Both the position numbers and the translations under genes were made by a program. Below, piece after piece: positions 1-53,616 of a DNA stretch of 53,616 bases. How positions within the stretch are numbered: the first letter of the stretch is position 1; every line of letters starts with the position of its first letter. Source of the DNA: Sulfuricurvum sp. (GTDB taxonomy: Bacteria > Campylobacterota > Campylobacteria > Campylobacterales > Sulfurimonadaceae); the NCBI RefSeq assembly GCF_028712165.1, contig NZ_JAQTQR010000008.1, positions 1 through 53,616 on the forward strand, given 5' to 3'. The notes under the pieces were generated by a model. It ran no database searches. It saw nothing but the letters and a program-made list of their open reading frames with translations, and was not told the DNA's origin.

Positions 1-2
1 TC

Positions 3-515
3 AGTTTTTCGGGGATGTTCATATTTATAGAAAAATCAAGTTTCATTTATATGGAATATTTCAAAGCAGACCACCGCCTTTTTCCGTTTCTCTTCGGTGC
101 CAATGTATTGGTAATGATCGGTATGACGCGATTAAATATCAAGCTCGTACAAAAATTTCAGCCCCGCTCTATTTTAAAAACGGGAATCACAATCCAGTTT
201 TTCGCAGGACTCGCACTTTTGGGACTATCTTTCCACCCTAATATCCTTGCGGTATTCATTGTAATGACATTGTATGTGGGAATTTTGGGATTGATATTCG
301 GAAATGGAATGGCATTGGCATTGGAGTTTTTTAAACATGACAGCGGTGTCGCCAACTCGGTGATCGGTGTAACCGAATTCACCATTGCCGGAGTGATCGG
401 ATATGTCGCTTCGTCTTACCATACAGGAGAATTAACTCCCGTCTTTTTTATGATGTCTTTAACATCGTTAATGGCGATATTAGCACTCCAAATGAGACCA
501 AAGCGGCTCAATTAA
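3..515 (+). CDS. Bcr/CflA-type MFS drug efflux transporter, C-terminal part
   Basis: This is the last 170 residues of an inner-membrane transporter whose start lies before the window; the frame is open from base 3. It has about six hydrophobic stretches, as expected for the second half of a 12-segment major facilitator protein. The first visible part (FIYMEYF, then FLFGANV) resembles the region around helix 7 in Bcr/CflA proton-driven drug exporters, and GNGMALAL and the GVANSVIG loop fit the later helices. It is probably an efflux pump for small toxic compounds, but the substrate cannot be read. It converges on the small gene that ends at 526. Family call is fairly sure; no gene name is justified. 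Confidence 0.75.
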   Translation, partial: SFSGMFIFIEKSSFIYMEYFKADHRLFPFLFGANVLVMIGMTRLNIKLVQKFQPRSILKTGITIQFFAGLALLGLSFHPNILAVFIVMTLYVGILGLIFGNGMALALEFFKHDSGVANSVIGVTEFTIAGVIGYVASSYHTGELTPVFFMMSLTSLMAILALQMRPKRLN

Positions 516-525
516 AGCTTTATCC

Positions 526-846
526 TTATCGATGATCATACCGATCGTCATGGTCATGCCATTCGTATCTTCTGTCATAGTCATGGTGTCGCTCTTCACG
601 GCGTTCAAATCGGTGTTCACGACGTTCATCTCTACGATCGTATCCGTGATAATCCCGACGTTCGTTCCATGCGTAATACGCCGGGACCGGTTTGACATGG
701 ACGATACGAGTCTGAGTATAGACAACTTTTTGCGGCGCTTGACGACATACAGTGTGTACCGTTGACCCGTTATGATAGTTCACACTATCGTGAGCCATCA
801 GAGCTGTTGTTGCAGTTAACGCTAACGCGATCATAATCTTTTTCAT
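526..846 (-). CDS. Small secreted Arg/His/Asp/Tyr-rich protein, unknown function
   Basis: 106 residues. The N-terminus MKKIMIALALTATTALMA is a clear Sec signal peptide, probably cleaved after AMA or near AHD. The mature part begins with a single Cys (HTVCRQAP) and ends in about 55 residues made almost only of R, D, H, E and Y, with repeated DRRDERRE-like and HHDYDRR-like blocks. Such low-complexity charged tails occur in periplasmic proteins annotated only as hypothetical; the histidines could bind metal, but that is a guess. The start is preceded by GGAGGAAACAACCT on the coding strand, a strong ribosome site. I do not recognise a family. Confidence 0.7.
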   Translation of the reverse strand: MKKIMIALALTATTALMAHDSVNYHNGSTVHTVCRQAPQKVVYTQTRIVHVKPVPAYYAWNERRDYHGYDRRDERREHRFERREERHHDYDRRYEWHDHDDRYDHR

Positions 847-925
847 AGGTTGTTTCCTCCGCTACTTTTAATATGCAGCAGTATAGAACCCATCTGTGAA
901 GCAATCGTGAACTCTTAAGTTAAAT

Positions 926-1228
926 TCACTTAGACGGAAGTGACAGTGCACTCAATGCTTCATTGACTACAAATATTTTCCCTCGAATATTACTGTATCC
1001 GAATGCTTCCAACCGTTCGGTATGTTTTTTCAAATAACGCACCGCATCTTCCTCATTGTCAAACAGATAAATACCCCCTGCTTCCTTGTTCGCTTCGTTT
1101 TCCGTCCACAGTTTGGAAATAAGCCCTTTTTCGTTGGCAATGTCTTTTGCCAGATCAGACATAGCTGTTGTTAATTCATCACCGAATGGACCGTAATGGG
1201 GAAAATCTACTTGAAGAAGGTATCTCAT
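926..1228 (-). CDS. YdhR-like putative monooxygenase (ferredoxin-like alpha/beta barrel)
   Basis: 100 residues, the usual size of the YdhR family. It starts MRYLLQVDFPHYGPFG and continues with KGLISKLWTENEANKEAGGIY and the later YLFDNEEDAVRYLKKHTERL helix, which match the order of strands and helices in E. coli YdhR, a dimeric ferredoxin-like fold protein related to small quinol monooxygenases such as YgiN and ActVA-Orf6. Enzymatic activity and substrate are unproven in the family. It stands alone on the minus strand, with a purine-rich ribosome site (GGAGCAGAGAAG) just upstream. Probably cytoplasmic and stress-related by family precedent. Confidence 0.7.
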   Translation of the reverse strand: MRYLLQVDFPHYGPFGDELTTAMSDLAKDIANEKGLISKLWTENEANKEAGGIYLFDNEEDAVRYLKKHTERLEAFGYSNIRGKIFVVNEALSALSLPSK

Positions 1229-1413
1229 CTTCTCTGCTCCTTTAATTATTTGAAGAATATTTATTATCTTTCTCCGGTCGAATTGTAGCTAGTATTTTTG
1301 GATGAAACCCTAATATGGGGTAGAACTTTGTTTAGAAAGAGAGTTAGCAATGTTCGTTTACTATGCCCATGTACAATATCCTCTATATCTTTCAAGTTTA
1401 GAGGATTTTTACA

Positions 1414-1830
1414 ATGTATACACAAAATAGCCCTACTAAAAGATTTTTGGCTTCTGCCCTGATTACTACCGGATTATTGAGTGTTACTCCTATAATTGGC
1501 GATGAACTCATTCAACCTGAGAGTCTGCAGACGACACAAGAACAGGTATCACGACGGATTGATACACAACTTTGCAATAAACAATTTCAATGCAGTAAAA
1601 CGGGGCTTGTGATCCAATTTTTGCCTGATGCCAAAGCGCTCTTCATGCATCCGGATTCCGATCAAACGCTCAAGGCTGATTACACTGTCCATTTTAATCG
1701 TCATATCGCTATCAATGTATATGAAAACCCTTCCAAAAATTTCGATTTGATGATGCACGATGTTATGATGCATCAGGAAGGTTTTATAGCCAATGTTAAT
1801 CGGGAAGATCGTTATTTTCAAAAGGTCTAA
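1414..1830 (+). CDS. Exported hypothetical protein
   Basis: 138 residues with a likely signal peptide or N-terminal anchor (RFLASALITTGLLSVTPIIG). The rest is hydrophilic, with two nearby cysteines (LCNKQFQCS) that could form a disulfide in the periplasm, and a Met/His-rich stretch near the end (DLMMHDVMMHQEG) that is an obvious candidate for soft-metal contact, though this is inference. The start is supported by AGAGGA eight bases upstream. No recognised domain. It stands alone between divergent YdhR and the next small gene. Confidence 0.6.
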   Translation: MYTQNSPTKRFLASALITTGLLSVTPIIGDELIQPESLQTTQEQVSRRIDTQLCNKQFQCSKTGLVIQFLPDAKALFMHPDSDQTLKADYTVHFNRHIAINVYENPSKNFDLMMHDVMMHQEGFIANVNREDRYFQKV

Positions 1831-2010
1831 CCCGTCTTATATGTCAATAAATCATTAATCCCCTATTAAATACTACTAACCGAAATTATCCAAGAAAATA
1901 TCACTCAAGTTTAAAAATTATTTCTATAAGAAAGCAATACGTATTAATAAATATACAATTTAATCACGATTCTTAATATTGTTAATAATTATTATTAACT
2001 TATTATGTGT

Positions 2011-2016
2011 TATAAT
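2011..2016 (+). promoter_or_regulatory. -10 promoter element (TATAAT)
   Basis: A perfect TATAAT lies in an AT-rich stretch with upstream T/A tracts, as usual for sigma-70 promoters in this phylum. Transcription would start near 2023, downstream of an in-frame ATG at 2005, which argues that the following gene begins at 2053. Confidence 0.55.
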
Positions 2017-2052
2017 CATCCTATTACATTACTGAATGAAAGAATAATCACA

Positions 2053-2340
2053 ATGTTCGAATTGCATAGAAATATCATTCAAACTTTTATTACTGAAGAC
2101 ATTAAAGACATCAGTACGTATGGTGGGTATAAAGGTGCATATATTCTCAAAATAACAACCAAGCGTTTGGCAGTAGCTGAAAAGATTTTAGCCTATTGCG
2201 AAAGTCTTGGCGGTGAAGCCGTGATAAAAGAAAACCATAATCTGGTCAATTTTGAGGTCTATTGTATAGCAGAGGACCCATCGGTATATACATTAAAGTC
2301 GACTGATCATCCGTCGGCATATGGCCTGAAAATCAAGTAA
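2053..2340 (+). CDS. Small hypothetical protein
   Basis: 95 residues, beginning MFELHRNIIQTF. An in-frame ATG at 2005 exists but lies before the likely transcription start, so the later ATG is preferred. The protein alternates short strands and helices (GAYILKITTKRLAVAEKILAYCE) in a way that suggests a small alpha/beta fold, with no signal peptide or membrane segment. I do not recognise the family. The flanking DNA on both sides is AT-rich. Confidence 0.55.
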   Translation: MFELHRNIIQTFITEDIKDISTYGGYKGAYILKITTKRLAVAEKILAYCESLGGEAVIKENHNLVNFEVYCIAEDPSVYTLKSTDHPSAYGLKIK

Positions 2341-2503
2341 TTCATTTAAATACGACTTCTATACCTTTCAAAAACTTACAAGTTCATGACAAAATATTAT
2401 ATTTTTTAAGTATCTTTTATGTCTTCCTAACATTCATAGATTGCAGGTAGTGTATAAATTGATTTGATCCGATTTTTTTTACATATGGTATTGTCGATTG
2501 GTT

Positions 2504-2509
2504 TATAAT
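2504..2509 (+). promoter_or_regulatory. -10 promoter element for the Nudix-sirtuin pair
   Basis: TATAAT sits 27 bases before the Nudix ATG. A run of eight T's lies upstream at about 2473-2480, in place of a classical -35 box, which is typical of Campylobacterota sigma-70 promoters. Confidence 0.55.
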
Positions 2510-2536
2510 GTCAAATAGATCATCTAAAGGCTGACA

Positions 2537-2953
2537 ATGATTCAAACACCTTTTCTAGCCGTTGACGGAATTGTCGAAATCTACAGTGATACAGGCAATT
2601 TTGAGGGAATTGTTCTTATCGAGCGGTTGAACACTCCGAAAGGGCTTGCATTGCCCGGCGGATTTGTCGATATCGGAGAGAGCGTAGAAACTGCCGTTGA
2701 ACGCGAAATGAAAGAAGAGATATCTCTGGATGTAACCCGCAAATCACTGCTGGGTGTCTACTCGGATCCAACTCGGGACTCTCGGTTTCACTGTGTCTCT
2801 ATCGTTTTCATATGCAAAGCTTCCGGTACGCCGATAGGGGCTGATGATGCGAAAGAAGCATTTGTCTATCGACTTGATGATATACCGTATGAAAAGCTCG
2901 TATTTGATCATGCCCAGATACTACGGGATTATTGCACAAGAAAGCAGAACTGA
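2537..2953 (+). CDS. Nudix hydrolase
   Basis: 138 residues, a normal size for a single-domain Nudix enzyme. The complete Nudix box is visible: GFVDIGES, then TAVEREMKEE, giving G-x5-E-x7-RE-x2-EE with the metal-binding REMKEE core. The preceding LPGG also fits. These cytosolic enzymes hydrolyse nucleoside diphosphates linked to another group, needing Mg2+; an ADP-ribose-like substrate is plausible because the next gene is a sirtuin, but that is inference from context. The ribosome site is AAAGG six bases before ATG. The stop lies six bases before the ATG of the sirtuin gene, so the two are probably co-transcribed. Confidence 0.85.
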   Translation: MIQTPFLAVDGIVEIYSDTGNFEGIVLIERLNTPKGLALPGGFVDIGESVETAVEREMKEEISLDVTRKSLLGVYSDPTRDSRFHCVSIVFICKASGTPIGADDAKEAFVYRLDDIPYEKLVFDHAQILRDYCTRKQN

Positions 2954-2958
2954 TCCCT

Positions 2959-3906
2959 ATGTTAAACAAAAATACCCTTAAATATCTGTATCAAGATTTG
3001 GATGAACTTATCCGACAATACAACGAAAATAAAATTGACCGTTTTTCCTTCGTGTCAGAAGTGGAGCGCTTGAAGCAGGCGAATGAAGTTCTGCTTAACG
3101 GAAATGAAGACTTTGCGGAATTGGTTGAAAGTGCCCTTTATGAAAAAGAGTATGAGATATTGGAACAGATGGCCAAAACTGCACTTGAAAATGCCAAAAT
3201 GCCCTCTTCAGCTATAAAAGTACTGATCTTAAGCGGTGCCGGTATCAGTGCAGAGAGCGGTGTCCGCACTTTCAGAGACAGCAACGGTCTATGGGAAGAA
3301 TACGATGTTATGGAAGTATGCTCTGCGGAAGGGTTTGAGCGCAATCCGAAACTGGTGGCCGATTTTTATGATGCACGACGGTCGGATTTGGAAAGCAAGC
3401 ATCCCAATCTTGCACACGAAACGGTAGCGAGGCTCAAACGCAAATACCCTGACAGAATCGATGTCCTAACCCAAAATGTCGATGATCTCTTTGAACGTGC
3501 CGGATGCCCGGATGTCATCCATTTGCACGGGACCCTCACCGATTTACGATGTGAAGAGTGCCAAAATGTATTTGCAATCGGGTACAAAAGCCAAATCGAT
3601 GTAATCTGCCCTGCATGTCGCAGCACAAATATCCGCCATAATGTCGTCATGTTCGGCGAAGAAGCGCCGATGTATCAAAAGCTTCAGCACTCAATCGATG
3701 AATGCGATGTATTTATTGTCATCGGAACCAGTGGGAATGTACTAAACGTCGGATGGTTTGCACAATGGTTTGAACACTCGCTTTTAAATAATCTGGATCC
3801 GGACGAACATTTGGACCCTTATTTTAAAATCGTCTATCATGAAAAAGCAACGGAAGCGGCACCAAAAATAGAAGCGTATATCGAGGAATTTTTCAGTGCT
3901 CTCTAA
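2959..3906 (+). CDS. Sirtuin (Sir2/CobB-type NAD-dependent protein deacylase) with N-terminal extension
   Basis: 315 residues from the ATG at 2959; a TTG at 2932 would add nine residues inside the Nudix gene and is less likely. The Sir2 core starts near residue 88: GAGISAESG (NAD loop, from residue 93), TQNVDDLFERAG, HLHG with catalytic His190, zinc cysteines 198, 201, 217 and 220 (CEEC, CPAC), then MFGE and IGTSGNV. FYDARR carries Tyr137 and Arg140 in the Y-x2-R arrangement that lets CobB and SIRT5 accept succinyl and malonyl lysine. The first ~85 residues are an acidic, helical extension that ordinary CobB (about 240-270 residues) lacks. It removes acyl groups from lysines using NAD+. Its 3' end overlaps the convergent gene by 14 bases. 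Confidence 0.88.
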   Translation: MLNKNTLKYLYQDLDELIRQYNENKIDRFSFVSEVERLKQANEVLLNGNEDFAELVESALYEKEYEILEQMAKTALENAKMPSSAIKVLILSGAGISAESGVRTFRDSNGLWEEYDVMEVCSAEGFERNPKLVADFYDARRSDLESKHPNLAHETVARLKRKYPDRIDVLTQNVDDLFERAGCPDVIHLHGTLTDLRCEECQNVFAIGYKSQIDVICPACRSTNIRHNVVMFGEEAPMYQKLQHSIDECDVFIVIGTSGNVLNVGWFAQWFEHSLLNNLDPDEHLDPYFKIVYHEKATEAAPKIEAYIEEFFSAL

Positions 3907-4291
3907 TAGTGAAATTCGCAAAAGCACCTTCGACACTCAAAGCACTCTTATAGCGCGTTTGTGTCAATGTTACCGATTTCGTCTCCAAATCACAGATGGC
4001 AATTCGAAAGTTTGAGCCCATATACGGCTCAACAATACAGATGATCTTACCTTCTATTTCTCGTGTTGCATGGATATTTCCTTGCAGTTTATGAAAAAAA
4101 TATTTTGGATAGCTTAGTGGAGTAATCTCAACAACTTCGGCATATCTTTTTTTATCCAGCGTGTTGGCAATCATAAGGGCATCGTCGTAATTATCGAACT
4201 GAACACACCAATCGTCAAATATTTTATTAAAGTGATCCAGATCTTCATCTAAAAACCCACCTGCCGGAGACTGTAAAGCAAAAATACTCAT
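3893..4291 (-). CDS. Hypothetical cytosolic protein
   Basis: 132 residues, no signal peptide or membrane segment. The sequence is soluble and alternates helix (LDHFNKIFDDWCVQF) and strand segments (KIICIVEPYMGSNFRIAIC). It starts at ATG with AAGG about ten bases upstream and overlaps the convergent sirtuin gene by 14 bases. I recognise no domain and infer no function. Confidence 0.6.
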   Translation of the reverse strand: MSIFALQSPAGGFLDEDLDHFNKIFDDWCVQFDNYDDALMIANTLDKKRYAEVVEITPLSYPKYFFHKLQGNIHATREIEGKIICIVEPYMGSNFRIAICDLETKSVTLTQTRYKSALSVEGAFANFTIREH

Positions 4292-4598
4292 TATTAAAAC
4301 CTTGATAATATAGAAAGTAGCAGGTAAATTGCTAAAGGTTAATTTTTTATTCTAAAACGGATATTTTACAATATATAAAGAGGTTTTATTTTTAAGTGGG
4401 AGGAGTTAAAGATTGAATGAGCGTGTTAAATCAATCAGGCAAATTTAGGCTGCTTCTAAAGCAGTTTCTATGAGATGCACCAATCAACAAGGCATATTAT
4501 AGCACTAGTTTGGTTAATAGATATCCATAGAAGTATTATGCTGTAAAATATACTGTTTCAATCACTATTTTGTTTGACGAATCCAAAGGATTTTATTT
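4292..4598. other. 307-base intergenic stretch
   Basis: AT-rich and without a convincing ORF. It must hold the promoters for the divergent genes on either side. A short hairpin (CTGCT-TCTAA-AGCAG) lies near 4450. AAAGGA about eight bases before 4599 is the ribosome site of the next gene. Nothing else is evident. Confidence 0.5.
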
Positions 4599-5414
4599 AT
4601 GTGGTTACACACAAGCTGTGATTTGACATTTAACATTGAAGTACCGACCCCATTTGTACTCATGCTTCGTCCGCAAAGCGGTGTACAGCAATGGATTGAT
4701 TTCGAAGAATATCGCATTGAGCCCAGTGTTCCTGTATTCGAATTTATCGATAGCTACGGTAACTTTTGTCAGCGGCTTATTGCACCACCGGGGCATTTTG
4801 CTATTTTTACGGCCGCAGAGGTGAAGACATCCGATTATATGGACCAAGCACCGGGTGCTGAATTCGTTGAGATCCAAAATCTGCCCGACAATGTACTGAG
4901 TTACTTGTTGCCAAGTCGGTACTGTGAGTCCGATACCTTTAGCCAGATGGCAAATGAAATTACTGCAGGAGCGGCATTAGGGTATGATCAGGTAGCAGCC
5001 ATTGTGTCGTGGTTACGAGCTAGAATCCGTTTTGAACCTAATCGCAGTAATATTCCGGTCTCGGCAAAAGAGGTCAATGATCGGGGATGGGGAGTTTGTC
5101 GTGATCTTTCGCATCTCGGTATCGCATTGTGTCGCAGTCTCAGTATCCCTTCAAGAATGGTTGTAGGATACCTTTATGAATTGGAACCGATAGATCTGCA
5201 TGCCTGGTTTGAAGTCTATGTCGGAGATCGCTGGTACGCTTTTGACGCAACGCAGGAACAAATGAAAGGCGGATATGTGGCGATTGGCTATGGCCGTGAT
5301 GCCGCAGATGTTGCTGTTTACAATCAATTCGGTCCTGCATTGCAACCGATTTCTCAACAAATTAAGGTTGAGCAACTCAATCGTCAAAATAGGACTCCCT
5401 ATGTTACGCTATAA
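4599..5414 (+). CDS. Transglutaminase-like cysteine protease family protein (first of two)
   Basis: 271 residues. The C-terminal half is a transglutaminase-like domain with the papain-type triad in sequence: GWGVCRDL (Cys167), DLHAWFEVY (His201) and WYAFDAT (Asp216). The N-terminal ~120 residues correspond to the beta-rich region usual in bacterial members. Such proteins are thought to act as peptidases or in amide cleavage; no substrate is known from sequence. No signal peptide is visible, so it is probably cytosolic. AAAGGA lies eight bases upstream of the ATG. Its 3' end overlaps the next gene, a distant homolog, by 14 bases. Confidence 0.82.
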   Translation: MWLHTSCDLTFNIEVPTPFVLMLRPQSGVQQWIDFEEYRIEPSVPVFEFIDSYGNFCQRLIAPPGHFAIFTAAEVKTSDYMDQAPGAEFVEIQNLPDNVLSYLLPSRYCESDTFSQMANEITAGAALGYDQVAAIVSWLRARIRFEPNRSNIPVSAKEVNDRGWGVCRDLSHLGIALCRSLSIPSRMVVGYLYELEPIDLHAWFEVYVGDRWYAFDATQEQMKGGYVAIGYGRDAADVAVYNQFGPALQPISQQIKVEQLNRQNRTPYVTL

Positions 5415-6249
5415 AATTATGCATCGCACTTACTACAATTATTCTGCGAATGTAATGCTCGGCTCCCACAATCTTCTACTGCGTCCGAGAGAAGATTATG
5501 AGCTACGTATTGAAACTTTTTCACTGAAGATCATACCGGATGCCACCCTCCTTTGGCATCGGGATGTTGAAGGTAACTCGGTAGCCATCGCCAATTTTAC
5601 TCTTCCGACAAATCAGCTGGTAATAGAGAGTGAAGTGATCATTCAACAATACAATGAATCCCCTCTAAATTTCATGGTAAGCGACTACGCGCTGCGCTAT
5701 CCTTTTAGCTATCAGGGTGAAGATAATATTTTGCTCTCAGCCTACAAAGCATTACCTGATCCAATGACAACCGACGTCATCAATAAATGGATCAATAATT
5801 TTTGGCAAGTGGGTGAAACGATTCAAACCTATACCCTCTTACAGCGGATTGCCGAATACATTCACAAAACACTGACCTATCGTGTCAGGGAAGAACCGGG
5901 GGTTCAAAGTGCGATAGAGACCCTTAGATGCGGTACAGGATCGTGTCGTGACTTTGCTTTTCTTTTTATGCAGGCAGTTCGATGTTTGGGACTCGCATCA
6001 CGTTTCGTCAGCGGATATCTCTATGCGCCGCTGATAGCTGAAATCGGCTCCACCCATGCATGGGCGGAAGTGTACTTGCCGGGTGCTGGATGGAAAGGGT
6101 TTGATCCCACGATCGGAAAGATTGTCGGAAGCGATCATATCGCCGTAGCGGTAGCCAGACTTCCCGAGTCTGTCCCGCCGATAGCCGGATCATTTGCCGG
6201 AGCGGCTGTTTCGAGTCTTACAGTAGGAGTGTGGGTGAGTTTGTGTTGA
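5401..6249 (+). CDS. Transglutaminase-like protein with bacterial N-terminal domain (second of two)
   Basis: 282 residues. The ATG at 5401 is chosen over upstream in-frame codons because AGGA precedes it and because MLRYKIMHRTYYNYS begins exactly where the bacterial transglutaminase N-terminal domain does (NLLLRPREDYELRIETF follows). The catalytic domain shows GTGSCRDFAFLF (Cys182), STHAWAEVY (His219) and GFDPTIG (Asp235). The paired arrangement with the previous gene, overlapping by 14 bases, suggests one operon and perhaps a joint role in peptide or amide processing. The closing residues VGVWVSLC are slightly hydrophobic. Confidence 0.85.
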   Translation: MLRYKIMHRTYYNYSANVMLGSHNLLLRPREDYELRIETFSLKIIPDATLLWHRDVEGNSVAIANFTLPTNQLVIESEVIIQQYNESPLNFMVSDYALRYPFSYQGEDNILLSAYKALPDPMTTDVINKWINNFWQVGETIQTYTLLQRIAEYIHKTLTYRVREEPGVQSAIETLRCGTGSCRDFAFLFMQAVRCLGLASRFVSGYLYAPLIAEIGSTHAWAEVYLPGAGWKGFDPTIGKIVGSDHIAVAVARLPESVPPIAGSFAGAAVSSLTVGVWVSLC

Positions 6250-6267
6250 GATTTTCATTTAAAGCGG

Positions 6268-6906
6268 TTACCACAGAGCTTTAATACCAAAAATGATAAA
6301 TTGAGCCGCAATTGCACCTACGATCAGCCCCATAATTCTCGTCATGATTTTCAATCCGCTGACACCCAAAACTTTTGTCAAAAAAATGGCATTTCGCAGC
6401 GTTAAATAGATAAGCCAACCGGATATCATTACAGCAATAAGGAGCAATGCAATTTCTACGATATTAGAACTTTTAGCTTTAAAAATCATGAGGGTGGATA
6501 TCACACCGGGACCAAACAATATAGGGATTCCGATGGGTATAACTGAAATATTTTCTTTCAGCATTGCCACTTTAGACTCTTCAACCGAGTGAGAGGTTTC
6601 AGGTATTTTTCCCTGTACCATTTGGATAGACATTAACAGTAAAACGATTCCGCCTATCACCATCACAGAAGAAGAGTTGATACCGAATAGATCAAAAACA
6701 ATATTACCGAGAAAAATGGTTATCAAGGAAGCAAGTACAACCGTCAATGTCGCTTTTTTACCGATTTCATCCGCATCTTCTTTGGTGAGGTTCGAAGGCG
6801 ATGAAGATATCATAATCGCTGCAGCTGCGATGGGATTTAAAATGGTAATCAGACCGACCGAATAATGCATGAGCGTTTGCAGGTAGCCATAATAATTTAT
6901 ATCCAT
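6268..6906 (-). CDS. MarC family integral membrane protein
   Basis: 212 residues with six hydrophobic segments, as in the MarC (UPF0056) family. Diagnostic parts are ILNPIAAAAIMIS in helix 1, the GGIVLLLMSIQMVQGK segment in the middle, and IPIGIPILFGPGVISTLM in the second repeat, the two halves being an inverted pseudo-repeat. The molecular function is unsettled; the old link to multiple antibiotic resistance in E. coli was withdrawn. AAGGA precedes the start codon. It converges on the transglutaminase gene, leaving 18 bases between the two stop codons. Confidence 0.85.
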   Translation of the reverse strand: MDINYYGYLQTLMHYSVGLITILNPIAAAAIMISSSPSNLTKEDADEIGKKATLTVVLASLITIFLGNIVFDLFGINSSSVMVIGGIVLLLMSIQMVQGKIPETSHSVEESKVAMLKENISVIPIGIPILFGPGVISTLMIFKAKSSNIVEIALLLIAVMISGWLIYLTLRNAIFLTKVLGVSGLKIMTRIMGLIVGAIAAQFIIFGIKALW

Positions 6907-7086
6907 TTATTTTTCCTTGATCGTGCTGAATACTTATATAGTAGCAAGGTTTTCTGAGGATTTGGCATCCGGGTTTATTACGTCACGTATTTTGAAAGGT
7001 CATACTAGAGTTATGCAAAATATGCACAATCACAATGAAATAGTATGCCCACTATAAACCAATGGTTGATAAAGAGGAACTCTATA

Positions 7087-7863
7087 TTAAATCTTCAAAC
7101 GGATCCCGACAGGACAATGATCCGATCCTGTAATCTCCTGAAGAATAAACGCATCTTCGAGTGATTCTGCAAGATCATCCGAGATAAAAAAGTAATCGAT
7201 TCTCCAACCGACGTTTTTGGAACGTGCACTGAAACGGTACGACCACCAGCTGTATTCATTCTCTTTATCCCCGTGTATGTGGCGAAATGTATCGATATAT
7301 CCATGATCCAATAGCTTATCGATCCAGGCACGTTCTATCGGTAAAAAGCCGGATGTATTTTCGTTCGATTTAGGATTTTTAAGATCGATGGGTCGATGGG
7401 CGGTGTTAACATCGCCGCAGATGATTATTTTTTTACCCTCACTACGAAGACTTTGGCAGTAATCCAAGAAGCGATCATAAAACTCCAGCTTATACGCAAG
7501 CCGTTCTTCGTCCTTTTGCCCATTGGGAAAATAGACGTTAAACAAGACTATATCTCCATAATGATGTTCAACGATACGCCCTTCGTTCATGATATCAATG
7601 TCAGCTCGGATATCTGAATATACAGGGTCAAGAATACTTGCGATCAGTGTTCCTGAATATCCTTTTTTAACTGCGCTATTGATGGTTATATTTGGAAAAC
7701 GGTTTGCGAAAAGATTCTCAGGCATTTGTTCCGCTAAAGCTTTGATTTCTTGAAGGCAGAAGATATGAGGTTGACGCTCTTCGAGCCAATCAAATCCCCC
7801 TTTTTCTGCAACTGCACGAATCCCGTTAACGTTCCACGATATTATTTCAATTGATTGAGCCAT
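7087..7863 (-). CDS. xth: Exodeoxyribonuclease III (AP endonuclease)
   Basis: 258 residues, the normal length. It carries all the hallmarks of the ExoIII/APE1 fold: SWNVNGIRAV, FCLQEIKA (metal-binding Glu), NVYFPNGQKDEERLAYK, IICGDVNTAHRPIDL (Asp/Asn pair), YSWWSYR, NVGWRIDYFF and the catalytic GSDHCPVG. The enzyme cuts DNA on the 5' side of abasic sites and trims 3' blocks during base excision repair, in the cytosol with Mg2+. AAAGGG lies just upstream. It follows the rhodanese gene on the same strand. Confidence 0.95.
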   Translation of the reverse strand: MAQSIEIISWNVNGIRAVAEKGGFDWLEERQPHIFCLQEIKALAEQMPENLFANRFPNITINSAVKKGYSGTLIASILDPVYSDIRADIDIMNEGRIVEHHYGDIVLFNVYFPNGQKDEERLAYKLEFYDRFLDYCQSLRSEGKKIIICGDVNTAHRPIDLKNPKSNENTSGFLPIERAWIDKLLDHGYIDTFRHIHGDKENEYSWWSYRFSARSKNVGWRIDYFFISDDLAESLEDAFILQEITGSDHCPVGIRLKI

Positions 7864-7895
7864 TTATACCCTTTTTGCACCCAGATTGAATATCT

Positions 7896-8261
7896 TTATT
7901 GTACCGTTTTCAACCCTTGATCGATCCAACCCCAGTTAATCCCGCCGTCTAACTCATAAACGTTTTTATATCCGAGTTGCAAACCCATAACCTCTCCGAG
8001 TGTTTTTGTTCGGTTTGCATGGGCACACACTAGAATAAAGGGCTGTTCTTTATTCGTCACCACTTTCGTAAATGCGTCCATAAAACTATCAAGATCATAT
8101 TGTCCGAACTCATCAAAAAATGTAATCGTGTGGCTCCCTTCGATAATGCCGTAATATTCCCATTCGTCGGCTCTTCGTATATCGATTATGGCGAAACCTT
8201 CTTCTTTTTTTTGTAAAAACTCTTTTGTTGACAGTGATTTAAACGGTCCAAAATTCAACAT
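7896..8261 (-). CDS. Rhodanese-like sulfurtransferase domain protein
   Basis: 121 residues, one rhodanese domain. AIIDIRRADEWEYYGIIEGSH is the start of the fold, and the active-site loop CAHANRTKTLG follows in FILVCAHANRT, with the cysteine that would carry the persulfide. The end, VYELDGGINWGW, is also typical. The role is sulfur relay to an unknown acceptor in the cytosol. The ATG overlaps the stop of the upstream hypothetical gene by seven bases and is preceded by GAAGGGG. Co-transcription with that gene is likely. Confidence 0.85.
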   Translation of the reverse strand: MLNFGPFKSLSTKEFLQKKEEGFAIIDIRRADEWEYYGIIEGSHTITFFDEFGQYDLDSFMDAFTKVVTNKEQPFILVCAHANRTKTLGEVMGLQLGYKNVYELDGGINWGWIDQGLKTVQ

Positions 8262-8575
8262 TCATACCCCTTCGTATCAGCTTTGCTGTACCTTTTTGTC
8301 AGCCTGCAAAAATCGTAAAAATCACTCAGCATCAAATAGCGAAATTCGACATCTTCAAATTGTTTCTTCATGACGGGTTCGCCTTGCAAATAGTATTTCA
8401 CATCTTTTTGAAACTCTTTCGGATATTCCAGCTTTTCGGCTTTCAAGGATGAGAAACACTCTATGAAATCCGAAAAAAGATTTATGACGATTTCATCGTG
8501 TTCTTGCGACCTGTGTGCGAGAAAATCGGTAATTTCTTCAAATCTCTCACATATACGTACCAAACACTGATCCAC
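8255..8575 (-). CDS. Hypothetical protein, GTG start
   Basis: 106 residues when started at the GTG at 8575, which has a strong ribosome site (AGGGAG, five or six bases upstream). A TTG at 8608 would extend it but has no such site. The protein is soluble, mostly helical, and acidic, with several cysteines including a C-terminal one (GYEC). I do not recognise the family. It overlaps the following rhodanese gene by seven bases, suggesting a shared function or at least coupled translation. Confidence 0.55.
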   Translation of the reverse strand: MDQCLVRICERFEEITDFLAHRSQEHDEIVINLFSDFIECFSSLKAEKLEYPKEFQKDVKYYLQGEPVMKKQFEDVEFRYLMLSDFYDFCRLTKRYSKADTKGYEC

Positions 8576-8648
8576 AAAATTCTCCCTGCAAGCGACTCTG
8601 CAGAACAATATACATAAAGTATTCTAATGTTGTAAAACCCCGGCCGCG

Positions 8649-8654
8649 TATAAT
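8649..8654 (+). promoter_or_regulatory. -10 promoter element (TATAAT)
   Basis: TATAAT with the unusually GC-rich GGCCGCG directly upstream. It lies 40 bases before the ATG at 8694, where AGGGGA is the ribosome site. Confidence 0.5.
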
Positions 8655-8693
8655 TTATGCAAAGTATCAAACATCAATTATTAGGGGAACACT

Positions 8694-9020
8694 ATGGTCT
8701 GCAAACTGAAACAAATAATCGATTTTGTCCGTGAATACAAACTGCTTGAGGACTTAGATGATGATGCGATCACGGAGACCTTCCATACCTTTCCGCATTG
8801 TTGCTCATGGGACAAAGGATTGGGCTTTGCCGAACTCGACAATGATCGTCTTGACCTCGCTGTCGATAAAATAATGGAAGTTCTCGATGAAACCTACGAG
8901 CATGAATACACTGCACCTCAAATAAAGGCGATTGCGACTTCATTTATGGGGATTTTTGAGGCAGCCGGTGCACCCAAAAGCCCGGTACCATTTGTGATTG
9001 TCATGTTGGCCAGAATTTAG
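8694..9020 (+). CDS. Hypothetical protein
   Basis: 108 residues, soluble and acidic, with a Cys-Cys pair (FPHCCSWDKG) and no membrane segment. The start is well supported by TATAAT 40 bases upstream and AGGGGA just before the ATG. It heads a group of three genes (this, thioredoxin-like, hypothetical) on the plus strand; redox context is suggested by the thioredoxin neighbour only. Family not recognised. Confidence 0.6.
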   Translation: MVCKLKQIIDFVREYKLLEDLDDDAITETFHTFPHCCSWDKGLGFAELDNDRLDLAVDKIMEVLDETYEHEYTAPQIKAIATSFMGIFEAAGAPKSPVPFVIVMLARI

Positions 9021-9066
9021 AAAGATCAAAAGGAATGACGACTTCGAAAACAGGATACTACGAAAT

Positions 9067-9435
9067 ATGCTCATATTGACAAAAGAGAATTATGATAAAA
9101 CCGTTCAGGAGAACAAGATAGTGGTTATCGATTTTTGGTCGCAGTGGTGTACTCCGTGCAAACAGTACGGACCGATATTTGAAAAAGTATCCGGAAAATA
9201 CCCCGACATCACGTTTGCAAAACTCCATACGGAAGAGGAAACCGCTCTTTCAGACTATTTCTTTATTCAGAATCTTCCGACGACGGTGCTGATGAAAGAG
9301 AAGACGGTTATTTTCAAAACACCGGGATTATTATCTGAAGAGGAACTGATTGATCTCATTGAGCAGACAAAAGCGACCGATTTGGATAAATTCCGTGCGG
9401 AAAAAGCAGCGAAAAAAGCAGCACGCAAGCGATAA
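9067..9435 (+). CDS. Thioredoxin family protein
   Basis: 122 residues. The active site is WCTPC (Trp27, Cys28, Cys31) within VVIDFWSQWCTPCKQYGP, a thioredoxin-like dithiol motif with Thr-Pro between the cysteines. NLPTTVLM supplies the cis-proline. It has no signal peptide, so it probably works in the cytosol as a disulfide reductase. An ATG at 8998 in the same frame overlaps the previous gene and is judged spurious, because the thioredoxin fold begins at MLILTKENYDK. A lysine/alanine-rich tail (AEKAAKKAARKR) extends past the fold. Confidence 0.85.
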   Translation: MLILTKENYDKTVQENKIVVIDFWSQWCTPCKQYGPIFEKVSGKYPDITFAKLHTEEETALSDYFFIQNLPTTVLMKEKTVIFKTPGLLSEEELIDLIEQTKATDLDKFRAEKAAKKAARKR

Positions 9436-9453
9436 CCATCAGAAGGAAAGCAG

Positions 9454-9786
9454 ATGCCATTAAATCGACTGGAACGATATTTCGAGGACTACACCTACAT
9501 ACGAAAAGGTCACTATCCCGTCACGGATTTGATTGTCTATATGTACATGGGCGATGCGTGGACTGAAGCAAACAAAGCACAACAAATCGCGATCAGCGAG
9601 GGGCTCCTCAGATCCATCGAAGCAAAACATTTCGAACTCGGCAGAGAAGATATCGAACGTCTTTTTGAACTCTACGATCTTAAAGGTAAAGCGCAACGCG
9701 GTGAGCTATCCGATGTTGTGATGCTGCAGAGCGCATTTACACAGATCATCGAAAAGCATCGCTTATCGCACCAGTTACCGTCTTAA
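9454..9786 (+). CDS. Hypothetical protein downstream of thioredoxin
   Basis: 110 residues, helical and charged, with no signal peptide. The start has AGAAGGAAAG just upstream and lies 18 bases after the thioredoxin stop, so the two are probably one transcript. A hairpin with a T-rich tail follows directly. I do not recognise the family. Confidence 0.6.
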   Translation: MPLNRLERYFEDYTYIRKGHYPVTDLIVYMYMGDAWTEANKAQQIAISEGLLRSIEAKHFELGREDIERLFELYDLKGKAQRGELSDVVMLQSAFTQIIEKHRLSHQLPS

Positions 9787-9824
9787 AAAGTGTCTGCTCT
9801 TTGGAATCATTCCACTTTTCTTTT
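9786..9824 (+). terminator. Probable rho-independent terminator
   Basis: AAAAGTG at 9786-9792 can pair with CACTTTT at 9813-9819, followed by CTTTT; a tighter inner hairpin TGGAAT-C-ATTCCA is also possible. It closes the three-gene group starting at 8694. Confidence 0.55.
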
Positions 9825-9926
9825 AATGTACCTATTATTAAATGTCTTTAAAACAGCCTAAAATATGCAGGAAATTTTGCCCGATTTTATTGTATGATAA
9901 ACTTTATAACCGACAAGGATTGTAAG

Positions 9927-10736
9927 ATGTTAACGTACGCTAATTCTAAAAACTATTTACTACTCACTGCAGCAGGTGTCATTGTGCAAGGATGTGTTGC
10001 TTATGTTGATCCATATCCTGAAACCATAGTTCATACGGGATCTCAGAGCATAATTGAAACAAGACCGCCATTTTACGGATATGATGTATTCTATGATTAT
10101 TATGACAGACCTTATTATCTTGATTCATCTCGTAGAGTAATATATGTCGAAACAAAATACTATCCGTACGTAAAATCTCATTACCAATACAGAAAAACAG
10201 ACTATGGAAGATATAGAGAGGATCATGATGACAATCGCAGGGATACTTACTACCGCGATCAGCCAAGAATCATAGAGGATCGTGATGATAATCGCAGGTT
10301 TACTCCCCCTCAAAACCAGATAAGAGTTATAGACAAGCGTGATGATGATCGTAGGGATACCTACTCTCACGATCAACTAAAAGTTATAGAAAAACATGAT
10401 GACAATCGCAGGGATACCTACTCTCACGATCAACAAAGAGTTATAGACAAGCGTGATGACAATCGCGGAAGAGGCAATCCAAATGATATTTCAAAACCTA
10501 ATCATGTAGATAACAATATTGTTATTCATTCAAAAGATTCTGATGATAAAAAAAATGATACTGGTTCAAATAACTCTGAACGATCTAAACATAATAGCGA
10601 CAACAGCAAAAACAATCATTCAAAAGATACTGAAGATAATAAAGACAATAGTGGTTCAAAGAACTCTGGACGTTTTAATCATAATAGCGATAATAGCAAT
10701 AACAGTCATTCAAATGATTCGGGAAGAACGTATTAA
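9927..10736 (+). CDS. Repeat-rich putative lipoprotein
   Basis: 269 residues from the ATG at 9927, which has AAGGA seven bases upstream; an upstream in-frame ATG at 9894 lacks this. The N-terminus LLLTAAGVIVQGC looks like a lipoprotein signal, although Gln before the Gly is unusual in a lipobox. A Tyr-rich segment follows, then four to five 19-residue repeats of the type RVIDKRDDNRRDTYSHDQ, then two and a third 30-residue Ser/Asn/Asp/Lys repeats starting HSKD. The tail is likely disordered and surface- or periplasm-exposed. Repeat number could vary between strains. No enzymatic domain is seen; its composition recalls the Arg/Asp-rich tail of the small protein at 526-846. Confidence 0.65.
   Translation: MLTYANSKNYLLLTAAGVIVQGCVAYVDPYPETIVHTGSQSIIETRPPFYGYDVFYDYYDRPYYLDSSRRVIYVETKYYPYVKSHYQYRKTDYGRYREDHDDNRRDTYYRDQPRIIEDRDDNRRFTPPQNQIRVIDKRDDDRRDTYSHDQLKVIEKHDDNRRDTYSHDQQRVIDKRDDNRGRGNPNDISKPNHVDNNIVIHSKDSDDKKNDTGSNNSERSKHNSDNSKNNHSKDTEDNKDNSGSKNSGRFNHNSDNSNNSHSNDSGRTY
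10210..10466 (+). repeat. 57-bp tandem repeats in a coding region
   Basis: Equivalent codons recur at 10218, 10275, 10332, 10389 and 10446, exactly 57 bases apart, giving a 19-residue protein repeat. The last units are nearly identical in DNA (GGGATACCTACTCTCACGAT occurs twice), pointing to recent duplication. Confidence 0.85.
10527..10736 (+). repeat. 90-bp tandem repeats in a coding region
   Basis: Two full units start at 10527 and 10617 and a partial third at 10707, each beginning with codons for HSKD/HSND. They encode a Ser/Asn/Asp/Lys-rich, probably disordered tail. Confidence 0.8.
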
Positions 10737-10833
10737 AAACTTCTTCTTGTAGATCAAGAATAAGTTCAAAACATGCAACATAGACACTCGTATTAGAAGT
10801 TTTGTAAAAGCTTTAAAAGCTGTAATATAGAGG

Positions 10834-10917
10834 TGGTACCAGTGGGCGGACTCGAACCGCCACGACTTTCGCCACCGGATTTTGAATCCGGCGTGTCTAC
10901 CATTTCACCACACTGGC
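10834..10917 (-). tRNA. tRNA-Leu (anticodon CAA)
   Basis: Read on the minus strand, the gene starts GCCAGTG and ends CACTGGT-A-CCA, so the acceptor stem closes with one G-U pair and the CCA end is encoded. The anticodon arm is CCGGA-TTCAAAA-TCCGG with CAA as anticodon, the T arm contains GGTTCGAGTCC, and a variable arm (GGCGAAAGTCGT region) lies between, as in class II tRNAs. It reads UUG codons. Its 84-base length fits tRNA-Leu. Confidence 0.95.
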
Positions 10918-10937
10918 ATGTGTTTGAAGAGGACGGA

Positions 10938-10943
10938 ATTATA
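10938..10943 (-). promoter_or_regulatory. -10 element for tRNA-Leu
   Basis: On the minus strand TATAAT lies about 20 bases before the mature tRNA 5' end. Confidence 0.55.
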
Positions 10944-11015
10944 GGGATCGTTTGCTTAAAGATACGTAAAAGTACTTTTACTAATCATTTGTAGTTTTTT
11001 GCCGATAATAGAGTA

Positions 11016-11030
11016 TGGAACTTTTATTGC
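11016..11030 (+). promoter_or_regulatory. Sigma-54 promoter of flgL
   Basis: TGGAAC at 11016-11021 and TTGC at 11027-11030 place the invariant GG and GC exactly ten bases apart, the sigma-54 (RpoN) -24/-12 geometry. It matches the GGAA-N6-TTGC form described for Campylobacter class 2 flagellar genes. It lies 35 bases upstream of the flgL start. Confidence 0.75.
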
Positions 11031-11065
11031 TTAACTATGCTTAAGCTTGCACAAAAGGATTTGAC

Positions 11066-13165
11066 GTGAGAGTCACAGCAGGATCATATTACAATAATAT
11101 ATACGGCGAGAACAATAAACTCAATCAACAATTGTTTGACGTCAATAAACAAATTTCGTCAACGATGAAAATACAATATTCGTATGAAGATCCCGGAGTA
11201 GCTATTGATACGCTCCGTTTGGATAACGAAATTACAACATTGACCCAAGCAAAAACAAGTGCCCAAAGCGCCTATAAAATTTCGACCCAAACCGATACGA
11301 CAATCGGTGAAATCGTCAAAACAATCGAATCGATGAAAGTCAAACTGATCAATGCAGCCAATGACGCCAATTCCGATACCAGTACCCAAGCGATCGCAAA
11401 AGAGCTTCGCGGACTGCAAAATCATCTATTATCATTAGCTAATACCTCTATAGGGGGACAATACCTCTTTTCCGGAACGGCTACTTCCGTCAAACCTATT
11501 GGTGCAGACGGAACGTATCAGGGGAACGATCAAAATCTTGAGGCCTTTTTAGGCTCAGGCGTTAAACAAAAATACAATATCAGCGGCAATCAACTTTTTT
11601 TAGGTAACGAAAATAAAATTAACCGTTCGGTAACGTCCAATGTACGTCAAATGAGTTTAACCGATTTGTATCCGGATATCATGAAAGATCCGTCTATGAC
11701 ACGCAGCGCTTCAACACAGACCTATATTACAGGTTCAAGTACGATACGTGATTTTATGGGGGATACGGACAGTATAACCACCAATGATGCAACGCATCCG
11801 AGCTATTTTTATCTCCAGGGAACACGAACGGACGGCAGTACGTTTAAATCAAAAATACAGATGAACATGACCGATACAATGGATGATTTAACCCATAAAA
11901 TCGCCCTTGCGTACGATCCGAACCAAACCAATCCGACTGCAAACCAAGTCAATATCTCGATAAATGCCAATGGACAAATAGAAGTTTCCGATAAATCGGC
12001 GGGATCGAGCAAGCTCGATTTTCATCTGGTCGGTGCAGTCGATTTTAGCGGCGGGGCGGCAGCCGATGTGACCAATATCGATAACCTCCAATCCGGCACA
12101 ACCGATTTCGAAACGGCAGCGGTAACAACTCCGGGGCTTTATGTTAAAGAATTCACAAAAAGCGGATTTACGACCCCTACAGGCACACCCAACACCATAG
12201 AAGGGATCAATTACGATCGAACCAATTTTACGCAAGACGGTGCAACCCTTACGTCAAATGTACCTCAAGTCTTAAAATCGGATAATTCATTTGCAACGAG
12301 CTCTACTAAGCTGATAGATGTGAGCGGAGAAACAACTTTAAATGGAAAACAGTTTGTCATTCAAGGCAAAGATGTAACTGGAGCTGCTTTTACCGCACAA
12401 ATCGATTTATCATCAGCCGGATCAACATTTTCACTTGATGGTGGTGTAACGAACTTTAACATCTATACGGCGACAGCTCCTCGCAGTGCAGTTGATGCAG
12501 ATAAAATGACATATCAGCAGATGATGGATATTATTAATATTGCGACATCCGGGACAGTACCGACTGCTAATACATCAGCAGCTTATGATGCAGCGATAAC
12601 CGCATCAAATACGCTTTCTTCAACAACACTGGATTATTCCGGTCGAATCAAATTTGAAGATAAAACCAACCCTTCTTCACAAGCATCAATCGCTTTATAT
12701 GATGCAACATCCGATACGTACCCCGCAACGGGCACTGTAGCTTCCGGCAGCGCTTTGTCTTTTAATGCCAACAGCGCATTACAAGTTCGTGATCCAAAAA
12801 ACGACTTTTTTGCTCAAATTGAAGAGATTATAAAATCGGTTGAATCCGGGAAAAAACGGGCTGACGGTACAACCGCAACCGATCCGAGAAATATCGGGAT
12901 TCAAAACTCCATTCAGATGATTGATGATCTCAGCGACCATGTAAGCCGACTCCAAACCGAAGCAGGTTCGTATTCGCAAGTATTGCAGGCATCCTCTGAT
13001 CGTACGGACATGTTGATCATCAGTACAAAAACATTGCAATCCGATGTTATTGATACGGATATCGCGGAAGCCACACTCAAAATGCAGCAACTAAGCCTTA
13101 ATTATCAAGCATTGTTATCCAATATCTCAAAAGTTTCCAAACTTTCACTCGTAAACTATTTATAG
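11066..13165 (+). CDS. flgL: Flagellar hook-associated protein 3 (hook-filament junction)
   Basis: 699 residues, long as in Campylobacter, where the central domain is expanded. The N-terminal ~150 residues (MRVTAGSYYNNIYGENNKLN, then LRGLQNHLLSLANTSIGGQY) and the C-terminal segment (AEATLKMQQLSLNYQALLSNISKVSKLSLVNYL) are the flagellin-type coiled-coil ends that pack in the filament axis. The middle 450 residues are Thr/Asp/Ser-rich and form the outer domains. Start is GTG with AAAAGGA seven bases upstream. FlgL caps the hook with FlgK and holds the filament; it is exported through the flagellar type III system. A sigma-54 promoter precedes it and a terminator follows. Confidence 0.92.
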   Translation: MRVTAGSYYNNIYGENNKLNQQLFDVNKQISSTMKIQYSYEDPGVAIDTLRLDNEITTLTQAKTSAQSAYKISTQTDTTIGEIVKTIESMKVKLINAANDANSDTSTQAIAKELRGLQNHLLSLANTSIGGQYLFSGTATSVKPIGADGTYQGNDQNLEAFLGSGVKQKYNISGNQLFLGNENKINRSVTSNVRQMSLTDLYPDIMKDPSMTRSASTQTYITGSSTIRDFMGDTDSITTNDATHPSYFYLQGTRTDGSTFKSKIQMNMTDTMDDLTHKIALAYDPNQTNPTANQVNISINANGQIEVSDKSAGSSKLDFHLVGAVDFSGGAAADVTNIDNLQSGTTDFETAAVTTPGLYVKEFTKSGFTTPTGTPNTIEGINYDRTNFTQDGATLTSNVPQVLKSDNSFATSSTKLIDVSGETTLNGKQFVIQGKDVTGAAFTAQIDLSSAGSTFSLDGGVTNFNIYTATAPRSAVDADKMTYQQMMDIINIATSGTVPTANTSAAYDAAITASNTLSSTTLDYSGRIKFEDKTNPSSQASIALYDATSDTYPATGTVASGSALSFNANSALQVRDPKNDFFAQIEEIIKSVESGKKRADGTTATDPRNIGIQNSIQMIDDLSDHVSRLQTEAGSYSQVLQASSDRTDMLIISTKTLQSDVIDTDIAEATLKMQQLSLNYQALLSNISKVSKLSLVNYL

Positions 13166-13176
13166 CAATCTGCAAT

Positions 13177-13201
13177 AAAAGGGCTTTCTGTCCCCTTTTT
13201 T
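13177..13201 (+). terminator. Rho-independent terminator of flgL
   Basis: AAAAGGG (13177-13183) pairs with CCCTTTT (13193-13199), followed by more T's, 12 bases after the flgL stop. The ftsK -10 box begins only three bases later, so the promoter's upstream part overlaps the terminator. Confidence 0.75.
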
Positions 13202-13203
13202 GC

Positions 13204-13209
13204 TATAAT
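13204..13209 (+). promoter_or_regulatory. -10 promoter element for ftsK
   Basis: TGCTATAAT, an extended -10 box, directly after the flgL terminator and 35 bases before the proposed ATT start of ftsK. Confidence 0.6.
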
Positions 13210-13243
13210 AAAACCACTTTCAACCTGATTTCAAGGATCTCCT

Positions 13244-15478
13244 ATTTTACGCGATACACTGTTTATAGCCGGATTTGGCATTTTATTTTATCTAGGCATT
13301 GCCACAATCATCGGTGATGCATCCATTATTGGAGCCTATGGGGCCATGTTTGCCCAAACCAATGTCTGGATTTTCGGCTATGTCGCCTATGTCTATTTAT
13401 TGCTTTTGATGATACCGTTGTTTTACTCGTATAAATACGACGGTGAGCTCTATCGACGCCTTGAAATGGCCGGAATTTTTACTCTATTATTTTTTGCGAT
13501 GCTCTTTTTTCAAGCCATGGTTGTCGAAGGGATATATCGCGGCGTCTTCGTCGGAAGCATTGTTGATTTCTTATCGGTTTACATCGGTACATTCGGTCTA
13601 TGGACTTTCTGGTTAATGATGGTAGCCGTATCGGTTGTATTGGTTATGGAACAAAGTCTGTCCGAATTGGCACAGCCCCTCAAAGAATATATGGATAAAC
13701 CGCTTACAACACCTAAACAAACGCAAACGAAACCATCTTCATCGGCCCTCAAATCCGAACCAATAATTGAAACTCCCGTTCATACTATCGAAAATAATTA
13801 TGAAGAAGAATATTCTCTTTTTGATGACACCTCTTCCGATACAGTGCCCTCTTTTACTGCACCTGAACCGATTCAACCAACTCCCCCCGCTTCTATCGTG
13901 TCCGAATCAACTAAAAGTACAGAAGAGCTTCCAAAAGAATCGACCATTCTCAGTATGGCCAAGAAAGTCAAAGAGTCCAAACAGCATGCCCTTGTCGTTG
14001 ATGAACTCGAAGAGAATAAAATGCTGTTGGAGCAAATTGATAAAGGTGTAAGCGAAAAACCTAAAAACTTTAAACTTCCGCCGAGTGATTTCTTCCAAAA
14101 TCCTCCCAAGAAACAAACCTTGGTGGATGAAGCCGAACTCGACGATAAAATTAAAGACCTGATTGACAAACTGAGACATTTTAATATTGATGGAGATGTC
14201 GTACGAACCTATGCGGGGCCTGTTGTTTCTACGTTTGAGTTCAAACCTGCCGCAAACATCAAAGTCTCCAAAATTTTAGGGCTCCAAGATGACCTTGCGA
14301 TGGCACTAAAAGCTCAGACTATCCGTATCCAAGCTCCGATCCCCGGTAAAGACGTCGTCGGTATCGAAATCCCGAATAAATCGGTAGAAACTATCTATCT
14401 TCGTGAAATGCTAGAAAGCAAGCTCTTCCAAGAAGCAGCTTCCCCTCTCACTTTGATACTAGGGAAAGACATAGTAGGCAAACCGTTTATTACGGATCTT
14501 AAAAAACTGCCGCACCTTCTCATCGCTGGGACAACCGGAAGCGGGAAAAGCGTCGGTATCAACTCAATGATTTTGAGCCTTCTGTATAAAAACTCTCCGG
14601 ATCAGCTCAAACTTCTGATGATCGATCCGAAAATGTTGGAATTTTCTATCTATAATGATATCCCGCACTTACTCACACCTGTCATTACAAAACCGAAAGA
14701 GGCGATTTCAGCACTCAACAATATGGTGTATGAGATGGAACGACGATACCATTTGATGAGCGATACCCGTACTAAAAATATCGAAAATTACAACGATAAA
14801 GCAAAAGCTGAGAAACGCGATCCTCTGCCGTATATCGTCGTTATCATTGACGAACTTGCCGATTTGATGATGACCAGCGGTAAAGACGTGGAATATTCGA
14901 TCGCCCGTCTGGCTCAAATGGCACGTGCAAGCGGAATCCATCTCATCGTTGCAACCCAACGTCCGAGTGTCGATGTCGTGACCGGTCTTATTAAAGCCAA
15001 TCTGCCCTCGCGTATCAGCTACAAAGTAGGACAAAAAATCGACAGTAAAATTATCCTCGACGGAATGGGTGCGGAATCGCTTCTCGGACGCGGAGATATG
15101 CTCTTCACCCCTCCGGGTATGAGCGGTCTGGTCAGGCTGCATGCTCCGTGGAGTACCGAAAATGAAATAGAAAAAGTAGTCGATTTCCTCAAAGCTCAAC
15201 GTGATCCCGATTATGACTGCCGCTATCTGGCCGATAACGGCAGTGTGGCGAAAAGCAACAACGACACCACCGATAACAAGCCGCTCGATGAGCTTTATGA
15301 AGAAGCTAAAAATATTGTCCTAAGTGAGCAAAAGACATCGATCAGTTATCTTCAACGACGACTGCAAATCGGCTATAACCGTTCCGCGACCCTTATCGAA
15401 CAGCTTGAAAACAACGGTATCCTCTCCGCACCGAATGCCAAAGGCAATCGCGATATCATCGCAAACGATCCTTTTTAA
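13244..15478 (+). CDS. ftsK: DNA translocase FtsK, apparent ATT start codon
   Basis: 744 residues if started at ATT 13244; the first ATG (13346) would remove most of the first membrane helix. In-frame sequence before that ATG encodes LRDTLFIAGFGILFYLGIAT, a normal FtsK helix 1, and AAGGA sits six bases before the ATT. The frame closes at a TGA at 13226 with no ATG, GTG or TTG between. The protein has about four N-terminal membrane segments, an acidic Pro/Ser linker, then the motor with Walker A GTTGSGKSVG (near residue 430), Walker B IVVIIDELADLMM and VATQRPSVDVVTGLIKAN, and a C-terminal gamma winged helix (SYLQRRLQIGYNRSA) for KOPS DNA reading. It pumps DNA at the septum and activates Xer recombination at dif; an Xer gene lies at 25871. 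Confidence 0.9.
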   Translation: MLRDTLFIAGFGILFYLGIATIIGDASIIGAYGAMFAQTNVWIFGYVAYVYLLLLMIPLFYSYKYDGELYRRLEMAGIFTLLFFAMLFFQAMVVEGIYRGVFVGSIVDFLSVYIGTFGLWTFWLMMVAVSVVLVMEQSLSELAQPLKEYMDKPLTTPKQTQTKPSSSALKSEPIIETPVHTIENNYEEEYSLFDDTSSDTVPSFTAPEPIQPTPPASIVSESTKSTEELPKESTILSMAKKVKESKQHALVVDELEENKMLLEQIDKGVSEKPKNFKLPPSDFFQNPPKKQTLVDEAELDDKIKDLIDKLRHFNIDGDVVRTYAGPVVSTFEFKPAANIKVSKILGLQDDLAMALKAQTIRIQAPIPGKDVVGIEIPNKSVETIYLREMLESKLFQEAASPLTLILGKDIVGKPFITDLKKLPHLLIAGTTGSGKSVGINSMILSLLYKNSPDQLKLLMIDPKMLEFSIYNDIPHLLTPVITKPKEAISALNNMVYEMERRYHLMSDTRTKNIENYNDKAKAEKRDPLPYIVVIIDELADLMMTSGKDVEYSIARLAQMARASGIHLIVATQRPSVDVVTGLIKANLPSRISYKVGQKIDSKIILDGMGAESLLGRGDMLFTPPGMSGLVRLHAPWSTENEIEKVVDFLKAQRDPDYDCRYLADNGSVAKSNNDTTDNKPLDELYEEAKNIVLSEQKTSISYLQRRLQIGYNRSATLIEQLENNGILSAPNAKGNRDIIANDPF

Positions 15479-15500
15479 TTCTCCTCTTCGGAGAATTTCT
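15478..15500 (+). terminator. Rho-independent terminator of ftsK
   Basis: ATTCTCC (15478-15484) and GGAGAAT (15490-15496) form a perfect 7-bp stem with a 5-base loop, then a pyrimidine/T-rich tail. The stem begins on the last base of the ftsK stop codon. Confidence 0.7.
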
Positions 15501-15670
15501 CCCCTTTCTTTCTCTTTTGTAACGTTTCTACCTCTATCATGGTAAATTCATTTTCCATACATTTTCCATTTTATATTCATAATGCTACTTTAATACACAT
15601 TCTATAGAGATTTAGACAAAACAATTGTGTAGAAAAGTAACATTGATTCAAAAGTGTTTTTTTCTTCTGA

Positions 15671-15676
15671 TATAAT
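15671..15676 (+). promoter_or_regulatory. -10 promoter element for acnB
   Basis: TATAAT 30 bases before the acnB ATG, with a run of T's (15655-15664) upstream. Confidence 0.6.
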
Positions 15677-15706
15677 CATTCAAAATTAACTGGCACAGGA
15701 GTCACT

Positions 15707-18316
15707 ATGGCTTTTATGGACGAATACAAAGCACACGTAGCGGAACGCGCAGCTCAGGGAATCCCTCCATTCCCACTCACTAAAGAACAAGTTACTTCTC
15801 TTGTTGAACTCATTACGCAAGAGAGTTCTAAAAACAATGAGTTGGTTACGATGTTGGCAGAACGTGTCAATCCGGGTGTTGACGACGGCGCACATGTTAA
15901 GGCTGCATTTTTACATCAAGTCGTTCAAGGTCAAGTAAAAGCTTTCTTAGCGGATAACAGCGATATCAACAGCGATGATCACAAAAAAGCGGCGATCAAA
16001 ATCCTCGGTAAAATGGTCGGCGGTTATAACGTAAAACCTCTTATCGATGCACTTAGCAACGATGCGATCGCAAACGAAGCGGCTCATGAACTTAAACATA
16101 CCCTTTTGGTATACGATGCGTTCAATGATATCGTTGATCTTTCAAAAACCAATAAATACGCAAAAGAAGTTCTTCAATCATGGGCAGATGCAGAGTGGTT
16201 TACCAGTAAAAAAACATTGGCTGAAAAATTTAGCGTAGTTGTCTTCAAATTCCCGGGAGAAACCAATACCGATGACCTCTCTCCTGCGAGCGCGGCATTT
16301 ACCCGTTCAGATATCCCTCTTCATGCAACAACAATGCTTTCGGCTAAAATGCCTGAAGGTATTGCAAAAATCGCTGAGTTGAAAGAAAAAGGGATGCAAA
16401 TTGCTTACGTCGGTGACGTTGTCGGAACCGGTTCAAGCCGAAAATCAGCAGCAAACTCAGTCCAATGGCACATGGGTGACGATATCCCGGGCATCCCGAA
16501 CAAACGTACCGGCGGTGTTGTAATCGGAAGTATCATTGCTCCTATCTTCTTCGCTACGTGTGAAGATTCCGGTGCATTGCCGATCGAAGCGGATGTTTCT
16601 CAAATGGAAACCGGTGATGTACTCGATATCGATACAAAAGCGGGAACCATTACGAAAAACGGTAGCGTCATTGCCAACTTCTCACTTCGCCCGAATACCA
16701 TCGAAGACGAAGTACGTGCAGGCGGACGTATCCCACTTATCATCGGTCGCGGTTTGACGGCAAAAGCTCGTACAGCGCTCGGTATGGCTCCTGCAACTAT
16801 GTTTGCAACTCCTATCCAGCCTGCTGATACCGGAAAAGGATACACCCTTGCACAAAAAATGGTCGGTAAAGCATGCGGTATGGAGGGTGTACGCCCGGGT
16901 ATGTATTGTGAGCCTATGACCAGCACTGTCGGAAGCCAAGATACTACCGGACCGATGACACGCGATGAGATCAAAGAGCTTTCGGCTCTCGGTTTCTCAG
17001 CGGATTTCGTATTACAGTCTTTCTGTCACACAGCAGCGTATCCGAAACCATCCGATGTGAAATTGCACGCAACATTGCCGGCATTTATCAGCTCACGCAG
17101 CGGTGTCGCTCTTCGTCCTGCAGACGGTGTTATCCACTCATGGTTGAACCGTATGGTTCTTCCGGACACGGTAGGAACCGGCGGTGACTCGCACACCCGT
17201 TTCCCTATCGGTGTGAGCTTCCCTGCAGGTTCAGGTCTTGTTGCGTTCGCAGCGGTTACCGGTTCTATGCCTCTTGAAATGCCTGAGTCTGTATTGGTTC
17301 GCTTCAAAGGTGAAATGCAGCCGGGTATCACGTTACGTGACCTTGTTAACGCTATCCCGTATTATGCTATTAAACAAGGGCTTTTAACTGTTGAGAAAAA
17401 AGGTAAGAAAAATATCTTTAACGGACGTGTTTTGGAGATCGAAGGTCTTCCAAACATGAAAGTTGAGCAAGCGTTCGAGCTTTCCGATGCATCGGCTGAG
17501 CGTTCAGCAGCAGCTTGTACGGTTCGTCTTAACAAAGAGCCGGTTATCGAATACCTAAAATCAAACGTAACGTTGATCGAAGCAATGATCGCGGACGGTT
17601 ACGAAGATGCACGTACGCTTCAACGCCGTGCCGACAAAATGAAAGAGTGGTTGGCTGCTCCGTCATTGATGGAACCGGATGCGGATGCAGAATACGCAGC
17701 AATCATCGAAATCGACCTTGCAGAAGTAACAGAACCGATCTTGGCATGCCCGAATGACCCGGACAATGTAAAACTTCTTTCAGAAGTAGCCGGTGAAAAA
17801 ATCGACGAAGTCTTCTTGGGAAGCTGTATGACCAACATCGGTCACTACCGTGCGGCGGGTGAAGTCATGCGCGGCGAAGGCAAAATCGCGGTTGAAAAAT
17901 TCTGGATCGTTCCGCCGACCCGTATGGATGAGCAACAACTCATTAACGAAGGGTACTACGACGTTTATAAAGCGATCGCAGCGCAAACGGAAGTTCCGGG
18001 TTGTTCACTCTGCATGGGTAACCAAGCGAGTTCACGTGAGGGTTCAACCGTATTCTCAACCTCTACCCGTAACTTCGACAACCGTCTAGGTAAAGGGACT
18101 CAGGTTTATCTAGGATCCGCTGAACTTGCATCAGTATGTGCAAAACTCGGACGTATCCCTACGGTAGCGGAATACATGAGTATCGTTCCAGAAAAATTGG
18201 CTGGAAAAGCAGATCAAGTCTATAAATATCTCAACTTTAATGAGATCACTTCGTATTCACTTCAGGCACGTAATGTTGCCGAAGATAAATACGGTGTTAC
18301 CATTAAAGCCGTATAA
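15707..18316 (+). CDS. acnB: Aconitate hydratase B
   Basis: 869 residues, the AcnB length. The domain order is that of the B type: HEAT-like N-terminal domain (residues 1-160), swivel domain ([13 protein letters not shown], then [19 protein letters not shown]), then the iron-sulfur domains. The 4Fe-4S ligands are Cys in [15 protein letters not shown] and the two in [22 protein letters not shown] and [13 protein letters not shown] line the active site. It isomerises citrate to isocitrate via cis-aconitate in the TCA cycle, which in many Campylobacterota runs in the reductive direction. It may also bind 2-methylisocitrate. GGAG is the ribosome site. It is monocistronic. Confidence 0.97.
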
Positions 18317-18328
18317 GCAACCCCTCTC

Positions 18329-18356
18329 AAAACCCCTCTTCTATGGGGTTTCCCCC
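18329..18356 (+). terminator. Terminator-like hairpin after acnB
   Basis: AAACCCC (18330-18336) pairs with GGGGTTT (18345-18351). The following bases are C-rich rather than T-rich, so termination may be incomplete. Confidence 0.5.
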
Positions 18357-18364
18357 ATCTGTGC

Positions 18365-18370
18365 TATAAT
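18365..18370 (+). promoter_or_regulatory. -10 promoter element for dbpA
   Basis: TGCTATAAT, the same extended form as before ftsK, 28 bases before the helicase ATG. Confidence 0.6.
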
Positions 18371-18397
18371 CGCGTATCTATATTATAAAGCGACACA

Positions 18398-19750
18398 ATG
18401 TCCTCATTCGACTCCTTAGCATTACGTACACCTCTGAAAGAGGCGTTAAAACGGCTCGAATTCACCACGATGACCCCGATCCAAGCAACTTCTCTTCCAG
18501 TCATTTTAGACAAAAAAGATTGTATTGCCCAAGCAGCAACCGGAAGCGGTAAAACTTTGGCTTTCGGTTTAGGAGTTTTGAACTCGATTAACCCTAAATC
18601 GTTCGGGATTCAATCCCTTATCCTCTGCCCTACCCGCGAACTCGCCGAACAAGTGGCAAAAGTACTCCGTTCACTAGCGTCCGAAATCGGGAATATCAAG
18701 ATTCTTACCCTCTGCGGAGGCGTTCCAATGCGCGGACAACTCCATTCGCTCAAACACGGTGCCCATATTATAGTGGGAACACCCGGACGAGTTTTAAAGC
18801 TCCTTCAAATGGATGCCTTCGATCCGGCTCAAATTCAAACCGTAGTACTGGATGAAGCTGATCAAATGATCGATATGGGTTTTATCGAAGATATTACTTC
18901 GATTTTGGGCTTTACACCCCCTTCGCGTCAAAGTCTCCTTTTCTCGGCTACGTTTCCTGAATCGATTCAAACGATTACATCAGAGTTTATGAAAGACCCG
19001 GTGTTGCTCAAAACAGAGCATACAATCAGCAAACCGAAAATTGAAGAGATCGCCTATTTGTGCAACGATAAACTACCGGCCATTGCAAAAGTTTTACATC
19101 TACACGAAATTACCAATACAATTATTTTTTGTAATACAAAAGTGGATGCAAATGCATTGTGTGACGATCTTAACCGTATCGGTATCCATGTTTTAACACT
19201 GCATGGAGACATGGAGCAATTTGACCGAAACGAAGCCATAATCCAGTTTCGCAATTTAAGTGCTCCTATATTGGTTGCAACCGATGTTGCCGGACGCGGT
19301 ATCGATATCGAAGGGCTTGATGCTATCATCAACTACGAAGTACCGATTCAAAACGAGCGCTATACCCACCGTATCGGACGAACGGGACGTGCAGGAAAGA
19401 CCGGTATTGCAATCACACTTGTCAACCACTATCAATATGATCGTTTTATGGAACTTAAACGACCTGTCACACCCATCGAACTTCCCGATATCCGTGAAAA
19501 GTTTTCTATTAAAACCCTGATGCGCACTATCTGTATCGATGCGGGTAAAAAAGAGAAGCTACGTGCAGGCGACATCGTCGGTGCACTGATCAATGAGTGC
19601 GGATTAACACAAGAAGAAATCGGAAAAATCGATCAACTTGACCATCTCAGCTACGTTGCAATTCCTCGTAACAAAGCTGAAAATATTTACCAAAAATTCG
19701 TCAGTCGCCCTATAAAAGGGAAAACATTCAGGAAATGGTTGTTAGACTAA
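18398..19750 (+). CDS. dbpA: DEAD-box RNA helicase, DbpA type
   Basis: 450 residues. Helicase motifs appear in order: FTTMTPIQATSLP (Q motif), AATGSGKT (I), PTRELAEQ (Ia), GTPGRVL (Ib), VLDEADQMIDMG (II), FSATFP (III), ATDVAGRGIDIEG (V) and YTHRIGRTGRAGKTG (VI). The C-terminal 75 residues (KLRAGDIVGALINECGLTQEEIGKI, ending GKTFRKWLLD; shown in parts) match the DbpA RNA-binding domain that recognises hairpin 92 of 23S rRNA, so the likely role is late assembly of the large ribosomal subunit in the cytosol. The PAS-protein gene starts 37 bases later. Confidence 0.88.
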   Translation: MSSFDSLALRTPLKEALKRLEFTTMTPIQATSLPVILDKKDCIAQAATGSGKTLAFGLGVLNSINPKSFGIQSLILCPTRELAEQVAKVLRSLASEIGNIKILTLCGGVPMRGQLHSLKHGAHIIVGTPGRVLKLLQMDAFDPAQIQTVVLDEADQMIDMGFIEDITSILGFTPPSRQSLLFSATFPESIQTITSEFMKDPVLLKTEHTISKPKIEEIAYLCNDKLPAIAKVLHLHEITNTIIFCNTKVDANALCDDLNRIGIHVLTLHGDMEQFDRNEAIIQFRNLSAPILVATDVAGRGIDIEGLDAIINYEVPIQNERYTHRIGRTGRAGKTGIAITLVNHYQYDRFMELKRPVTPIELPDIREKFSIKTLMRTICIDAGKKEKLRAGDIVGALINECGLTQEEIGKIDQLDHLSYVAIPRNKAENIYQKFVSRPIKGKTFRKWLLD

Positions 19751-19786
19751 CATAAACAGTTTCTGATACTTTTGCAAGGATTTTCT

Positions 19787-20275
19787 ATGTCCAATAAAGA
19801 ATTAACATTTGGAGAGGAAGAATTTATCGTCTCCAAAACCGATTTAAACGGTAAAATCACGTATGGAAATTCTCTCTTTATCCAGATGTCCGGATACAGT
19901 GAGCTTGAGCTTATCGATAAGCCTCATAATATTTTACGCCATGAAGATATGCCCGCAGTTATTTTCAAACTCCTTTGGAGTCGGATTAAAGCAGGCAAAG
20001 AGATTTTTGCCTATGTCAAAAACAAGACCCAACAGGGAGATTATTATTGGGTGTTTGCCCATGTTACCCCTTCATTTGATACCAATCGAGCTATCAGTAA
20101 TTATCACTCTGTACGTAGAAAACCTTCCGAAAAAGCGCTTAATGTTATTCGCCCTTTATATGCAACATTGCTTCAAAAAGAGCGTGAAGGCGGAGTAGCA
20201 GCATCTGAGTCCGTGCTGAATCAATTATTAAAAGATAAAGGAATGTCTTACGATGAATTTATCCTCTCTCTCTAA
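19787..20275 (+). CDS. PAS-domain sensor protein, CetB/Aer-like
   Basis: 162 residues, essentially one PAS domain. The start is ATG 19787, with AAGGA seven bases upstream; the TTG at 19772 is unlikely. Sequence [37 protein letters not shown] and [12 protein letters not shown] matches the PAS of Aer, which binds FAD and senses redox state. There is no membrane segment and no signalling output domain. The next gene, a chemoreceptor, overlaps it by 23 bases. The pair mirrors Campylobacter CetB (PAS) and CetA (receptor), in which a soluble PAS protein signals through a separate receptor in energy taxis. FAD binding is inferred from family. Confidence 0.85.
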
Positions 20276-21701
20276 AGTACAATATGCCAACGTTGCATCA
20301 ATAGCTTTATTTATTATTGCTTTGGTTGTCGAAACAGTTATGGATGGATGGAGTTGGGTCCGTATTCTCAATATTTTCAACTTTGCATTGGCATGGTTTA
20401 TCTTTATCAATATTCGAAAAACTCAAGAGACGATCAATGAAGTAGCAGCAGTCATCAAAGGAGCTGAAAAAGGGGATTTAGAAAACCGTATTACCCATAT
20501 CAAAGATCATGGTGAGCTCAGTGACTTATGCTGGAATACCAACAATATGCTTGATCAAACTGAAGTGTTTATCCGTGAAATACGTGCCGGTGTAGAAGCA
20601 TCTAGCCGTGACGAATATTATCGCCGAATCAATATACAAGGTTTGCAGGGAGAGTTTAAAGAAGCAAGCACTTTTGTCAATAAAGCCATTGATGCGATGC
20701 ATACAACCTATATTCATATTCAAAAATCAATCTTAAACAGCTCTCTCGGAAAAATCGGTGCCGGTATCGGAGGGGGACTGGATGTGATTCAGAAAGACCT
20801 TCAAAATACAATTCAAAGACTTGGAAACATCACCCAAATTAGTCAGGCTACCTCAAAAAACTCTTCTGAAACCGTCAATGAACTTGAAGAGATCATTATC
20901 AAGCTTAGTCGTCTAATCGAGCTAGTACAAACCTCTGCCGATGCGATCAATTCTCTTAATGAAAAAACCAATGAAATCAGTTCTGTTGTTAATTTGATCA
21001 AAGATATCGCGGATCAAACCAACTTATTAGCCCTTAATGCAGCTATTGAAGCAGCACGTGCAGGCGAACACGGAAGAGGATTTGCCGTCGTTGCCGATGA
21101 AGTGCGAAAACTCGCCGAACGTACCCAAAAAGCAACCGGAGAGATTGCGATTGCCGTCCAGACCCTTCAACAAGAGACTACTGAAATTCATACAAACTCC
21201 GAAGATATGAATGATATTGCCAGTGAGTCAAGCCATGCTATCGAATCCTTTAGAGTCACCCTCAACAGTTTCAATCAAGATGCACTCACGACTGCGTTGC
21301 AAGCCACTGTAATCGAAAATACAACCTTTGTTACTCTTGCAAAAATAGATCATATTATGTTCAAATCAAATGCATACAAATCCATGGTCAACGGTAAAGT
21401 TGAATCTTCCTTTAGTGATCATCACAACTGCCGTCTCGGAAAATGGTATGAAAGCGGTACAGGAAAAGAGCGATTTTCTCATCTCTCAAGCTTCAGAGGA
21501 ATTGAAAAACCGCATGAAACGGTTCATAAAGAAGTGCATAAAAATCTTACCTATATTGAAAATGGAGACCACTCAGTTGAGCATCAAGACGAAGTCATCA
21601 AAAACTTCCAGTCCATGGAAGAGGCAAGTCTTACACTCTTTACACTGATGGATGCTTTGATTAGAGAATCGGAAGAAGAGATTTGTCATAAACGCTCATA
21701 A
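20253..21701 (+). CDS. Methyl-accepting chemotaxis protein with C-terminal CZB zinc-binding domain, CetA-like
   Basis: 482 residues. Two adjacent hydrophobic segments near the N-terminus ([17 protein letters not shown] and [17 protein letters not shown]) leave almost no periplasmic loop, as in Aer and CetA. A HAMP-like stretch follows, then the long coiled-coil signalling domain with the highly conserved hairpin [20 protein letters not shown]. The last ~110 residues form a CZB domain: DHIMFKS (His), [10 protein letters not shown] (Cys) and [10 protein letters not shown] (His), the usual Zn ligands, known from TlpD and DgcZ. It likely sends PAS-derived redox signals to CheA while also sensing zinc or HOCl-type oxidants. 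Start overlaps the PAS gene by 23 bases. Confidence 0.88.
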
Positions 21702-21718
21702 AGAGCGTTTTACTTTTG
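21691..21718 (+). terminator. Terminator between chemoreceptor and pgi, overlapping the stop codon
   Basis: AACGCTC (21691-21697) and GAGCGTT (21703-21709) form a perfect stem with loop ATAAA, followed by TTTACTTTT. The chemoreceptor stop codon lies in the loop; the convergent pgi stop begins one base after the stem. Confidence 0.75.
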
Positions 21719-22948
21719 AAAGTAGCTGGTTAAAATTGTTTTCCCGAGCTCAACACCCGGTTGATCATACGTATTGATCTCCATCAATGCGCCGCTAATC
21801 GAGGTTAATAACTCATAATAGGCAATCATTTCACCCACAGAGATTTCGTCTATCTTCTTCCATGCAATTTCATCAACACTGACACCGCTTTGTAACACAC
21901 TTTGCATTGTGGCTTGACACTGTGCATTGATAAGTTCGTTAAAACTTTTACCGTTTATAAAATCGCTTTTTTCCAAATATTTCAAAGAAAGTTTCGGGAT
22001 CATCAAGTGTTCGGCAGAAGATTCAACGTGCATAAACGTAACCGTTTTATTCAACGGCCCTTCAATAATAAGCTGCAAAAAGGAGTGTTGATCCACTGAA
22101 CCGATCAATGAAATCGGTGTTAATCCGACGCGCTCTCCGTAACGATTTTTCTTTCCAAGCGACTCTCCCCAGAGTTGTACAACCCACTTGCCAAACTCTG
22201 CAAAAGCATCCGAATAAGCAAATAATACATTCATCGGGTATTGATCTTTATGGGATACATAATACGACGCTTTTTGTAGAATATGTTCCTCTTTTCGGTT
22301 CCAAAAGCGATCTAAAAAATCCTGAGCACCCTTTAGGATAGATGCCGTATCAAAACCGGCTAATGTAAGTGGGACAATACCCACGGCACTTAAAACCGAA
22401 AAGCGTCCTCCGACATTATCAGGAATGGCAAATCGACGAAGATGATGTTCATCCGCAAAACGTGAAAGGATCGAATTATCATCGCTGATCACATAAATTT
22501 GATCGGAATTGTCTAATGTTAGTTCAAAACTAACAATTAAACGTTTAAAAATGGAAAGAGCTTCTACAGTCCCGCCGGATTTAGAGATAAGGATAAAAAG
22601 AGTCTTGGACTTATCGATCTCTTCCATCTCACTGATGATGCTAAGCGGATCAGAATTTTCAAGATAGATGAGTTTTTTTGCGTTGGGCGTTCCGGAACGC
22701 AACAAGCGTTCAATCGCTTTAATCCCTAGTGAAGATCCCCCTATTCCGATCACTGCAATTGTATCAAAACGACTATCGATCTCATCACGCATTGTATCAA
22801 GTTCTTTCACAAGTGCCTGAGAGAGCTTTGGAAGGTGATAATATCCGACCGCCTTATTTTGCTCTTCATAATGAACCGCCTCAAACCCTTTTTCTAGGGT
22901 AAAAGGATCGAGAGTTTTCGTATCGAAATGATTTGTATACTGCAACAT
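21710..22948 (-). CDS. pgi: Glucose-6-phosphate isomerase
   Basis: 412 residues from the ATG at 22948; a longer reading from 23002 would lie inside gap and is not the start. The ATG overlaps the gap stop by one base (TGATG). Signature parts are VIGIGGSSLGIKAIERLL, ILISKSGGTVEALSIFKRL, VGGRFSVLSAVGIVPL (phosphoglucose isomerase signature region) and a C-terminal lysine in QPGVELGKTI. It interconverts glucose-6-phosphate and fructose-6-phosphate in the cytosol. The protein is compact compared with the ~550-residue E. coli enzyme, as is usual for this phylum. Co-transcribed with gap. Confidence 0.93.
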   Translation of the reverse strand: MLQYTNHFDTKTLDPFTLEKGFEAVHYEEQNKAVGYYHLPKLSQALVKELDTMRDEIDSRFDTIAVIGIGGSSLGIKAIERLLRSGTPNAKKLIYLENSDPLSIISEMEEIDKSKTLFILISKSGGTVEALSIFKRLIVSFELTLDNSDQIYVISDDNSILSRFADEHHLRRFAIPDNVGGRFSVLSAVGIVPLTLAGFDTASILKGAQDFLDRFWNRKEEHILQKASYYVSHKDQYPMNVLFAYSDAFAEFGKWVVQLWGESLGKKNRYGERVGLTPISLIGSVDQHSFLQLIIEGPLNKTVTFMHVESSAEHLMIPKLSLKYLEKSDFINGKSFNELINAQCQATMQSVLQSGVSVDEIAWKKIDEISVGEMIAYYELLTSISGALMEINTYDQPGVELGKTILTSYFQK

Positions 22949-23943
22949 CAGTGGGTTCCGATAAGAACTGTCATGTCTACAAGACGACTGCTGTAACCCC
23001 ATTCATTATCATACCAAGCCAATACCTTAACCGTAATTCCATCCACTACGCTGGTCATGTCAGGGACATATACCGAACTGACTGTCGAGCCGATGAAATC
23101 ACCGGATACACGTTTATCGTTATCCACTTCAATCAGTCCTTTAAAGGCACCAGCGGCCGCTTCGTTGAAAGCTGCATGAATATCTTCTTTGGTTACCTCT
23201 TTTTTGAGATTAACTGTCAAATCGACCAGCGAAACGTCTGGAGTAGGAACACGCATCGAATATCCGTTGAGTTTACCAAGCAATTGAGGCATGACTTTTC
23301 CGATTGCTTTTGCCGCACCGGTAGAAGTCGGGATCATATTAAGGGCAGCTGCACGGGCACGACGAGGATCTTTTGAGTGTTTTACGTCCAAAATATTTTG
23401 ATCGTTTGTGTACGAGTGAATCGTTGTCATCAGACCATTTTCAATCCCGAACGCATCATCCAAAACTTTGCAAATCGGTCCAAGACAGTTCGTTGTACAA
23501 CTCGCATTGGAAATAATCGCTTCGCCTTTGTAACTGTCTGAATTGACACCGTAAACATATGTTGGAGAATCATCTTTTGCCGGTGCAGACATGATTACTT
23601 TTTTGATACCGTTTTTTAGATGTTTTTGACAGCTTTCCTGATCTAAAAACACACCCGTACATTCGATAACCACTTCAGCACCGCAGCTTCCGAAATCTAC
23701 TTTGTCAATGTCTCGTTCACGAAACATACGAACATTTTTACCGGCAATAGCAATGGTAGATTCATCCACTACTTTTGCATCGATGCCGCGATGGACACTG
23801 TCAAATTTGAGCAGATATTCAAGCATTTCCGGTTTTGCCGTTGTGTTTAAAGCAACCAACTCTATATCACTGCGCTCAGCAATAATCTTAGCTACGATAA
23901 TCCCAATTCTTCCTGTACCGTTAATTGCCACTTTGAGTGCCAT
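22948..23943 (-). CDS. gap: Glyceraldehyde-3-phosphate dehydrogenase, type I
   Basis: 331 residues, the normal length. The Rossmann start is INGTGRIG, the active site is SNASCTTNCLGPI with the catalytic cysteine, and TSTGAAKAIGKVMPQLLGKL plus AWYDNEWGYSSRLVDM complete the catalytic domain. It interconverts glyceraldehyde-3-phosphate and 1,3-bisphosphoglycerate; in an autotroph it would mainly serve gluconeogenesis. An AGGAG site precedes the ATG. It heads a gap-pgi operon on the minus strand. Confidence 0.96.
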   Translation of the reverse strand: MALKVAINGTGRIGIIVAKIIAERSDIELVALNTTAKPEMLEYLLKFDSVHRGIDAKVVDESTIAIAGKNVRMFRERDIDKVDFGSCGAEVVIECTGVFLDQESCQKHLKNGIKKVIMSAPAKDDSPTYVYGVNSDSYKGEAIISNASCTTNCLGPICKVLDDAFGIENGLMTTIHSYTNDQNILDVKHSKDPRRARAAALNMIPTSTGAAKAIGKVMPQLLGKLNGYSMRVPTPDVSLVDLTVNLKKEVTKEDIHAAFNEAAAGAFKGLIEVDNDKRVSGDFIGSTVSSVYVPDMTSVVDGITVKVLAWYDNEWGYSSRLVDMTVLIGTH

Positions 23944-24047
23944 GAAGTCTCCTAATAAAAATATCTATATATATATTTTAACGAAAAAACTTTACAAAAG
24001 GATTACTTAGTGAAGATTTCAGCCTCATTTAGAAGCTGAATGAAGAA

Positions 24048-24569
24048 TTAATAGCTGTAGGTAACCGTAACCGGGATTTGTCTTAGAGGTTCATTGCTCT
24101 CTACTGTAATTTCTCTACCTTTGTATCTGGCAGTATTGCTGTATCCACTCAAAACTTGACGAGTACGAACCGTACTAACCGTTTCACATCTGCGAACGGT
24201 TCGGTAGGTAGCAGGAGTATTACTGCCGTAATTGTTGGCAACATTTTGTCCTGCCAATGTTCCTAAAATAGCACCGCCAACCGTAGCAACGGTTTTGCCG
24301 GTTCCACCACCGATTTGGTGTCCTAAAACACCTCCCAATGCACCACCGGCCACTGCACCGACAACACTGTTTCCGCCACTGCTGCCTGAACTTACCTGTT
24401 CTTGCACATCATAGCATTTTTCTCCGGGAACTTGTTCTTGGATCGTCGACATGATTGGTGTCGATTGACTTACTTTAACATATTCTACAGTTGAAAAACT
24501 ATCAGCCATCACAGCTGAACCAGCGAAAAGCACTGCTAAAGCAAAATGTGATATATAGCGACTAGACAT
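24048..24569 (-). CDS. Glycine-zipper 2TM-domain envelope protein
   Basis: 173 residues with a signal peptide (HFALAVLFAGSAVMA). The central segment GAVAGGALGGVLGHQIGGG, then TVATVGGAILGTLAGQNVAN, is the glycine-zipper 2TM domain (Rick_17kDa type) found in outer-membrane-associated proteins. The rest is Thr/Val/Tyr-rich with three or four cysteines in the mature part (EKCYDVQ, RRCETVS). It probably sits in the periplasm or outer membrane; the family has no fixed biochemical role. AAAGGA precedes the ATG. It stands alone between gap and hisG. Confidence 0.8.
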   Translation of the reverse strand: MSSRYISHFALAVLFAGSAVMADSFSTVEYVKVSQSTPIMSTIQEQVPGEKCYDVQEQVSSGSSGGNSVVGAVAGGALGGVLGHQIGGGTGKTVATVGGAILGTLAGQNVANNYGSNTPATYRTVRRCETVSTVRTRQVLSGYSNTARYKGREITVESNEPLRQIPVTVTYSY

Positions 24570-24635
24570 AACTATCCTTTAACTCATTTAATTATGGCTA
24601 TTGTATGCATATATTGTTAATCAATAGTGAATTTT

Positions 24636-25256
24636 TTATTTCATTCCATACAAAAGGGCATTGATTTTTTCGTAAATATCTAATATCTCGCTTTTCTTCT
24701 CAAAAAAACTGTTTTTATTCGCGATCAGGTGGGTTGTCGACTCCATAATTGTCTCAACGACTTCGAGCCCGTTTTGCTTCATCGTACTTCCCGTCTCTAC
24801 GACATCGACGATCATATCGGCTAATCCGACCAACGGCGCGAGTTCAATCGATCCATAAAGTTTGATAATATCGGCTGCCACCGCACGTTCTGCAAAATAA
24901 CGTTTGGTAATATTGACCATCTTTGTCGCTACTTTGATTTCGCTTTTTGTAAAATCGGGTTTTTCCCCCGCACGCATTCCAATAGCGACACGGCATTTAC
25001 CCTTTTGCAAATCAAGAAGACGGATAACATCCAACCCCTGTTCTTCAAGCGTATCCAGTCCCACAACCCCAATATCGGCAGCTTGGTGATAGACATATGT
25101 TGCGACATCTTGATTGCGTACCAACAAAAATTTAAAATTTTCAGTTTGTAAGATCAGCTTGCGATCATCAAATTTAAAACTGCTTCCGAAAATCGTTTCG
25201 AAAATTTCCAACGTATCTTCGGCAATTCGCCCTTTTGGGAGTGCGACACTTAGCAT
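24636..25256 (-). CDS. hisG: ATP phosphoribosyltransferase, short form
   Basis: 206 residues. MLSVALPKGRIAEDTLEIF, VATYVYHQAADIGVVGLDTL and LADMIVDVVETGSTMKQNGL are the two-lobed catalytic domain with the PRPP loop (ETGSTMK). The C-terminal ACT-like regulatory domain of the long form is missing, so by family rules the enzyme should need the HisS-like partner HisZ, which is not in this window. It catalyses the first step of histidine synthesis. The start overlaps coaX by seven bases; it is the last gene of the yfgM-bamB-xer-coaX operon. Confidence 0.93.
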   Translation of the reverse strand: MLSVALPKGRIAEDTLEIFETIFGSSFKFDDRKLILQTENFKFLLVRNQDVATYVYHQAADIGVVGLDTLEEQGLDVIRLLDLQKGKCRVAIGMRAGEKPDFTKSEIKVATKMVNITKRYFAERAVAADIIKLYGSIELAPLVGLADMIVDVVETGSTMKQNGLEVVETIMESTTHLIANKNSFFEKKSEILDIYEKINALLYGMK

Positions 25257-25867
25257 TTAGAACCTTTTTCAATCAACTTTTTCATCCCTGAGAAGATCAA
25301 ATCTTCTTCTACTCTCGCCTCCGTAAAAAAACGGGACAAAAGCCGTGCATCACCGCCGGTTAGATAAAGCGGTTTTCCGAGTCCCTCTATCTTTTCGATC
25401 AAAGGAGCCAAAAAACCGACCGTAAGTGCATCGGGAGTATTTTGCGCCATTATAGTCAAATCTACCTCAAAGTTAAATGACACGTCCAATGCAGGAGAGA
25501 GTCTTGCATACGCCTCTTGCGCCGAACGCAGCCCTAACGATATAAATCCGCCCTGATACACTCCGACATCCATCACATCAACCGTAATGGCACTTCCTGC
25601 ATCCACAATAACACCATCGAAAACCGCTTCACACACCATGATCCGATCAATCCCCATTGTGGAATAGTATTTATCCCAATCAATGAACTCTCGCACATCA
25701 TACCAATTCCTATAATCACGGATTTTTTCGTTAAAAGCTAAATTTACACTGACGTAATAAACAGCACCTGATAATGTGTCCGGATTAAAATCATGAACGT
25801 CTAATTTACTGCGTACACCCTCTGAAAACAAATCTACCGTTGTATTACCGATATCACAAAGAGTCAT
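25250..25867 (-). CDS. coaX: Type III pantothenate kinase
   Basis: 205 residues, shorter than the usual ~250 but typical for this phylum. It opens with MTLCDIGNTTVDLF (phosphate loop), followed by VDAGSAITVDVMDVGVYQGGFISLG (shown here within limits) and YLTGGDARLL, the three ASKHA-fold motifs. It phosphorylates pantothenate, the first step of coenzyme A synthesis, and needs a monovalent cation and has poor ATP affinity in other members. It lies three bases after the Xer gene and overlaps hisG by seven bases. Confidence 0.9.
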   Translation of the reverse strand: MTLCDIGNTTVDLFSEGVRSKLDVHDFNPDTLSGAVYYVSVNLAFNEKIRDYRNWYDVREFIDWDKYYSTMGIDRIMVCEAVFDGVIVDAGSAITVDVMDVGVYQGGFISLGLRSAQEAYARLSPALDVSFNFEVDLTIMAQNTPDALTVGFLAPLIEKIEGLGKPLYLTGGDARLLSRFFTEARVEEDLIFSGMKKLIEKGSKC

Positions 25868-25870
25868 TTT

Positions 25871-26704
25871 CTATCCTTTACTCGATGTATTCGCCATCGG
25901 GTGATGGTTACATACCGTCTCTTGAAGATTTTGTTTTTGGACATGGGTATATATTTGTGTGGTCAGCAGCGAAGAATGACCCAGTAATTCCTGAACAACC
26001 CGTAAATCCGCACCGCCGAGTATCAAGGCCGTTGCATACGAGTGGCGCAGCGCATGCGGAGAAACACCCAGATATTTTTGCGTGATTTTAAAAGCGGAAA
26101 TTCGGCTGAGCGGTTCTCCCCGATAGTTAAGCCAAAGTGTTTGTCGTGTATAGGGGCATGCATCCTGATAGATTTTAATCGCTTTTAATGCCTCATGCGC
26201 GATAGGGACGTAGCGTTCTTTCTCCCCTTTTCCATGTCGGATTCGAAGCCACTCACCCTCAATATCTCCTTCTTGAACCAGCAAACATTCACTGATACGA
26301 ACACCGGTCGCATAGATAAATAGTAACAGTGCATAATCACGCAACCCTATCCATTCACTCCGATCAATGCATTGCAACCCGGATTGGATCATCTCAAAAG
26401 TCAAATACTTCGGTAAATTTTTCGGGATTTTTGAAAGAGAAAATTTTGAAGATACGTGATCAAATCGACTGCGGTGGCAAAAATCTAAAAAAGAGTTAAA
26501 CGCTGAAAGTTTCCGGTTCAATGTTCGTTTATTGGCTATTGTCCCAAGAATATGAAAAACCGTGTTGGAATCAATCTCAGTGAGATTTTTGAGTGAAGTG
26601 TGTTCAATATCGGTCAAATCATGGCGATAGGCCTCAATCGTTCGAGGACTAAGCGCTTTGACAACCGTGATATATTCGATAAAAGCTTCAAGCTCTCCCG
26701 ACAT
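25871..26704 (-). CDS. Tyrosine recombinase, Xer family
   Basis: 277 residues: an N-terminal SAM-like DNA-binding domain (LEAFIEYITVVKALSPRTIEAY, shown partly) and a catalytic domain with Arg in TGVRISECL, Lys in RHGKGEKERYVP, HALRHSYAT (His-x2-Arg), LLGHSSLLTTQIYTH (His and the nucleophilic Tyr). It is close in size to XerC/XerD rather than to the longer ~360-residue XerH described in Helicobacter and Campylobacter, so the precise name is left open. With FtsK it would resolve chromosome dimers at dif. The start overlaps the bamB stop by one base. Confidence 0.88.
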   Translation of the reverse strand: MSGELEAFIEYITVVKALSPRTIEAYRHDLTDIEHTSLKNLTEIDSNTVFHILGTIANKRTLNRKLSAFNSFLDFCHRSRFDHVSSKFSLSKIPKNLPKYLTFEMIQSGLQCIDRSEWIGLRDYALLLFIYATGVRISECLLVQEGDIEGEWLRIRHGKGEKERYVPIAHEALKAIKIYQDACPYTRQTLWLNYRGEPLSRISAFKITQKYLGVSPHALRHSYATALILGGADLRVVQELLGHSSLLTTQIYTHVQKQNLQETVCNHHPMANTSSKG

Positions 26705-27702
26705 TATTTGAGATTGATATAGCGGTCATCAAAATAGAACTGACCGTCTCCCACAAAGATTTTATTATCGCTGTCCAAATTAATATCATAAATATCATAG
26801 GATAAAAGATTTTTGCTCAAAGCGATCATATACCCTTCTTGCTCCAAAACAAACACACGGTCATTTTGTACACTGATACCCACAAAATGGGCAAACGGGA
26901 ATTTTTTCTTCGCTTTAAACTGTAACGTCGGGCTTAGAGCGATTACTTCACCCTGCTTCGTCGTTAACCAGATACCATCGGCAGTATACGCAATATCTCG
27001 AATCTCATATTTTTCGCGAGCCTCTTTTTGCGAAAGTGCCAAAACAGCATTTCCCGTTGAAGCGACAAGATTATTGTCGATAACATTCATATAGGTGATA
27101 TTGTTAAAGTATTCATCTGAACTCACGACTACAGAACGTAAAACTTGTTTTGTTTCTGAATTAACGATAACAATCTTGCCGTCCAATGTCAAAAACATTA
27201 CCAATTCTTTTAGGAAATAAGGGTTTGCGATTCTTGCATCCACCGCAATCGGAGCATTTGAAGGCTCTTTGAAAAGAAGTTTTTTACTTTCAAGAGAATA
27301 AAGCGCCATTTCATTATTCGTAAATAAGACGGCAACAATATCACCCTGAATACTTGCAGCGGCAACTCCGCGTTTAAAATCAAACGTCACTTTTGAATCG
27401 CTGCCGTCTTGCGGGAACAACACCATATTGCCTTCCGGACTTGATGTAATAACCCATGAGTCACTTATATTAATCAGACTGTAATCGTTTGGAATTTTTA
27501 GCATTTTCTCTCCGTCTTTAGAGAGGAGATGCCCATTTTCCAAAACAGCCGCCGATTGCGTTACCTGATTGATAGAAGCACTCAAATGTCCTGCACTACG
27601 CCATTCACCTTTTACATGCTCCGGTTTAAACACCTCTTTATGAGAGCATCCGCTGAAAAGAACAGCCATTGCAGCTGATAACGCGATAAAGGTTGTCTTC
27701 AT
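26704..27702 (-). CDS. Outer-membrane lipoprotein, BamB-like beta-propeller
   Basis: 332 residues. The signal ends in AAMAVLFSGCSHK, a lipobox with the lipidated cysteine. The remainder is beta-rich with repeated blades (NMVLFPQDG, GDIVAVLFTNNEMALYSLE, GKIVIVNSETKQVL, GEVIALSPTLQF), as in BamB (about 390 residues in E. coli). The upstream gene is a YfgM-like protein, and yfgM-bamB is a conserved pair in Proteobacteria, which strengthens the call. BamB is a scaffold of the Bam complex that inserts outer-membrane proteins. Sequence identity to true BamB cannot be judged here. Start and end overlap the neighbours by one base each. Confidence 0.7.
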   Translation of the reverse strand: MKTTFIALSAAMAVLFSGCSHKEVFKPEHVKGEWRSAGHLSASINQVTQSAAVLENGHLLSKDGEKMLKIPNDYSLINISDSWVITSSPEGNMVLFPQDGSDSKVTFDFKRGVAAASIQGDIVAVLFTNNEMALYSLESKKLLFKEPSNAPIAVDARIANPYFLKELVMFLTLDGKIVIVNSETKQVLRSVVVSSDEYFNNITYMNVIDNNLVASTGNAVLALSQKEAREKYEIRDIAYTADGIWLTTKQGEVIALSPTLQFKAKKKFPFAHFVGISVQNDRVFVLEQEGYMIALSKNLLSYDIYDINLDSDNKIFVGDGQFYFDDRYINLK

Positions 27703-28298
27703 TATTTTACTCCGTAATGCGAGAGCGACTGCGCTATTGTGTAGATAGGTGAATCTTCGGGAATCAGTGCAATATGTTGATGTGCCGATACCGTATCACC
27801 TTTTTCCATCGCACTGACGGCTAATTCAAGCAATGCTATATCTTTATACAAAGCGCCCTGCTTCTTAGTGTACGTATCAAGAGCTTTAGAATCGCCTTTA
27901 ATTGCAGCGGCTTCATACGTGGCAATGTCAGAAACGCCAAATGCGTCAGAGTGCTCCAACTTTTCCAACAGCGTCACGTCGTTTTGTGAAATACCGCGTG
28001 AAAGCTGCCATACATCATACAACTTTGGATTGTCATTTTTGAGAGTCTCTTGTGCTTTTGTATCAGCCGGATTGGCTAATAAAGCGTTAAATGCCGTATT
28101 GGAACTCTCAATTTTTGCTTTTGTATACATTTGATACCCGATCGCTCCACCAACAGCGAACAACGATGCAACTACTACAGCGATTAATGGCTTTTGATAC
28201 CGTTTGACAAAACGTTCAGTCCGGATAGCACTTTCGAAAAATTTTTCTTCAGAACTCAGCTCCTCTTTGAGGGCACTCATATTCTCTTTTAGACTCAA
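27702..28298 (-). CDS. YfgM-like membrane-anchored TPR protein
   Basis: 198 residues, as in YfgM (206 in E. coli). A cytosolic N-terminal region (MSLKENMSALKEELSSEEKF) is followed by one membrane anchor (LIAVVVASLFAVGGAIGYQM) and a periplasmic helical domain with TPR-like repeats (ALLELAVSAMEKGDTVSAHQH). YfgM works with PpiD at the Sec translocon to hand proteins to periplasmic chaperones. It heads the minus-strand operon yfgM-bamB-xer-coaX-hisG, with one-base overlap to bamB. Moderate confidence because TPR regions are diverse. Confidence 0.7.
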   Translation of the reverse strand: MSLKENMSALKEELSSEEKFFESAIRTERFVKRYQKPLIAVVVASLFAVGGAIGYQMYTKAKIESSNTAFNALLANPADTKAQETLKNDNPKLYDVWQLSRGISQNDVTLLEKLEHSDAFGVSDIATYEAAAIKGDSKALDTYTKKQGALYKDIALLELAVSAMEKGDTVSAHQHIALIPEDSPIYTIAQSLSHYGVK

Positions 28299-28380
28299 AA
28301 CAGCTCCTGTCTTTCACAATCATTAATTAGAGCAATGATATCTTACCCTACGTTAAAGTTTTGTAAACCTATTTTTAGGG

Positions 28381-28386
28381 TACAAT
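28381..28386 (+). promoter_or_regulatory. -10 promoter element for gatC
   Basis: TACAAT, 36 bases before the gatC ATG at 28422; it makes an upstream in-frame ATG at 28335 unlikely as the start. Confidence 0.45.
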
Positions 28387-28421
28387 TATTTTTCATAAAT
28401 TTATCACAACTTAGGTTAACC

Positions 28422-28712
28422 ATGCAAATTGACGAAGCCCTCTTACAACGTTTAGAAAAACTCTCTTATCTTCAAATACCTGAAGAGCAACGGGAAGATA
28501 TGATATCGCAGCTCAGCGAAATCGTTTCGTTTGTCGATAATCTCACTGAATTGAATACAGACGGTATCAGTGCAACGTTTGCTATGTCCGATACACCGAC
28601 ATCTCTTCGTGAGGATATCGGAGTAGTTGATCGCTCAATCAATGATGATATTTTGACACATGCGCCCCATTCTTCAGAGCATTTTTTCATTGTTCCAAAG
28701 ATCATCGAGTAA
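28422..28712 (+). CDS. gatC: Asp-tRNA(Asn)/Glu-tRNA(Gln) amidotransferase subunit C
   Basis: 96 residues, the GatC length, from MQIDEALLQRLEKLSYL. Features are QLSEIVSFVDNLTELNTDG and the C-terminal SEHFFIVPKIIE, which clamps around GatA. It stabilises the GatCAB complex that amidates mischarged Glu-tRNA(Gln) and Asp-tRNA(Asn). gatA and gatB are not nearby, as often in this phylum. The next gene starts three bases after its stop, so it leads a gatC-spx-pilT transcript. Confidence 0.9.
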   Translation: MQIDEALLQRLEKLSYLQIPEEQREDMISQLSEIVSFVDNLTELNTDGISATFAMSDTPTSLREDIGVVDRSINDDILTHAPHSSEHFFIVPKIIE

Positions 28713-28715
28713 ACC

Positions 28716-29060
28716 ATGACGCATATCTACGGAATTAAAAATTGCGGCAGCGTTAAAAAAGCTCTTCAGTTTTTTGATATGCATTCTCTCCCATACACAT
28801 TTCATGATTTCAAGATTTCTCCCGTTTCCAGGGTAAAAATTGAATCATGGTTAAAAAAATCCGATATGAGTGTGTTGCTTAATACCAAAGGGACAACCTA
28901 TCGAACACTGGGAATTAAAGCGCTCAACCTGGACGAAAGCGGTAAAATAGAGTGGATGAGTAATCATAATCTCCTCCTTAAACGCCCTATTATTGAATAT
29001 AACGACAAACTAGTTGTCGGATATGATCAATCTCATTACGAAGGAATATTTCACTCATGA
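28716..29060 (+). CDS. ArsC/Spx-like (YffB type) thioredoxin-fold protein
   Basis: 114 residues. MTHIYGIKNCGSVKKALQFF has the N-terminal cysteine of the ArsC/Spx fold (Cys followed by Gly-Ser, not a CxxC), with LLNTKGTTYRTLGI in the middle and LLKRPIIEYNDKLVVGY near the end. The family includes glutathione-dependent arsenate reductases and YffB; the KNC motif and RPI loop are closest to YffB, whose role is unclear. Whether it reduces arsenate cannot be told. It overlaps pilT by four bases (ATGA). Confidence 0.82.
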   Translation: MTHIYGIKNCGSVKKALQFFDMHSLPYTFHDFKISPVSRVKIESWLKKSDMSVLLNTKGTTYRTLGIKALNLDESGKIEWMSNHNLLLKRPIIEYNDKLVVGYDQSHYEGIFHS

Positions 29061-30127
29061 ATGCTGGATTAGATATTTATAAACTCCTCAAAAGTGTTGT
29101 CGCCTACAAAGCGTCCGATCTCCATCTGGTCAGTCGCTCTGAACCGCAAATTCGTATTGACGGACGTCTTGTCGCCCTTAACCTTCCAATTCTTGACGGA
29201 CGGGACATTGAAGAGATGGGATATTCTCTTCTCACTGAGAAACAGAAAAAAATATTTGAAGAGAATAACGAATTGGACTTCTCAATCGTTATTCCTGATG
29301 TAGGCCGATTCCGTGCCAACTATTATCGAACCATGGACGACATTGCGTGCGCATTTCGTATTATTCCCGTAATTATCCCTTCACTTGATGATTTGAACGC
29401 GAAAAAAATCTTTAAAGAGATCATTAAGCGTGAAAAAGGACTTATTCTTGTAACTGGTCCGACCGGAAGCGGTAAATCGACCACCTTGGCAGCTATGCTC
29501 AATGAGATCAATATGACTGAAGCACGTCATGTTATTACCGTTGAAGATCCTGTCGAGTTTGTCCACACCAATAAAAAATCGCTCTTTTCCCATCGTAATG
29601 TCGGAACCGATACAAAGAGTTTCTCTGCCGCATTGAAATACGCGATGCGTGAAGACCCGGACGTTATTCTGATTGGGGAGATGCGTGACCGTGAAACCAT
29701 TTCGGCGGCACTTACCGCTGCAGAAACCGGACACTTGGTTTTTGGAACCCTCCATACCAATTCGGCTCCACAAACGATTAACCGTATCATTGACGTTTTT
29801 TCCGGAGATGAACAGCCGCAAGTACGTGCACAGCTTTCAACTTCACTTATCGCCGTAATAGCACAAGCCCTTTTGCCGAAAATCGGCGGAGGTCGTATTG
29901 CAGCCCAAGAGATCATGATCACCAATCCTGCGATTGCCAACTTGATCCGTGAGGACAAAGTTCATCAGCTCTATTCCCAAATGCAGCTCAATCAGACAGG
30001 GACAAGTATGACGACTCAAACACAAGAAATTATTGAGTTCCTTCGTAAGAAAATCGTTAGCAAAGATATCGCATTACAATACTCCAATAAACCGGATGAA
30101 TTGCTTCGCCTTATCGACGCTATGTAA
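29057..30127 (+). CDS. pilT: Type IV pilus retraction ATPase PilT
   Basis: 356 residues. Walker A is GPTGSGKSTT (near residue 135), the Asp box ITVEDPVEFVH, Walker B ILIGEMRDRETI, and the His box FGTLHTNSAPQTINRIIDVF (within limit); LIREDKVHQLYSQMQLNQTGTSM (shown as LIREDKVHQLYSQMQ) is the PilT C-terminal region with AIRNLIRE-like helix (here AIANLIRE), which separates PilT from PilB. The N-terminal ASDLHLV is also typical. The hexamer retracts type IV pili in twitching motility. No other pilus genes lie nearby. Confidence 0.92.
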   Translation: MNAGLDIYKLLKSVVAYKASDLHLVSRSEPQIRIDGRLVALNLPILDGRDIEEMGYSLLTEKQKKIFEENNELDFSIVIPDVGRFRANYYRTMDDIACAFRIIPVIIPSLDDLNAKKIFKEIIKREKGLILVTGPTGSGKSTTLAAMLNEINMTEARHVITVEDPVEFVHTNKKSLFSHRNVGTDTKSFSAALKYAMREDPDVILIGEMRDRETISAALTAAETGHLVFGTLHTNSAPQTINRIIDVFSGDEQPQVRAQLSTSLIAVIAQALLPKIGGGRIAAQEIMITNPAIANLIREDKVHQLYSQMQLNQTGTSMTTQTQEIIEFLRKKIVSKDIALQYSNKPDELLRLIDAM

Positions 30128-30217
30128 TTTTTCCCCCTATCAGGGGAGAATATCTTAAAAATTATTTCAGAAAATCTCCTTTTTGAATGCTTTTATACTA
30201 TTTAGCACTCATTATCC

Positions 30218-30223
30218 TATAAT
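30218..30223 (+). promoter_or_regulatory. -10 element immediately before the PerR-like gene
   Basis: TATAAT only eight bases before the ATG at 30232, so transcription would start at or next to the initiation codon; no ribosome site is present. Confidence 0.5.
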
Positions 30224-30231
30224 TCTCTATT

Positions 30232-30636
30232 ATGAAACATGAACACATACTGAAGCAACATCATCTCAAAGCAACGCCTCAGCGTATTGCTATAGTAGAA
30301 TTAATGCAGCGCGAAGGACATATAAGTATTGATGATTTATATGGTGCAATCCGAGATAAGTTCTCATCCATCTCATTGGCAACCTTGTATAAAAATATTC
30401 ATACAATGATAAATGTCAGTTTGATACGTGAAGTAAAGATTCCAGGCCAAAAAACAAAATATGAGATTGAAAAAGAGGCCCATGCCCATGTTATGTGTAA
30501 AATGTGCGGTGAACTAAAAGACGTCCCTTTTAATCCGTCAGGATTAATAAAAGAGACGATTGAAGTCAGTCAGTATTCAGCAGATGAAGTAGCGATTGTG
30601 ATTTCGGGCGTTTGCCCTGCTTGTCAGAAAAAATAA
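30232..30636 (+). CDS. Fur family regulator, PerR-like
   Basis: 134 residues. N-terminal winged helix: HHLKATPQRIAIVELMQREG and SISLATLYKNIHTM. The dimer domain has KYEIEKEAHAHVMCKMCGEL and ends in VISGVCPACQKK, giving the two CxxC pairs that hold the structural zinc. Short length and the KATPQR start resemble Campylobacter PerR, which senses peroxide through a metal site; it could also be another Fur paralogue. The true Fur is at 33811. The gene appears leaderless and may autoregulate. Confidence 0.8.
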   Translation: MKHEHILKQHHLKATPQRIAIVELMQREGHISIDDLYGAIRDKFSSISLATLYKNIHTMINVSLIREVKIPGQKTKYEIEKEAHAHVMCKMCGELKDVPFNPSGLIKETIEVSQYSADEVAIVISGVCPACQKK

Positions 30637-30649
30637 AAGGCTCAGACTA

Positions 30650-30707
30650 CCGTTCGTCCTGAGCCTGTCGAAGGGTGTTCATGGTTCGACGAGCTCACCA
30701 CGAACGA
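30650..30707 (+). repeat. Dispersed palindromic repeat, copy 1
   Basis: About 58 bases, beginning CCGTTCGTCCTGAGCCTGTC and ending GAGCTCACCACGAACG; the two ends are imperfect inverted copies, so it can fold into a long hairpin. It fills the gap between two convergent genes and could end transcription in both directions. A second copy, reversed, is at 42021-42083. Similar TTCGACAAGCTCAGGACGAACGG-type units are known in many bacterial genomes. Confidence 0.8.
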
Positions 30708-30711
30708 TCTT

Positions 30712-32058
30712 TTAACGATGTGCTTCTTTAAGGGTATCTGCGATCAAGAATGCAAGTTCCAGTGATTGATCCGCATTCAGTCGAGGATCACAATGGGTAT
30801 GATAACGGCTTTTTAGATTATCGGAAGTGATCTCAAACGATCCACCCAAACATTCGGTAACATTTTTACCTGTCATTTCCAAATGAACCCCTCCGGCATA
30901 CGTACCTTCGGATTTATGAACTTGGAAGAATTGTTTCATCTCTTTGAGGATTGAATCGACAGGACGGGTTTTGTAACCGGCACTGGTAATGGTATTTCCA
31001 TGCATCGGATCACAGCTCCAGAGGACCTTTTTCCCTTCACGTTCAACCGCGCGAATCAATGCAGGCATTCCTTCACCCACTTTATCGGCTCCCATACGGA
31101 CAATTACATTTAATCGTCCTGCTTCATTATTCGGATTCAATACGTCACATAAGCGAATCAAATCTTCCGGATCCATAGAAGGGCCGGCTTTTACCCCTAT
31201 CGGGTTTTTAATACCGCGCATAAACTCGACATGGGCACCGTCAAGTTGACGAGTACGATCACCGATCCACAACATGTGAGATGATACATCGTACCACTCA
31301 CCCGTTAATGAATCTTGTCGGGTAAACGCCTCTTCGTAATTCAAAAGCAATGCTTCATGAGAGGTATAAAAATCGGTCTCACGCAATGTTCGATAGGTAT
31401 CTGAAGTGATACCGCACGCTGCCATAAATCGGAGAGAATCATCGATTTGGCGTGAGAGTTCATCGTATTTTTTAGTCATTTCATTTTGCCCGACAAATCC
31501 AAGGTTCCACGCATGAACTTGATGCAAATCGGCTAATCCGCCTGATGCAAAGGCACGAAGAAGGTTGAGAGTTGCAGCAGACTGATTATATGCCTGTACC
31601 ATACGGTATGGGTCAGGGACACGGGCAGCTTCCGTAAAATCGACCCCATTTATGATATCTCCTCGATAGCTCGGCAGACTGATCCCCTCAAGCGTTTCAA
31701 AATCGGATGAACGAGGCTTTGCGAATTGCCCGCCCAAACGTCCTACTTTGACAACGGGAACTCCTCCGGCAAACGTCATAACAACGGCCATCTGCATCAT
31801 TACTTTGAATGTATCACGGATATTGTGTGCGTGAAATTCCGAAAAACTCTCTGCACAATCGCCTCCCTGAAGGAGAAATGCTTTTCCTTCACACACATCG
31901 GCAAAATTTTTCTTGAGGGTACGTGCTTCACCTGCAAAAACAAGAGGAGGATAATTACGAAGCTGTGATTCGATCTGCTCCAGTGCTTCCGTATCCGGAT
32001 ACGTCGGCTGCTGCTTAATCGGTTTTTCTCTCCAGCTGGATCGGCTCCATGTACTCAT
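30712..32058 (-). CDS. 3-deoxy-7-phosphoheptulonate synthase, class II
   Basis: 448 residues from ATG 32058, chosen because AGGAG lies five bases upstream; an in-frame start at 32085 has none. It is the plant/Helicobacter-type (class II) DAHP synthase: [19 protein letters not shown] at the start, [56 protein letters not shown], and [10 protein letters not shown] with metal-binding residues. It condenses phosphoenolpyruvate and erythrose-4-phosphate, the entry to aromatic amino acid synthesis. aroE and trpE are at 38531-40731 in the divergent operon. Gene symbols differ between annotations (aroF/aroG/aroH), so none is given. Confidence 0.94.
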
Positions 32059-32169
32059 ATCATCTCCTGTGTGCTCTCGCACCATAATTATTAGTTCCCG
32101 AATTTTATCCTTTTATCCTAAAAGAGGACTGATTGAGAGGATCAAAAGTTATATTTATGTTAGAAAAAG

Positions 32170-32175
32170 TATAAT
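32170..32175 (+). promoter_or_regulatory. -10 promoter element of the GGDEF-to-modE operon
   Basis: TATAAT about 85 bases before the GGDEF gene, in the divergent gap next to the DAHP synthase gene. It is a candidate main promoter for the long operon. Confidence 0.45.
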
Positions 32176-32260
32176 GGCATAACTTTTAGAAAGTTTAATA
32201 CTTGCCTTTTCCTCCACAATTAAGAGGTATTTGAACATTCAAAACACATATTAAGGTCAA

Positions 32261-33190
32261 ATGGTGGAAACCAACCAAGTCAATCCTTTACTTTTCCTTT
32301 TTTGCAAAGAACTCACGATCCAACTCGAGTCACTCAGCAACTTACAAGAGACCATTACACCTACAGAATTTTCTGAGCTCATTTCGAATGCTACCCATGA
32401 AGTTTTAGAATCGTATACGTCAGGTGAATTTGATTTACTGGCCTATCGCGGCACCGGGGCAGAAGAGTATAAAGAGCTGGCACGCAGAAGTATCGATTCG
32501 TATTCGGCAAGCAACACAAAAATTGGTGAAATCACCGACAGACATGCAGAATTGCTTAATGAAACATCCTCTTCAAAGTTGATTGATTTCAGTAAAATTT
32601 CTGAAAAATTCAATGCCATTCAAGACCACTTAAACGATGAAGTCTCCCGTGCCAATGATGTGATTCACACCCTGTTGGAACAGGTCAAAACGTTAGAAAT
32701 AAAAACATCTCTCGACCCGCTGACCAAAGCATACAACCGTTATGCTCTTCATGAATATTTAAAAGTCGTTCTTGAAAAAGAAAAATTGGATTACGATATT
32801 TTTGCACTTATGATCGATGTGGATGATTTTAAAATAATTAATGATCGATTCGGCCATATTGCAGGGGATAAAGTTCTTATCTTTATCGTGAAACTTTTCA
32901 AAAAAGCATTACGTGACGGTGATCGGGTGTATCGATTCGGTGGAGAAGAATTCATCATCCTCCTCAACCGTACTGACGCTGCAGGTGCTCAGCTGGTAGC
33001 TGAACGGCTGTTGAACCTCTGCCGCAACAATAAGCCGTTGTTCCAAAACCAACAAATCCCCGTAACATTAAGTATCGGGCTCACTAAAATAATCGAAGGT
33101 GACACGATCGATGCGATTATCAATCGTTCGGATGTTGCTTTGTATCGAGCGAAAAAGAACGGTAAAGACCGTCTAGAAATGGAGTTTTAA
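32261..33190 (+). CDS. GGDEF-domain diguanylate cyclase
   Basis: 309 residues. The C-terminal ~165 residues form a GGDEF domain: SLDPLTKAYNRYAL, MIDVDDFKIINDRFGHIAGD and YRFGGEEFIILL, with the active GGEEF near residue 227. RDGD five residues upstream is the RxxD inhibitory site that binds c-di-GMP. The N-terminal half is helical and predicted cytosolic, with no membrane segment and no domain that I recognise. It makes the second messenger c-di-GMP from GTP. Its stop overlaps the cvpA start by one base, so it heads or joins the cvpA-fur operon. Confidence 0.9.
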   Translation: MVETNQVNPLLFLFCKELTIQLESLSNLQETITPTEFSELISNATHEVLESYTSGEFDLLAYRGTGAEEYKELARRSIDSYSASNTKIGEITDRHAELLNETSSSKLIDFSKISEKFNAIQDHLNDEVSRANDVIHTLLEQVKTLEIKTSLDPLTKAYNRYALHEYLKVVLEKEKLDYDIFALMIDVDDFKIINDRFGHIAGDKVLIFIVKLFKKALRDGDRVYRFGGEEFIILLNRTDAAGAQLVAERLLNLCRNNKPLFQNQQIPVTLSIGLTKIIEGDTIDAIINRSDVALYRAKKNGKDRLEMEF

Positions 33191-33807
33191 TGGATATGAA
33201 TTATTTCGACGTTGCTGTAGGCTCAGTCATTTTACTTTTGGGATTAAAAGGGTTACTCAACGGTTTTTCCAAAGAAGTTTTTGGAATGGTCGGTATTGTG
33301 GGGGGCGTCTATGTTGCTTCTCATATCGGCGGATATATAGGCAAATTTTTAAGTGATAATCTTTTCCATTTTGAAACGTCGACTGCGGTTAATCTGGTCG
33401 GTTTTGTTTTCGCATTAGGAATATTTTGGCTGCTCATGGTTGCGCTCGGTGCCGGATTTAAAAAATTAAGTTCTCTCAGCGGCTTAGGGCCAATCGATCG
33501 AGTTCTCGGCTTTCTTGTCGGAAGCAGTAAGTTTTTCTTTATTCTCTCAATTATTGTGTATGCCCTTTTTAGTGTTACCGCGATTAAAGAGAATTTTGAA
33601 CCGAAAATGGCAAACAGCTTCTTTTACAAACCGATGTTTGCTACAGGAGATTTTATTCTTCATATCGAGACAAATGATGTCAAATCACTTGTAGGCGATG
33701 ACAATAAAACCGAAAAAAATGATTCGAACGTGGAGTCAAAAGATGAAACAAAAAAAAATGATACAAAAGAAACGCATACGAAACACGGATCGAAAAAGGG
33801 AGAATAA
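33190..33807 (+). CDS. CvpA family membrane protein
   Basis: 205 residues with four membrane segments: YFDVAVGSVILLLGLKGLL, a glycine-rich second, VNLVGFVFALGIFWLLMV, and FFFILSIIVYALFSVT. The GLGPIDRVLGFLVG loop is the CvpA signature. CvpA is linked to colicin V production, purF regulation and envelope stress. The tail (residues 175-205) is highly charged Lys/Asp/Glu/Thr-rich. The family member sits just before fur in Campylobacter also. Start chosen at ATG 33190 with GGAG upstream and one-base overlap. Confidence 0.87.
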   Translation: MDMNYFDVAVGSVILLLGLKGLLNGFSKEVFGMVGIVGGVYVASHIGGYIGKFLSDNLFHFETSTAVNLVGFVFALGIFWLLMVALGAGFKKLSSLSGLGPIDRVLGFLVGSSKFFFILSIIVYALFSVTAIKENFEPKMANSFFYKPMFATGDFILHIETNDVKSLVGDDNKTEKNDSNVESKDETKKNDTKETHTKHGSKKGE

Positions 33808-33810
33808 TCA

Positions 33811-34293
33811 ATGAACTCTTATACCGATTTCACAGAAAGAACCGTTGAATACAATAAACTTTTAAGTGATTTCAAACAGTTATTGAAAGTTAACGGTCTT
33901 AAATTTACCATCCAGCGAGAAGTCATTCTTGAAATGCTTTATAACTCGGATGAGCACCTTACACCGGAAGGTCTGCATCATCTGATTCAAGAAAAACATC
34001 CGGATCTCAATACCGGAATCGCTACGGTTTATCGGACATTATCACTTTTGGAAGATTCTGAAATGGTCACTTCGCTCTCTTTCGGAGCGCAAGGGAAAAA
34101 ATATGAGTTAGGGGCAAAAGATCATCACGACCATATCATTTGTACCACATGCGGCAGTATCACCGAGTTTGTGGATGAAGCAATCGAAGAACGTCAAAAA
34201 AAGATCACCCAAGAATTAGGATTTATCATGCAAGAGCACTCTATGCAGATATACGGCATTTGTAAAAATTGCCAAGAACAATCCACAAAATAA
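33811..34293 (+). CDS. fur: Ferric uptake regulator
   Basis: 160 residues with the N-terminal extension before the helix-turn-helix usual in Campylobacterota Fur. [21 protein letters not shown] (HTH start; shown partly), [15 protein letters not shown] (recognition helix), [19 protein letters not shown] (metal-binding HHDH plus CxxC) and ICKNCQEQ (second CxxC) are all present. It represses iron-uptake genes with Fe(II) and may control the TonB-type genes at the right end as well, though no clear Fur box was found there. It starts four bases after cvpA and is followed by lysS. Confidence 0.9.
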
Positions 34294-34312
34294 TCATAGA
34301 CAAGGAAAAACA

Positions 34313-35830
34313 TTGGCATTTGAAAACCAATACGTACAACAACGGATCGAAAAAGCCGAAGCACTCAGAGCTCTCGGAATTGATCCTTATGCGAACAACT
34401 CTAACCGAAATACGACGATCGATAAATTCCATAATGTTAACTCTGATTTGTTTCAGAGTGAGGAAAAACGCGATGAACACCGTCATTACACGGTAGCAGG
34501 ACGGATCAAACTCTACCGTCTAATGGGAAAAGCAAGTTTTCTTAAAATCGAAGATGAAAGCGGCATGCTCCAAATTTACGTCGCTCGAGATAATCTTCCT
34601 GAGAACTTTTATAATGATGTATTTAAAAAACTGATCGAAGTAGGAGATATCATTGAAGTAAGCGGCTATCCGTTTATTACACAACACGGTGAGCTCTCTT
34701 TACACGCAGATACCCTTAAAATATTGACCAAAGCCATCTCTCCCCTACCGGAAAAATTTCATGGGATTCAAGATAAGGAGATGCGCTACCGCCAACGCTA
34801 TCTTGATCTGATCATGAATTCCGAAGTGCGTAAAACATTTCATATCCGCTCAAAAGTGATCAGTCTTACCCGACGCTTTTTCGAAGACAAAGGATTTTTG
34901 GAAGTTGAAACACCAATGATGCACCCTATTGCTGGCGGTGCCAATGCAAAACCGTTTGTGACGCATCATAATGCTCTCGGCGTTGATCGTTATCTTCGAA
35001 TTGCCCCTGAGCTTTATCTCAAACGTCTTATTGTCGGCGGGTTTGAAGCGGTTTTTGAAATTAACCGCAATTTCCGTAATGAGGGGATGGATGCAACCCA
35101 TAATCCTGAATTTACCTCTATCGAGTTTTACTGGGCGTATAAAACCTATAAAGATTTGATCGTTATTACAAAAGAGTACTTTGAATATCTCTTTGATCAT
35201 CTTGACTTGCCGAAACGTCTTCCATACGGTGAACTGGAAGTCGATTTTGACCAATTCACTGAAATTGAACTCATCAAAAGTTTGAGTGTCATCGGCGGAG
35301 TTCCGGAAGAGATTGTCAATGACAAAGAGTCAATTTTGGCATTCTTGAAATCGAAAAATCTTGAAGCAAACAGTGCGATGAATCTCGGTCAGCTCCAAGG
35401 CGAATTGTTTGACGAATTTGTTGAAGGCAAACTGATCAATCCAACCTTTATTACCCACTATCCGGTTGAGATTTCACCTCTTGCACGCCGCAATGACGAG
35501 CGTCCTGAGTTGACAGACCGATTCGAACTTTTTATCGCCGGACGAGAAATTGCGAACGCCTTTAGCGAATTAAACGACCCTGTAGATCAGTTGGGACGAT
35601 TTGAAGGGCAAATGGCTGCTAAAGACTCCGGTGATGACGAAGCCCATGAGATGGACGAAGATTTCGTCACGGCACTTAGCTACGGGATGGCACCTACTGC
35701 AGGACAAGGGATCGGAATTGACCGCCTCGTCATGATGCTGACCAACCAACATTCAATCCGGGACGTATTGCTCTTCCCGGCAATGAAACCGATACAAAAC
35801 AACCAAATCAACAACGGAGAAGAAGAATGA
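34313..35830 (+). CDS. lysS: Lysyl-tRNA synthetase, class II
   Basis: 505 residues, start codon TTG with AAGGA about six bases before it. Motifs: N-terminal OB fold ([21 protein letters not shown], in parts), motif 2 [21 protein letters not shown] (shown in parts), and motif 3 [19 protein letters not shown]. It charges tRNA-Lys. In Campylobacter the same order fur-lysS-glyA holds. It overlaps glyA by four bases (ATGA). Confidence 0.96.
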
Positions 35831-37074
35831 GTTTCCTTAAAGAATTCGATAACGAAATATACGCCCTATGTGAGCAAGAGCTCGAACGTCAAAGTGATCA
35901 TTTGGAGATGATCGCTTCAGAAAACTTTACTCTTCCTGCCGTAATGGAAGCGATGGGTTCGGTGTTCACGAACAAATATGCCGAAGGATACCCTGCAAAA
36001 CGCTACTACGGCGGATGTGAATTTGCTGACGGCGTCGAGCAACTGGCAATCGATCGCGCATGCGAATTGTTCGGATGTAAATTTGCCAACGTTCAACCGC
36101 ATTCCGGTTCATCGGCAAACGGTGCCGTGTATGCGGCATTACTCCAAGCAGGTGACAAACTTCTCGGTATGGATCTGAGCCACGGCGGACACTTGACTCA
36201 TGGTTCAAAAGTAAGTTTTTCCGGTAAAAACTACCACAGTTTTTCGTATGGTGTAGAGCTTGACGGTCGCATCAACTATGAGCGTGTTATGGACATCGCT
36301 AAAATCGTTCAGCCTAAAATCATCGTGTGCGGTGCATCAGCGTATGCCCGTGAAATCGATTTTGCCAAATTCCGTGAAATTGCCGATGCGGTCGGAGCGA
36401 TTTTATTCGCCGATATTGCCCACATCGCTGGTTTGGTGTGCGCCGGTGAGCACCCAAGTCCATTCCCGTATGCCGATGTCGTCACGACAACTACACACAA
36501 AACCCTTGCAGGGCCTCGCGGCGGTATGATTATGACCAATGATGAAGAGATCGCTAAAAAAATCAATTCCGCGATTTTCCCTGCCCTTCAAGGCGGACCG
36601 TTGGTTCATGTAATCGCGGCAAAAGCGGTTGGATTTAAATTCAATCTTTCTCCTGAGTGGAAAGTGTACGCTGCGCAAGTCAAAGCCAATGCGGCAGTCC
36701 TTGCTGACGTGTTAATGAAACGCGGATATGATATCGTCAGCGGCGGTACCGACAATCATCTTATCCTCGTTTCTTTCCTGAATAAACCGTTCAGCGGAAA
36801 AGAGGCCGATGCGGCACTCGGGCGTGCAGGTATCACCGTCAACAAAAATACGGTTCCGGGTGAAACCCGTTCTCCGTTTGTTACATCCGGTGTCCGTATC
36901 GGAAGCCCGGCGCTTACGTCACGCGGAATGAAAGAGAAAGAATTCGAACTTATTGCCAATAAAATCGCTGATGTTTTAGACGATATTGAAAATGTTGAAA
37001 AACAAGCTGCTATCAAAGAAGAGCTTCAAGCTTTAGCACGCGGATTTATTATCTATAAACAACCAACGTATTAA
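35827..37074 (+). CDS. glyA: Serine hydroxymethyltransferase
   Basis: 415 residues. [52 protein letters not shown], and the PLP-lysine motif [18 protein letters not shown] are all diagnostic. It interconverts serine and glycine while charging tetrahydrofolate with a one-carbon unit. Start overlaps lysS by four bases; AAGGAG of the next gene follows directly after its stop. Confidence 0.97.
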
Positions 37075-37086
37075 GGAGATTTGCCC

Positions 37087-37629
37087 ATGACATCGATGGA
37101 TATGAAACTGATTAAAATGATTTCGGACCATTATTGGCTGAAACATGACAATGTCGTCAATAAAATCGATTTCAAAGGGCGTACTTTCTTTAACAAATAC
37201 GAAAAAATCGATAAATCACTAACACAGGCAATTATTGATCAGCATTTAAAAGGGCAGATCACCGTAGCTCATTCTTTGATTAACAAATTTGAGAAAGTCG
37301 AAAACATCGTGATCGATTATAACGGTACCGATCCTCAGCGTTTTTACCACAAAACACAGCTTTTGCTTCGTGAAGAGGGATTTATCAACTTTACCGCTTT
37401 TGAGACCAAAACACCGGGACATCTCCATGTTTATATCCATAAAGGGCATACCACTTTACAAGAAGCCAACCAACTGGGTAAAATGATTTCCATGAAATTA
37501 GCCGCAAAACAACCAAAACAGTGGAGAATGTTTCCGACACTCGATTTGCCGCCGGAATACAATATTCTCAACCTTCCCTATGAAGTGTACGCTAAAGAGC
37601 GTGGAGCTTCATGGTCGAAGCATATGTAA
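37087..37629 (+). CDS. DUF1882 domain protein
   Basis: 180 residues from ATG 37087, with AAGGAG eight bases upstream; a TTG at 37081 would be too close to that site. The protein is soluble and basic, with IKMISDHYWLKHDNVVNKID near the start and TKTPGHLHVYIHKGHTTL in the middle. The same family follows glyA in Campylobacter jejuni (Cj0403 position), so placement supports orthology. Function unknown in the family. Confidence 0.8.
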   Translation: MTSMDMKLIKMISDHYWLKHDNVVNKIDFKGRTFFNKYEKIDKSLTQAIIDQHLKGQITVAHSLINKFEKVENIVIDYNGTDPQRFYHKTQLLLREEGFINFTAFETKTPGHLHVYIHKGHTTLQEANQLGKMISMKLAAKQPKQWRMFPTLDLPPEYNILNLPYEVYAKERGASWSKHM

Positions 37630-37671
37630 CTCGACAATCTATAACTATTACACCTAAGGAATGGGACAAAG

Positions 37672-38529
37672 ATGGAAGAAAAAAACGAACTCAACGATAT
37701 TATCCTCAACAAAAGCGGGTCAGGATCAAACAGCAAAAAGCTGTTGTTGGCAATTGCGGCATTAACGCTCATTCTCATCATCGTATTGGTGATTATGAAT
37801 TCGCTTAAAACCCAAACCGAAGAACAACCGCCGCATGCGGCAGTGCCTCCGACACCGACTGCTCCGACTGAAATCGTTGACGATCCACTCTTCGAACCGG
37901 TCGAAGTGATCCAAGAAGGGGGGAATGAAACTTCCGCTCAGGACTTAGGAAAAATAGCGCAAAAAATCAAACAAGAGTCATTCCAAAATACACAGCCAGA
38001 ACAACCGAAAGCTGTATCAACGAGTACTCCGGCTCCGCAAGCCAAACCTACTGAAGCAAGTGCCCCGGCACCTGTAGCTGCCGCACCCAAAGCTGAAGTA
38101 AAACCTGCCGTAGCGAAGCCTGCTGTTGTAAAAAGTGCACCTAAAGCGCCAGAGCCTGTTGTTAATACCCCTACGATTAAGAACGTCAAACCTGTCGTGC
38201 CGAAAAAAGTTGTAGAGACTAAAAAGACAGCCGTACCTGAGACTAAAACTTCTGCCGTAACGGCACCAAAAACGGCAGAAAAACCTGCTGCAAAATCAGC
38301 TGCGGATACAGAGGGAACCTATTACATCCAAGTCGGTTCTTTCAGCAAAGATCCGAATAAAGCATTATTTGATCGTCTCAATGCAAGCGGATTAAAATAC
38401 ATCACTGTACCAAGCGGTACAACAACCAAAGTGATGGTCGGACCTTTCCAAGGTGAAAAAGCAGCACGCGACGTACTCGGAACCGTTCGTAAGAACATCG
38501 AAGCCGGCGCATATATAACAGGGAAATAA
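37672..38529 (+). CDS. SPOR-domain membrane protein
   Basis: 285 residues: a short cytosolic head, one membrane anchor (LLLAIAALTLILIIVLVIM), a long Pro/Ala/Lys/Thr-rich linker, and a C-terminal SPOR domain (YYIQVGSFSKDPNKALFDRL, VPSGTTTKVMVGPFQGEKAA) that binds denuded glycan strands of septal peptidoglycan. Such proteins localise to the division site. The gene follows DUF1882, as in Campylobacter (Cj0404 position). AAGGA is the likely ribosome site. Confidence 0.88.
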   Translation: MEEKNELNDIILNKSGSGSNSKKLLLAIAALTLILIIVLVIMNSLKTQTEEQPPHAAVPPTPTAPTEIVDDPLFEPVEVIQEGGNETSAQDLGKIAQKIKQESFQNTQPEQPKAVSTSTPAPQAKPTEASAPAPVAAAPKAEVKPAVAKPAVVKSAPKAPEPVVNTPTIKNVKPVVPKKVVETKKTAVPETKTSAVTAPKTAEKPAAKSAADTEGTYYIQVGSFSKDPNKALFDRLNASGLKYITVPSGTTTKVMVGPFQGEKAARDVLGTVRKNIEAGAYITGK

Positions 38530-38530
38530 T

Positions 38531-39943
38531 TTGATTACATCTCGCCATTTTTCTCTCGATCAGTTTGCCCCTATCGCCGTTTATGAAAAGGCTAAAACCC
38601 TTTTCCCCGGCGAAGTGAGTTTTTTATTTGAGAGTGCCGGAAACAGTGAAGGAAACTATACGATTATCGTGATAGGTGCTCGTGAACGTCTCACCTATGC
38701 CGATAAAACAACTACCTACATGGACAGTGAGGGGCTATCGCATCAGCTCGATCTCTCCCCATTTGAATTTTTAAAAGAGTACTATCGTAAAATCGATCAA
38801 AACGCATATCGTGAACGTGCACGTGCACTGAAAGTGGGCTATATCGACGGATTCATTGGATTCATCGGATACGACATGGTACAAGTTTTTGAGCATGTTC
38901 TCGAAGACTCCATGAACGGCCTTGTCGATCAGGCACAAACACCAGATATGGATTTGATCCTTCCGAAACTTACCCTCGTCGTCTCACATAAAAATGCGAC
39001 GATCACCTTGATGAGCTGTGTCGATACAATGATCAGCCGTTTTGAAGAGATCGAGACAACGCTCAAAGCTCCTTATCACTACACTCCTCTCAAAGCGATA
39101 GCCGAAGATAAAGGGGGAGAATTTATCCATACTAAAGAGAAATTTTTCTCTATGGTGGATGAATCCAAAGAGATGATTAAAAGCGGAGATGTTTTCCAAA
39201 TCCTGATGACCAACCGCTATATCCGTCATGCTAAAGTAGATCCGTTTAGTTTCTACCGTATCTTGAGACTTAAAAACCCTTCTCCGTATATGTATCTGAT
39301 GGAGTATGAAGATTTCAGTATCGTCGGAAGTTCTCCCGAAGTGATGGTACGTCTGAGCGACGGAGATATCTTGCTGCGACCGATCGCCGGAACCCGTAAA
39401 CGGGGAATCAACAAAAAACGCGATCTCGAGCTCGAAGAAGAACTCCTCTCCGATCCCAAAGAGCTTGCAGAGCATCTAATGCTGATTGATTTGGGACGCA
39501 ACGATGTCGGTCGCGTTGCCAAAACCGGAACCGTTAAAGTCGAAGAGATGATGCACGTGGAGCGTTATTCGCACGTTATGCACATCGTCTCGGACGTGCA
39601 TGCCCAAATCGCCGATAATAAAGATATGTTCGATCTTCTCGCAGCAACTTTTACAGCGGGAACTATGACCGGTGCTCCGAAAATCCGTGCGATGGAACTG
39701 ATCGCACAGTTTGAAGGGGTTAAACGGGGCTTTTACAGCGGTACGATCGGATATTTCGGGTTTGATGGCAATATGGACAGTGCGATCACAATCCGAACCG
39801 CCCTTATCAAGCCTGACTACGTTATTTTGCAAGCGGGTGCCGGTGTCGTAGCCGACTCCGTTCACGAACTCGAATACCTCGAAGTCACCAACAAACTCGG
39901 TGCCCTCACAAGCACACTTGACGATTTGGTCGATCCCCTATGA
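38531..39943 (+). CDS. trpE: Anthranilate synthase component I
   Basis: 470 residues, TTG start with AGGGA seven bases upstream. It is a chorismate-binding enzyme: PIAGTRKRGINKKRDLELEE (Ala in PIAGT favours anthranilate synthase; aminodeoxychorismate synthase has Lys there), LMLIDLGRNDVGRVAK, ERYSHVMHIVSDV, TFTAGTMTGAPKIRAMELI and IQ-like end QAGAGVVADSVHELEYLE. FLFES in the N-terminal domain corresponds to the tryptophan-feedback LLES element. It turns chorismate into anthranilate with the glutaminase TrpG, which is not here. It sits between the SPOR gene and aroE and overlaps aroE by four bases. Confidence 0.9.
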   Translation: MITSRHFSLDQFAPIAVYEKAKTLFPGEVSFLFESAGNSEGNYTIIVIGARERLTYADKTTTYMDSEGLSHQLDLSPFEFLKEYYRKIDQNAYRERARALKVGYIDGFIGFIGYDMVQVFEHVLEDSMNGLVDQAQTPDMDLILPKLTLVVSHKNATITLMSCVDTMISRFEEIETTLKAPYHYTPLKAIAEDKGGEFIHTKEKFFSMVDESKEMIKSGDVFQILMTNRYIRHAKVDPFSFYRILRLKNPSPYMYLMEYEDFSIVGSSPEVMVRLSDGDILLRPIAGTRKRGINKKRDLELEEELLSDPKELAEHLMLIDLGRNDVGRVAKTGTVKVEEMMHVERYSHVMHIVSDVHAQIADNKDMFDLLAATFTAGTMTGAPKIRAMELIAQFEGVKRGFYSGTIGYFGFDGNMDSAITIRTALIKPDYVILQAGAGVVADSVHELEYLEVTNKLGALTSTLDDLVDPL

Positions 39944-40731
39944 AACTCTTTAGCATCTTTGGTGATCCGGTAAATCATTCACGCTCACCGCTGATGCATA
40001 ACAGTGTCTTTAAAACACTGGGAGTCAGTGCGTGCTATTCACGTACTCATCTCACCGACGGCTCGCAATTACGAAATGTTTTTGAAGCCAAAAAACTCAG
40101 TGGTGCCAACGTAACCGTCCCGCACAAAGAGGCGGCTTACGCACAATGCGATGAAGTGCGCGGGATTGCCAAAACGATCAAAGCCGTCAATACTCTCGTC
40201 TATGAAAAAGGGAAACTTATCGGCTATAACACCGATGCAGACGGTTTTATGAGTGCAATCCAGTCGTTCGGTCCTATCAAAAATGCATTGATTTTAGGCG
40301 GAGGAGGAACAGCACGTGCGCTCTCCATCGCATTACGTCAAGGTGAAATTACCCCGACTGTCCTCAACCGCTCATCCGGTCGGTTGGACTTTTTTATCCA
40401 AGAAGGGATAGAAGCATACTGCTGGAATGGTTTTACCGCGGACGATTATGATCTGATCATCAACACCACTTCGGCAGGACTCAGCGATGATGAATTACCG
40501 ATCCCAAGACCGCTGCTTATAGAACTCCTATCCCGTTCAAAAGGGGCGGTCGATGTTATCTACGGTAAAGAGACCCCGTTTTTACGCGAAATAAAAATCA
40601 GCGGCCTTCCGTACAAAGACGGTTCGGACATGCTTTTAGCACAGGGCGTGTTAGCGTCCTACCTCTTTCTCGGCGGGGAATTTTCCCTCAAAACCATCGA
40701 AGTGCCTATGCAGCACAGTTTTAGCCTGTAA
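39940..40731 (+). CDS. aroE: Shikimate dehydrogenase
   Basis: 263 residues. Substrate-binding motif NHSRSPLMHN, ANVTVPHKEAAYAQCDE with the catalytic Lys, GYNTDADGFM with the Asp, the NADPH loop GGGGTARALSIAL, and the C-terminal DGSDMLLAQGVLASYLFLGG. It reduces 3-dehydroshikimate to shikimate with NADPH. The same gene follows the SPOR gene in Campylobacter, where trpE is not in between. Overlaps with trpE (four bases) and modE (one base) indicate co-translation. Confidence 0.95.
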   Translation: MKLFSIFGDPVNHSRSPLMHNSVFKTLGVSACYSRTHLTDGSQLRNVFEAKKLSGANVTVPHKEAAYAQCDEVRGIAKTIKAVNTLVYEKGKLIGYNTDADGFMSAIQSFGPIKNALILGGGGTARALSIALRQGEITPTVLNRSSGRLDFFIQEGIEAYCWNGFTADDYDLIINTTSAGLSDDELPIPRPLLIELLSRSKGAVDVIYGKETPFLREIKISGLPYKDGSDMLLAQGVLASYLFLGGEFSLKTIEVPMQHSFSL

Positions 40732-41507
40732 TGAAGATCGACGGACGTTTTTGGCTCACCAAAAATGGGCAAAGCTTTTTAGGAACCGGACGGATAGAGC
40801 TGCTCGAGCGTATCGATAAGATCGGATCGATCCACGCTGCAGCCAAAGAGATGAAAATGAGCTACAAGGCAGCATGGGAGCGTATTAACGGTATGAATGC
40901 TCTCGCCGATCAGCCTCTCATCGAACGGACAACCGGAGGCAAAGGGGGCGGAGGGACAAAACTCACCCCCTATGCGAGAGAACTGATCGCGACATTCCAC
41001 CGTTTCAACGAGCTTCACCGCCAGTTCATCGACCGATTCTCAGAAGCGGGAAATGATCCCGAACGTCTGGCACGAATCCTGAGCCGTACATTCCTCACCA
41101 CCAGTGCACGTAATCAACTCCCGAGTGTTCTCAAAGAGATTCAAACAAACGGCCTGCACTCTACCCTCACACTCGCCCTCAGCGGTTCAGATGTCATGCG
41201 CTCAACCATTACCGCCAAATCAGTTCTTAACATGGGTCTTACGGTAGGATGCGATACCTACGCGATTATCAAATCAAGCGATATCCATGTCGTCTCCACT
41301 CCGCCCTCTTCCGATACCGAAGATAATGTCCTCGCCGGTACCGTTGAAACCCTCGAAACTTCGGGAGACAATATCGAAATCGGCCTGCGCCTAAACGGAG
41401 GCACACTCCTCATCGCCCTCGAAAAACAAGATGCATTGCAAAAGTTAAAAGTTGGCACCACTGCTTACGCCATTATTTCGCCGTTGCATATTATTATTGG
41501 ATTGTAA
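40731..41507 (+). CDS. modE: Molybdate-responsive repressor ModE, full length with two Mop domains
   Basis: 258 residues. The N-terminal ~105 residues are the LysR-like winged helix-turn-helix of ModE (IDKIGSIHAAAKEMKMSYKA, WERINGMNALADQPLIERTT, GGKGGGGTKLTPYA). The rest is a tandem Mop/TOBE pair: ARNQLPSVLKEIQTNGLHST with STITAKSVLNMGLTVGC, and GTVETLETSGDNIEIGLRL ending in YAIISPLHIIIGL. These domains bind molybdate or tungstate and switch the dimer to its DNA-binding form. The gene is the last of the long operon and shares one base with aroE. Its likely targets are the CGTTATAT sites at 42951, 43028, 43875, 46000 and 52834. In Campylobacter jejuni ModE lacks the metal domain, so this is the complete type. 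Confidence 0.93.
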   Translation: MKIDGRFWLTKNGQSFLGTGRIELLERIDKIGSIHAAAKEMKMSYKAAWERINGMNALADQPLIERTTGGKGGGGTKLTPYARELIATFHRFNELHRQFIDRFSEAGNDPERLARILSRTFLTTSARNQLPSVLKEIQTNGLHSTLTLALSGSDVMRSTITAKSVLNMGLTVGCDTYAIIKSSDIHVVSTPPSSDTEDNVLAGTVETLETSGDNIEIGLRLNGGTLLIALEKQDALQKLKVGTTAYAIISPLHIIIGL

Positions 41508-41513
41508 TACCCG

Positions 41514-41544
41514 CCCGTCATTCCCGACTTGATCGGGAATCCAG
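41514..41544 (+). repeat. Short palindromic repeat, copy 1 (CCCGTCATTCCCGACTTGAT type)
   Basis: ATTCCCGA-CTTGA-TCGGGAAT is a perfect 8-bp palindrome with a 5-base loop, followed by CCAGTTTTTC, so it could terminate the modE operon seven bases after its stop. A reversed copy lies at 41979-42008. Units of this type (GTCATTCCCG...CGGGAATCCAG) are dispersed in many bacterial genomes. Confidence 0.8.
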
Positions 41545-41641
41545 TTTTTCTAATCAAATTATTAAAAAATGCAAAATAGTTAATAACTTTTGGCAATTAT
41601 ATTTGTTAAAATTGTCTTTCGATCAATACAAAGGAAATCAA

Positions 41642-41946
41642 ATGAATAAAATCATTGAGCTGGAAACAATCTTAGAACACAATGGGTATAACGAATTGCT
41701 AGAAGCCTGTAAAGCCATAGTTGGATCAGATGGTACAGAAATAGGGATGTCTAAATCTATTAATGAAGATGGAATGAAAGAAGCGATGGGTACACTAAAA
41801 GTATATTGGCTTAAACAAAAATTACGATACTTGAACATAAAGAAGTCTTTGAACGCGAATGTAAAAATCTTGGATTAATCCCAGATAAATTTATTAAAGA
41901 TATATATGACGATGTAATGAAAATCGAAGCATTTTTAGACTCCTAA
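41642..41946 (+). pseudogene. Small orphan gene split by a -1 frameshift
   Basis: The ATG at 41642 has AAAGGA six bases upstream and reads 78 codons to a stop at 41878. From the A run at about 41816-41820 (CAAAAATTACG), the -1 frame continues with plausible coding sequence (ITILEHKEVFERECKNLGLI, then PDKFIKDIYDDVMKIEAFLDS; shown in parts) to TAA at 41944. One added A would restore a ~101-residue protein; alternatively the run allows slippage. The upstream part (MNKIIELETILEHNGYNELL) matches nothing I know. AT-richer than neighbours. It lies between two inverted copies of a palindromic repeat, which suggests acquired DNA. A real mutation, a sequencing slip or programmed slippage cannot be told apart here. 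Confidence 0.65.
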
Positions 41947-41970
41947 TCTCCCCTCCTTAAATGGAGATTT
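41945..41970 (+). terminator. Terminator-like hairpin after the frameshifted gene
   Basis: AATCTCC and GGAGATT pair around an 11-base loop, directly at the stop codon of the restored frame. This placement supports 41944-41946 as the original end of the gene. Confidence 0.5.
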
Positions 41971-41978
41971 AGCTTATA

Positions 41979-42008
41979 GCTGGATTCCCAATCTAGTCGG
42001 GAATAACA
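41979..42008 (-). repeat. Short palindromic repeat, copy 2 (inverted)
   Basis: On the minus strand it reads GTTATTCCCGACTAGATTGG then GAATCCAGC, matching copy 1 at 41514-41544 with a few changes. The two copies flank the frameshifted gene in opposite orientation. Confidence 0.8.
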
Positions 42009-42020
42009 AACACCTTTTTC

Positions 42021-42083
42021 CCCGTTCGTGGTGAGCTAGTCGAACCATGAATATGCACCCTTCGACAAGCTCAGGGCGAACGG
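42021..42083 (-). repeat. Dispersed palindromic repeat, copy 2 (inverted)
   Basis: On the minus strand it begins CCGTTCGCCCTGAGCTTGTC and ends GAGCTCACCACGAACGG-like (here CTAGCTCACCACGAACGGG), matching copy 1 at 30650-30707, with a few extra bases in the loop. It can form a long imperfect hairpin. Confidence 0.8.
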
Positions 42084-42134
42084 AATCAATCTTCCTTTAT
42101 TCACTTTTGAACAAGAATCTACAATCGTTTTAGC

Positions 42135-42770
42135 TTAACAAGTCGCAACACTAAATGCACTTCCTATAGCACTTGCAATAAAATTTATGATTTCTGTTGT
42201 TACTCTCGCTTTGTTAAAAACGATATCGCATAAGATTGCAAAAACTAGCCCGAGATAGGCTAGATACCCAAATCCGACATAATCATTGTAGAGTATTGTA
42301 TAAAACCAATTTTGCTCAAATAGATAAAAATACGAGCTAATGGCTGTGGAGAAAAATATGAGTGTGCCGGGTAAAAACAAATGTTCAGTGGCTTGCGGTT
42401 TCAAAAATGATACCCAGAATAATAAGATAAACACGAGCGAGTTTACACCAAGAAATATTCTAATATCCATTGTTAATTTCTCAACAATCTCATTATATTT
42501 TGATTGCGTAAAATCTGCCAGTTTATCTTTAGCCTTTTCTAGTTTTAGACGTAAATCTTTGGAAGAATTGACAAAGATTTTTTCAACAGTTTTATATTGA
42601 GATGAATTAATAAAATCGACTCTTTCATTTAGTTCGCTCTGTAGTTTCCACTCAATAAAATCTTTACCCGATTTTTCAATGATTGTGGGATCAGAAAAGG
42701 TAAAAAGGAATAACGGAAGAAAAAGCAAGATTCCAAATAGTCCAAGGCCTCTAAGCAAATATATTTTCAA
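42135..42770 (-). CDS. Orphan integral membrane protein
   Basis: 211 residues. Segment 1 (LLRGLGLFGILLFLPLFLFTF) is a signal anchor or first helix; then about 75 charged, helical residues (NSSKDLRLKLEKAKDKLADF) likely face the periplasm or form a coiled coil; three to four further helices follow (FLGVNSLVFILLFWVSFL, LIFFSTAISSYFYLF, YLAYLGLVFAILCDIVF and IINFIASAIGSAFSVAT). No family is recognised. AT-rich, on the strand opposite to its neighbours, and flanked by dispersed repeats on its 3' side, so it may be acquired. Function unknown. Confidence 0.6.
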   Translation of the reverse strand: MKIYLLRGLGLFGILLFLPLFLFTFSDPTIIEKSGKDFIEWKLQSELNERVDFINSSQYKTVEKIFVNSSKDLRLKLEKAKDKLADFTQSKYNEIVEKLTMDIRIFLGVNSLVFILLFWVSFLKPQATEHLFLPGTLIFFSTAISSYFYLFEQNWFYTILYNDYVGFGYLAYLGLVFAILCDIVFNKARVTTEIINFIASAIGSAFSVATC

Positions 42771-42943
42771 AAATCTTCCTTTATATATTTTCAGTTGTCA
42801 ATATTCTACTCAGAAAACAGAATTGAGATAAAAAATAAAAGCAATATATTAACGATATATAATACTACAAAATGCCTTATCACAATATGATACTTTTATA
42901 ACATATTTTGATCAACTGTCGGACAAGTTTAAGACTTTTTTCT

Positions 42944-42949
42944 TATAAT
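42944..42949 (+). promoter_or_regulatory. -10 promoter element of modA
   Basis: TATAAT directly followed, one base later, by a ModE-like operator, placing the operator over the transcription start. Confidence 0.65.
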
Positions 42950-42950
42950 T

Positions 42951-42974
42951 CGTTATATCTTACAAAACACAACG
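42951..42974 (+). promoter_or_regulatory. ModE operator-like site, modA promoter
   Basis: CGTTATAT - 8 bases - ACACAACG. The E. coli modA operator has the same half-sites and spacing (CGTTATAT-N8-ACATAACG), so the right half differs by one base. Its position at the expected transcription start suits repression by ModE. Confidence 0.75.
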
Positions 42975-43027
42975 AAAATGTCACGTTTTTTTACGAACCG
43001 TTTTTGCACAAGTGAATTTGTAATTTT

Positions 43028-43051
43028 CGTTATATCAAAACAGATACTAAG
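43028..43051 (+). promoter_or_regulatory. Second ModE-like site before modA
   Basis: CGTTATAT - CAAAACAG - ATACTAAG. The left half is perfect and the right half weak. It overlaps the start of the modA ribosome site, so it might be a secondary operator or chance. Confidence 0.5.
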
Positions 43052-43059
43052 GAGTTTCC

Positions 43060-43815
43060 ATGAAACTGATTAAAATTGTATTGGCATCCCTCGCGTTTGC
43101 CTCCGCACTCGCTGCGCAAACGATTACTGTTGCCGCTGCAGCCAATATGAAATATGCTGTTGCCGACATCGCTAAAGCATTTACTGAAGAGAGCGGAATC
43201 GGTGTCAAAATCATCACCGGTGCTTCCGGAAAACTTACACAGCAAATCATGAGCGGTGCACCGTATGATGCGTTTCTCTCTGCCGATGTCGAATTTCCGA
43301 CAAAACTTTCTCAAGGCGGGTTTACAACGACTCCGGCTCAAGTGTATGCGTACGGAACACTTATCCTCTGGAGCGATACCGGTGCTGATCTCTCTAAAGG
43401 TGTTGCGGTTGTTACAGATCCATCCGTTAAAAAGATTGCTATTGCCAACCCTAAAACCGCCCCTTACGGTACAGAAGCCATGAACACGATGAAATTTTAC
43501 AAAGTTGCCGATGCTGTCGCATCCAAACTCGTCACAGCGGAATCCATCTCCCAAGTAGGAAGCTATGTAACAACAAAAGCGGTCGATATCGGGTTTATGG
43601 CAAAATCCATCGTCCTCTCACCTGAGATGAAAAATGTCGGTAAATGGGTCGAAGTCGATCCTAAATCGTATAACACAATCGATCAGGCGATGGTAGGGCT
43701 CAAAAACGGTACCCCTGAAAATCAGATCGCCGCTAAAAAATTCCTCCGATTTATGTCCTCTGCCAAAGCATTAGAAATTTTAAAAGCGAGCGGATACGGT
43801 TTACCGAAAAAATAA
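43060..43815 (+). CDS. modA: Periplasmic molybdate-binding protein
   Basis: 251 residues with a signal peptide (LIKIVLASLAFASALAAQ). The mature protein starts TITVAAAANMKYAVADIAKAF, and has GASGKLTQQIMSGAPYDAFLSADVEFP (shown in two parts: GASGKLTQQI, APYDAFLSAD), IANPKTAPYGTEAMNTMKF and FLRFMSSAKALEILKASGYG, the ModA pattern including the Ser and Asn-Pro oxyanion contacts. It binds molybdate and tungstate and delivers them to ModBC; these are not adjacent. AAGGAG is the ribosome site. A -10 box and two ModE-like sites precede it. Confidence 0.93.
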   Translation: MKLIKIVLASLAFASALAAQTITVAAAANMKYAVADIAKAFTEESGIGVKIITGASGKLTQQIMSGAPYDAFLSADVEFPTKLSQGGFTTTPAQVYAYGTLILWSDTGADLSKGVAVVTDPSVKKIAIANPKTAPYGTEAMNTMKFYKVADAVASKLVTAESISQVGSYVTTKAVDIGFMAKSIVLSPEMKNVGKWVEVDPKSYNTIDQAMVGLKNGTPENQIAAKKFLRFMSSAKALEILKASGYGLPKK

Positions 43816-43817
43816 CT

Positions 43818-43836
43818 TGGCCTCGCCTGAGGCATG
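43818..43836 (+). other. Short hairpin after modA
   Basis: GCCTC-GCCT-GAGGC, five bases after the modA stop, with no T tail. It may stabilise or attenuate the transcript; function unknown. Confidence 0.45.
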
Positions 43837-43874
43837 ATTACGACAGACACAGCCAAATGACTTTGCTTCTGCAT

Positions 43875-43898
43875 CGTTATATCAAAAAACATATAAGG
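43875..43898 (+). promoter_or_regulatory. ModE operator-like site before the porin gene
   Basis: CGTTATAT - CAAAAAAC - ATATAAGG: one mismatch from a perfect inverted repeat. It ends on the ribosome site (AAGGAT) of the porin gene at 43906. Confidence 0.7.
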
Positions 43899-43905
43899 AT
43901 ATCAA

Positions 43906-45276
43906 ATGACAAAACTCAGTATTACTACAGCACTTATTTTAGGAACTTGTCTTATTGCCCAAGCGGCAGATGATTTGGCATCGGCATTTAAAGAGGGGAA
44001 ACTCGACGGCCGTCTCAGAGCCCAATATTTTGTGACCGATTGGGATGATGACGCCAAATACAGCGCAACCGGATTTGCTGTAGGGGGAAGTTTGATCTAT
44101 AAAACGGCACCGTTGTACGGTTTTAGTTTCGGAACGGGTCTGTATACCACACAGAATCCGGGCGGATGGACAGAAGCGGAGGATGGAAAATATGCCAATA
44201 CCTCAAAAGACCTTTTTGCTCGCGGTCCAGGATCGGCGTACAGCTATGGTGACGGATACGCCGTTTTAGCGCAAGCATATCTGCAATACGATATCGCCAA
44301 AAGCAAAATCAGAGCGGGTCGTATGCTCGTGACTAACCCATGGATGTCTCCTAACGATACCAAAATGATCCCGATCGCCTATGAGGGGATTGATTTTGTT
44401 TCCAAAGATATTCTCAACACAACTATACAGTTGGACTATATTGACAAGATAAAAGAACGGGGAATGGATTATTTCGGAAGCATGGCCGAAACGCTCGATA
44501 CGCCGACAAAAATCAGCAACTATTATGATACCGGATACGGTACCGCTACGGTACGGCACGGAGATGCTCCCAATGTCAGCATTGTCGGCGTCACGAATAA
44601 ATCGATTGATAATCTCGAGCTCCAAGGATGGGTGATGCATTGGCCGGATTTGATCGATCATCTCCGTCTCGAAGCCAATTACGCACTGGAAGCGGGCGAT
44701 GTTATCCTCGGCTTCGGCGGTTTGTACATGAAACAATACGATCAAGGAGCCGGAGATATTATCCTGCCAAAAGCAAACAATTACGATAGCGATAACAGTG
44801 TAGACACCTATCTCTATGCACTGCGGGCAACCGCAAATTATCGTGCGGCAAAATTCCTGCTGGCAACATCCCATACGGACGGCGGCGGGGATATGATCGC
44901 TCCTTGGCGCGGATTCCCGACACAGGGCTATACACGCAGTATGACGCAAACCGATTGGAATGCGAATACAACCGCCTATAAAGCAGAGTTTGATTATGAC
45001 TGTGATGCCATCGTGTCGGGCGTAAGTACAATGCTCAGCTACGCCTATTATAACCGTGACCCGAGTAAAAAGCCGTACCAAAGTATGACCGACAGAGCCT
45101 ACGGAAACGGTGATACCCGTCAATGGAACTTTGATGTCGTGTATAAACTTTCCGGCAGCTGGAAAGGGACGGAACTCAAAGCCCGTCTGATGGATCAAAA
45201 CAATGAAAAATCAACGTTGGCAACGGCTGAAACTTCTAACCGCGAAATGCGTTTGGAAGCGAACTACCGATTTTAA
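43906..45276 (+). CDS. OprD-type outer membrane porin
   Basis: 456 residues with a signal peptide (ITTALILGTCLIAQA). AFKEGKLDGRLRAQYFVTDW at the mature start is the first strand pattern of OprD-family porins in this phylum, and alternating aromatic strands run to a final EANYRF, ending in Phe as outer-membrane barrels do. OprD relatives admit specific small solutes. The ModE-like site just upstream and its place between modA and the TonB genes suggest passage of molybdate or tungstate or their chelates, an inference. No lipid anchor is seen. The signature of the pore loops is not readable. Confidence 0.8.
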   Translation: MTKLSITTALILGTCLIAQAADDLASAFKEGKLDGRLRAQYFVTDWDDDAKYSATGFAVGGSLIYKTAPLYGFSFGTGLYTTQNPGGWTEAEDGKYANTSKDLFARGPGSAYSYGDGYAVLAQAYLQYDIAKSKIRAGRMLVTNPWMSPNDTKMIPIAYEGIDFVSKDILNTTIQLDYIDKIKERGMDYFGSMAETLDTPTKISNYYDTGYGTATVRHGDAPNVSIVGVTNKSIDNLELQGWVMHWPDLIDHLRLEANYALEAGDVILGFGGLYMKQYDQGAGDIILPKANNYDSDNSVDTYLYALRATANYRAAKFLLATSHTDGGGDMIAPWRGFPTQGYTRSMTQTDWNANTTAYKAEFDYDCDAIVSGVSTMLSYAYYNRDPSKKPYQSMTDRAYGNGDTRQWNFDVVYKLSGSWKGTELKARLMDQNNEKSTLATAETSNREMRLEANYRF

Positions 45277-45280
45277 TCTG

Positions 45281-45295
45281 TGCCCCTGCGGGGCA
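45281..45295 (+). terminator. GC-rich hairpin after the porin gene
   Basis: TGCCCC-TGC-GGGGCA, a perfect 6-bp stem five bases after the porin stop, without a T tail; a possible terminator or processing site. Confidence 0.5.
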
Positions 45296-45301
45296 TGAGC
45301 A

Positions 45302-45351
45302 GAGATGACAGGAAGGTTTGTCTGCGGTTATTCAATAAAACCTGTCATCTC
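45302..45351 (+). other. Perfect 11-bp inverted repeat before the globin gene
   Basis: GAGATGACAGG (45302-45312) and CCTGTCATCTC (45341-45351) enclose 28 bases. It lies 48 bases before the globin ATG and could be a leader structure or an operator. It does not contain the ModE half-site. Confidence 0.6.
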
Positions 45352-45399
45352 CCCTGATGCCCTACCTATATTATCTATATTTGAGTAAAAGGAAATGAA

Positions 45400-45978
45400 A
45401 TGAATCTCTTAATGTCTGATGGAAAACCGGTATCGATGTTTAGTGCCTGCGGAACCAAACCGTTCGAACCTGCCAGTATGACACCCAATACCGCCGAAGC
45501 CAAAATCGATTTTGTCTACCCTGTAGTTCCTTTTCCGACAACTAAGCTCTATCAGCAATGGGGAGAAGAAAATATCCGTAAAATGGTCCGCTACCATCAT
45601 GGGTTATTACGTAAAAGTGTCATCGGTAATCTCTTCCCAGCGGATGATACAATGTTTGCCTTTGCGACGGAAAAAACGGCAGACTTTTTTGTAGAGGCAT
45701 TGGGAGGAGAAAAACATTACACGCCTGTGCATGGTCATCCTGCATTACGAATGCGCCATTTTCATATCACTATCGATGAAAAAGGACGAGAGATCTGGCT
45801 AATGATGTATAAAAAAACGATCAATGATCTGGAAATGCCGTCTGAGTGTATCGAAGAGTTCTGGAACTGGATCGAGCCGCTTTCGATTCGAATGATCAAC
45901 CGACGAACGACCGTCGCACCGATCGAACGTCATCCGTATATATCGATATGGAATAAAATCAAAATTGAGGAAAATTAA
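45400..45978 (+). CDS. Truncated hemoglobin-like globin
   Basis: 192 residues. The core is a 2-on-2 globin: LYQQWGEENIRKMVRYHHGL, then NLFPADDTMFAF, and GHPALRMRHFHITIDEKGRE, where His120 in RMRH is the expected proximal heme ligand, then WLMMYKKTINDLEMP. It is longer than the usual ~125-140 residues, with about 45 extra residues at the N-terminus containing a Cys. Without a signal peptide it should be cytosolic. Truncated globins bind O2 or NO; its place ahead of tonB in a metal-uptake operon is unusual. It starts with AAAGGA seven bases upstream and is separated from tonB by one base. Confidence 0.8.
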   Translation: MNLLMSDGKPVSMFSACGTKPFEPASMTPNTAEAKIDFVYPVVPFPTTKLYQQWGEENIRKMVRYHHGLLRKSVIGNLFPADDTMFAFATEKTADFFVEALGGEKHYTPVHGHPALRMRHFHITIDEKGREIWLMMYKKTINDLEMPSECIEEFWNWIEPLSIRMINRRTTVAPIERHPYISIWNKIKIEEN

Positions 45979-45979
45979 G

Positions 45980-46753
45980 ATGTATTTTTTAAGCTCAATC
46001 GTTATATCAGAAAAGATACAACATAAGAATTTCTTATTAAAATTTAAATCATTCGGCGCTTCATTCGCTGTTCACAGTGCGGTATTAGCCGGAATTTTGT
46101 ATTTTATGACAACCCATCCGATCCTGATGGAACCGGAGGAAGAGAGAGTCATCATCTCCCTCTCGGAGTTCACTTCTACCTCCGGTGATCGAAATGTAAT
46201 GGAACATTCGCTCATCCAGAAACAAACACCGAAAACCCTTACGACGCCTAAAGCGAAAAGTACACCGAAAGAAGTGCATCCGACCCTAAAAACGACCCCT
46301 GAGAGGATACCGTCATTAACTCCTTCGGTGTCCTCTGAGGCGTCCGCGCCTCTAGCTCCACCTGCTCCAGTGTTATCGACTCCGCCATCATCACTCATTG
46401 ATTCTCCTCATGAGAGTGTTTCCTCCAAATCTGAAAACGAATTACCAAGAAACCTAGTTTCCAGCAACGAAATCGGCGGAGCGGCATTGGGAAATATACG
46501 GGCTATGATCGAACATGCAATCACCTACCCCGCAATCGCTCGTAAACTTCGTATCGAGGGTATTGTGGTGGTATCGTTTGTACTCAAACCTAACGGAATC
46601 GTAGAAGCCGCAAAAATAATCACGACGAGCGGCAGTACTCTTCTGGACACCAAAGCGATTCAAACGATTCTCAGCCTCAGCGGTGATTACCCCGCATTGG
46701 GAAAGACCTTTGAACTGAGTATCCCCATCGCATTTAACTTACACAAATCCTAA
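45980..46753 (+). CDS. TonB-like energy transducer
   Basis: 257 residues from ATG 45980, one base after the globin stop, so translation is probably coupled. One membrane anchor lies near residues 25-45 (FAVHSAVLAGILYFM), followed by a Pro/Thr/Lys/Ser-rich spacer and a C-terminal TonB domain: YPAIARKLRIEGIVVVSFVL, then SGSTLLDTKAIQTIL and the end ELSIPIAFNL. TonB carries ion-gradient energy from ExbB-ExbD to outer-membrane receptors; exbB and exbD are not in this window. A ModE-like site lies inside the first codons (46000). Its neighbours make it the likely partner of the receptors at 47782 and 52885. Confidence 0.88.
   Translation: MYFLSSIVISEKIQHKNFLLKFKSFGASFAVHSAVLAGILYFMTTHPILMEPEEERVIISLSEFTSTSGDRNVMEHSLIQKQTPKTLTTPKAKSTPKEVHPTLKTTPERIPSLTPSVSSEASAPLAPPAPVLSTPPSSLIDSPHESVSSKSENELPRNLVSSNEIGGAALGNIRAMIEHAITYPAIARKLRIEGIVVVSFVLKPNGIVEAAKIITTSGSTLLDTKAIQTILSLSGDYPALGKTFELSIPIAFNLHKS
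46000..46023 (+). promoter_or_regulatory. ModE operator-like site inside the 5' end of tonB
   Basis: CGTTATAT - CAGAAAAG - ATACAACA, two mismatches in the right half. It lies about 20 bases inside the tonB ORF, so it may be an operator for an internal promoter, a sign that tonB starts later, or chance. Confidence 0.5.
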
Positions 46754-46762
46754 AGGAATCTT

Positions 46763-47782
46763 ATGAATACGTTTCTGAAAATCCTCTTCTTATCGGTGAT
46801 CGTTCTCGCTGCACACGCGAAAACTGTGACGGATATGGACGGGCATCCCGCCATACTTCCGGATCAAACCGATCGAGTCTTCGGTTCATCTCCGCCGATG
46901 AACTATCTCATCTATGCGCTCAATCCAAATAAAATGATTGGTTTGAACTTTGCTGCAAAAAACGCCAATAATGGGGCCAATGAAAACTTCCTCAATCAAA
47001 AATTCCTTTCCCTTCCGGTAATCGGATCGTTTCACGGCGGCGGTCAAAGTATCAATCTCGAAACGCTGATGGCCTACAAACCGCAACTGGTTTTACTCTG
47101 GCAAGACGATATGATGGTGCAAACCGTACAGCGTGAAATCGAAAAAACCCATCTGCCGACTTTTATGATCCCGTTCCGTGAAGTTAACGATATGCCTCGC
47201 GCTTTTCGTCTGGCCGGTGCTGCAATCGGAGAGAGCAAACAGGCAAATATCCTAGCCAACTACTCTCAAAAAATAATCGATGAAGTCCATACCAGCGTCT
47301 CCAAAGCCAAACCGACACGCTACTACTACGCAGAAGGAACCGATGGACTTTCTACCGAATGCGATACCTCGTTTCATGTCGAAGCGCTTAATTTTGCCGG
47401 AGGCGAGAACGTCCATAAATGCCAACAAAGCGGTCTACTCGGCCTGGAAAAAATCAATTTTGAAAAACTTCTTACCTACAATCCGGATGTCATTATTGTC
47501 CAAAACAGAGCTGTCTATAACGACCTGATAGAGGATTCGCTCTGGAAAAATCTGCGCGCTGTTAAATCCGGCCGTATTTATCTCGTCCCTATCCAGCCGT
47601 TTAACTGGATCGACCGGCCGCCGTCGTTTATGCGGGTGATCGGAATCCAATGGCTGGCTCATCTGTTCCACCCAAAAGAGTACAAAGCCGACCTGAGTGT
47701 CCGAACAAAAGAGTTCTATGACCTTTTCTTACATGTAAAACTCAGCGATGAACAAGTCAAAAATCTATTAGGAGCCAATTAA
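46763..47782 (+). CDS. TroA/BtuF-type periplasmic binding protein (MolA-like), first copy
   Basis: 339 residues with a signal peptide (ILFLSVIVLAAHA). It starts KTVTDMDGHPAILPDQTDRV, like metal-chelate binding proteins of type II ABC importers. Two lobes are joined by a long helix, as suggested by LLLWQDD-like VLLWQDDMMVQTVQ and KPTRYYYAEGTDGLSTECDT (shown partly), with ECDTSFHVEALNFAGG as a likely ligand-facing segment, and VQNRAV, RPPSFMRVIGIQWLAHLFHP near the end. It is paralogous to the protein at 51829 (SPP near the start, GQ-N-E motif, ECD-SFH, RPPS-MR). The ligand may be molybdate or tungstate, as in Haemophilus MolA, but nickel, cobalamin or heme cannot be excluded. It shares one base with the next gene. 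Confidence 0.82.
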   Translation: MNTFLKILFLSVIVLAAHAKTVTDMDGHPAILPDQTDRVFGSSPPMNYLIYALNPNKMIGLNFAAKNANNGANENFLNQKFLSLPVIGSFHGGGQSINLETLMAYKPQLVLLWQDDMMVQTVQREIEKTHLPTFMIPFREVNDMPRAFRLAGAAIGESKQANILANYSQKIIDEVHTSVSKAKPTRYYYAEGTDGLSTECDTSFHVEALNFAGGENVHKCQQSGLLGLEKINFEKLLTYNPDVIIVQNRAVYNDLIEDSLWKNLRAVKSGRIYLVPIQPFNWIDRPPSFMRVIGIQWLAHLFHPKEYKADLSVRTKEFYDLFLHVKLSDEQVKNLLGAN

Positions 47783-50022
47783 TGAAACTCTCACCTATCC
47801 TTCTCTCTCTCGCCGCATGTGCGATACTCGCCGCAGACCCGCTGGGGATCGAGCGAATCGTTATTACTGACACCGTCGATGATGGTGATGCAATGATACT
47901 CGATAGCAATCAAAGCGGTGCAAATCAATCATTCGGTACCAAAAGTATCGCCACCCTCTCGACTCAGGCGAATATGAATCCCTACAGCGTTATCGCCTAT
48001 TCGCCGTCAGTCAACTTTACCCCTGTCGATCAGGCCGGATCAAACGAACCTTCCTATCATGATCCTATCCGTATACGCGGAAAAAGCCAAAGCGGTCCCG
48101 GCGGTGTCTATATGATCGACGGTATGCCGATCTCCAGCAATCCGGGAGGGGGAAAACAACTCGTTGATATGGAAAATGTCAGTTCGATCGATCTGCTCAA
48201 AGGGTATCTCCCAGCCGATAAAAACCTCGGCTTCTCCAGCCTCATCGGTAAAGTCGATCTGAATCTCCTGAGTGCAAAATCGAAAGCCGGAGCCGAAGTG
48301 TCCCAATCATTTGGTTCGGATAATTTCCAACGTACTTTTGTACGTTTCGATTCGGGTAAAATCGGCGATGTTGCGGTATTCGGTTCTTTCTCCCATCTCT
48401 CTAATGACAAAACCAAAGGCGAAGGCGATCTCAAACGTCTCAACGGTACTCTCGGCCTGACCTACACCCCTACAAATACGTTCAAAGCCAAAGTAACCGC
48501 TATCCGTAACTCAGACGATCACCACAACTACTATAACCTCTCATACGCCGAAGCGAATAATTTAGGGGCTAATTTCAACAAAGATTTTGCCATGACTCAA
48601 CCGAGCGCATCCAATGATGTCAACTATTACGACTGGAACAAACAAAGTTTCCTGACTACGGCTCTTTTGGGAGAATTCGAATACAAGCCGACTACGAATG
48701 ATGCAATCACGATCAAACCGTATTATAAAAAAGATGAGGGAGACTATTGGTTCTCCAAATTCGATACAACTGCCGCCAAACAGCGTGTTATGAACTGGCG
48801 AATGGAGCATGACCTCTACGGTGCAACCGCAGCGTACGATCATGAGTTTTCCGAAGCGCTGAAAACTAAAATCGGGTATTGGTACCACAAGCAGCTCCCT
48901 CCCGGGCCTCCGAGCGATCAAATCAAATACAGAGTGGTTAACGGTGCTTTGGTATTTGATGGCTATGCGGTTCTCGCCGATAACGACTATCATACGCTCC
49001 AAGCACCGTTTGCCCAAATCAGCGGTACGATCGACCGTTTTACGTATGTTGCCGGTGCACAATACCAAACGTTTAAACTCGGCTCGCTTAAAAGCCATAC
49101 CAACGGTAATCAAACATCTGCAGCAAATCCAGACTATGATGCCGCAATCGCATCGACTGCCATCGATCCGTGGGCAAGCGTAGATGCTAAAACTTTTAAT
49201 ACGTTTATTCCGTCGCTCTACCTCGGATATACGATTTCTCCATCGACCATGGCATATCTCGATTATTCGCGTACCTATGGGTTCGACGTTAACCTTTTCC
49301 CGACCTATATTTCCAATCGTGCCAGTTTTGTAGCTCAAAACGTCACGTTGCAACAGCTATGGGACAAACTCGATTTGGAACTCTCCGACAATATCGATCT
49401 CGGAGTTAAAACAACCCTCGGAGGACTCACTCTCAATCCGAGCCTATATGTCTCGTTCGTACAAAACAAACAAGCCAATATCTATGATCCCTCATTCGGT
49501 GTCAATTATCCTGCCAATGTCGGAGATGCACTTGGATACGGTGCGGAATTCTCGGCATACGGTCCGATCAGCGAAGATTTGGAATTGTTGCTAGGTCTCT
49601 CGTACAATCGCTATCAATTCACCCAAAACTTCCAAAGCGGAGCTTCTTCAACCGTTGAAACCGACGGTAAACAGCTCCCTGACGCTCCGAAATACATGGC
49701 GAAAGCGGCGCTTTCATATCACCTGGGAGACTGGACGCTCACCCCGAGTGCCCGCTACACCTCCAGTCGATGGGGAGATGTTGCCAATACCCAAAAGATA
49801 GATGCCTTTACCCTTGTTGATTTCGACGCAGCATACCGTATCGCACAGTTTATGGGATCTCGTAACGCCCTTTTCCGTCTGACAGCTACCAATCTGACAA
49901 ACGAAAAATACATCGCTACGATCAATGCCGCCGATAACTTCTTGGCGGCAACCGGCACGGCAAGTACCTACAATACGGGTGCACCGTTCGGACTTTATGG
50001 CAGCATCAATCTGAAGTTTTAA
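47782..50022 (+). CDS. TonB-dependent outer membrane receptor, first copy
   Basis: 746 residues with a signal peptide (LSPILLSLAACAILAA). A TonB box-like ERIVITDT follows, then the plug: RIRGKSQSGPGGVYMIDGMP, VDMENVSSIDLLKGYLPADK and GKVDLNLLSAKSK. The rest is the 22-strand barrel, ending in ...LYGSINLKF with a terminal Phe. It takes up a scarce metal or chelate across the outer membrane using TonB. The plug is clearly homologous to the partial receptor at 52885 (MENVS, KG, SFG-DNF-RTF, R-DSGK). Overlaps the binding-protein gene by one base. Confidence 0.92.
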   Translation: MKLSPILLSLAACAILAADPLGIERIVITDTVDDGDAMILDSNQSGANQSFGTKSIATLSTQANMNPYSVIAYSPSVNFTPVDQAGSNEPSYHDPIRIRGKSQSGPGGVYMIDGMPISSNPGGGKQLVDMENVSSIDLLKGYLPADKNLGFSSLIGKVDLNLLSAKSKAGAEVSQSFGSDNFQRTFVRFDSGKIGDVAVFGSFSHLSNDKTKGEGDLKRLNGTLGLTYTPTNTFKAKVTAIRNSDDHHNYYNLSYAEANNLGANFNKDFAMTQPSASNDVNYYDWNKQSFLTTALLGEFEYKPTTNDAITIKPYYKKDEGDYWFSKFDTTAAKQRVMNWRMEHDLYGATAAYDHEFSEALKTKIGYWYHKQLPPGPPSDQIKYRVVNGALVFDGYAVLADNDYHTLQAPFAQISGTIDRFTYVAGAQYQTFKLGSLKSHTNGNQTSAANPDYDAAIASTAIDPWASVDAKTFNTFIPSLYLGYTISPSTMAYLDYSRTYGFDVNLFPTYISNRASFVAQNVTLQQLWDKLDLELSDNIDLGVKTTLGGLTLNPSLYVSFVQNKQANIYDPSFGVNYPANVGDALGYGAEFSAYGPISEDLELLLGLSYNRYQFTQNFQSGASSTVETDGKQLPDAPKYMAKAALSYHLGDWTLTPSARYTSSRWGDVANTQKIDAFTLVDFDAAYRIAQFMGSRNALFRLTATNLTNEKYIATINAADNFLAATGTASTYNTGAPFGLYGSINLKF

Positions 50023-50027
50023 GGGCT

Positions 50028-51050
50028 ATGATGAAAAATATCAAACCGATCAGTTGGATAATCGGCTCGACGCTCCTTTTGATCGTTGTTGCTACACTAT
50101 CTCTACTCTGGGGGCAATATCCGATCACTCTCGATACGTTGATCAGCTATCTCCAATTTAAAGCATTCGGAGGGGCTGGAAACGATACCTACACGATGCT
50201 CGATAACATCATCTTGCAAATCCGTCTGCCGCGCGTTCTGCTGGCCATCCTCATAGGATCTGCCCTGGCTACATCGGGCGCCGCATTTCAGGCGATGTTC
50301 GTCAATCCCCTGGTCTCTCCCGGAATCTTGGGAGTACTCGCGGGTGCATCATTCGGTGCGGCGATGGGAATGCTCATCTCGGATCAATGGTTTGTCGTCC
50401 AATTACTCGCCTTTGCATTCGGTTTTGTCGCCGTCGGGGTCGCAGTACTCATCGGCACGATGGTAACCAACTCCCGATCCACCGTGATGCTGGTACTCGG
50501 AGGCGTCATCAGCAGTGCCCTTTTCACTTCGATGCTCTCAATCATCAAATACCTCGCCGATCCGTACAGTACCCTTCCCGCTATCGTCTACTGGCTGATG
50601 GGAAGTCTGACCATGGCGGATCTGCACGGTGTATTGCTCATCTGTGTTCCGATGCTCGCCAGTGTCATCGGACTGATCGTTTTAGGGAAATATTTCGATC
50701 TCATGAGTTTGGGAGATGAAGAGGCAAAAGCGTTGGGGATCAATGTTACGATGGTTCGGCTGGGGGCCATTATTCTGGCGACGATCGCAAGCTCTCTCTC
50801 AGTCGTCATGGCAGGGATAATCGGGTGGATCGGTCTTATCATCCCCCATATCATCCGTATGGCGGTTGGCCCTTCGCACCGTTTGCTGATGCCCCTCTCG
50901 GCAATAGTGGGCGGAGCATTTTTGCTCCTCGCCGATACGATTTCACGACTGGCATTCAGCGTCGAAGTCCCGATCGGGATTCTCACTTCGCTTATCGGTA
51001 TCCCCGTCTTTATCATCGTACTTAAAAACGCGAGGGCAGCATGGAACTAA
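50028..51050 (+). CDS. FecCD/BtuC-type ABC importer permease (MolB-like)
   Basis: 340 residues with about ten membrane segments, the BtuC fold. Signature parts are LRLPRVLLAILIGSALATSG-like (here IRLPRVLLAILIGSALATSG), GAAFQAMFVNPLVSPGILGV, LLGGVISSALF-like VLGGVISSALFTSM, YWLMGSLTMADLHG, LGDEEAKALGINVTMVRL and the coupling helix GWIGLIIPHIIRM. It forms the channel for the binding protein's ligand. ATG 50028 or 50031 are both possible; AAGGG lies just upstream, making 50031 better spaced. It overlaps the ATPase gene by ten bases. Confidence 0.93.
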   Translation: MMKNIKPISWIIGSTLLLIVVATLSLLWGQYPITLDTLISYLQFKAFGGAGNDTYTMLDNIILQIRLPRVLLAILIGSALATSGAAFQAMFVNPLVSPGILGVLAGASFGAAMGMLISDQWFVVQLLAFAFGFVAVGVAVLIGTMVTNSRSTVMLVLGGVISSALFTSMLSIIKYLADPYSTLPAIVYWLMGSLTMADLHGVLLICVPMLASVIGLIVLGKYFDLMSLGDEEAKALGINVTMVRLGAIILATIASSLSVVMAGIIGWIGLIIPHIIRMAVGPSHRLLMPLSAIVGGAFLLLADTISRLAFSVEVPIGILTSLIGIPVFIIVLKNARAAWN

Positions 51051-51832
51051 AACCAATCATCACGGTCAATGACCTTCATTTTTCCTATCCAAAGCGCCCT
51101 GTGTTAGAGGGGATCGATTTTACCCTCCGCCGCGGCGAAGTAGTAAGCCTGTTGGGACCGAACGGCTGCGGCAAAAGTACCCTGATTCGTCTCATCCTCA
51201 AGCTTATACATGCTTCGCAGGGCGAAATATGGCTCAATGAAAAAACCCTGCATCGCTATTCACACCGTGAGATAGCAGAACATATCGCCTATATTCCGCA
51301 GTATAACAACGTCCCATTCAATTACAGCGTAATAGAAATGGTCATCATGGGTCGCATCTCCAAACTCGGATTTTTCGCCGCCCCATCAGCATCTGACTAT
51401 ACGATTGCCCATGAAGCATTGGAGAGGGTCGGGATTTCTGATTTGGCATCCCGTCCTTTCGGTCAGCTCAGCGGCGGACAAAAACAGATGGTGCTTCTCG
51501 CCCGCGCACTTACCCAAGGGGTCGATACCTTTATTATGGATGAGCCGGTATCGGGTCTGGATTACGGCAACCAAATCCGTCTTTTGGAACTGATCGTCTC
51601 ACTCAGCTCACAGGGCTACACGTTTCTCAAAACAACCCATTACCCCGATCATGCCCTGCTGGTCTCCAGCCGTGTCGCAGTCATGAACGGCGGTAAAATC
51701 ATCGCCGACGGTCTGCCTGAGGAGGTCATCACCCCTGAAATGATCCGTAGCGTCTACGGAATCGAAGCCGACCTCATCGTCCACGATACCCACATCCGCT
51801 GTCTTCCTATTTTCAATAAAGGAACCCTATGA
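51041..51832 (+). CDS. ABC importer ATPase, FecE/BtuD-type (MolC-like)
   Basis: 263 residues. Walker A GPNGCGKSTL, Q-loop YIPQYNNVPFNYS, signature LSGGQKQMVLLARAL, Walker B FIMDEPVSGLD and the switch His in TTHYPDHALL are all present. Two copies drive the permease encoded immediately upstream. It overlaps the permease by ten bases and the next binding-protein gene by four (ATGA). Confidence 0.95.
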   Translation: MELKPIITVNDLHFSYPKRPVLEGIDFTLRRGEVVSLLGPNGCGKSTLIRLILKLIHASQGEIWLNEKTLHRYSHREIAEHIAYIPQYNNVPFNYSVIEMVIMGRISKLGFFAAPSASDYTIAHEALERVGISDLASRPFGQLSGGQKQMVLLARALTQGVDTFIMDEPVSGLDYGNQIRLLELIVSLSSQGYTFLKTTHYPDHALLVSSRVAVMNGGKIIADGLPEEVITPEMIRSVYGIEADLIVHDTHIRCLPIFNKGTL

Positions 51833-52806
51833 AACTTTTATCTCTCTTCATTTTCCTATTAATATTTTCTAATATTATTGAAGCGCGGAGTATTACCGAT
51901 GATTTCGGCCGTGTAGTTACCGTACCCGATAAAATCACCAAAATTTATTCTGTATCGCCCCCTATCACCATCAGTGTAACGGCATTTGATCCCTCTCTTG
52001 TTGCGGCACTAAACTTTCCGTTCAAAGAGGATCAAAAACCCTACGTCGGTGTTGCCGCATCCAAACCGGTAGCAGGTGGGTATTTCGGTCAAGGACAAAC
52101 CCCTAATTTCGAAAACATAGCCGCAATCAAACCCGATGTCATCCTGATGTGGGGGAAATCGACAGGTGCAGAGAATGAATTAAAAAAACTCTCCATGCTC
52201 GGTATTCCCGTGTTAATGGTACATAATGAATCGATCAACGACCTCGTAGGGCAATTTGAACTTTTAGGAAAACTCACCGGAAATACAAAACGCGCTTCCG
52301 AACTGATGCACTATACCAAAGAGACGTTGGGGCTTATCCAATCACTGCAAGCCAAAGTGAATGCCCGAAAAGATGTCCGTTATTACTTCGCCGAAAGTCT
52401 GGACGGATTTGCCAGCGAATGCGACGGGTCGTTTCACCTCGAACCGTTCACCTACAGCGGAGCCAAAAATGCTCTCAACTGTAAAATGTCTTCCAACTAC
52501 GGGATGGAAAAAATCTCGATGGAAACGATCCTACTTGCCGATCCCGATGTTATCGTAGCGATGGAGGGGGCATTTGCATCCTCAGTAAAAAGCAATCCGC
52601 AATGGCAAAGCCTCAGAGCCGTTAAAACAGGACACGTGCTCACCGTCCCTACCGTACCGTTTAACTATATTAGCCGTCCACCCTCGCTTATGCGGCTGAT
52701 GGGAATACGATGGCTTATCCACTCGTTTTATCCCGATCTGATCAAACCGATCGATCAAGAGGAAAAACGGTTTATTAAACTCTTCTTCCCCCAATATAAA
52801 CACTAA
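51829..52806 (+). CDS. TroA/BtuF-type periplasmic binding protein (MolA-like), second copy
   Basis: 325 residues with a signal peptide (LFIFLLIFSNIIEA). After it, RSITDDFGRVVTVPDKITKI, SVSPPITISVTAFDPS and GQGQTPNFENIAAIKPDVIL (the last is within the limit) match the first copy at 46763; ECDGSFHLEPFTYSGAKNAL and RPPSLMRLMGIRWLIHSFYP are the other shared blocks. It probably feeds the same permease, perhaps with a second ligand or affinity. The ATG overlaps the ATPase stop. A ModE-like site and the second receptor follow 28 bases after its stop. Confidence 0.82.
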   Translation: MKLLSLFIFLLIFSNIIEARSITDDFGRVVTVPDKITKIYSVSPPITISVTAFDPSLVAALNFPFKEDQKPYVGVAASKPVAGGYFGQGQTPNFENIAAIKPDVILMWGKSTGAENELKKLSMLGIPVLMVHNESINDLVGQFELLGKLTGNTKRASELMHYTKETLGLIQSLQAKVNARKDVRYYFAESLDGFASECDGSFHLEPFTYSGAKNALNCKMSSNYGMEKISMETILLADPDVIVAMEGAFASSVKSNPQWQSLRAVKTGHVLTVPTVPFNYISRPPSLMRLMGIRWLIHSFYPDLIKPIDQEEKRFIKLFFPQYKH

Positions 52807-52833
52807 CAGGGAGGAGAAGTTTTTTTTACAAAA

Positions 52834-52857
52834 CGTTATATCAAATATGATATATAG
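52834..52857 (+). promoter_or_regulatory. ModE operator-like site before the second receptor
   Basis: CGTTATAT - CAAATATG - ATATATAG: left half perfect, right half with two mismatches to the inverted repeat. It lies 27 bases before the receptor ATG in an AT-rich promoter-like stretch. Confidence 0.65.
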
Positions 52858-52884
52858 AATAATAAAAACTTAAGGATTACTATC

Positions 52885-53616
52885 ATGAATCACAACGTAA
52901 AATCAAATTCTAATTTTATTAGAATAAGTTGTATAGCATCAGCCTTGCTATTACCATTTTATAGCATCATGGCTAATGATACAAACGCATCTAAATCTTA
53001 CACTCTAGAGAAAATAGAAGCAACTTACGAGGAACAAGACAATTCTATATATGCTAAAGAGCCTGATAACGCTAAAAGCACCAATACATTGAGTAAAAAA
53101 GCACTCAATACAATCGGTGGCCCGGCTCAAACAAATTACTATAAAGCGATTGACATACTTCCAGGTGTTAATGTTCAAACATCCGATGCTCTTGGAATAT
53201 CTAATGGTCAGAATATCAAAATACGTGGAAAAAGTGCTTTTCATATTGGCAGGACGGTAGAAGACCTTCCGCTAACAGGTATTGTTGGGACAAATGGTAT
53301 GGGTGGCGGAGAACTTTTTGATATGGAAAATGTTAGTGAGCTAAATGTTTACAAGGGTGCAATAGCTTCCGATAAAGGTTTTTCTCTATCAACATCTACA
53401 GGTGTAGTTAACGCAAATCTCCTCTCACCATCAGATAATCTAGGATTTTCAATCAAACAAAGTTTCGGAACGGATAATTTTAGACGAACTTTTGGTAGGG
53501 TTGATAGCGGGAAGCTTTCAACCGATAGTTCATTTTTTCTCTCCTATTCAGATACAGCTGGTGATAAATGGAAAGGTGAAGGTGGAGCACCTGATGGAAA
53601 GCACAATGTAAACTTC
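52885..53616 (+). CDS. TonB-dependent outer membrane receptor, second copy, partial
   Basis: The first 244 residues are in the window; the gene continues past its end. TAAGGAT gives the ribosome site before ATG 52885. A signal peptide (CIASALLLPFYSIMA) precedes the plug: TLEKIEAT as a TonB box-like start, IDILPGVNVQTSDA, NIKIRGKSAF, LFDMENVSELNVYKGAIASD, TGVVNANLLSPS, and QSFGTDNFRRTFGRVDSGK. These align with the receptor at 47782, so it is a paralogue. It is clearly AT-richer than its neighbours, which suggests separate acquisition. It should take up a related ligand, under ModE-type control. Confidence 0.88.
   Translation, partial: MNHNVKSNSNFIRISCIASALLLPFYSIMANDTNASKSYTLEKIEATYEEQDNSIYAKEPDNAKSTNTLSKKALNTIGGPAQTNYYKAIDILPGVNVQTSDALGISNGQNIKIRGKSAFHIGRTVEDLPLTGIVGTNGMGGGELFDMENVSELNVYKGAIASDKGFSLSTSTGVVNANLLSPSDNLGFSIKQSFGTDNFRRTFGRVDSGKLSTDSSFFLSYSDTAGDKWKGEGGAPDGKHNVNF

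Follow-up and report, generated by a model that had tools for sequence, protein, structure and literature searches.

Genes at the right end of the window

The window, i.e., the whole stretch of 53,616 nucleotides that was analysed, is the entire contig C15 of a 2.72 Mb genome in 130 contigs; among named organisms, it is most closely related to Sulfuricurvum and other Campylobacterales. The genome encodes a molybdenum nitrogenase (nifD, E=7e-251), and with it a demand for molybdenum. The genes and sites described below are on the + strand unless otherwise stated. The gene for the molybdate-responsive regulator ModE (40731-41507) is the only one in the genome, and it lies 1.4 kb upstream of the sites described below. 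Its 258-aa product, with a helix-turn-helix and two Mop/TOBE domains, was matched by NF007957 (E=1e-44 over residues 16-256, below that model's cut-off), by TIGR00637 (95.4 bits, or 97.4 in the genome scan, slightly below the cut-off of 98.5) and by TIGR00638 (above the cut-off). It is homologous over its full length to E. coli ModE (1o7l/1b9m, E=2.7e-28), and in this alignment the recognition helix SYKAAWERINGMN is near-identical to the E. coli helix SYKSAWDAINEMN, and the GGKGGGG and TSARNQ stretches are kept; the SARN residues we take to be molybdate contacts.

The next genes of interest are modA (43060-43815), which encodes the only molybdate-binding protein of this type in the genome (TIGR01256, 163.8 bits, above the cut-off), and a gene for an OprD-family porin (43906-45276; PF03573, E=5e-16), which in many relatives comes after modA or a ModE site. 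They are followed by a truncated globin (45400-45978; PF01152), with 4nk1 as its closest match among solved structures (E=4e-48), and by tonB (45980-46753; PF03544, TIGR01352), for the energy-transducing protein. The genes from there to the contig end encode a periplasmic binding protein, PBP1 (46763-47782; PF01497), closest to 4pag (E=1e-83) and related to HI_1472 (3psa, E=2e-12); a TonB-dependent receptor, TBDR1 (47782-50022; PF00593/PF07715); a FecCD-type permease (50028-51050) and its ABC ATPase (51041-51832; PF00005); a second binding protein, PBP2 (51829-52806; PF01497; 4pag, E=4e-48); and the N-terminal 244 residues of a second receptor, TBDR2 (52885-53616), which is cut by the contig end and matches residues 1-245 of one receptor in L059 (83%).

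Five palindromic sites with the geometry of the E. coli ModE operator

The octamer CGTTATAT occurs five times on the + strand, at 42951, 43028, 43875, 46000 and 52834, which are the positions listed in a preliminary description of this DNA. That description had noticed no further copy in the window, and here it has to be corrected, since a sixth copy is found on the - strand (28997-29004), within coding sequence and with only 1/8 matches at the N8 partner position. The inverted half-site after an 8-base spacer, which it had reported for each copy, was recovered: when spacers of 0-19 were scanned, N8 was the top inverted-partner offset at all five + strand copies (tied for 42951), with 6/8, 5/8, 7/8, 6/8 and 6/8 matches to ATATAACG at 42951, 43028, 43875, 46000 and 52834, respectively. 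Read as whole palindromes (inverted CGNTATAT / ATATANCG half-sites with 8 bases between them), all five match at 13-15 of 16 positions, and four of the copies share the longer core CGTTATATCA. The operator of E. coli K-12 modA, CGTTATAT-TGTCGCCT-ACATAACG, 19 bp before modA, has the same half-sites and N8 spacing, so that the likeness to the ModE operator already proposed is confirmed; this upstream site (L092:2047-2070) scores 15/16, and the runner-up in 6.5 kb scores 11. The published ModE consensus ATCGNTATATA-N6-TATATANCGAT (PMC545781) is the same geometry in another notation.

The bare octamer was discarded as evidence, because it is not significant alone (6 copies versus 2.1 expected, and 6 were reached in 4 of 100 shuffles). 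The 24-mer CGTTATAT-N8-ATATAACG, with up to 3 mismatches, was found in the window at exactly the five sites, where 0.36 were expected, and none of 100 dinucleotide shuffles contained five. It is because of this second half-site at N8 that the five are counted as real. With a weight matrix derived exclusively from relatives' sites, which had been one of the checks proposed, the five sites were the top five of the window (25.6, 25.1, 22.9, 21.7 and 18.8 bits); the next window site reached 10.3 bits, and the maximum over 100 shuffles was 18.5.

It had also been foreseen that the motif might prove frequent at random in the genome. Judged by the counts of a control pattern, this does not apply at up to 1 mismatch (3 sites versus 0) and mostly does not at up to 2 (9 versus 3), where the pattern is mostly specific, but it does apply at up to 3 (25 versus 21), where the scan is unspecific. 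Weak sites were dropped for that reason, among them C22:20862, which lies inside an ammonium-transporter-like ORF. C115:21062 and C49:10641 are doubtful as ModE sites. The former (L018:4063-4086), with two mismatches, is 7 bases before an ORF that by eye looks like a cytochrome b561 type, and it may be genuine or a chance match.

Placement of the predicted operators

Three placements can be distinguished, i.e., at a start site, at a ribosome-binding site and within tonB. Operator 1 (42951-42974, 14/16) belongs to the start-site class: the modA promoter TTTAAG-n10-TATAAT (42928-42949) has its -10 TATAAT at 42944-42949, 1 bp upstream of the operator. Equivalents of operator 1 are kept upstream of modA or mod genes in the genus. 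Among 231 oriented sites collected, 34 have a TATAAT-like hexamer ending 1-2 bp upstream, versus about 1-2 at most other offsets, and the hexamer is typically part of TTTAAG...TATAAT; with a -10 at this distance, the operator would cover the start site. At operators 2-5 no clear -10 element was found 1-2 bp upstream. A generic sigma-70 scan of the region was near chance (11 matches versus 7.7), with the modA -10 among the matches.

Operator 2 (43028-43051), the weakest with 13/16, reaches into the modA ribosome-binding site and is conserved in L048, L049 and L056. Operator 3 (43875-43898, 15/16) is 7 bp before the porin ATG, and its right half fuses with the porin ribosome-binding site; the right halves of both operators depart from the motif where AAGG(AG) is needed. 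Operator 5 (52834-52857, 14/16) is upstream of TBDR2, and its equivalents precede TBDR2 or the next receptor in L049, L051, L052 and L059. The preliminary description had correctly placed sites before modA, the porin and the second receptor, and had left the site at 46000 unexplained. This site, operator 4 (46000-46023, 14/16), is inside tonB, over codons 7-15. It begins exactly 20 bases after the tonB ATG, and the +20 offset was found in 8/8 tonB homologues examined, where the gene upstream of tonB varies (globin in Sulfuricurvum, modC or others elsewhere). The first C of the operator falls on the third position of codon 7. This codon may stand for Ile, Val or Thr, but its last base is C throughout, and codon 8 is invariably GTT; as read from these sequences, the constancy of the two codons argues for selection on the DNA.

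Conservation in related genomes

When the related genomes were scanned, as had also been proposed, the pattern with up to 1 mismatch gave 41 sites in 61 family genomes, versus 4 for the reversed control. The 37 ModE-positive genomes accounted for 34 sites (control, 1) and the 24 ModE-negative genomes for 7 (control, 3). Presence of a site was associated with presence of ModE with a Fisher p=0.009, a value that is no strict probability because the genomes are related. Forty-three relative loci were selected by the DNA pattern alone, and 37 of them adjoin relatives of modA, modB/C, modE, the porin, a receptor, a PBP or the globin; in 5 of the 6 exceptional loci the site is inside an ORF, as chance matches would be. 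TBDR1, permease, ATPase, PBPs and tonB have one gene order in Sulfuricurvum and Sulfurovum relatives, adjoining modE/modA. In L048, from a genus neighbour, modE-modA-...-tonB-PBP-TBDR-FecCD-FecE-PBP and modD-mop-modB-modC are in a single run. Relatives of TBDR1 are also found directly upstream of modC-modA-modB on Desulfocapsa and Acidithiobacillus contigs (L061, L062), whose ModA and ModB were confirmed by TIGR01256 and TIGR02141.

Extension to other contigs

The set of sites and genes extends beyond the one first described, onto contigs C49 and C76. The end piece of C49 (41352-41997) encodes the C-terminal 215 residues of TBDR2, which match (88%) residues 545-759 of the same L059 receptor that the window piece (52885-53616) matches, and the next two genes after it likewise correspond to L059. 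Because both contig ends carry ends of one receptor gene, C15 probably adjoins C49 across a gap of about 0.9 kb. The gene run after operator 5 very probably continues, across this predicted junction, with a PBP, a luciferase-like monooxygenase, a globin, receptors and PBPs, methyltransferases, ModD (TIGR01334), a Mop-like protein, modB and modC, and such a run from operator 5 to modBC would explain why modA is apart from modBC. On C49 a perfect palindrome, CGTTATATCATTTAGGATATAACG, precedes a second globin, with TATAAT 2 bp upstream, and the sites C49:19676 and C49:19780 precede a molbindin; C76:3561 precedes another receptor-PBP pair.

Some further genes were seen in these regions. Divergent from a molbindin, L016:5142-5651 encodes a putative membrane protein of 170 aa with no Pfam match; a perfectly symmetric ModE-like site, CATTATATCAAAAAAGATATAATG, is directly upstream of it, and homologues of the protein recur next to receptors in L051 and L052. 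Between the receptor/PBP pairs and modD-mop-modBC (L016:12801-19327 and L021, on C49) there are recurring luciferase-like monooxygenases and members of two methyltransferase families; these C49 enzymes possibly make or break a metal ligand.

A globin subfamily associated with TBDR1 and ModE sites

The truncated globins encoded at 45400-45978 of the window, L016:4404-4931 and L021:4795-5406 are three 4nk1-like paralogues. In the 61 family genomes, this globin subfamily was present in 10 and TBDR1 (>500 bits) in 9, with both in 8 (Fisher p=1e-7), and the two are usually a few kb apart. A ModE site was found within about 1.5 kb at 9/10 globin-subfamily loci and at 0/20 loci of generic truncated globins; without the window locus, 8/9 subfamily loci have a site (p=2e-6). 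Across the family, then, the 4nk1-like globins share both genomes and loci with TBDR1 and ModE sites, which does not hold for the generic globins of those genomes. We know of no link of the 4nk1 globin, the closest solved relative, to molybdenum, nor of an earlier regulatory context for its subfamily, which here is tied to ModE sites and TBDR1. As a guess, the globin might handle oxygen, or the imported ligand together with the monooxygenases.

Predicted control by ModE, and alternatives

The idea of one ModE regulon in the preliminary description withstood every computational test, with modE adjacent, enrichment in the family and molybdenum-gene neighbourhoods all in line with a predicted binding. 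We consider it very likely that the five copies serve as operators for the product of modE (40731-41507), controlling molybdate/tungstate-repressed TonB-dependent uptake, a reading that passes from the observed sites, statistics, conservation, gene content and E. coli-like geometry to a predicted binding, repression, operon structure and cargo. In such a mechanism, molybdate- or tungstate-loaded ModE would bind each imperfect palindrome as a dimer and repress. It would cover the start site at operator 1, 1 bp downstream of the modA -10, overlap the modA and porin ribosome-binding sites at operators 2 and 3, and sit within the first tonB codons at operator 4, while operator 5 would head a long co-directional gene run, onto C49 up to modD-mop-modBC. 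Under molybdate or tungstate shortage, ModE would release the DNA, and ModA, the porin, the globin, TonB, the receptors, the binding proteins and the MolB-like importer would be made. Together these would carry molybdenum or tungsten, probably in chelated form, through both membranes by an energised route. Since the annotation of E. coli ModE is that of a dual regulator, the sign of regulation may differ at some operators.

The main alternative concerns the cargo. The sites could be ModE operators and the receptor and FecCD-type genes could still import iron, heme or cobalamin, co-regulated through the iron or B12 demand of molybdoenzymes. For the permease, the ATPase and the binding proteins, the matching family models indicate B12, heme and siderophore transport, and the closest solved receptors to TBDR1 are siderophore/metallophore receptors (CntO, FoxA, FhuA); these matches are weak (E about 1e-7), so the cargo of TBDR1 rests on context. 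Against iron, heme or cobalamin, the top PDB match of the permease is 2nq2 (HI1471, E=3e-60), ahead of FhuB, HmuU and BtuC, and HI1471 is the MolB of a molybdate importer. TBDR1 relatives occur, moreover, in mod operons outside the phylum. Control by Fur or cobalamin is unsupported: no Fur box was found before the receptor or tonB genes (the best match right of 42 kb, 13/18, is inside coding sequence, and the best of the window, 14/18 at 1981, is far outside the region, all against the E. coli consensus, from which the host's may diverge), and no Rfam match, hence no cobalamin riboswitch, was found in 40000-53616. Import of iron, heme or cobalamin by these genes is therefore judged unlikely.

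ModE-repressed TonB-dependent uptake of molybdate/tungstate is what we infer from this context. The cargo is likely to be molybdate or tungstate, or a chelate of either; the chelate is hypothetical, and is considered because bare oxyanions cross through porins. As a tentative extension, which we hold to be possible rather than probable, there may be a dedicated ModE-repressed TonB pathway for a Mo/W chelate (metallophore), in which several receptor/PBP pairs would import it, the globin, luciferase-like monooxygenases and methyltransferases would handle the ligand, and the tonB operator would co-switch outer-membrane energisation.

It is far less probable that the copies at ribosome-binding sites and in tonB work as RNA hairpins that mask the start codon and are not ModE operators. 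Operators 2 and 3 do overlap a ribosome-binding site, operator 4 is in a coding region, and the palindromes could fold, A+U-rich and with 8-base loops; but the same sequence and spacing are present at promoters and in the E. coli DNA operator, no Rfam family matched in 40000-53616, and the pattern co-occurs with ModE across genomes. That the five are chance repeats of an A+T-rich octamer can be dismissed for practical purposes: shuffles do yield six octamers in 4/100 cases and 3-mismatch sites are as common genome-wide as controls, but the palindrome (5 versus 0.36 expected, 0/100 shuffles), the gap of more than 8 bits under the relatives-only matrix and site positions kept over several genera all speak against it.

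Comparison with known systems and significance

The ModE operator type was already known, and the half-site, the N8 centre and modA as a target are common to E. coli and Sulfuricurvum. Unlike E. coli, Sulfuricurvum has two operators before modA and one in tonB, further operators before porin, receptor, globin and molbindin genes, and modA separate from modBC; the E. coli K-12 stretch compared carries only modF, modE, acrZ, modABC, ybhA and pgl. For Geobacter and further bacteria, ModE regulons have been predicted with an E. coli-type consensus; they include modDABC, transport systems, a CoA-transferase, a tRNA and nucleases in the sections of PMC545781 and PMC2700814 that describe them, and those sections do not name TonB-dependent receptors or a globin, both of which are in the Sulfuricurvum set. 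In H. influenzae, the region HI1469-1473 was deleted to remove the type II molybdate/tungstate importer MolBC-A (PMC4031551), and HI1471 and HI1472 are sequence relatives of the permease and binding protein described here. In Sulfuricurvum, unlike MolBC-A, two receptors and tonB are interspersed among the importer genes, which have ModE sites; the MolBC-A paper does not mention TonB and terms MolBC-A regulation poorly understood (PMC4031551).

What is new is the intragenic operator and the composition of the regulon, with two receptor systems within the window, further ones on other contigs, a permease nearest to MolB, TonB, and a globin subfamily tied to TBDR1. A literature search for ModE-controlled TonB-dependent receptors found no paper, an absence that is no proof, and database predictions of ModE-linked outer-membrane receptors presumably exist. 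The operator held at +20 in tonB offers a clear example of a predicted regulatory site embedded in coding sequence, and the ModE regulon gives the globin subfamily the first regulatory context known to us. Outer-membrane passage of molybdate and tungstate is usually ascribed to passive porins. A ModE regulon with tonB, receptors and PBPs makes active, regulated uptake of molybdenum or tungsten across the outer membrane directly testable in nitrogen-fixing Campylobacterota, and receptor families annotated as siderophore-type gain a likely cargo.

Follow-up and report, generated by a model that had tools for sequence, protein, structure and literature searches.

The gene cluster described here is closest to systems for the uptake of metal oxyanions and of metal complexes. 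MolBC-A of Haemophilus influenzae (HI1470-1472) is a FecCD-type ABC importer of molybdate and tungstate. In TonB-dependent siderophore and metallophore uptake, one cluster encodes an outer-membrane receptor (TBDT), TonB, a periplasmic binding protein (SBP), a FecCD permease and an ATPase, which is the same full architecture as that found here. Azotobacter vinelandii, according to an excerpt of PMC9542535, possesses three genes for TonB-siderophore receptors whose operons also hold putative ABC components; these genes require the activator VnfA1 and are switched on without Mo and V. Organic Mo complexes are reported to be available for uptake by a nitrogen fixer (excerpt of PMC3440940).

The cluster (Table 1) is located at the end of the window, i.e., the whole analysed stretch of 53,616 nucleotides, a contig of Sulfuricurvum sp. 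It probably encodes the main part of a ModE-controlled, TonB-dependent, MolBC-like system of Mo and/or W uptake, whose several receptor/binder modules are likely to serve different Mo/W complexes.

Table 1. Genes and ModE-type boxes of the cluster, positions in the window
Feature	Position	Strand	Characteristics
modE	40731..41507	+	molybdate-responsive regulator; LysR-type HTH plus TOBE/Mop domains
ModE-type box, distal, upstream of modA	42951..42974	.	14/16 specified bases
ModE-type box, proximal, just upstream of modA	43028..43051	.	3 mismatches among 16 specified bases
modA	43060..43815	+	molybdate-binding protein of type I system; TIGR01256 163.8 bits, cut-off 62.5
ModE-type box upstream of porin gene	43875..43898	.	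15/16, top match in window
OprD-family porin	43906..45276	+	PF03573 E 4.7e-16
Bacterial-type globin	45400..45978	+	PF01152 E 2.2e-13; found again in related clusters
tonB	45980..46753	+	energy-coupling protein of the cluster; PF03544 E 1.5e-14
ModE-type box within first codons of tonB ORF	46000..46023	.	14/16
SBP1	46763..47782	+	periplasmic binding protein; Peripla_BP_2
TBDT1	47782..50022	+	TonB-dependent outer-membrane receptor; Plug plus TonB_dep_Rec_b-barrel
FecCD-type permease	50028..51050	+	top solved match MolB (HI1471)
ATPase of importer	51041..51832	+	domain match
SBP2	51829..52806	+	second binding protein; Peripla_BP_2; overlaps ATPase stop
ModE-type box upstream of TBDT2	52834..52857	.	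14/16
TBDT2, N-terminal 244 aa	52885..53616	+	second TonB receptor; truncated at contig end

ModE and ModE-type boxes

The putative regulator contains HTH_1 and TOBE domains (Pfam). Its matches to PRK10676 (E 1.1e-44) and ModE_repress (95.4 bits) lie under the curated cut-offs (369 and 98.5), and its Mop domain (69.5 bits) exceeds the cut-off of 55. The boxes have the palindromic form CGNTATAT-N8-ATATANCG, are situated at promoters and are kept in relatives. This variant was derived from the window itself and then tried on 12 related loci. Four boxes with at least 14 of 16 bases are present in the 53.6 kb window, at modA, the porin gene, tonB and TBDT2; a stricter pattern gives 5 sites (10 matches when each strand is counted separately) vs 0.25 expected. 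The 12 named related loci (237 kb), which were retrieved for their relation to SBP1 and are mutually non-independent, contain 26 boxes deviating by no more than 2 of 16 bases vs 0.03 in Markov sequence, with at least one box in every locus (12/12); 3 of the 26 fall inside ORFs. The E. coli ModE consensus is not convincingly enriched in the window (6 sites at ≤4 mismatches, where shuffled sequences give 3.05 on average and at most 8).

The regulatory target of the box at 46000 is uncertain, since it lies within the first tonB codons; a box near the tonB start occupies a similar position in three related loci (L041, L044 and L047). An exact match on another contig (C89) sits inside a polysaccharide-flippase-like ORF and looks accidental.

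Receptors, binding proteins and the single permease

All components of a TonB-dependent importer (plug and barrel receptor, TonB, SBP, FecCD permease and ATPase) were found by domain search, with TBDT1 as the receptor. TBDT2 is incomplete in the window because the contig stops at 53616, its barrel lying beyond the contig end. A second contig, C49, carries the probable other half of TBDT2, three more TonB receptors, three binding proteins, modB, modC and modD. Most likely, the C-terminal part of TBDT2 lies at the end of C49 (L007:13350-13997), where SBP3 comes next to it. Relatives are consistent with this arrangement: L054 contains an intact TBDT2 homologue, the TBDT2-SBP3 order is contiguous in L055, and in both of them SBP3, not SBP2, follows the TBDT2 homologue. 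In L054 the pair is located on a contig without the permease.

The initial annotation described duplicated binding proteins and duplicated receptors around one importer with a single permease and ATPase. Both duplications are confirmed: SBP1 and SBP2 share 34% identity across 309 aligned positions (BLASTP, E 4e-69), and the N-termini of TBDT1 and TBDT2 are 36% identical over 198 positions (E 1e-28). "Duplicated" is an understatement for both families, of which the genome holds more copies. A genome search with SBP1 gives 6 matches, SBP1 itself among them; a search with TBDT1 gives 5, of which 2 are pieces at contig ends, and about six TonB-receptor genes (TBDT1, TBDT2, TBDT4, TBDT5, TBDT_E and TBDT6) are present. 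In the tree of binding proteins, constructed without SBP ORFs of ≤280 aa, SBP1 and SBP2 belong to one well-supported group and thus not to unrelated families, the sister of SBP2 being SBP5 and not SBP1. The receptors are homologous in their N-termini but sit on separate branches of a tree built without all TBDT5 and TBDT_E rows and without receptor ORFs of ≤600 aa, except two contig-end pieces.

The permease and the ATPase are indeed single. The importer permease is not of the ModB type but FecCD by domain search, and PF01032 has 1 match in the whole genome assembly, no second FecCD permease being found there; ModB also gives a single match over the cut-off, on C49. For one permease, the genome thus encodes six binding proteins and about six receptors. 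The closest solved chain of the permease is MolB (2nq2, HI1471; E 3.2e-60), followed by FhuB (7.1e-47).

The nearest solved chain to SBP1 in the profile/sequence search is 4pag; MolA (3psa) is third, after 4ovk, and the SBP profile matches MolA with E 5.5e-35. The predicted model of SBP1 (pLDDT 86.3) was compared with known folds, giving Z 26.9 for MolA, 25.5 for Ni-binding CeuE and 25.1 for YiuA with iron and DHB-Arg-Ser; the listing names no ligand for the closest structures (4pag, 4hn9, 4ovk). Comparison of this modelled fold does not discriminate among ligands. The predicted model of TBDT1 is poor (pLDDT 59.0).

Conservation of the cluster in related genomes

The SBP1-TBDT1-permease-ATPase block is present in all 12 named related loci. 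It is accompanied by modE in 8/12, and tonB is found directly upstream of SBP1 in 8/12. The distant relative L061 combines these genes with the mod genes in one run, modE-modA-TOBE-modB-modC-[box]-TBDT-monooxygenase-SBP-permease-ATPase-methyltransferase, and modABC is combined with the importer in L047 and L062 too. In seven of seven genus members having modB and the permease on one contig, the distance between them is 7.6-16.4 kb. Of the 12 importer-bearing related stretches that were fetched, 7 show no SBP2, some of them being short on the SBP2 side. Monooxygenase, methyltransferase and globin genes recur as neighbours, which hints at an organic ligand.

The distance to ModE genes was taken in 28 of 42 SBP-bearing genomes, the other 14, all of group f11, being left out. 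Among the ModE matches listed, at least 21 of the 28 genomes have an SBP1-like gene no more than 10 kb from a ModE gene; in the remaining 7, among the same matches, the genes are far apart on one contig (4) or on separate contigs (3). Seven of eight further loci were chosen for a nearby ModE gene and hence give no new count of modE. The eighth locus (L064, of group f11), chosen blind, contains a TBDT-SBP-permease-ATPase homologue, with neither modE nor a box (≤3 mismatches) within its 20 kb.

The system is patchy in the genus (10/41 genomes). Since modB exceeds the cut-off in 35/41, the system is not the sole Mo route. The nifD gene is over the cut-off in 10/10 permease genomes vs 17/31 others (Fisher p 0.0075, relatedness uncontrolled), an association with nitrogenase that is suggestive only.

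Possible function and relation to known systems

The molybdenum theme of the initial annotation is well supported by modE, modA, the ModE-type boxes and the kept linkage to modABC/modD. Uptake could be realized as follows. At low cellular molybdate, ModE would leave its boxes and the cluster would be expressed. The cluster-encoded TonB would power several receptors, each of them importing one metal form, most likely a different complex, into the periplasm, where SBP1, SBP2 and SBP3-SBP6 could hand their cargo to one common FecCD-type permease/ATPase of the MolBC kind. A pump common to all binders would be expected because no other FecCD permease was found in the genome. Free molybdate would be handled in parallel by ModA with ModBC. 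Flavin monooxygenase, methyltransferase and ModD may, speculatively, release, modify or make the ligand. A fuller molybdophore economy, in which receptors and binders import organic Mo (or W) via one MolBC-like pump while other products of the ModE-controlled cluster (flavin monooxygenase, methyltransferases, ModD and globin) make the ligand or degrade it so that the metal is set free, is possible, though rather doubtful.

The capture of two ligand forms, as proposed initially, is partly supported, but is too simple for six binders and about six receptor genes. Its narrow version, with molybdate entering via one receptor/SBP pair and tungstate via the other, is unlikely. Two SBPs and two receptors do flank one importer, and MolA binds both oxyanions according to an excerpt of PMC4031551. 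The copy number and arrangement of the genes do not support a molybdate/tungstate split between SBP1 and SBP2: the number of SBPs and TonB-receptor genes in the genome exceeds two, TBDT2 is followed by SBP3 in L054 and L055, and SBP2 is unseen in 7 of the 12 importer-bearing stretches, some of which are short on its side. Porins let free oxyanions through, and the cluster itself includes modA and a gene for a porin. As free molybdate and tungstate should not need TonB receptors, chelates appear the better of the two ligand examples given in the initial annotation, and the molybdate/tungstate pair the less suitable one.

It is equally improbable that the importer is ModE-repressed but carries, instead of Mo/W, a metal that substitutes for them, such as vanadium or the iron of alternative enzymes. 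All that the ModE boxes indicate is a possible role of Mo as the signal, and the VnfA1-dependent TonB-siderophore-receptor operons of A. vinelandii are activated without Mo and V (excerpt of PMC9542535); the cluster, however, is intermixed with modABC, Mop and modD genes, and its permease and SBP are related to MolB/MolA. An ordinary importer of siderophore, haem, cobalamin or nickel, located beside the mod genes by chance, seems still less probable. FecCD/TBDT architecture is typical of such importers, the fold match of SBP1 to Ni-CeuE and YiuA is near that to MolA, globin genes accompany the importer, and L064 lacks ModE linkage. Moreover, such ligands might have to use this permease, as it is the only one of the FecCD family found in the genome. 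Against this, the promoters carry ModE-type boxes and the mod linkage is kept. A Fur-like box (scored with a general Fur consensus) was not found at the cluster promoters, where the best match of 11/19 has a score reached at 292 window positions. Rfam at the gathering threshold matched only tRNA in the window, and hence neither a cobalamin nor a Moco riboswitch.

Neither the literature matches listed nor the excerpts of open-licence papers describe a TonB-dependent Mo importer under ModE control. If the reading as a Mo/W uptake system is right, the cluster provides candidate genes for each uptake step of organic Mo complexes in Campylobacterota.

With MolBC-A the cluster shares an SBP homologous to MolA and a type II importer beside a ModABC system. 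It differs in the attached TonB receptors, TonB and several SBPs; the family-invariant R285, R291, C200 and C220 have no counterpart residues at the aligned MolA positions. From TonB-dependent siderophore uptake it is distinguished by promoters with ModE-type boxes, where no Fur-like box was found, and by many receptors and SBPs per permease. The A. vinelandii molybdophore uptake/starvation operons, likened here by their description in the excerpts, contain TBDT and ABC genes alike, whereas control there belongs to VnfA1. The solute-binding protein 4PAG of Sulfurospirillum deleyianum is 38% identical to SBP1 (Z 40.5) and has the same Cys/His motif; genomes of group f20, which we guess to be the Sulfurospirillum group, carry SBP1-like genes beside modE. 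Being related and already solved, 4PAG is open to immediate ligand testing.

Binding proteins and receptors around a single importer

The region comprises tonB, the binding protein SBP1, the TonB receptor TBDT1, an FecCD permease, an ATPase, a second binding protein (SBP2) and the 5′ part of a second TonB receptor (TBDT2). The duplications proposed in the initial annotation are borne out by 34% identity over 309 positions between SBP1 and SBP2 and 36% over 198 between the receptor N-termini. Since the window is the entire contig C15 (53,616 bases), the assembly cuts the second receptor short. A search of the genome (2.72 Mb, 130 contigs, 99.94% complete) found one FecCD permease, six SBP1-like proteins (SBP1 included) and five TBDT1-like matches (TBDT1 included), two of which are pieces at contig ends. 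Among named organisms, Sulfuricurvum comes closest.

Features of the molybdenum-related clusters (window coordinates unless a locus is named)
Feature	Position	Remark
modE	40731
modE-modA gap	41500-42950	~1.5 kb
Inverted-repeat-like stretches	near 41520, 41985	between modE and modA
ModE-type palindromes	42951, 43028, 43875, 46000, 52834
modA	43060
Porin	43906-45276
Globin, first	45400-45978	bacterial type
tonB	45980-46753
SBP1	46763-47782
TBDT1	47782-50022
Permease	50028-51050	FecCD type
ATPase	51041-51832
SBP2	51829-52806
TBDT2	from 52885	truncated
Globin, second	L007:10692-11306	bacterial type; contig C49
Globin, third	L031:4404-4934	bacterial type; palindrome immediately upstream
Small gene	L031:10982-11383	weak match to Mop; immediately upstream of modB
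modD	L031:12798-13661	quinolinate phosphoribosyltransferase-like; same cluster
Fusion candidates	L057:13977-15758, L063:4024-5832	~600 aa, near modE; SBP match in one part only
TBDT-SBP-permease-ATPase locus	L064:8214-18704	f11 genome; no modE or ModE-type boxes

When 31 binding proteins were placed in a tree, a 100/99 branch put SBP1, SBP2 and SBP5 on one side and SBP3, SBP4 and SBP6 on the other. The proposed pairing stands as far as SBP1 and SBP2 share a side, but SBP2 groups with SBP5 (100/100). SBP2 was seen in 5 of 12 loci (L037-L048) of relatives retrieved with SBP1; these loci represent two families or more, so this is an old split. A receptor tree built without TBDT5 and TBDT_E, and carrying long-branch warnings, places TBDT2 with TBDT6 (SH-aLRT 92).

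Continuation of the cluster on other contigs

The end of contig C49 falls within the C-terminal part of a TonB receptor. Inward follow SBP3, a luciferase-like flavin monooxygenase, a globin, TBDT4, SBP4, TBDT5, SBP5, a methyltransferase, a second monooxygenase, TBDT_E, another methyltransferase and modD; beyond modD and other ORFs lie a small TOBE-like gene, modB and modC and, farther, a Mop protein and the third of three related globins. In relatives L042 and L048, modD directly follows the importer ATPase. By family, the monooxygenases and methyltransferases are of generic kinds; one of them weakly matches NtaA/DmoA (5.4e-08), reminiscent of chelate-degrading enzymes, a lead only. Contig C76 carries a further pair, TBDT6-SBP6, with a one-mismatch box ~80 bases upstream of TBDT6.

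In L054, from the same genus, a single receptor of 753 aa aligns both with the N-terminal piece in the window (89%) and with the C-terminal piece on C49 (99%). SBP3 (96%) and the monooxygenase (98%) come next, and this receptor-SBP3 pair adjoins modE on a small contig without permease. In L055, TBDT1, permease, ATPase, SBP2, box (3 mismatches), TBDT2, SBP3 and monooxygenase form one uninterrupted series. Given the intact receptor and this order, the ends of C15 and C49 most likely belong to one gene, and the receptor at the window's end has SBP3 as its 3′ neighbour, as in both relatives; SBP2 is a separate binder, coupled to the ATPase.

ModE-type boxes and conservation

Four sites in the window score at least 14 of 16: the distal modA site, porin (15), tonB and TBDT2. 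In L037-L048, 26 sites with at most two mismatches were found versus 0.03 expected; every locus has at least one, and 3 of the sites fall within ORFs. Searching the genome with a shorter pattern produced 17 hits on both strands together versus 3 for a reversed control; outside the window, sites were placed on C49 (at a globin, at TBDT5 and upstream of mop) and C76 (at TBDT6), the rest being unexplained or chance. Enrichment of the E. coli ModE consensus over the window was not convincing. A published account describes repression of a molybdate transport operon by ModE in A. vinelandii when Mo is abundant (PMC9542535); ModE presumably acts as a repressor here too. The modE-modA gap holds a short ORF and, on the opposite strand, an ORF for a membrane protein; it may be an insertion, since the spacing in L038 is below 200 bases.

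All 12 loci contain SBP1-TBDT1-permease-ATPase, and tonB immediately precedes it in 8. Eight loci carry modE, eight an LLM2-type monooxygenase (a short ORF in one, interrupted by the end of the locus in another) and four modD; L039 ends at a contig end and other stretches stop shortly past the importer. Eight additional loci were read. The seven chosen for a nearby ModE gene have boxes (at most three mismatches), and most hold other cluster parts; L061 carries modE, modA, TOBE, modB, modC, box, receptor, monooxygenase, SBP, permease, ATPase and methyltransferase in a single run. L064, chosen without that knowledge, lacks both modE and box in the 20 kb read, and is possibly the same machinery with another ligand or regulator. 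The ~600-aa proteins of L057 and L063 are possible fusions adjoining methyltransferase-like genes.

Across the phylum sample, an SBP1 relative (1e-60) occurs in 42 of 298 genomes; in 21 of 28 evaluated, a ModE gene lies no more than 10 kb away. The permease occurs in 10 of 41 genomes of the genus; modB lies 7.6-16.4 kb from it in seven and on another contig in two, including the window's own genome, and was not found over the cut-off in one.

Ligand and relation to known importers

TonB receptors usually handle scarce ligands or ones that exceed the size porins admit. As the cluster also encodes a porin and ModA, the ligands are more probably complexes than free oxyanions. Residues E199, C200, S203, H205, C220, R285 and R291 are invariant in 19 SBP1/2/5 proteins. 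Among solved structures, the permease is nearest to MolB of the H. influenzae importer, and profile search of the binding protein returned, in order, 4pag, 4ovk and MolA. Structure ranking of SBP1 gave 4pag (40.5), 4hn9 (30.0), 4ovk (28.2), MolA (26.9) and Ni-CeuE (25.5); the last two are too close for the fold to identify the ligand. The cluster is a real, conserved system of ordinary parts. What is unusual is the combination of putative ModE control, dependence on TonB and a large number of receptors for one MolBC-like pump.
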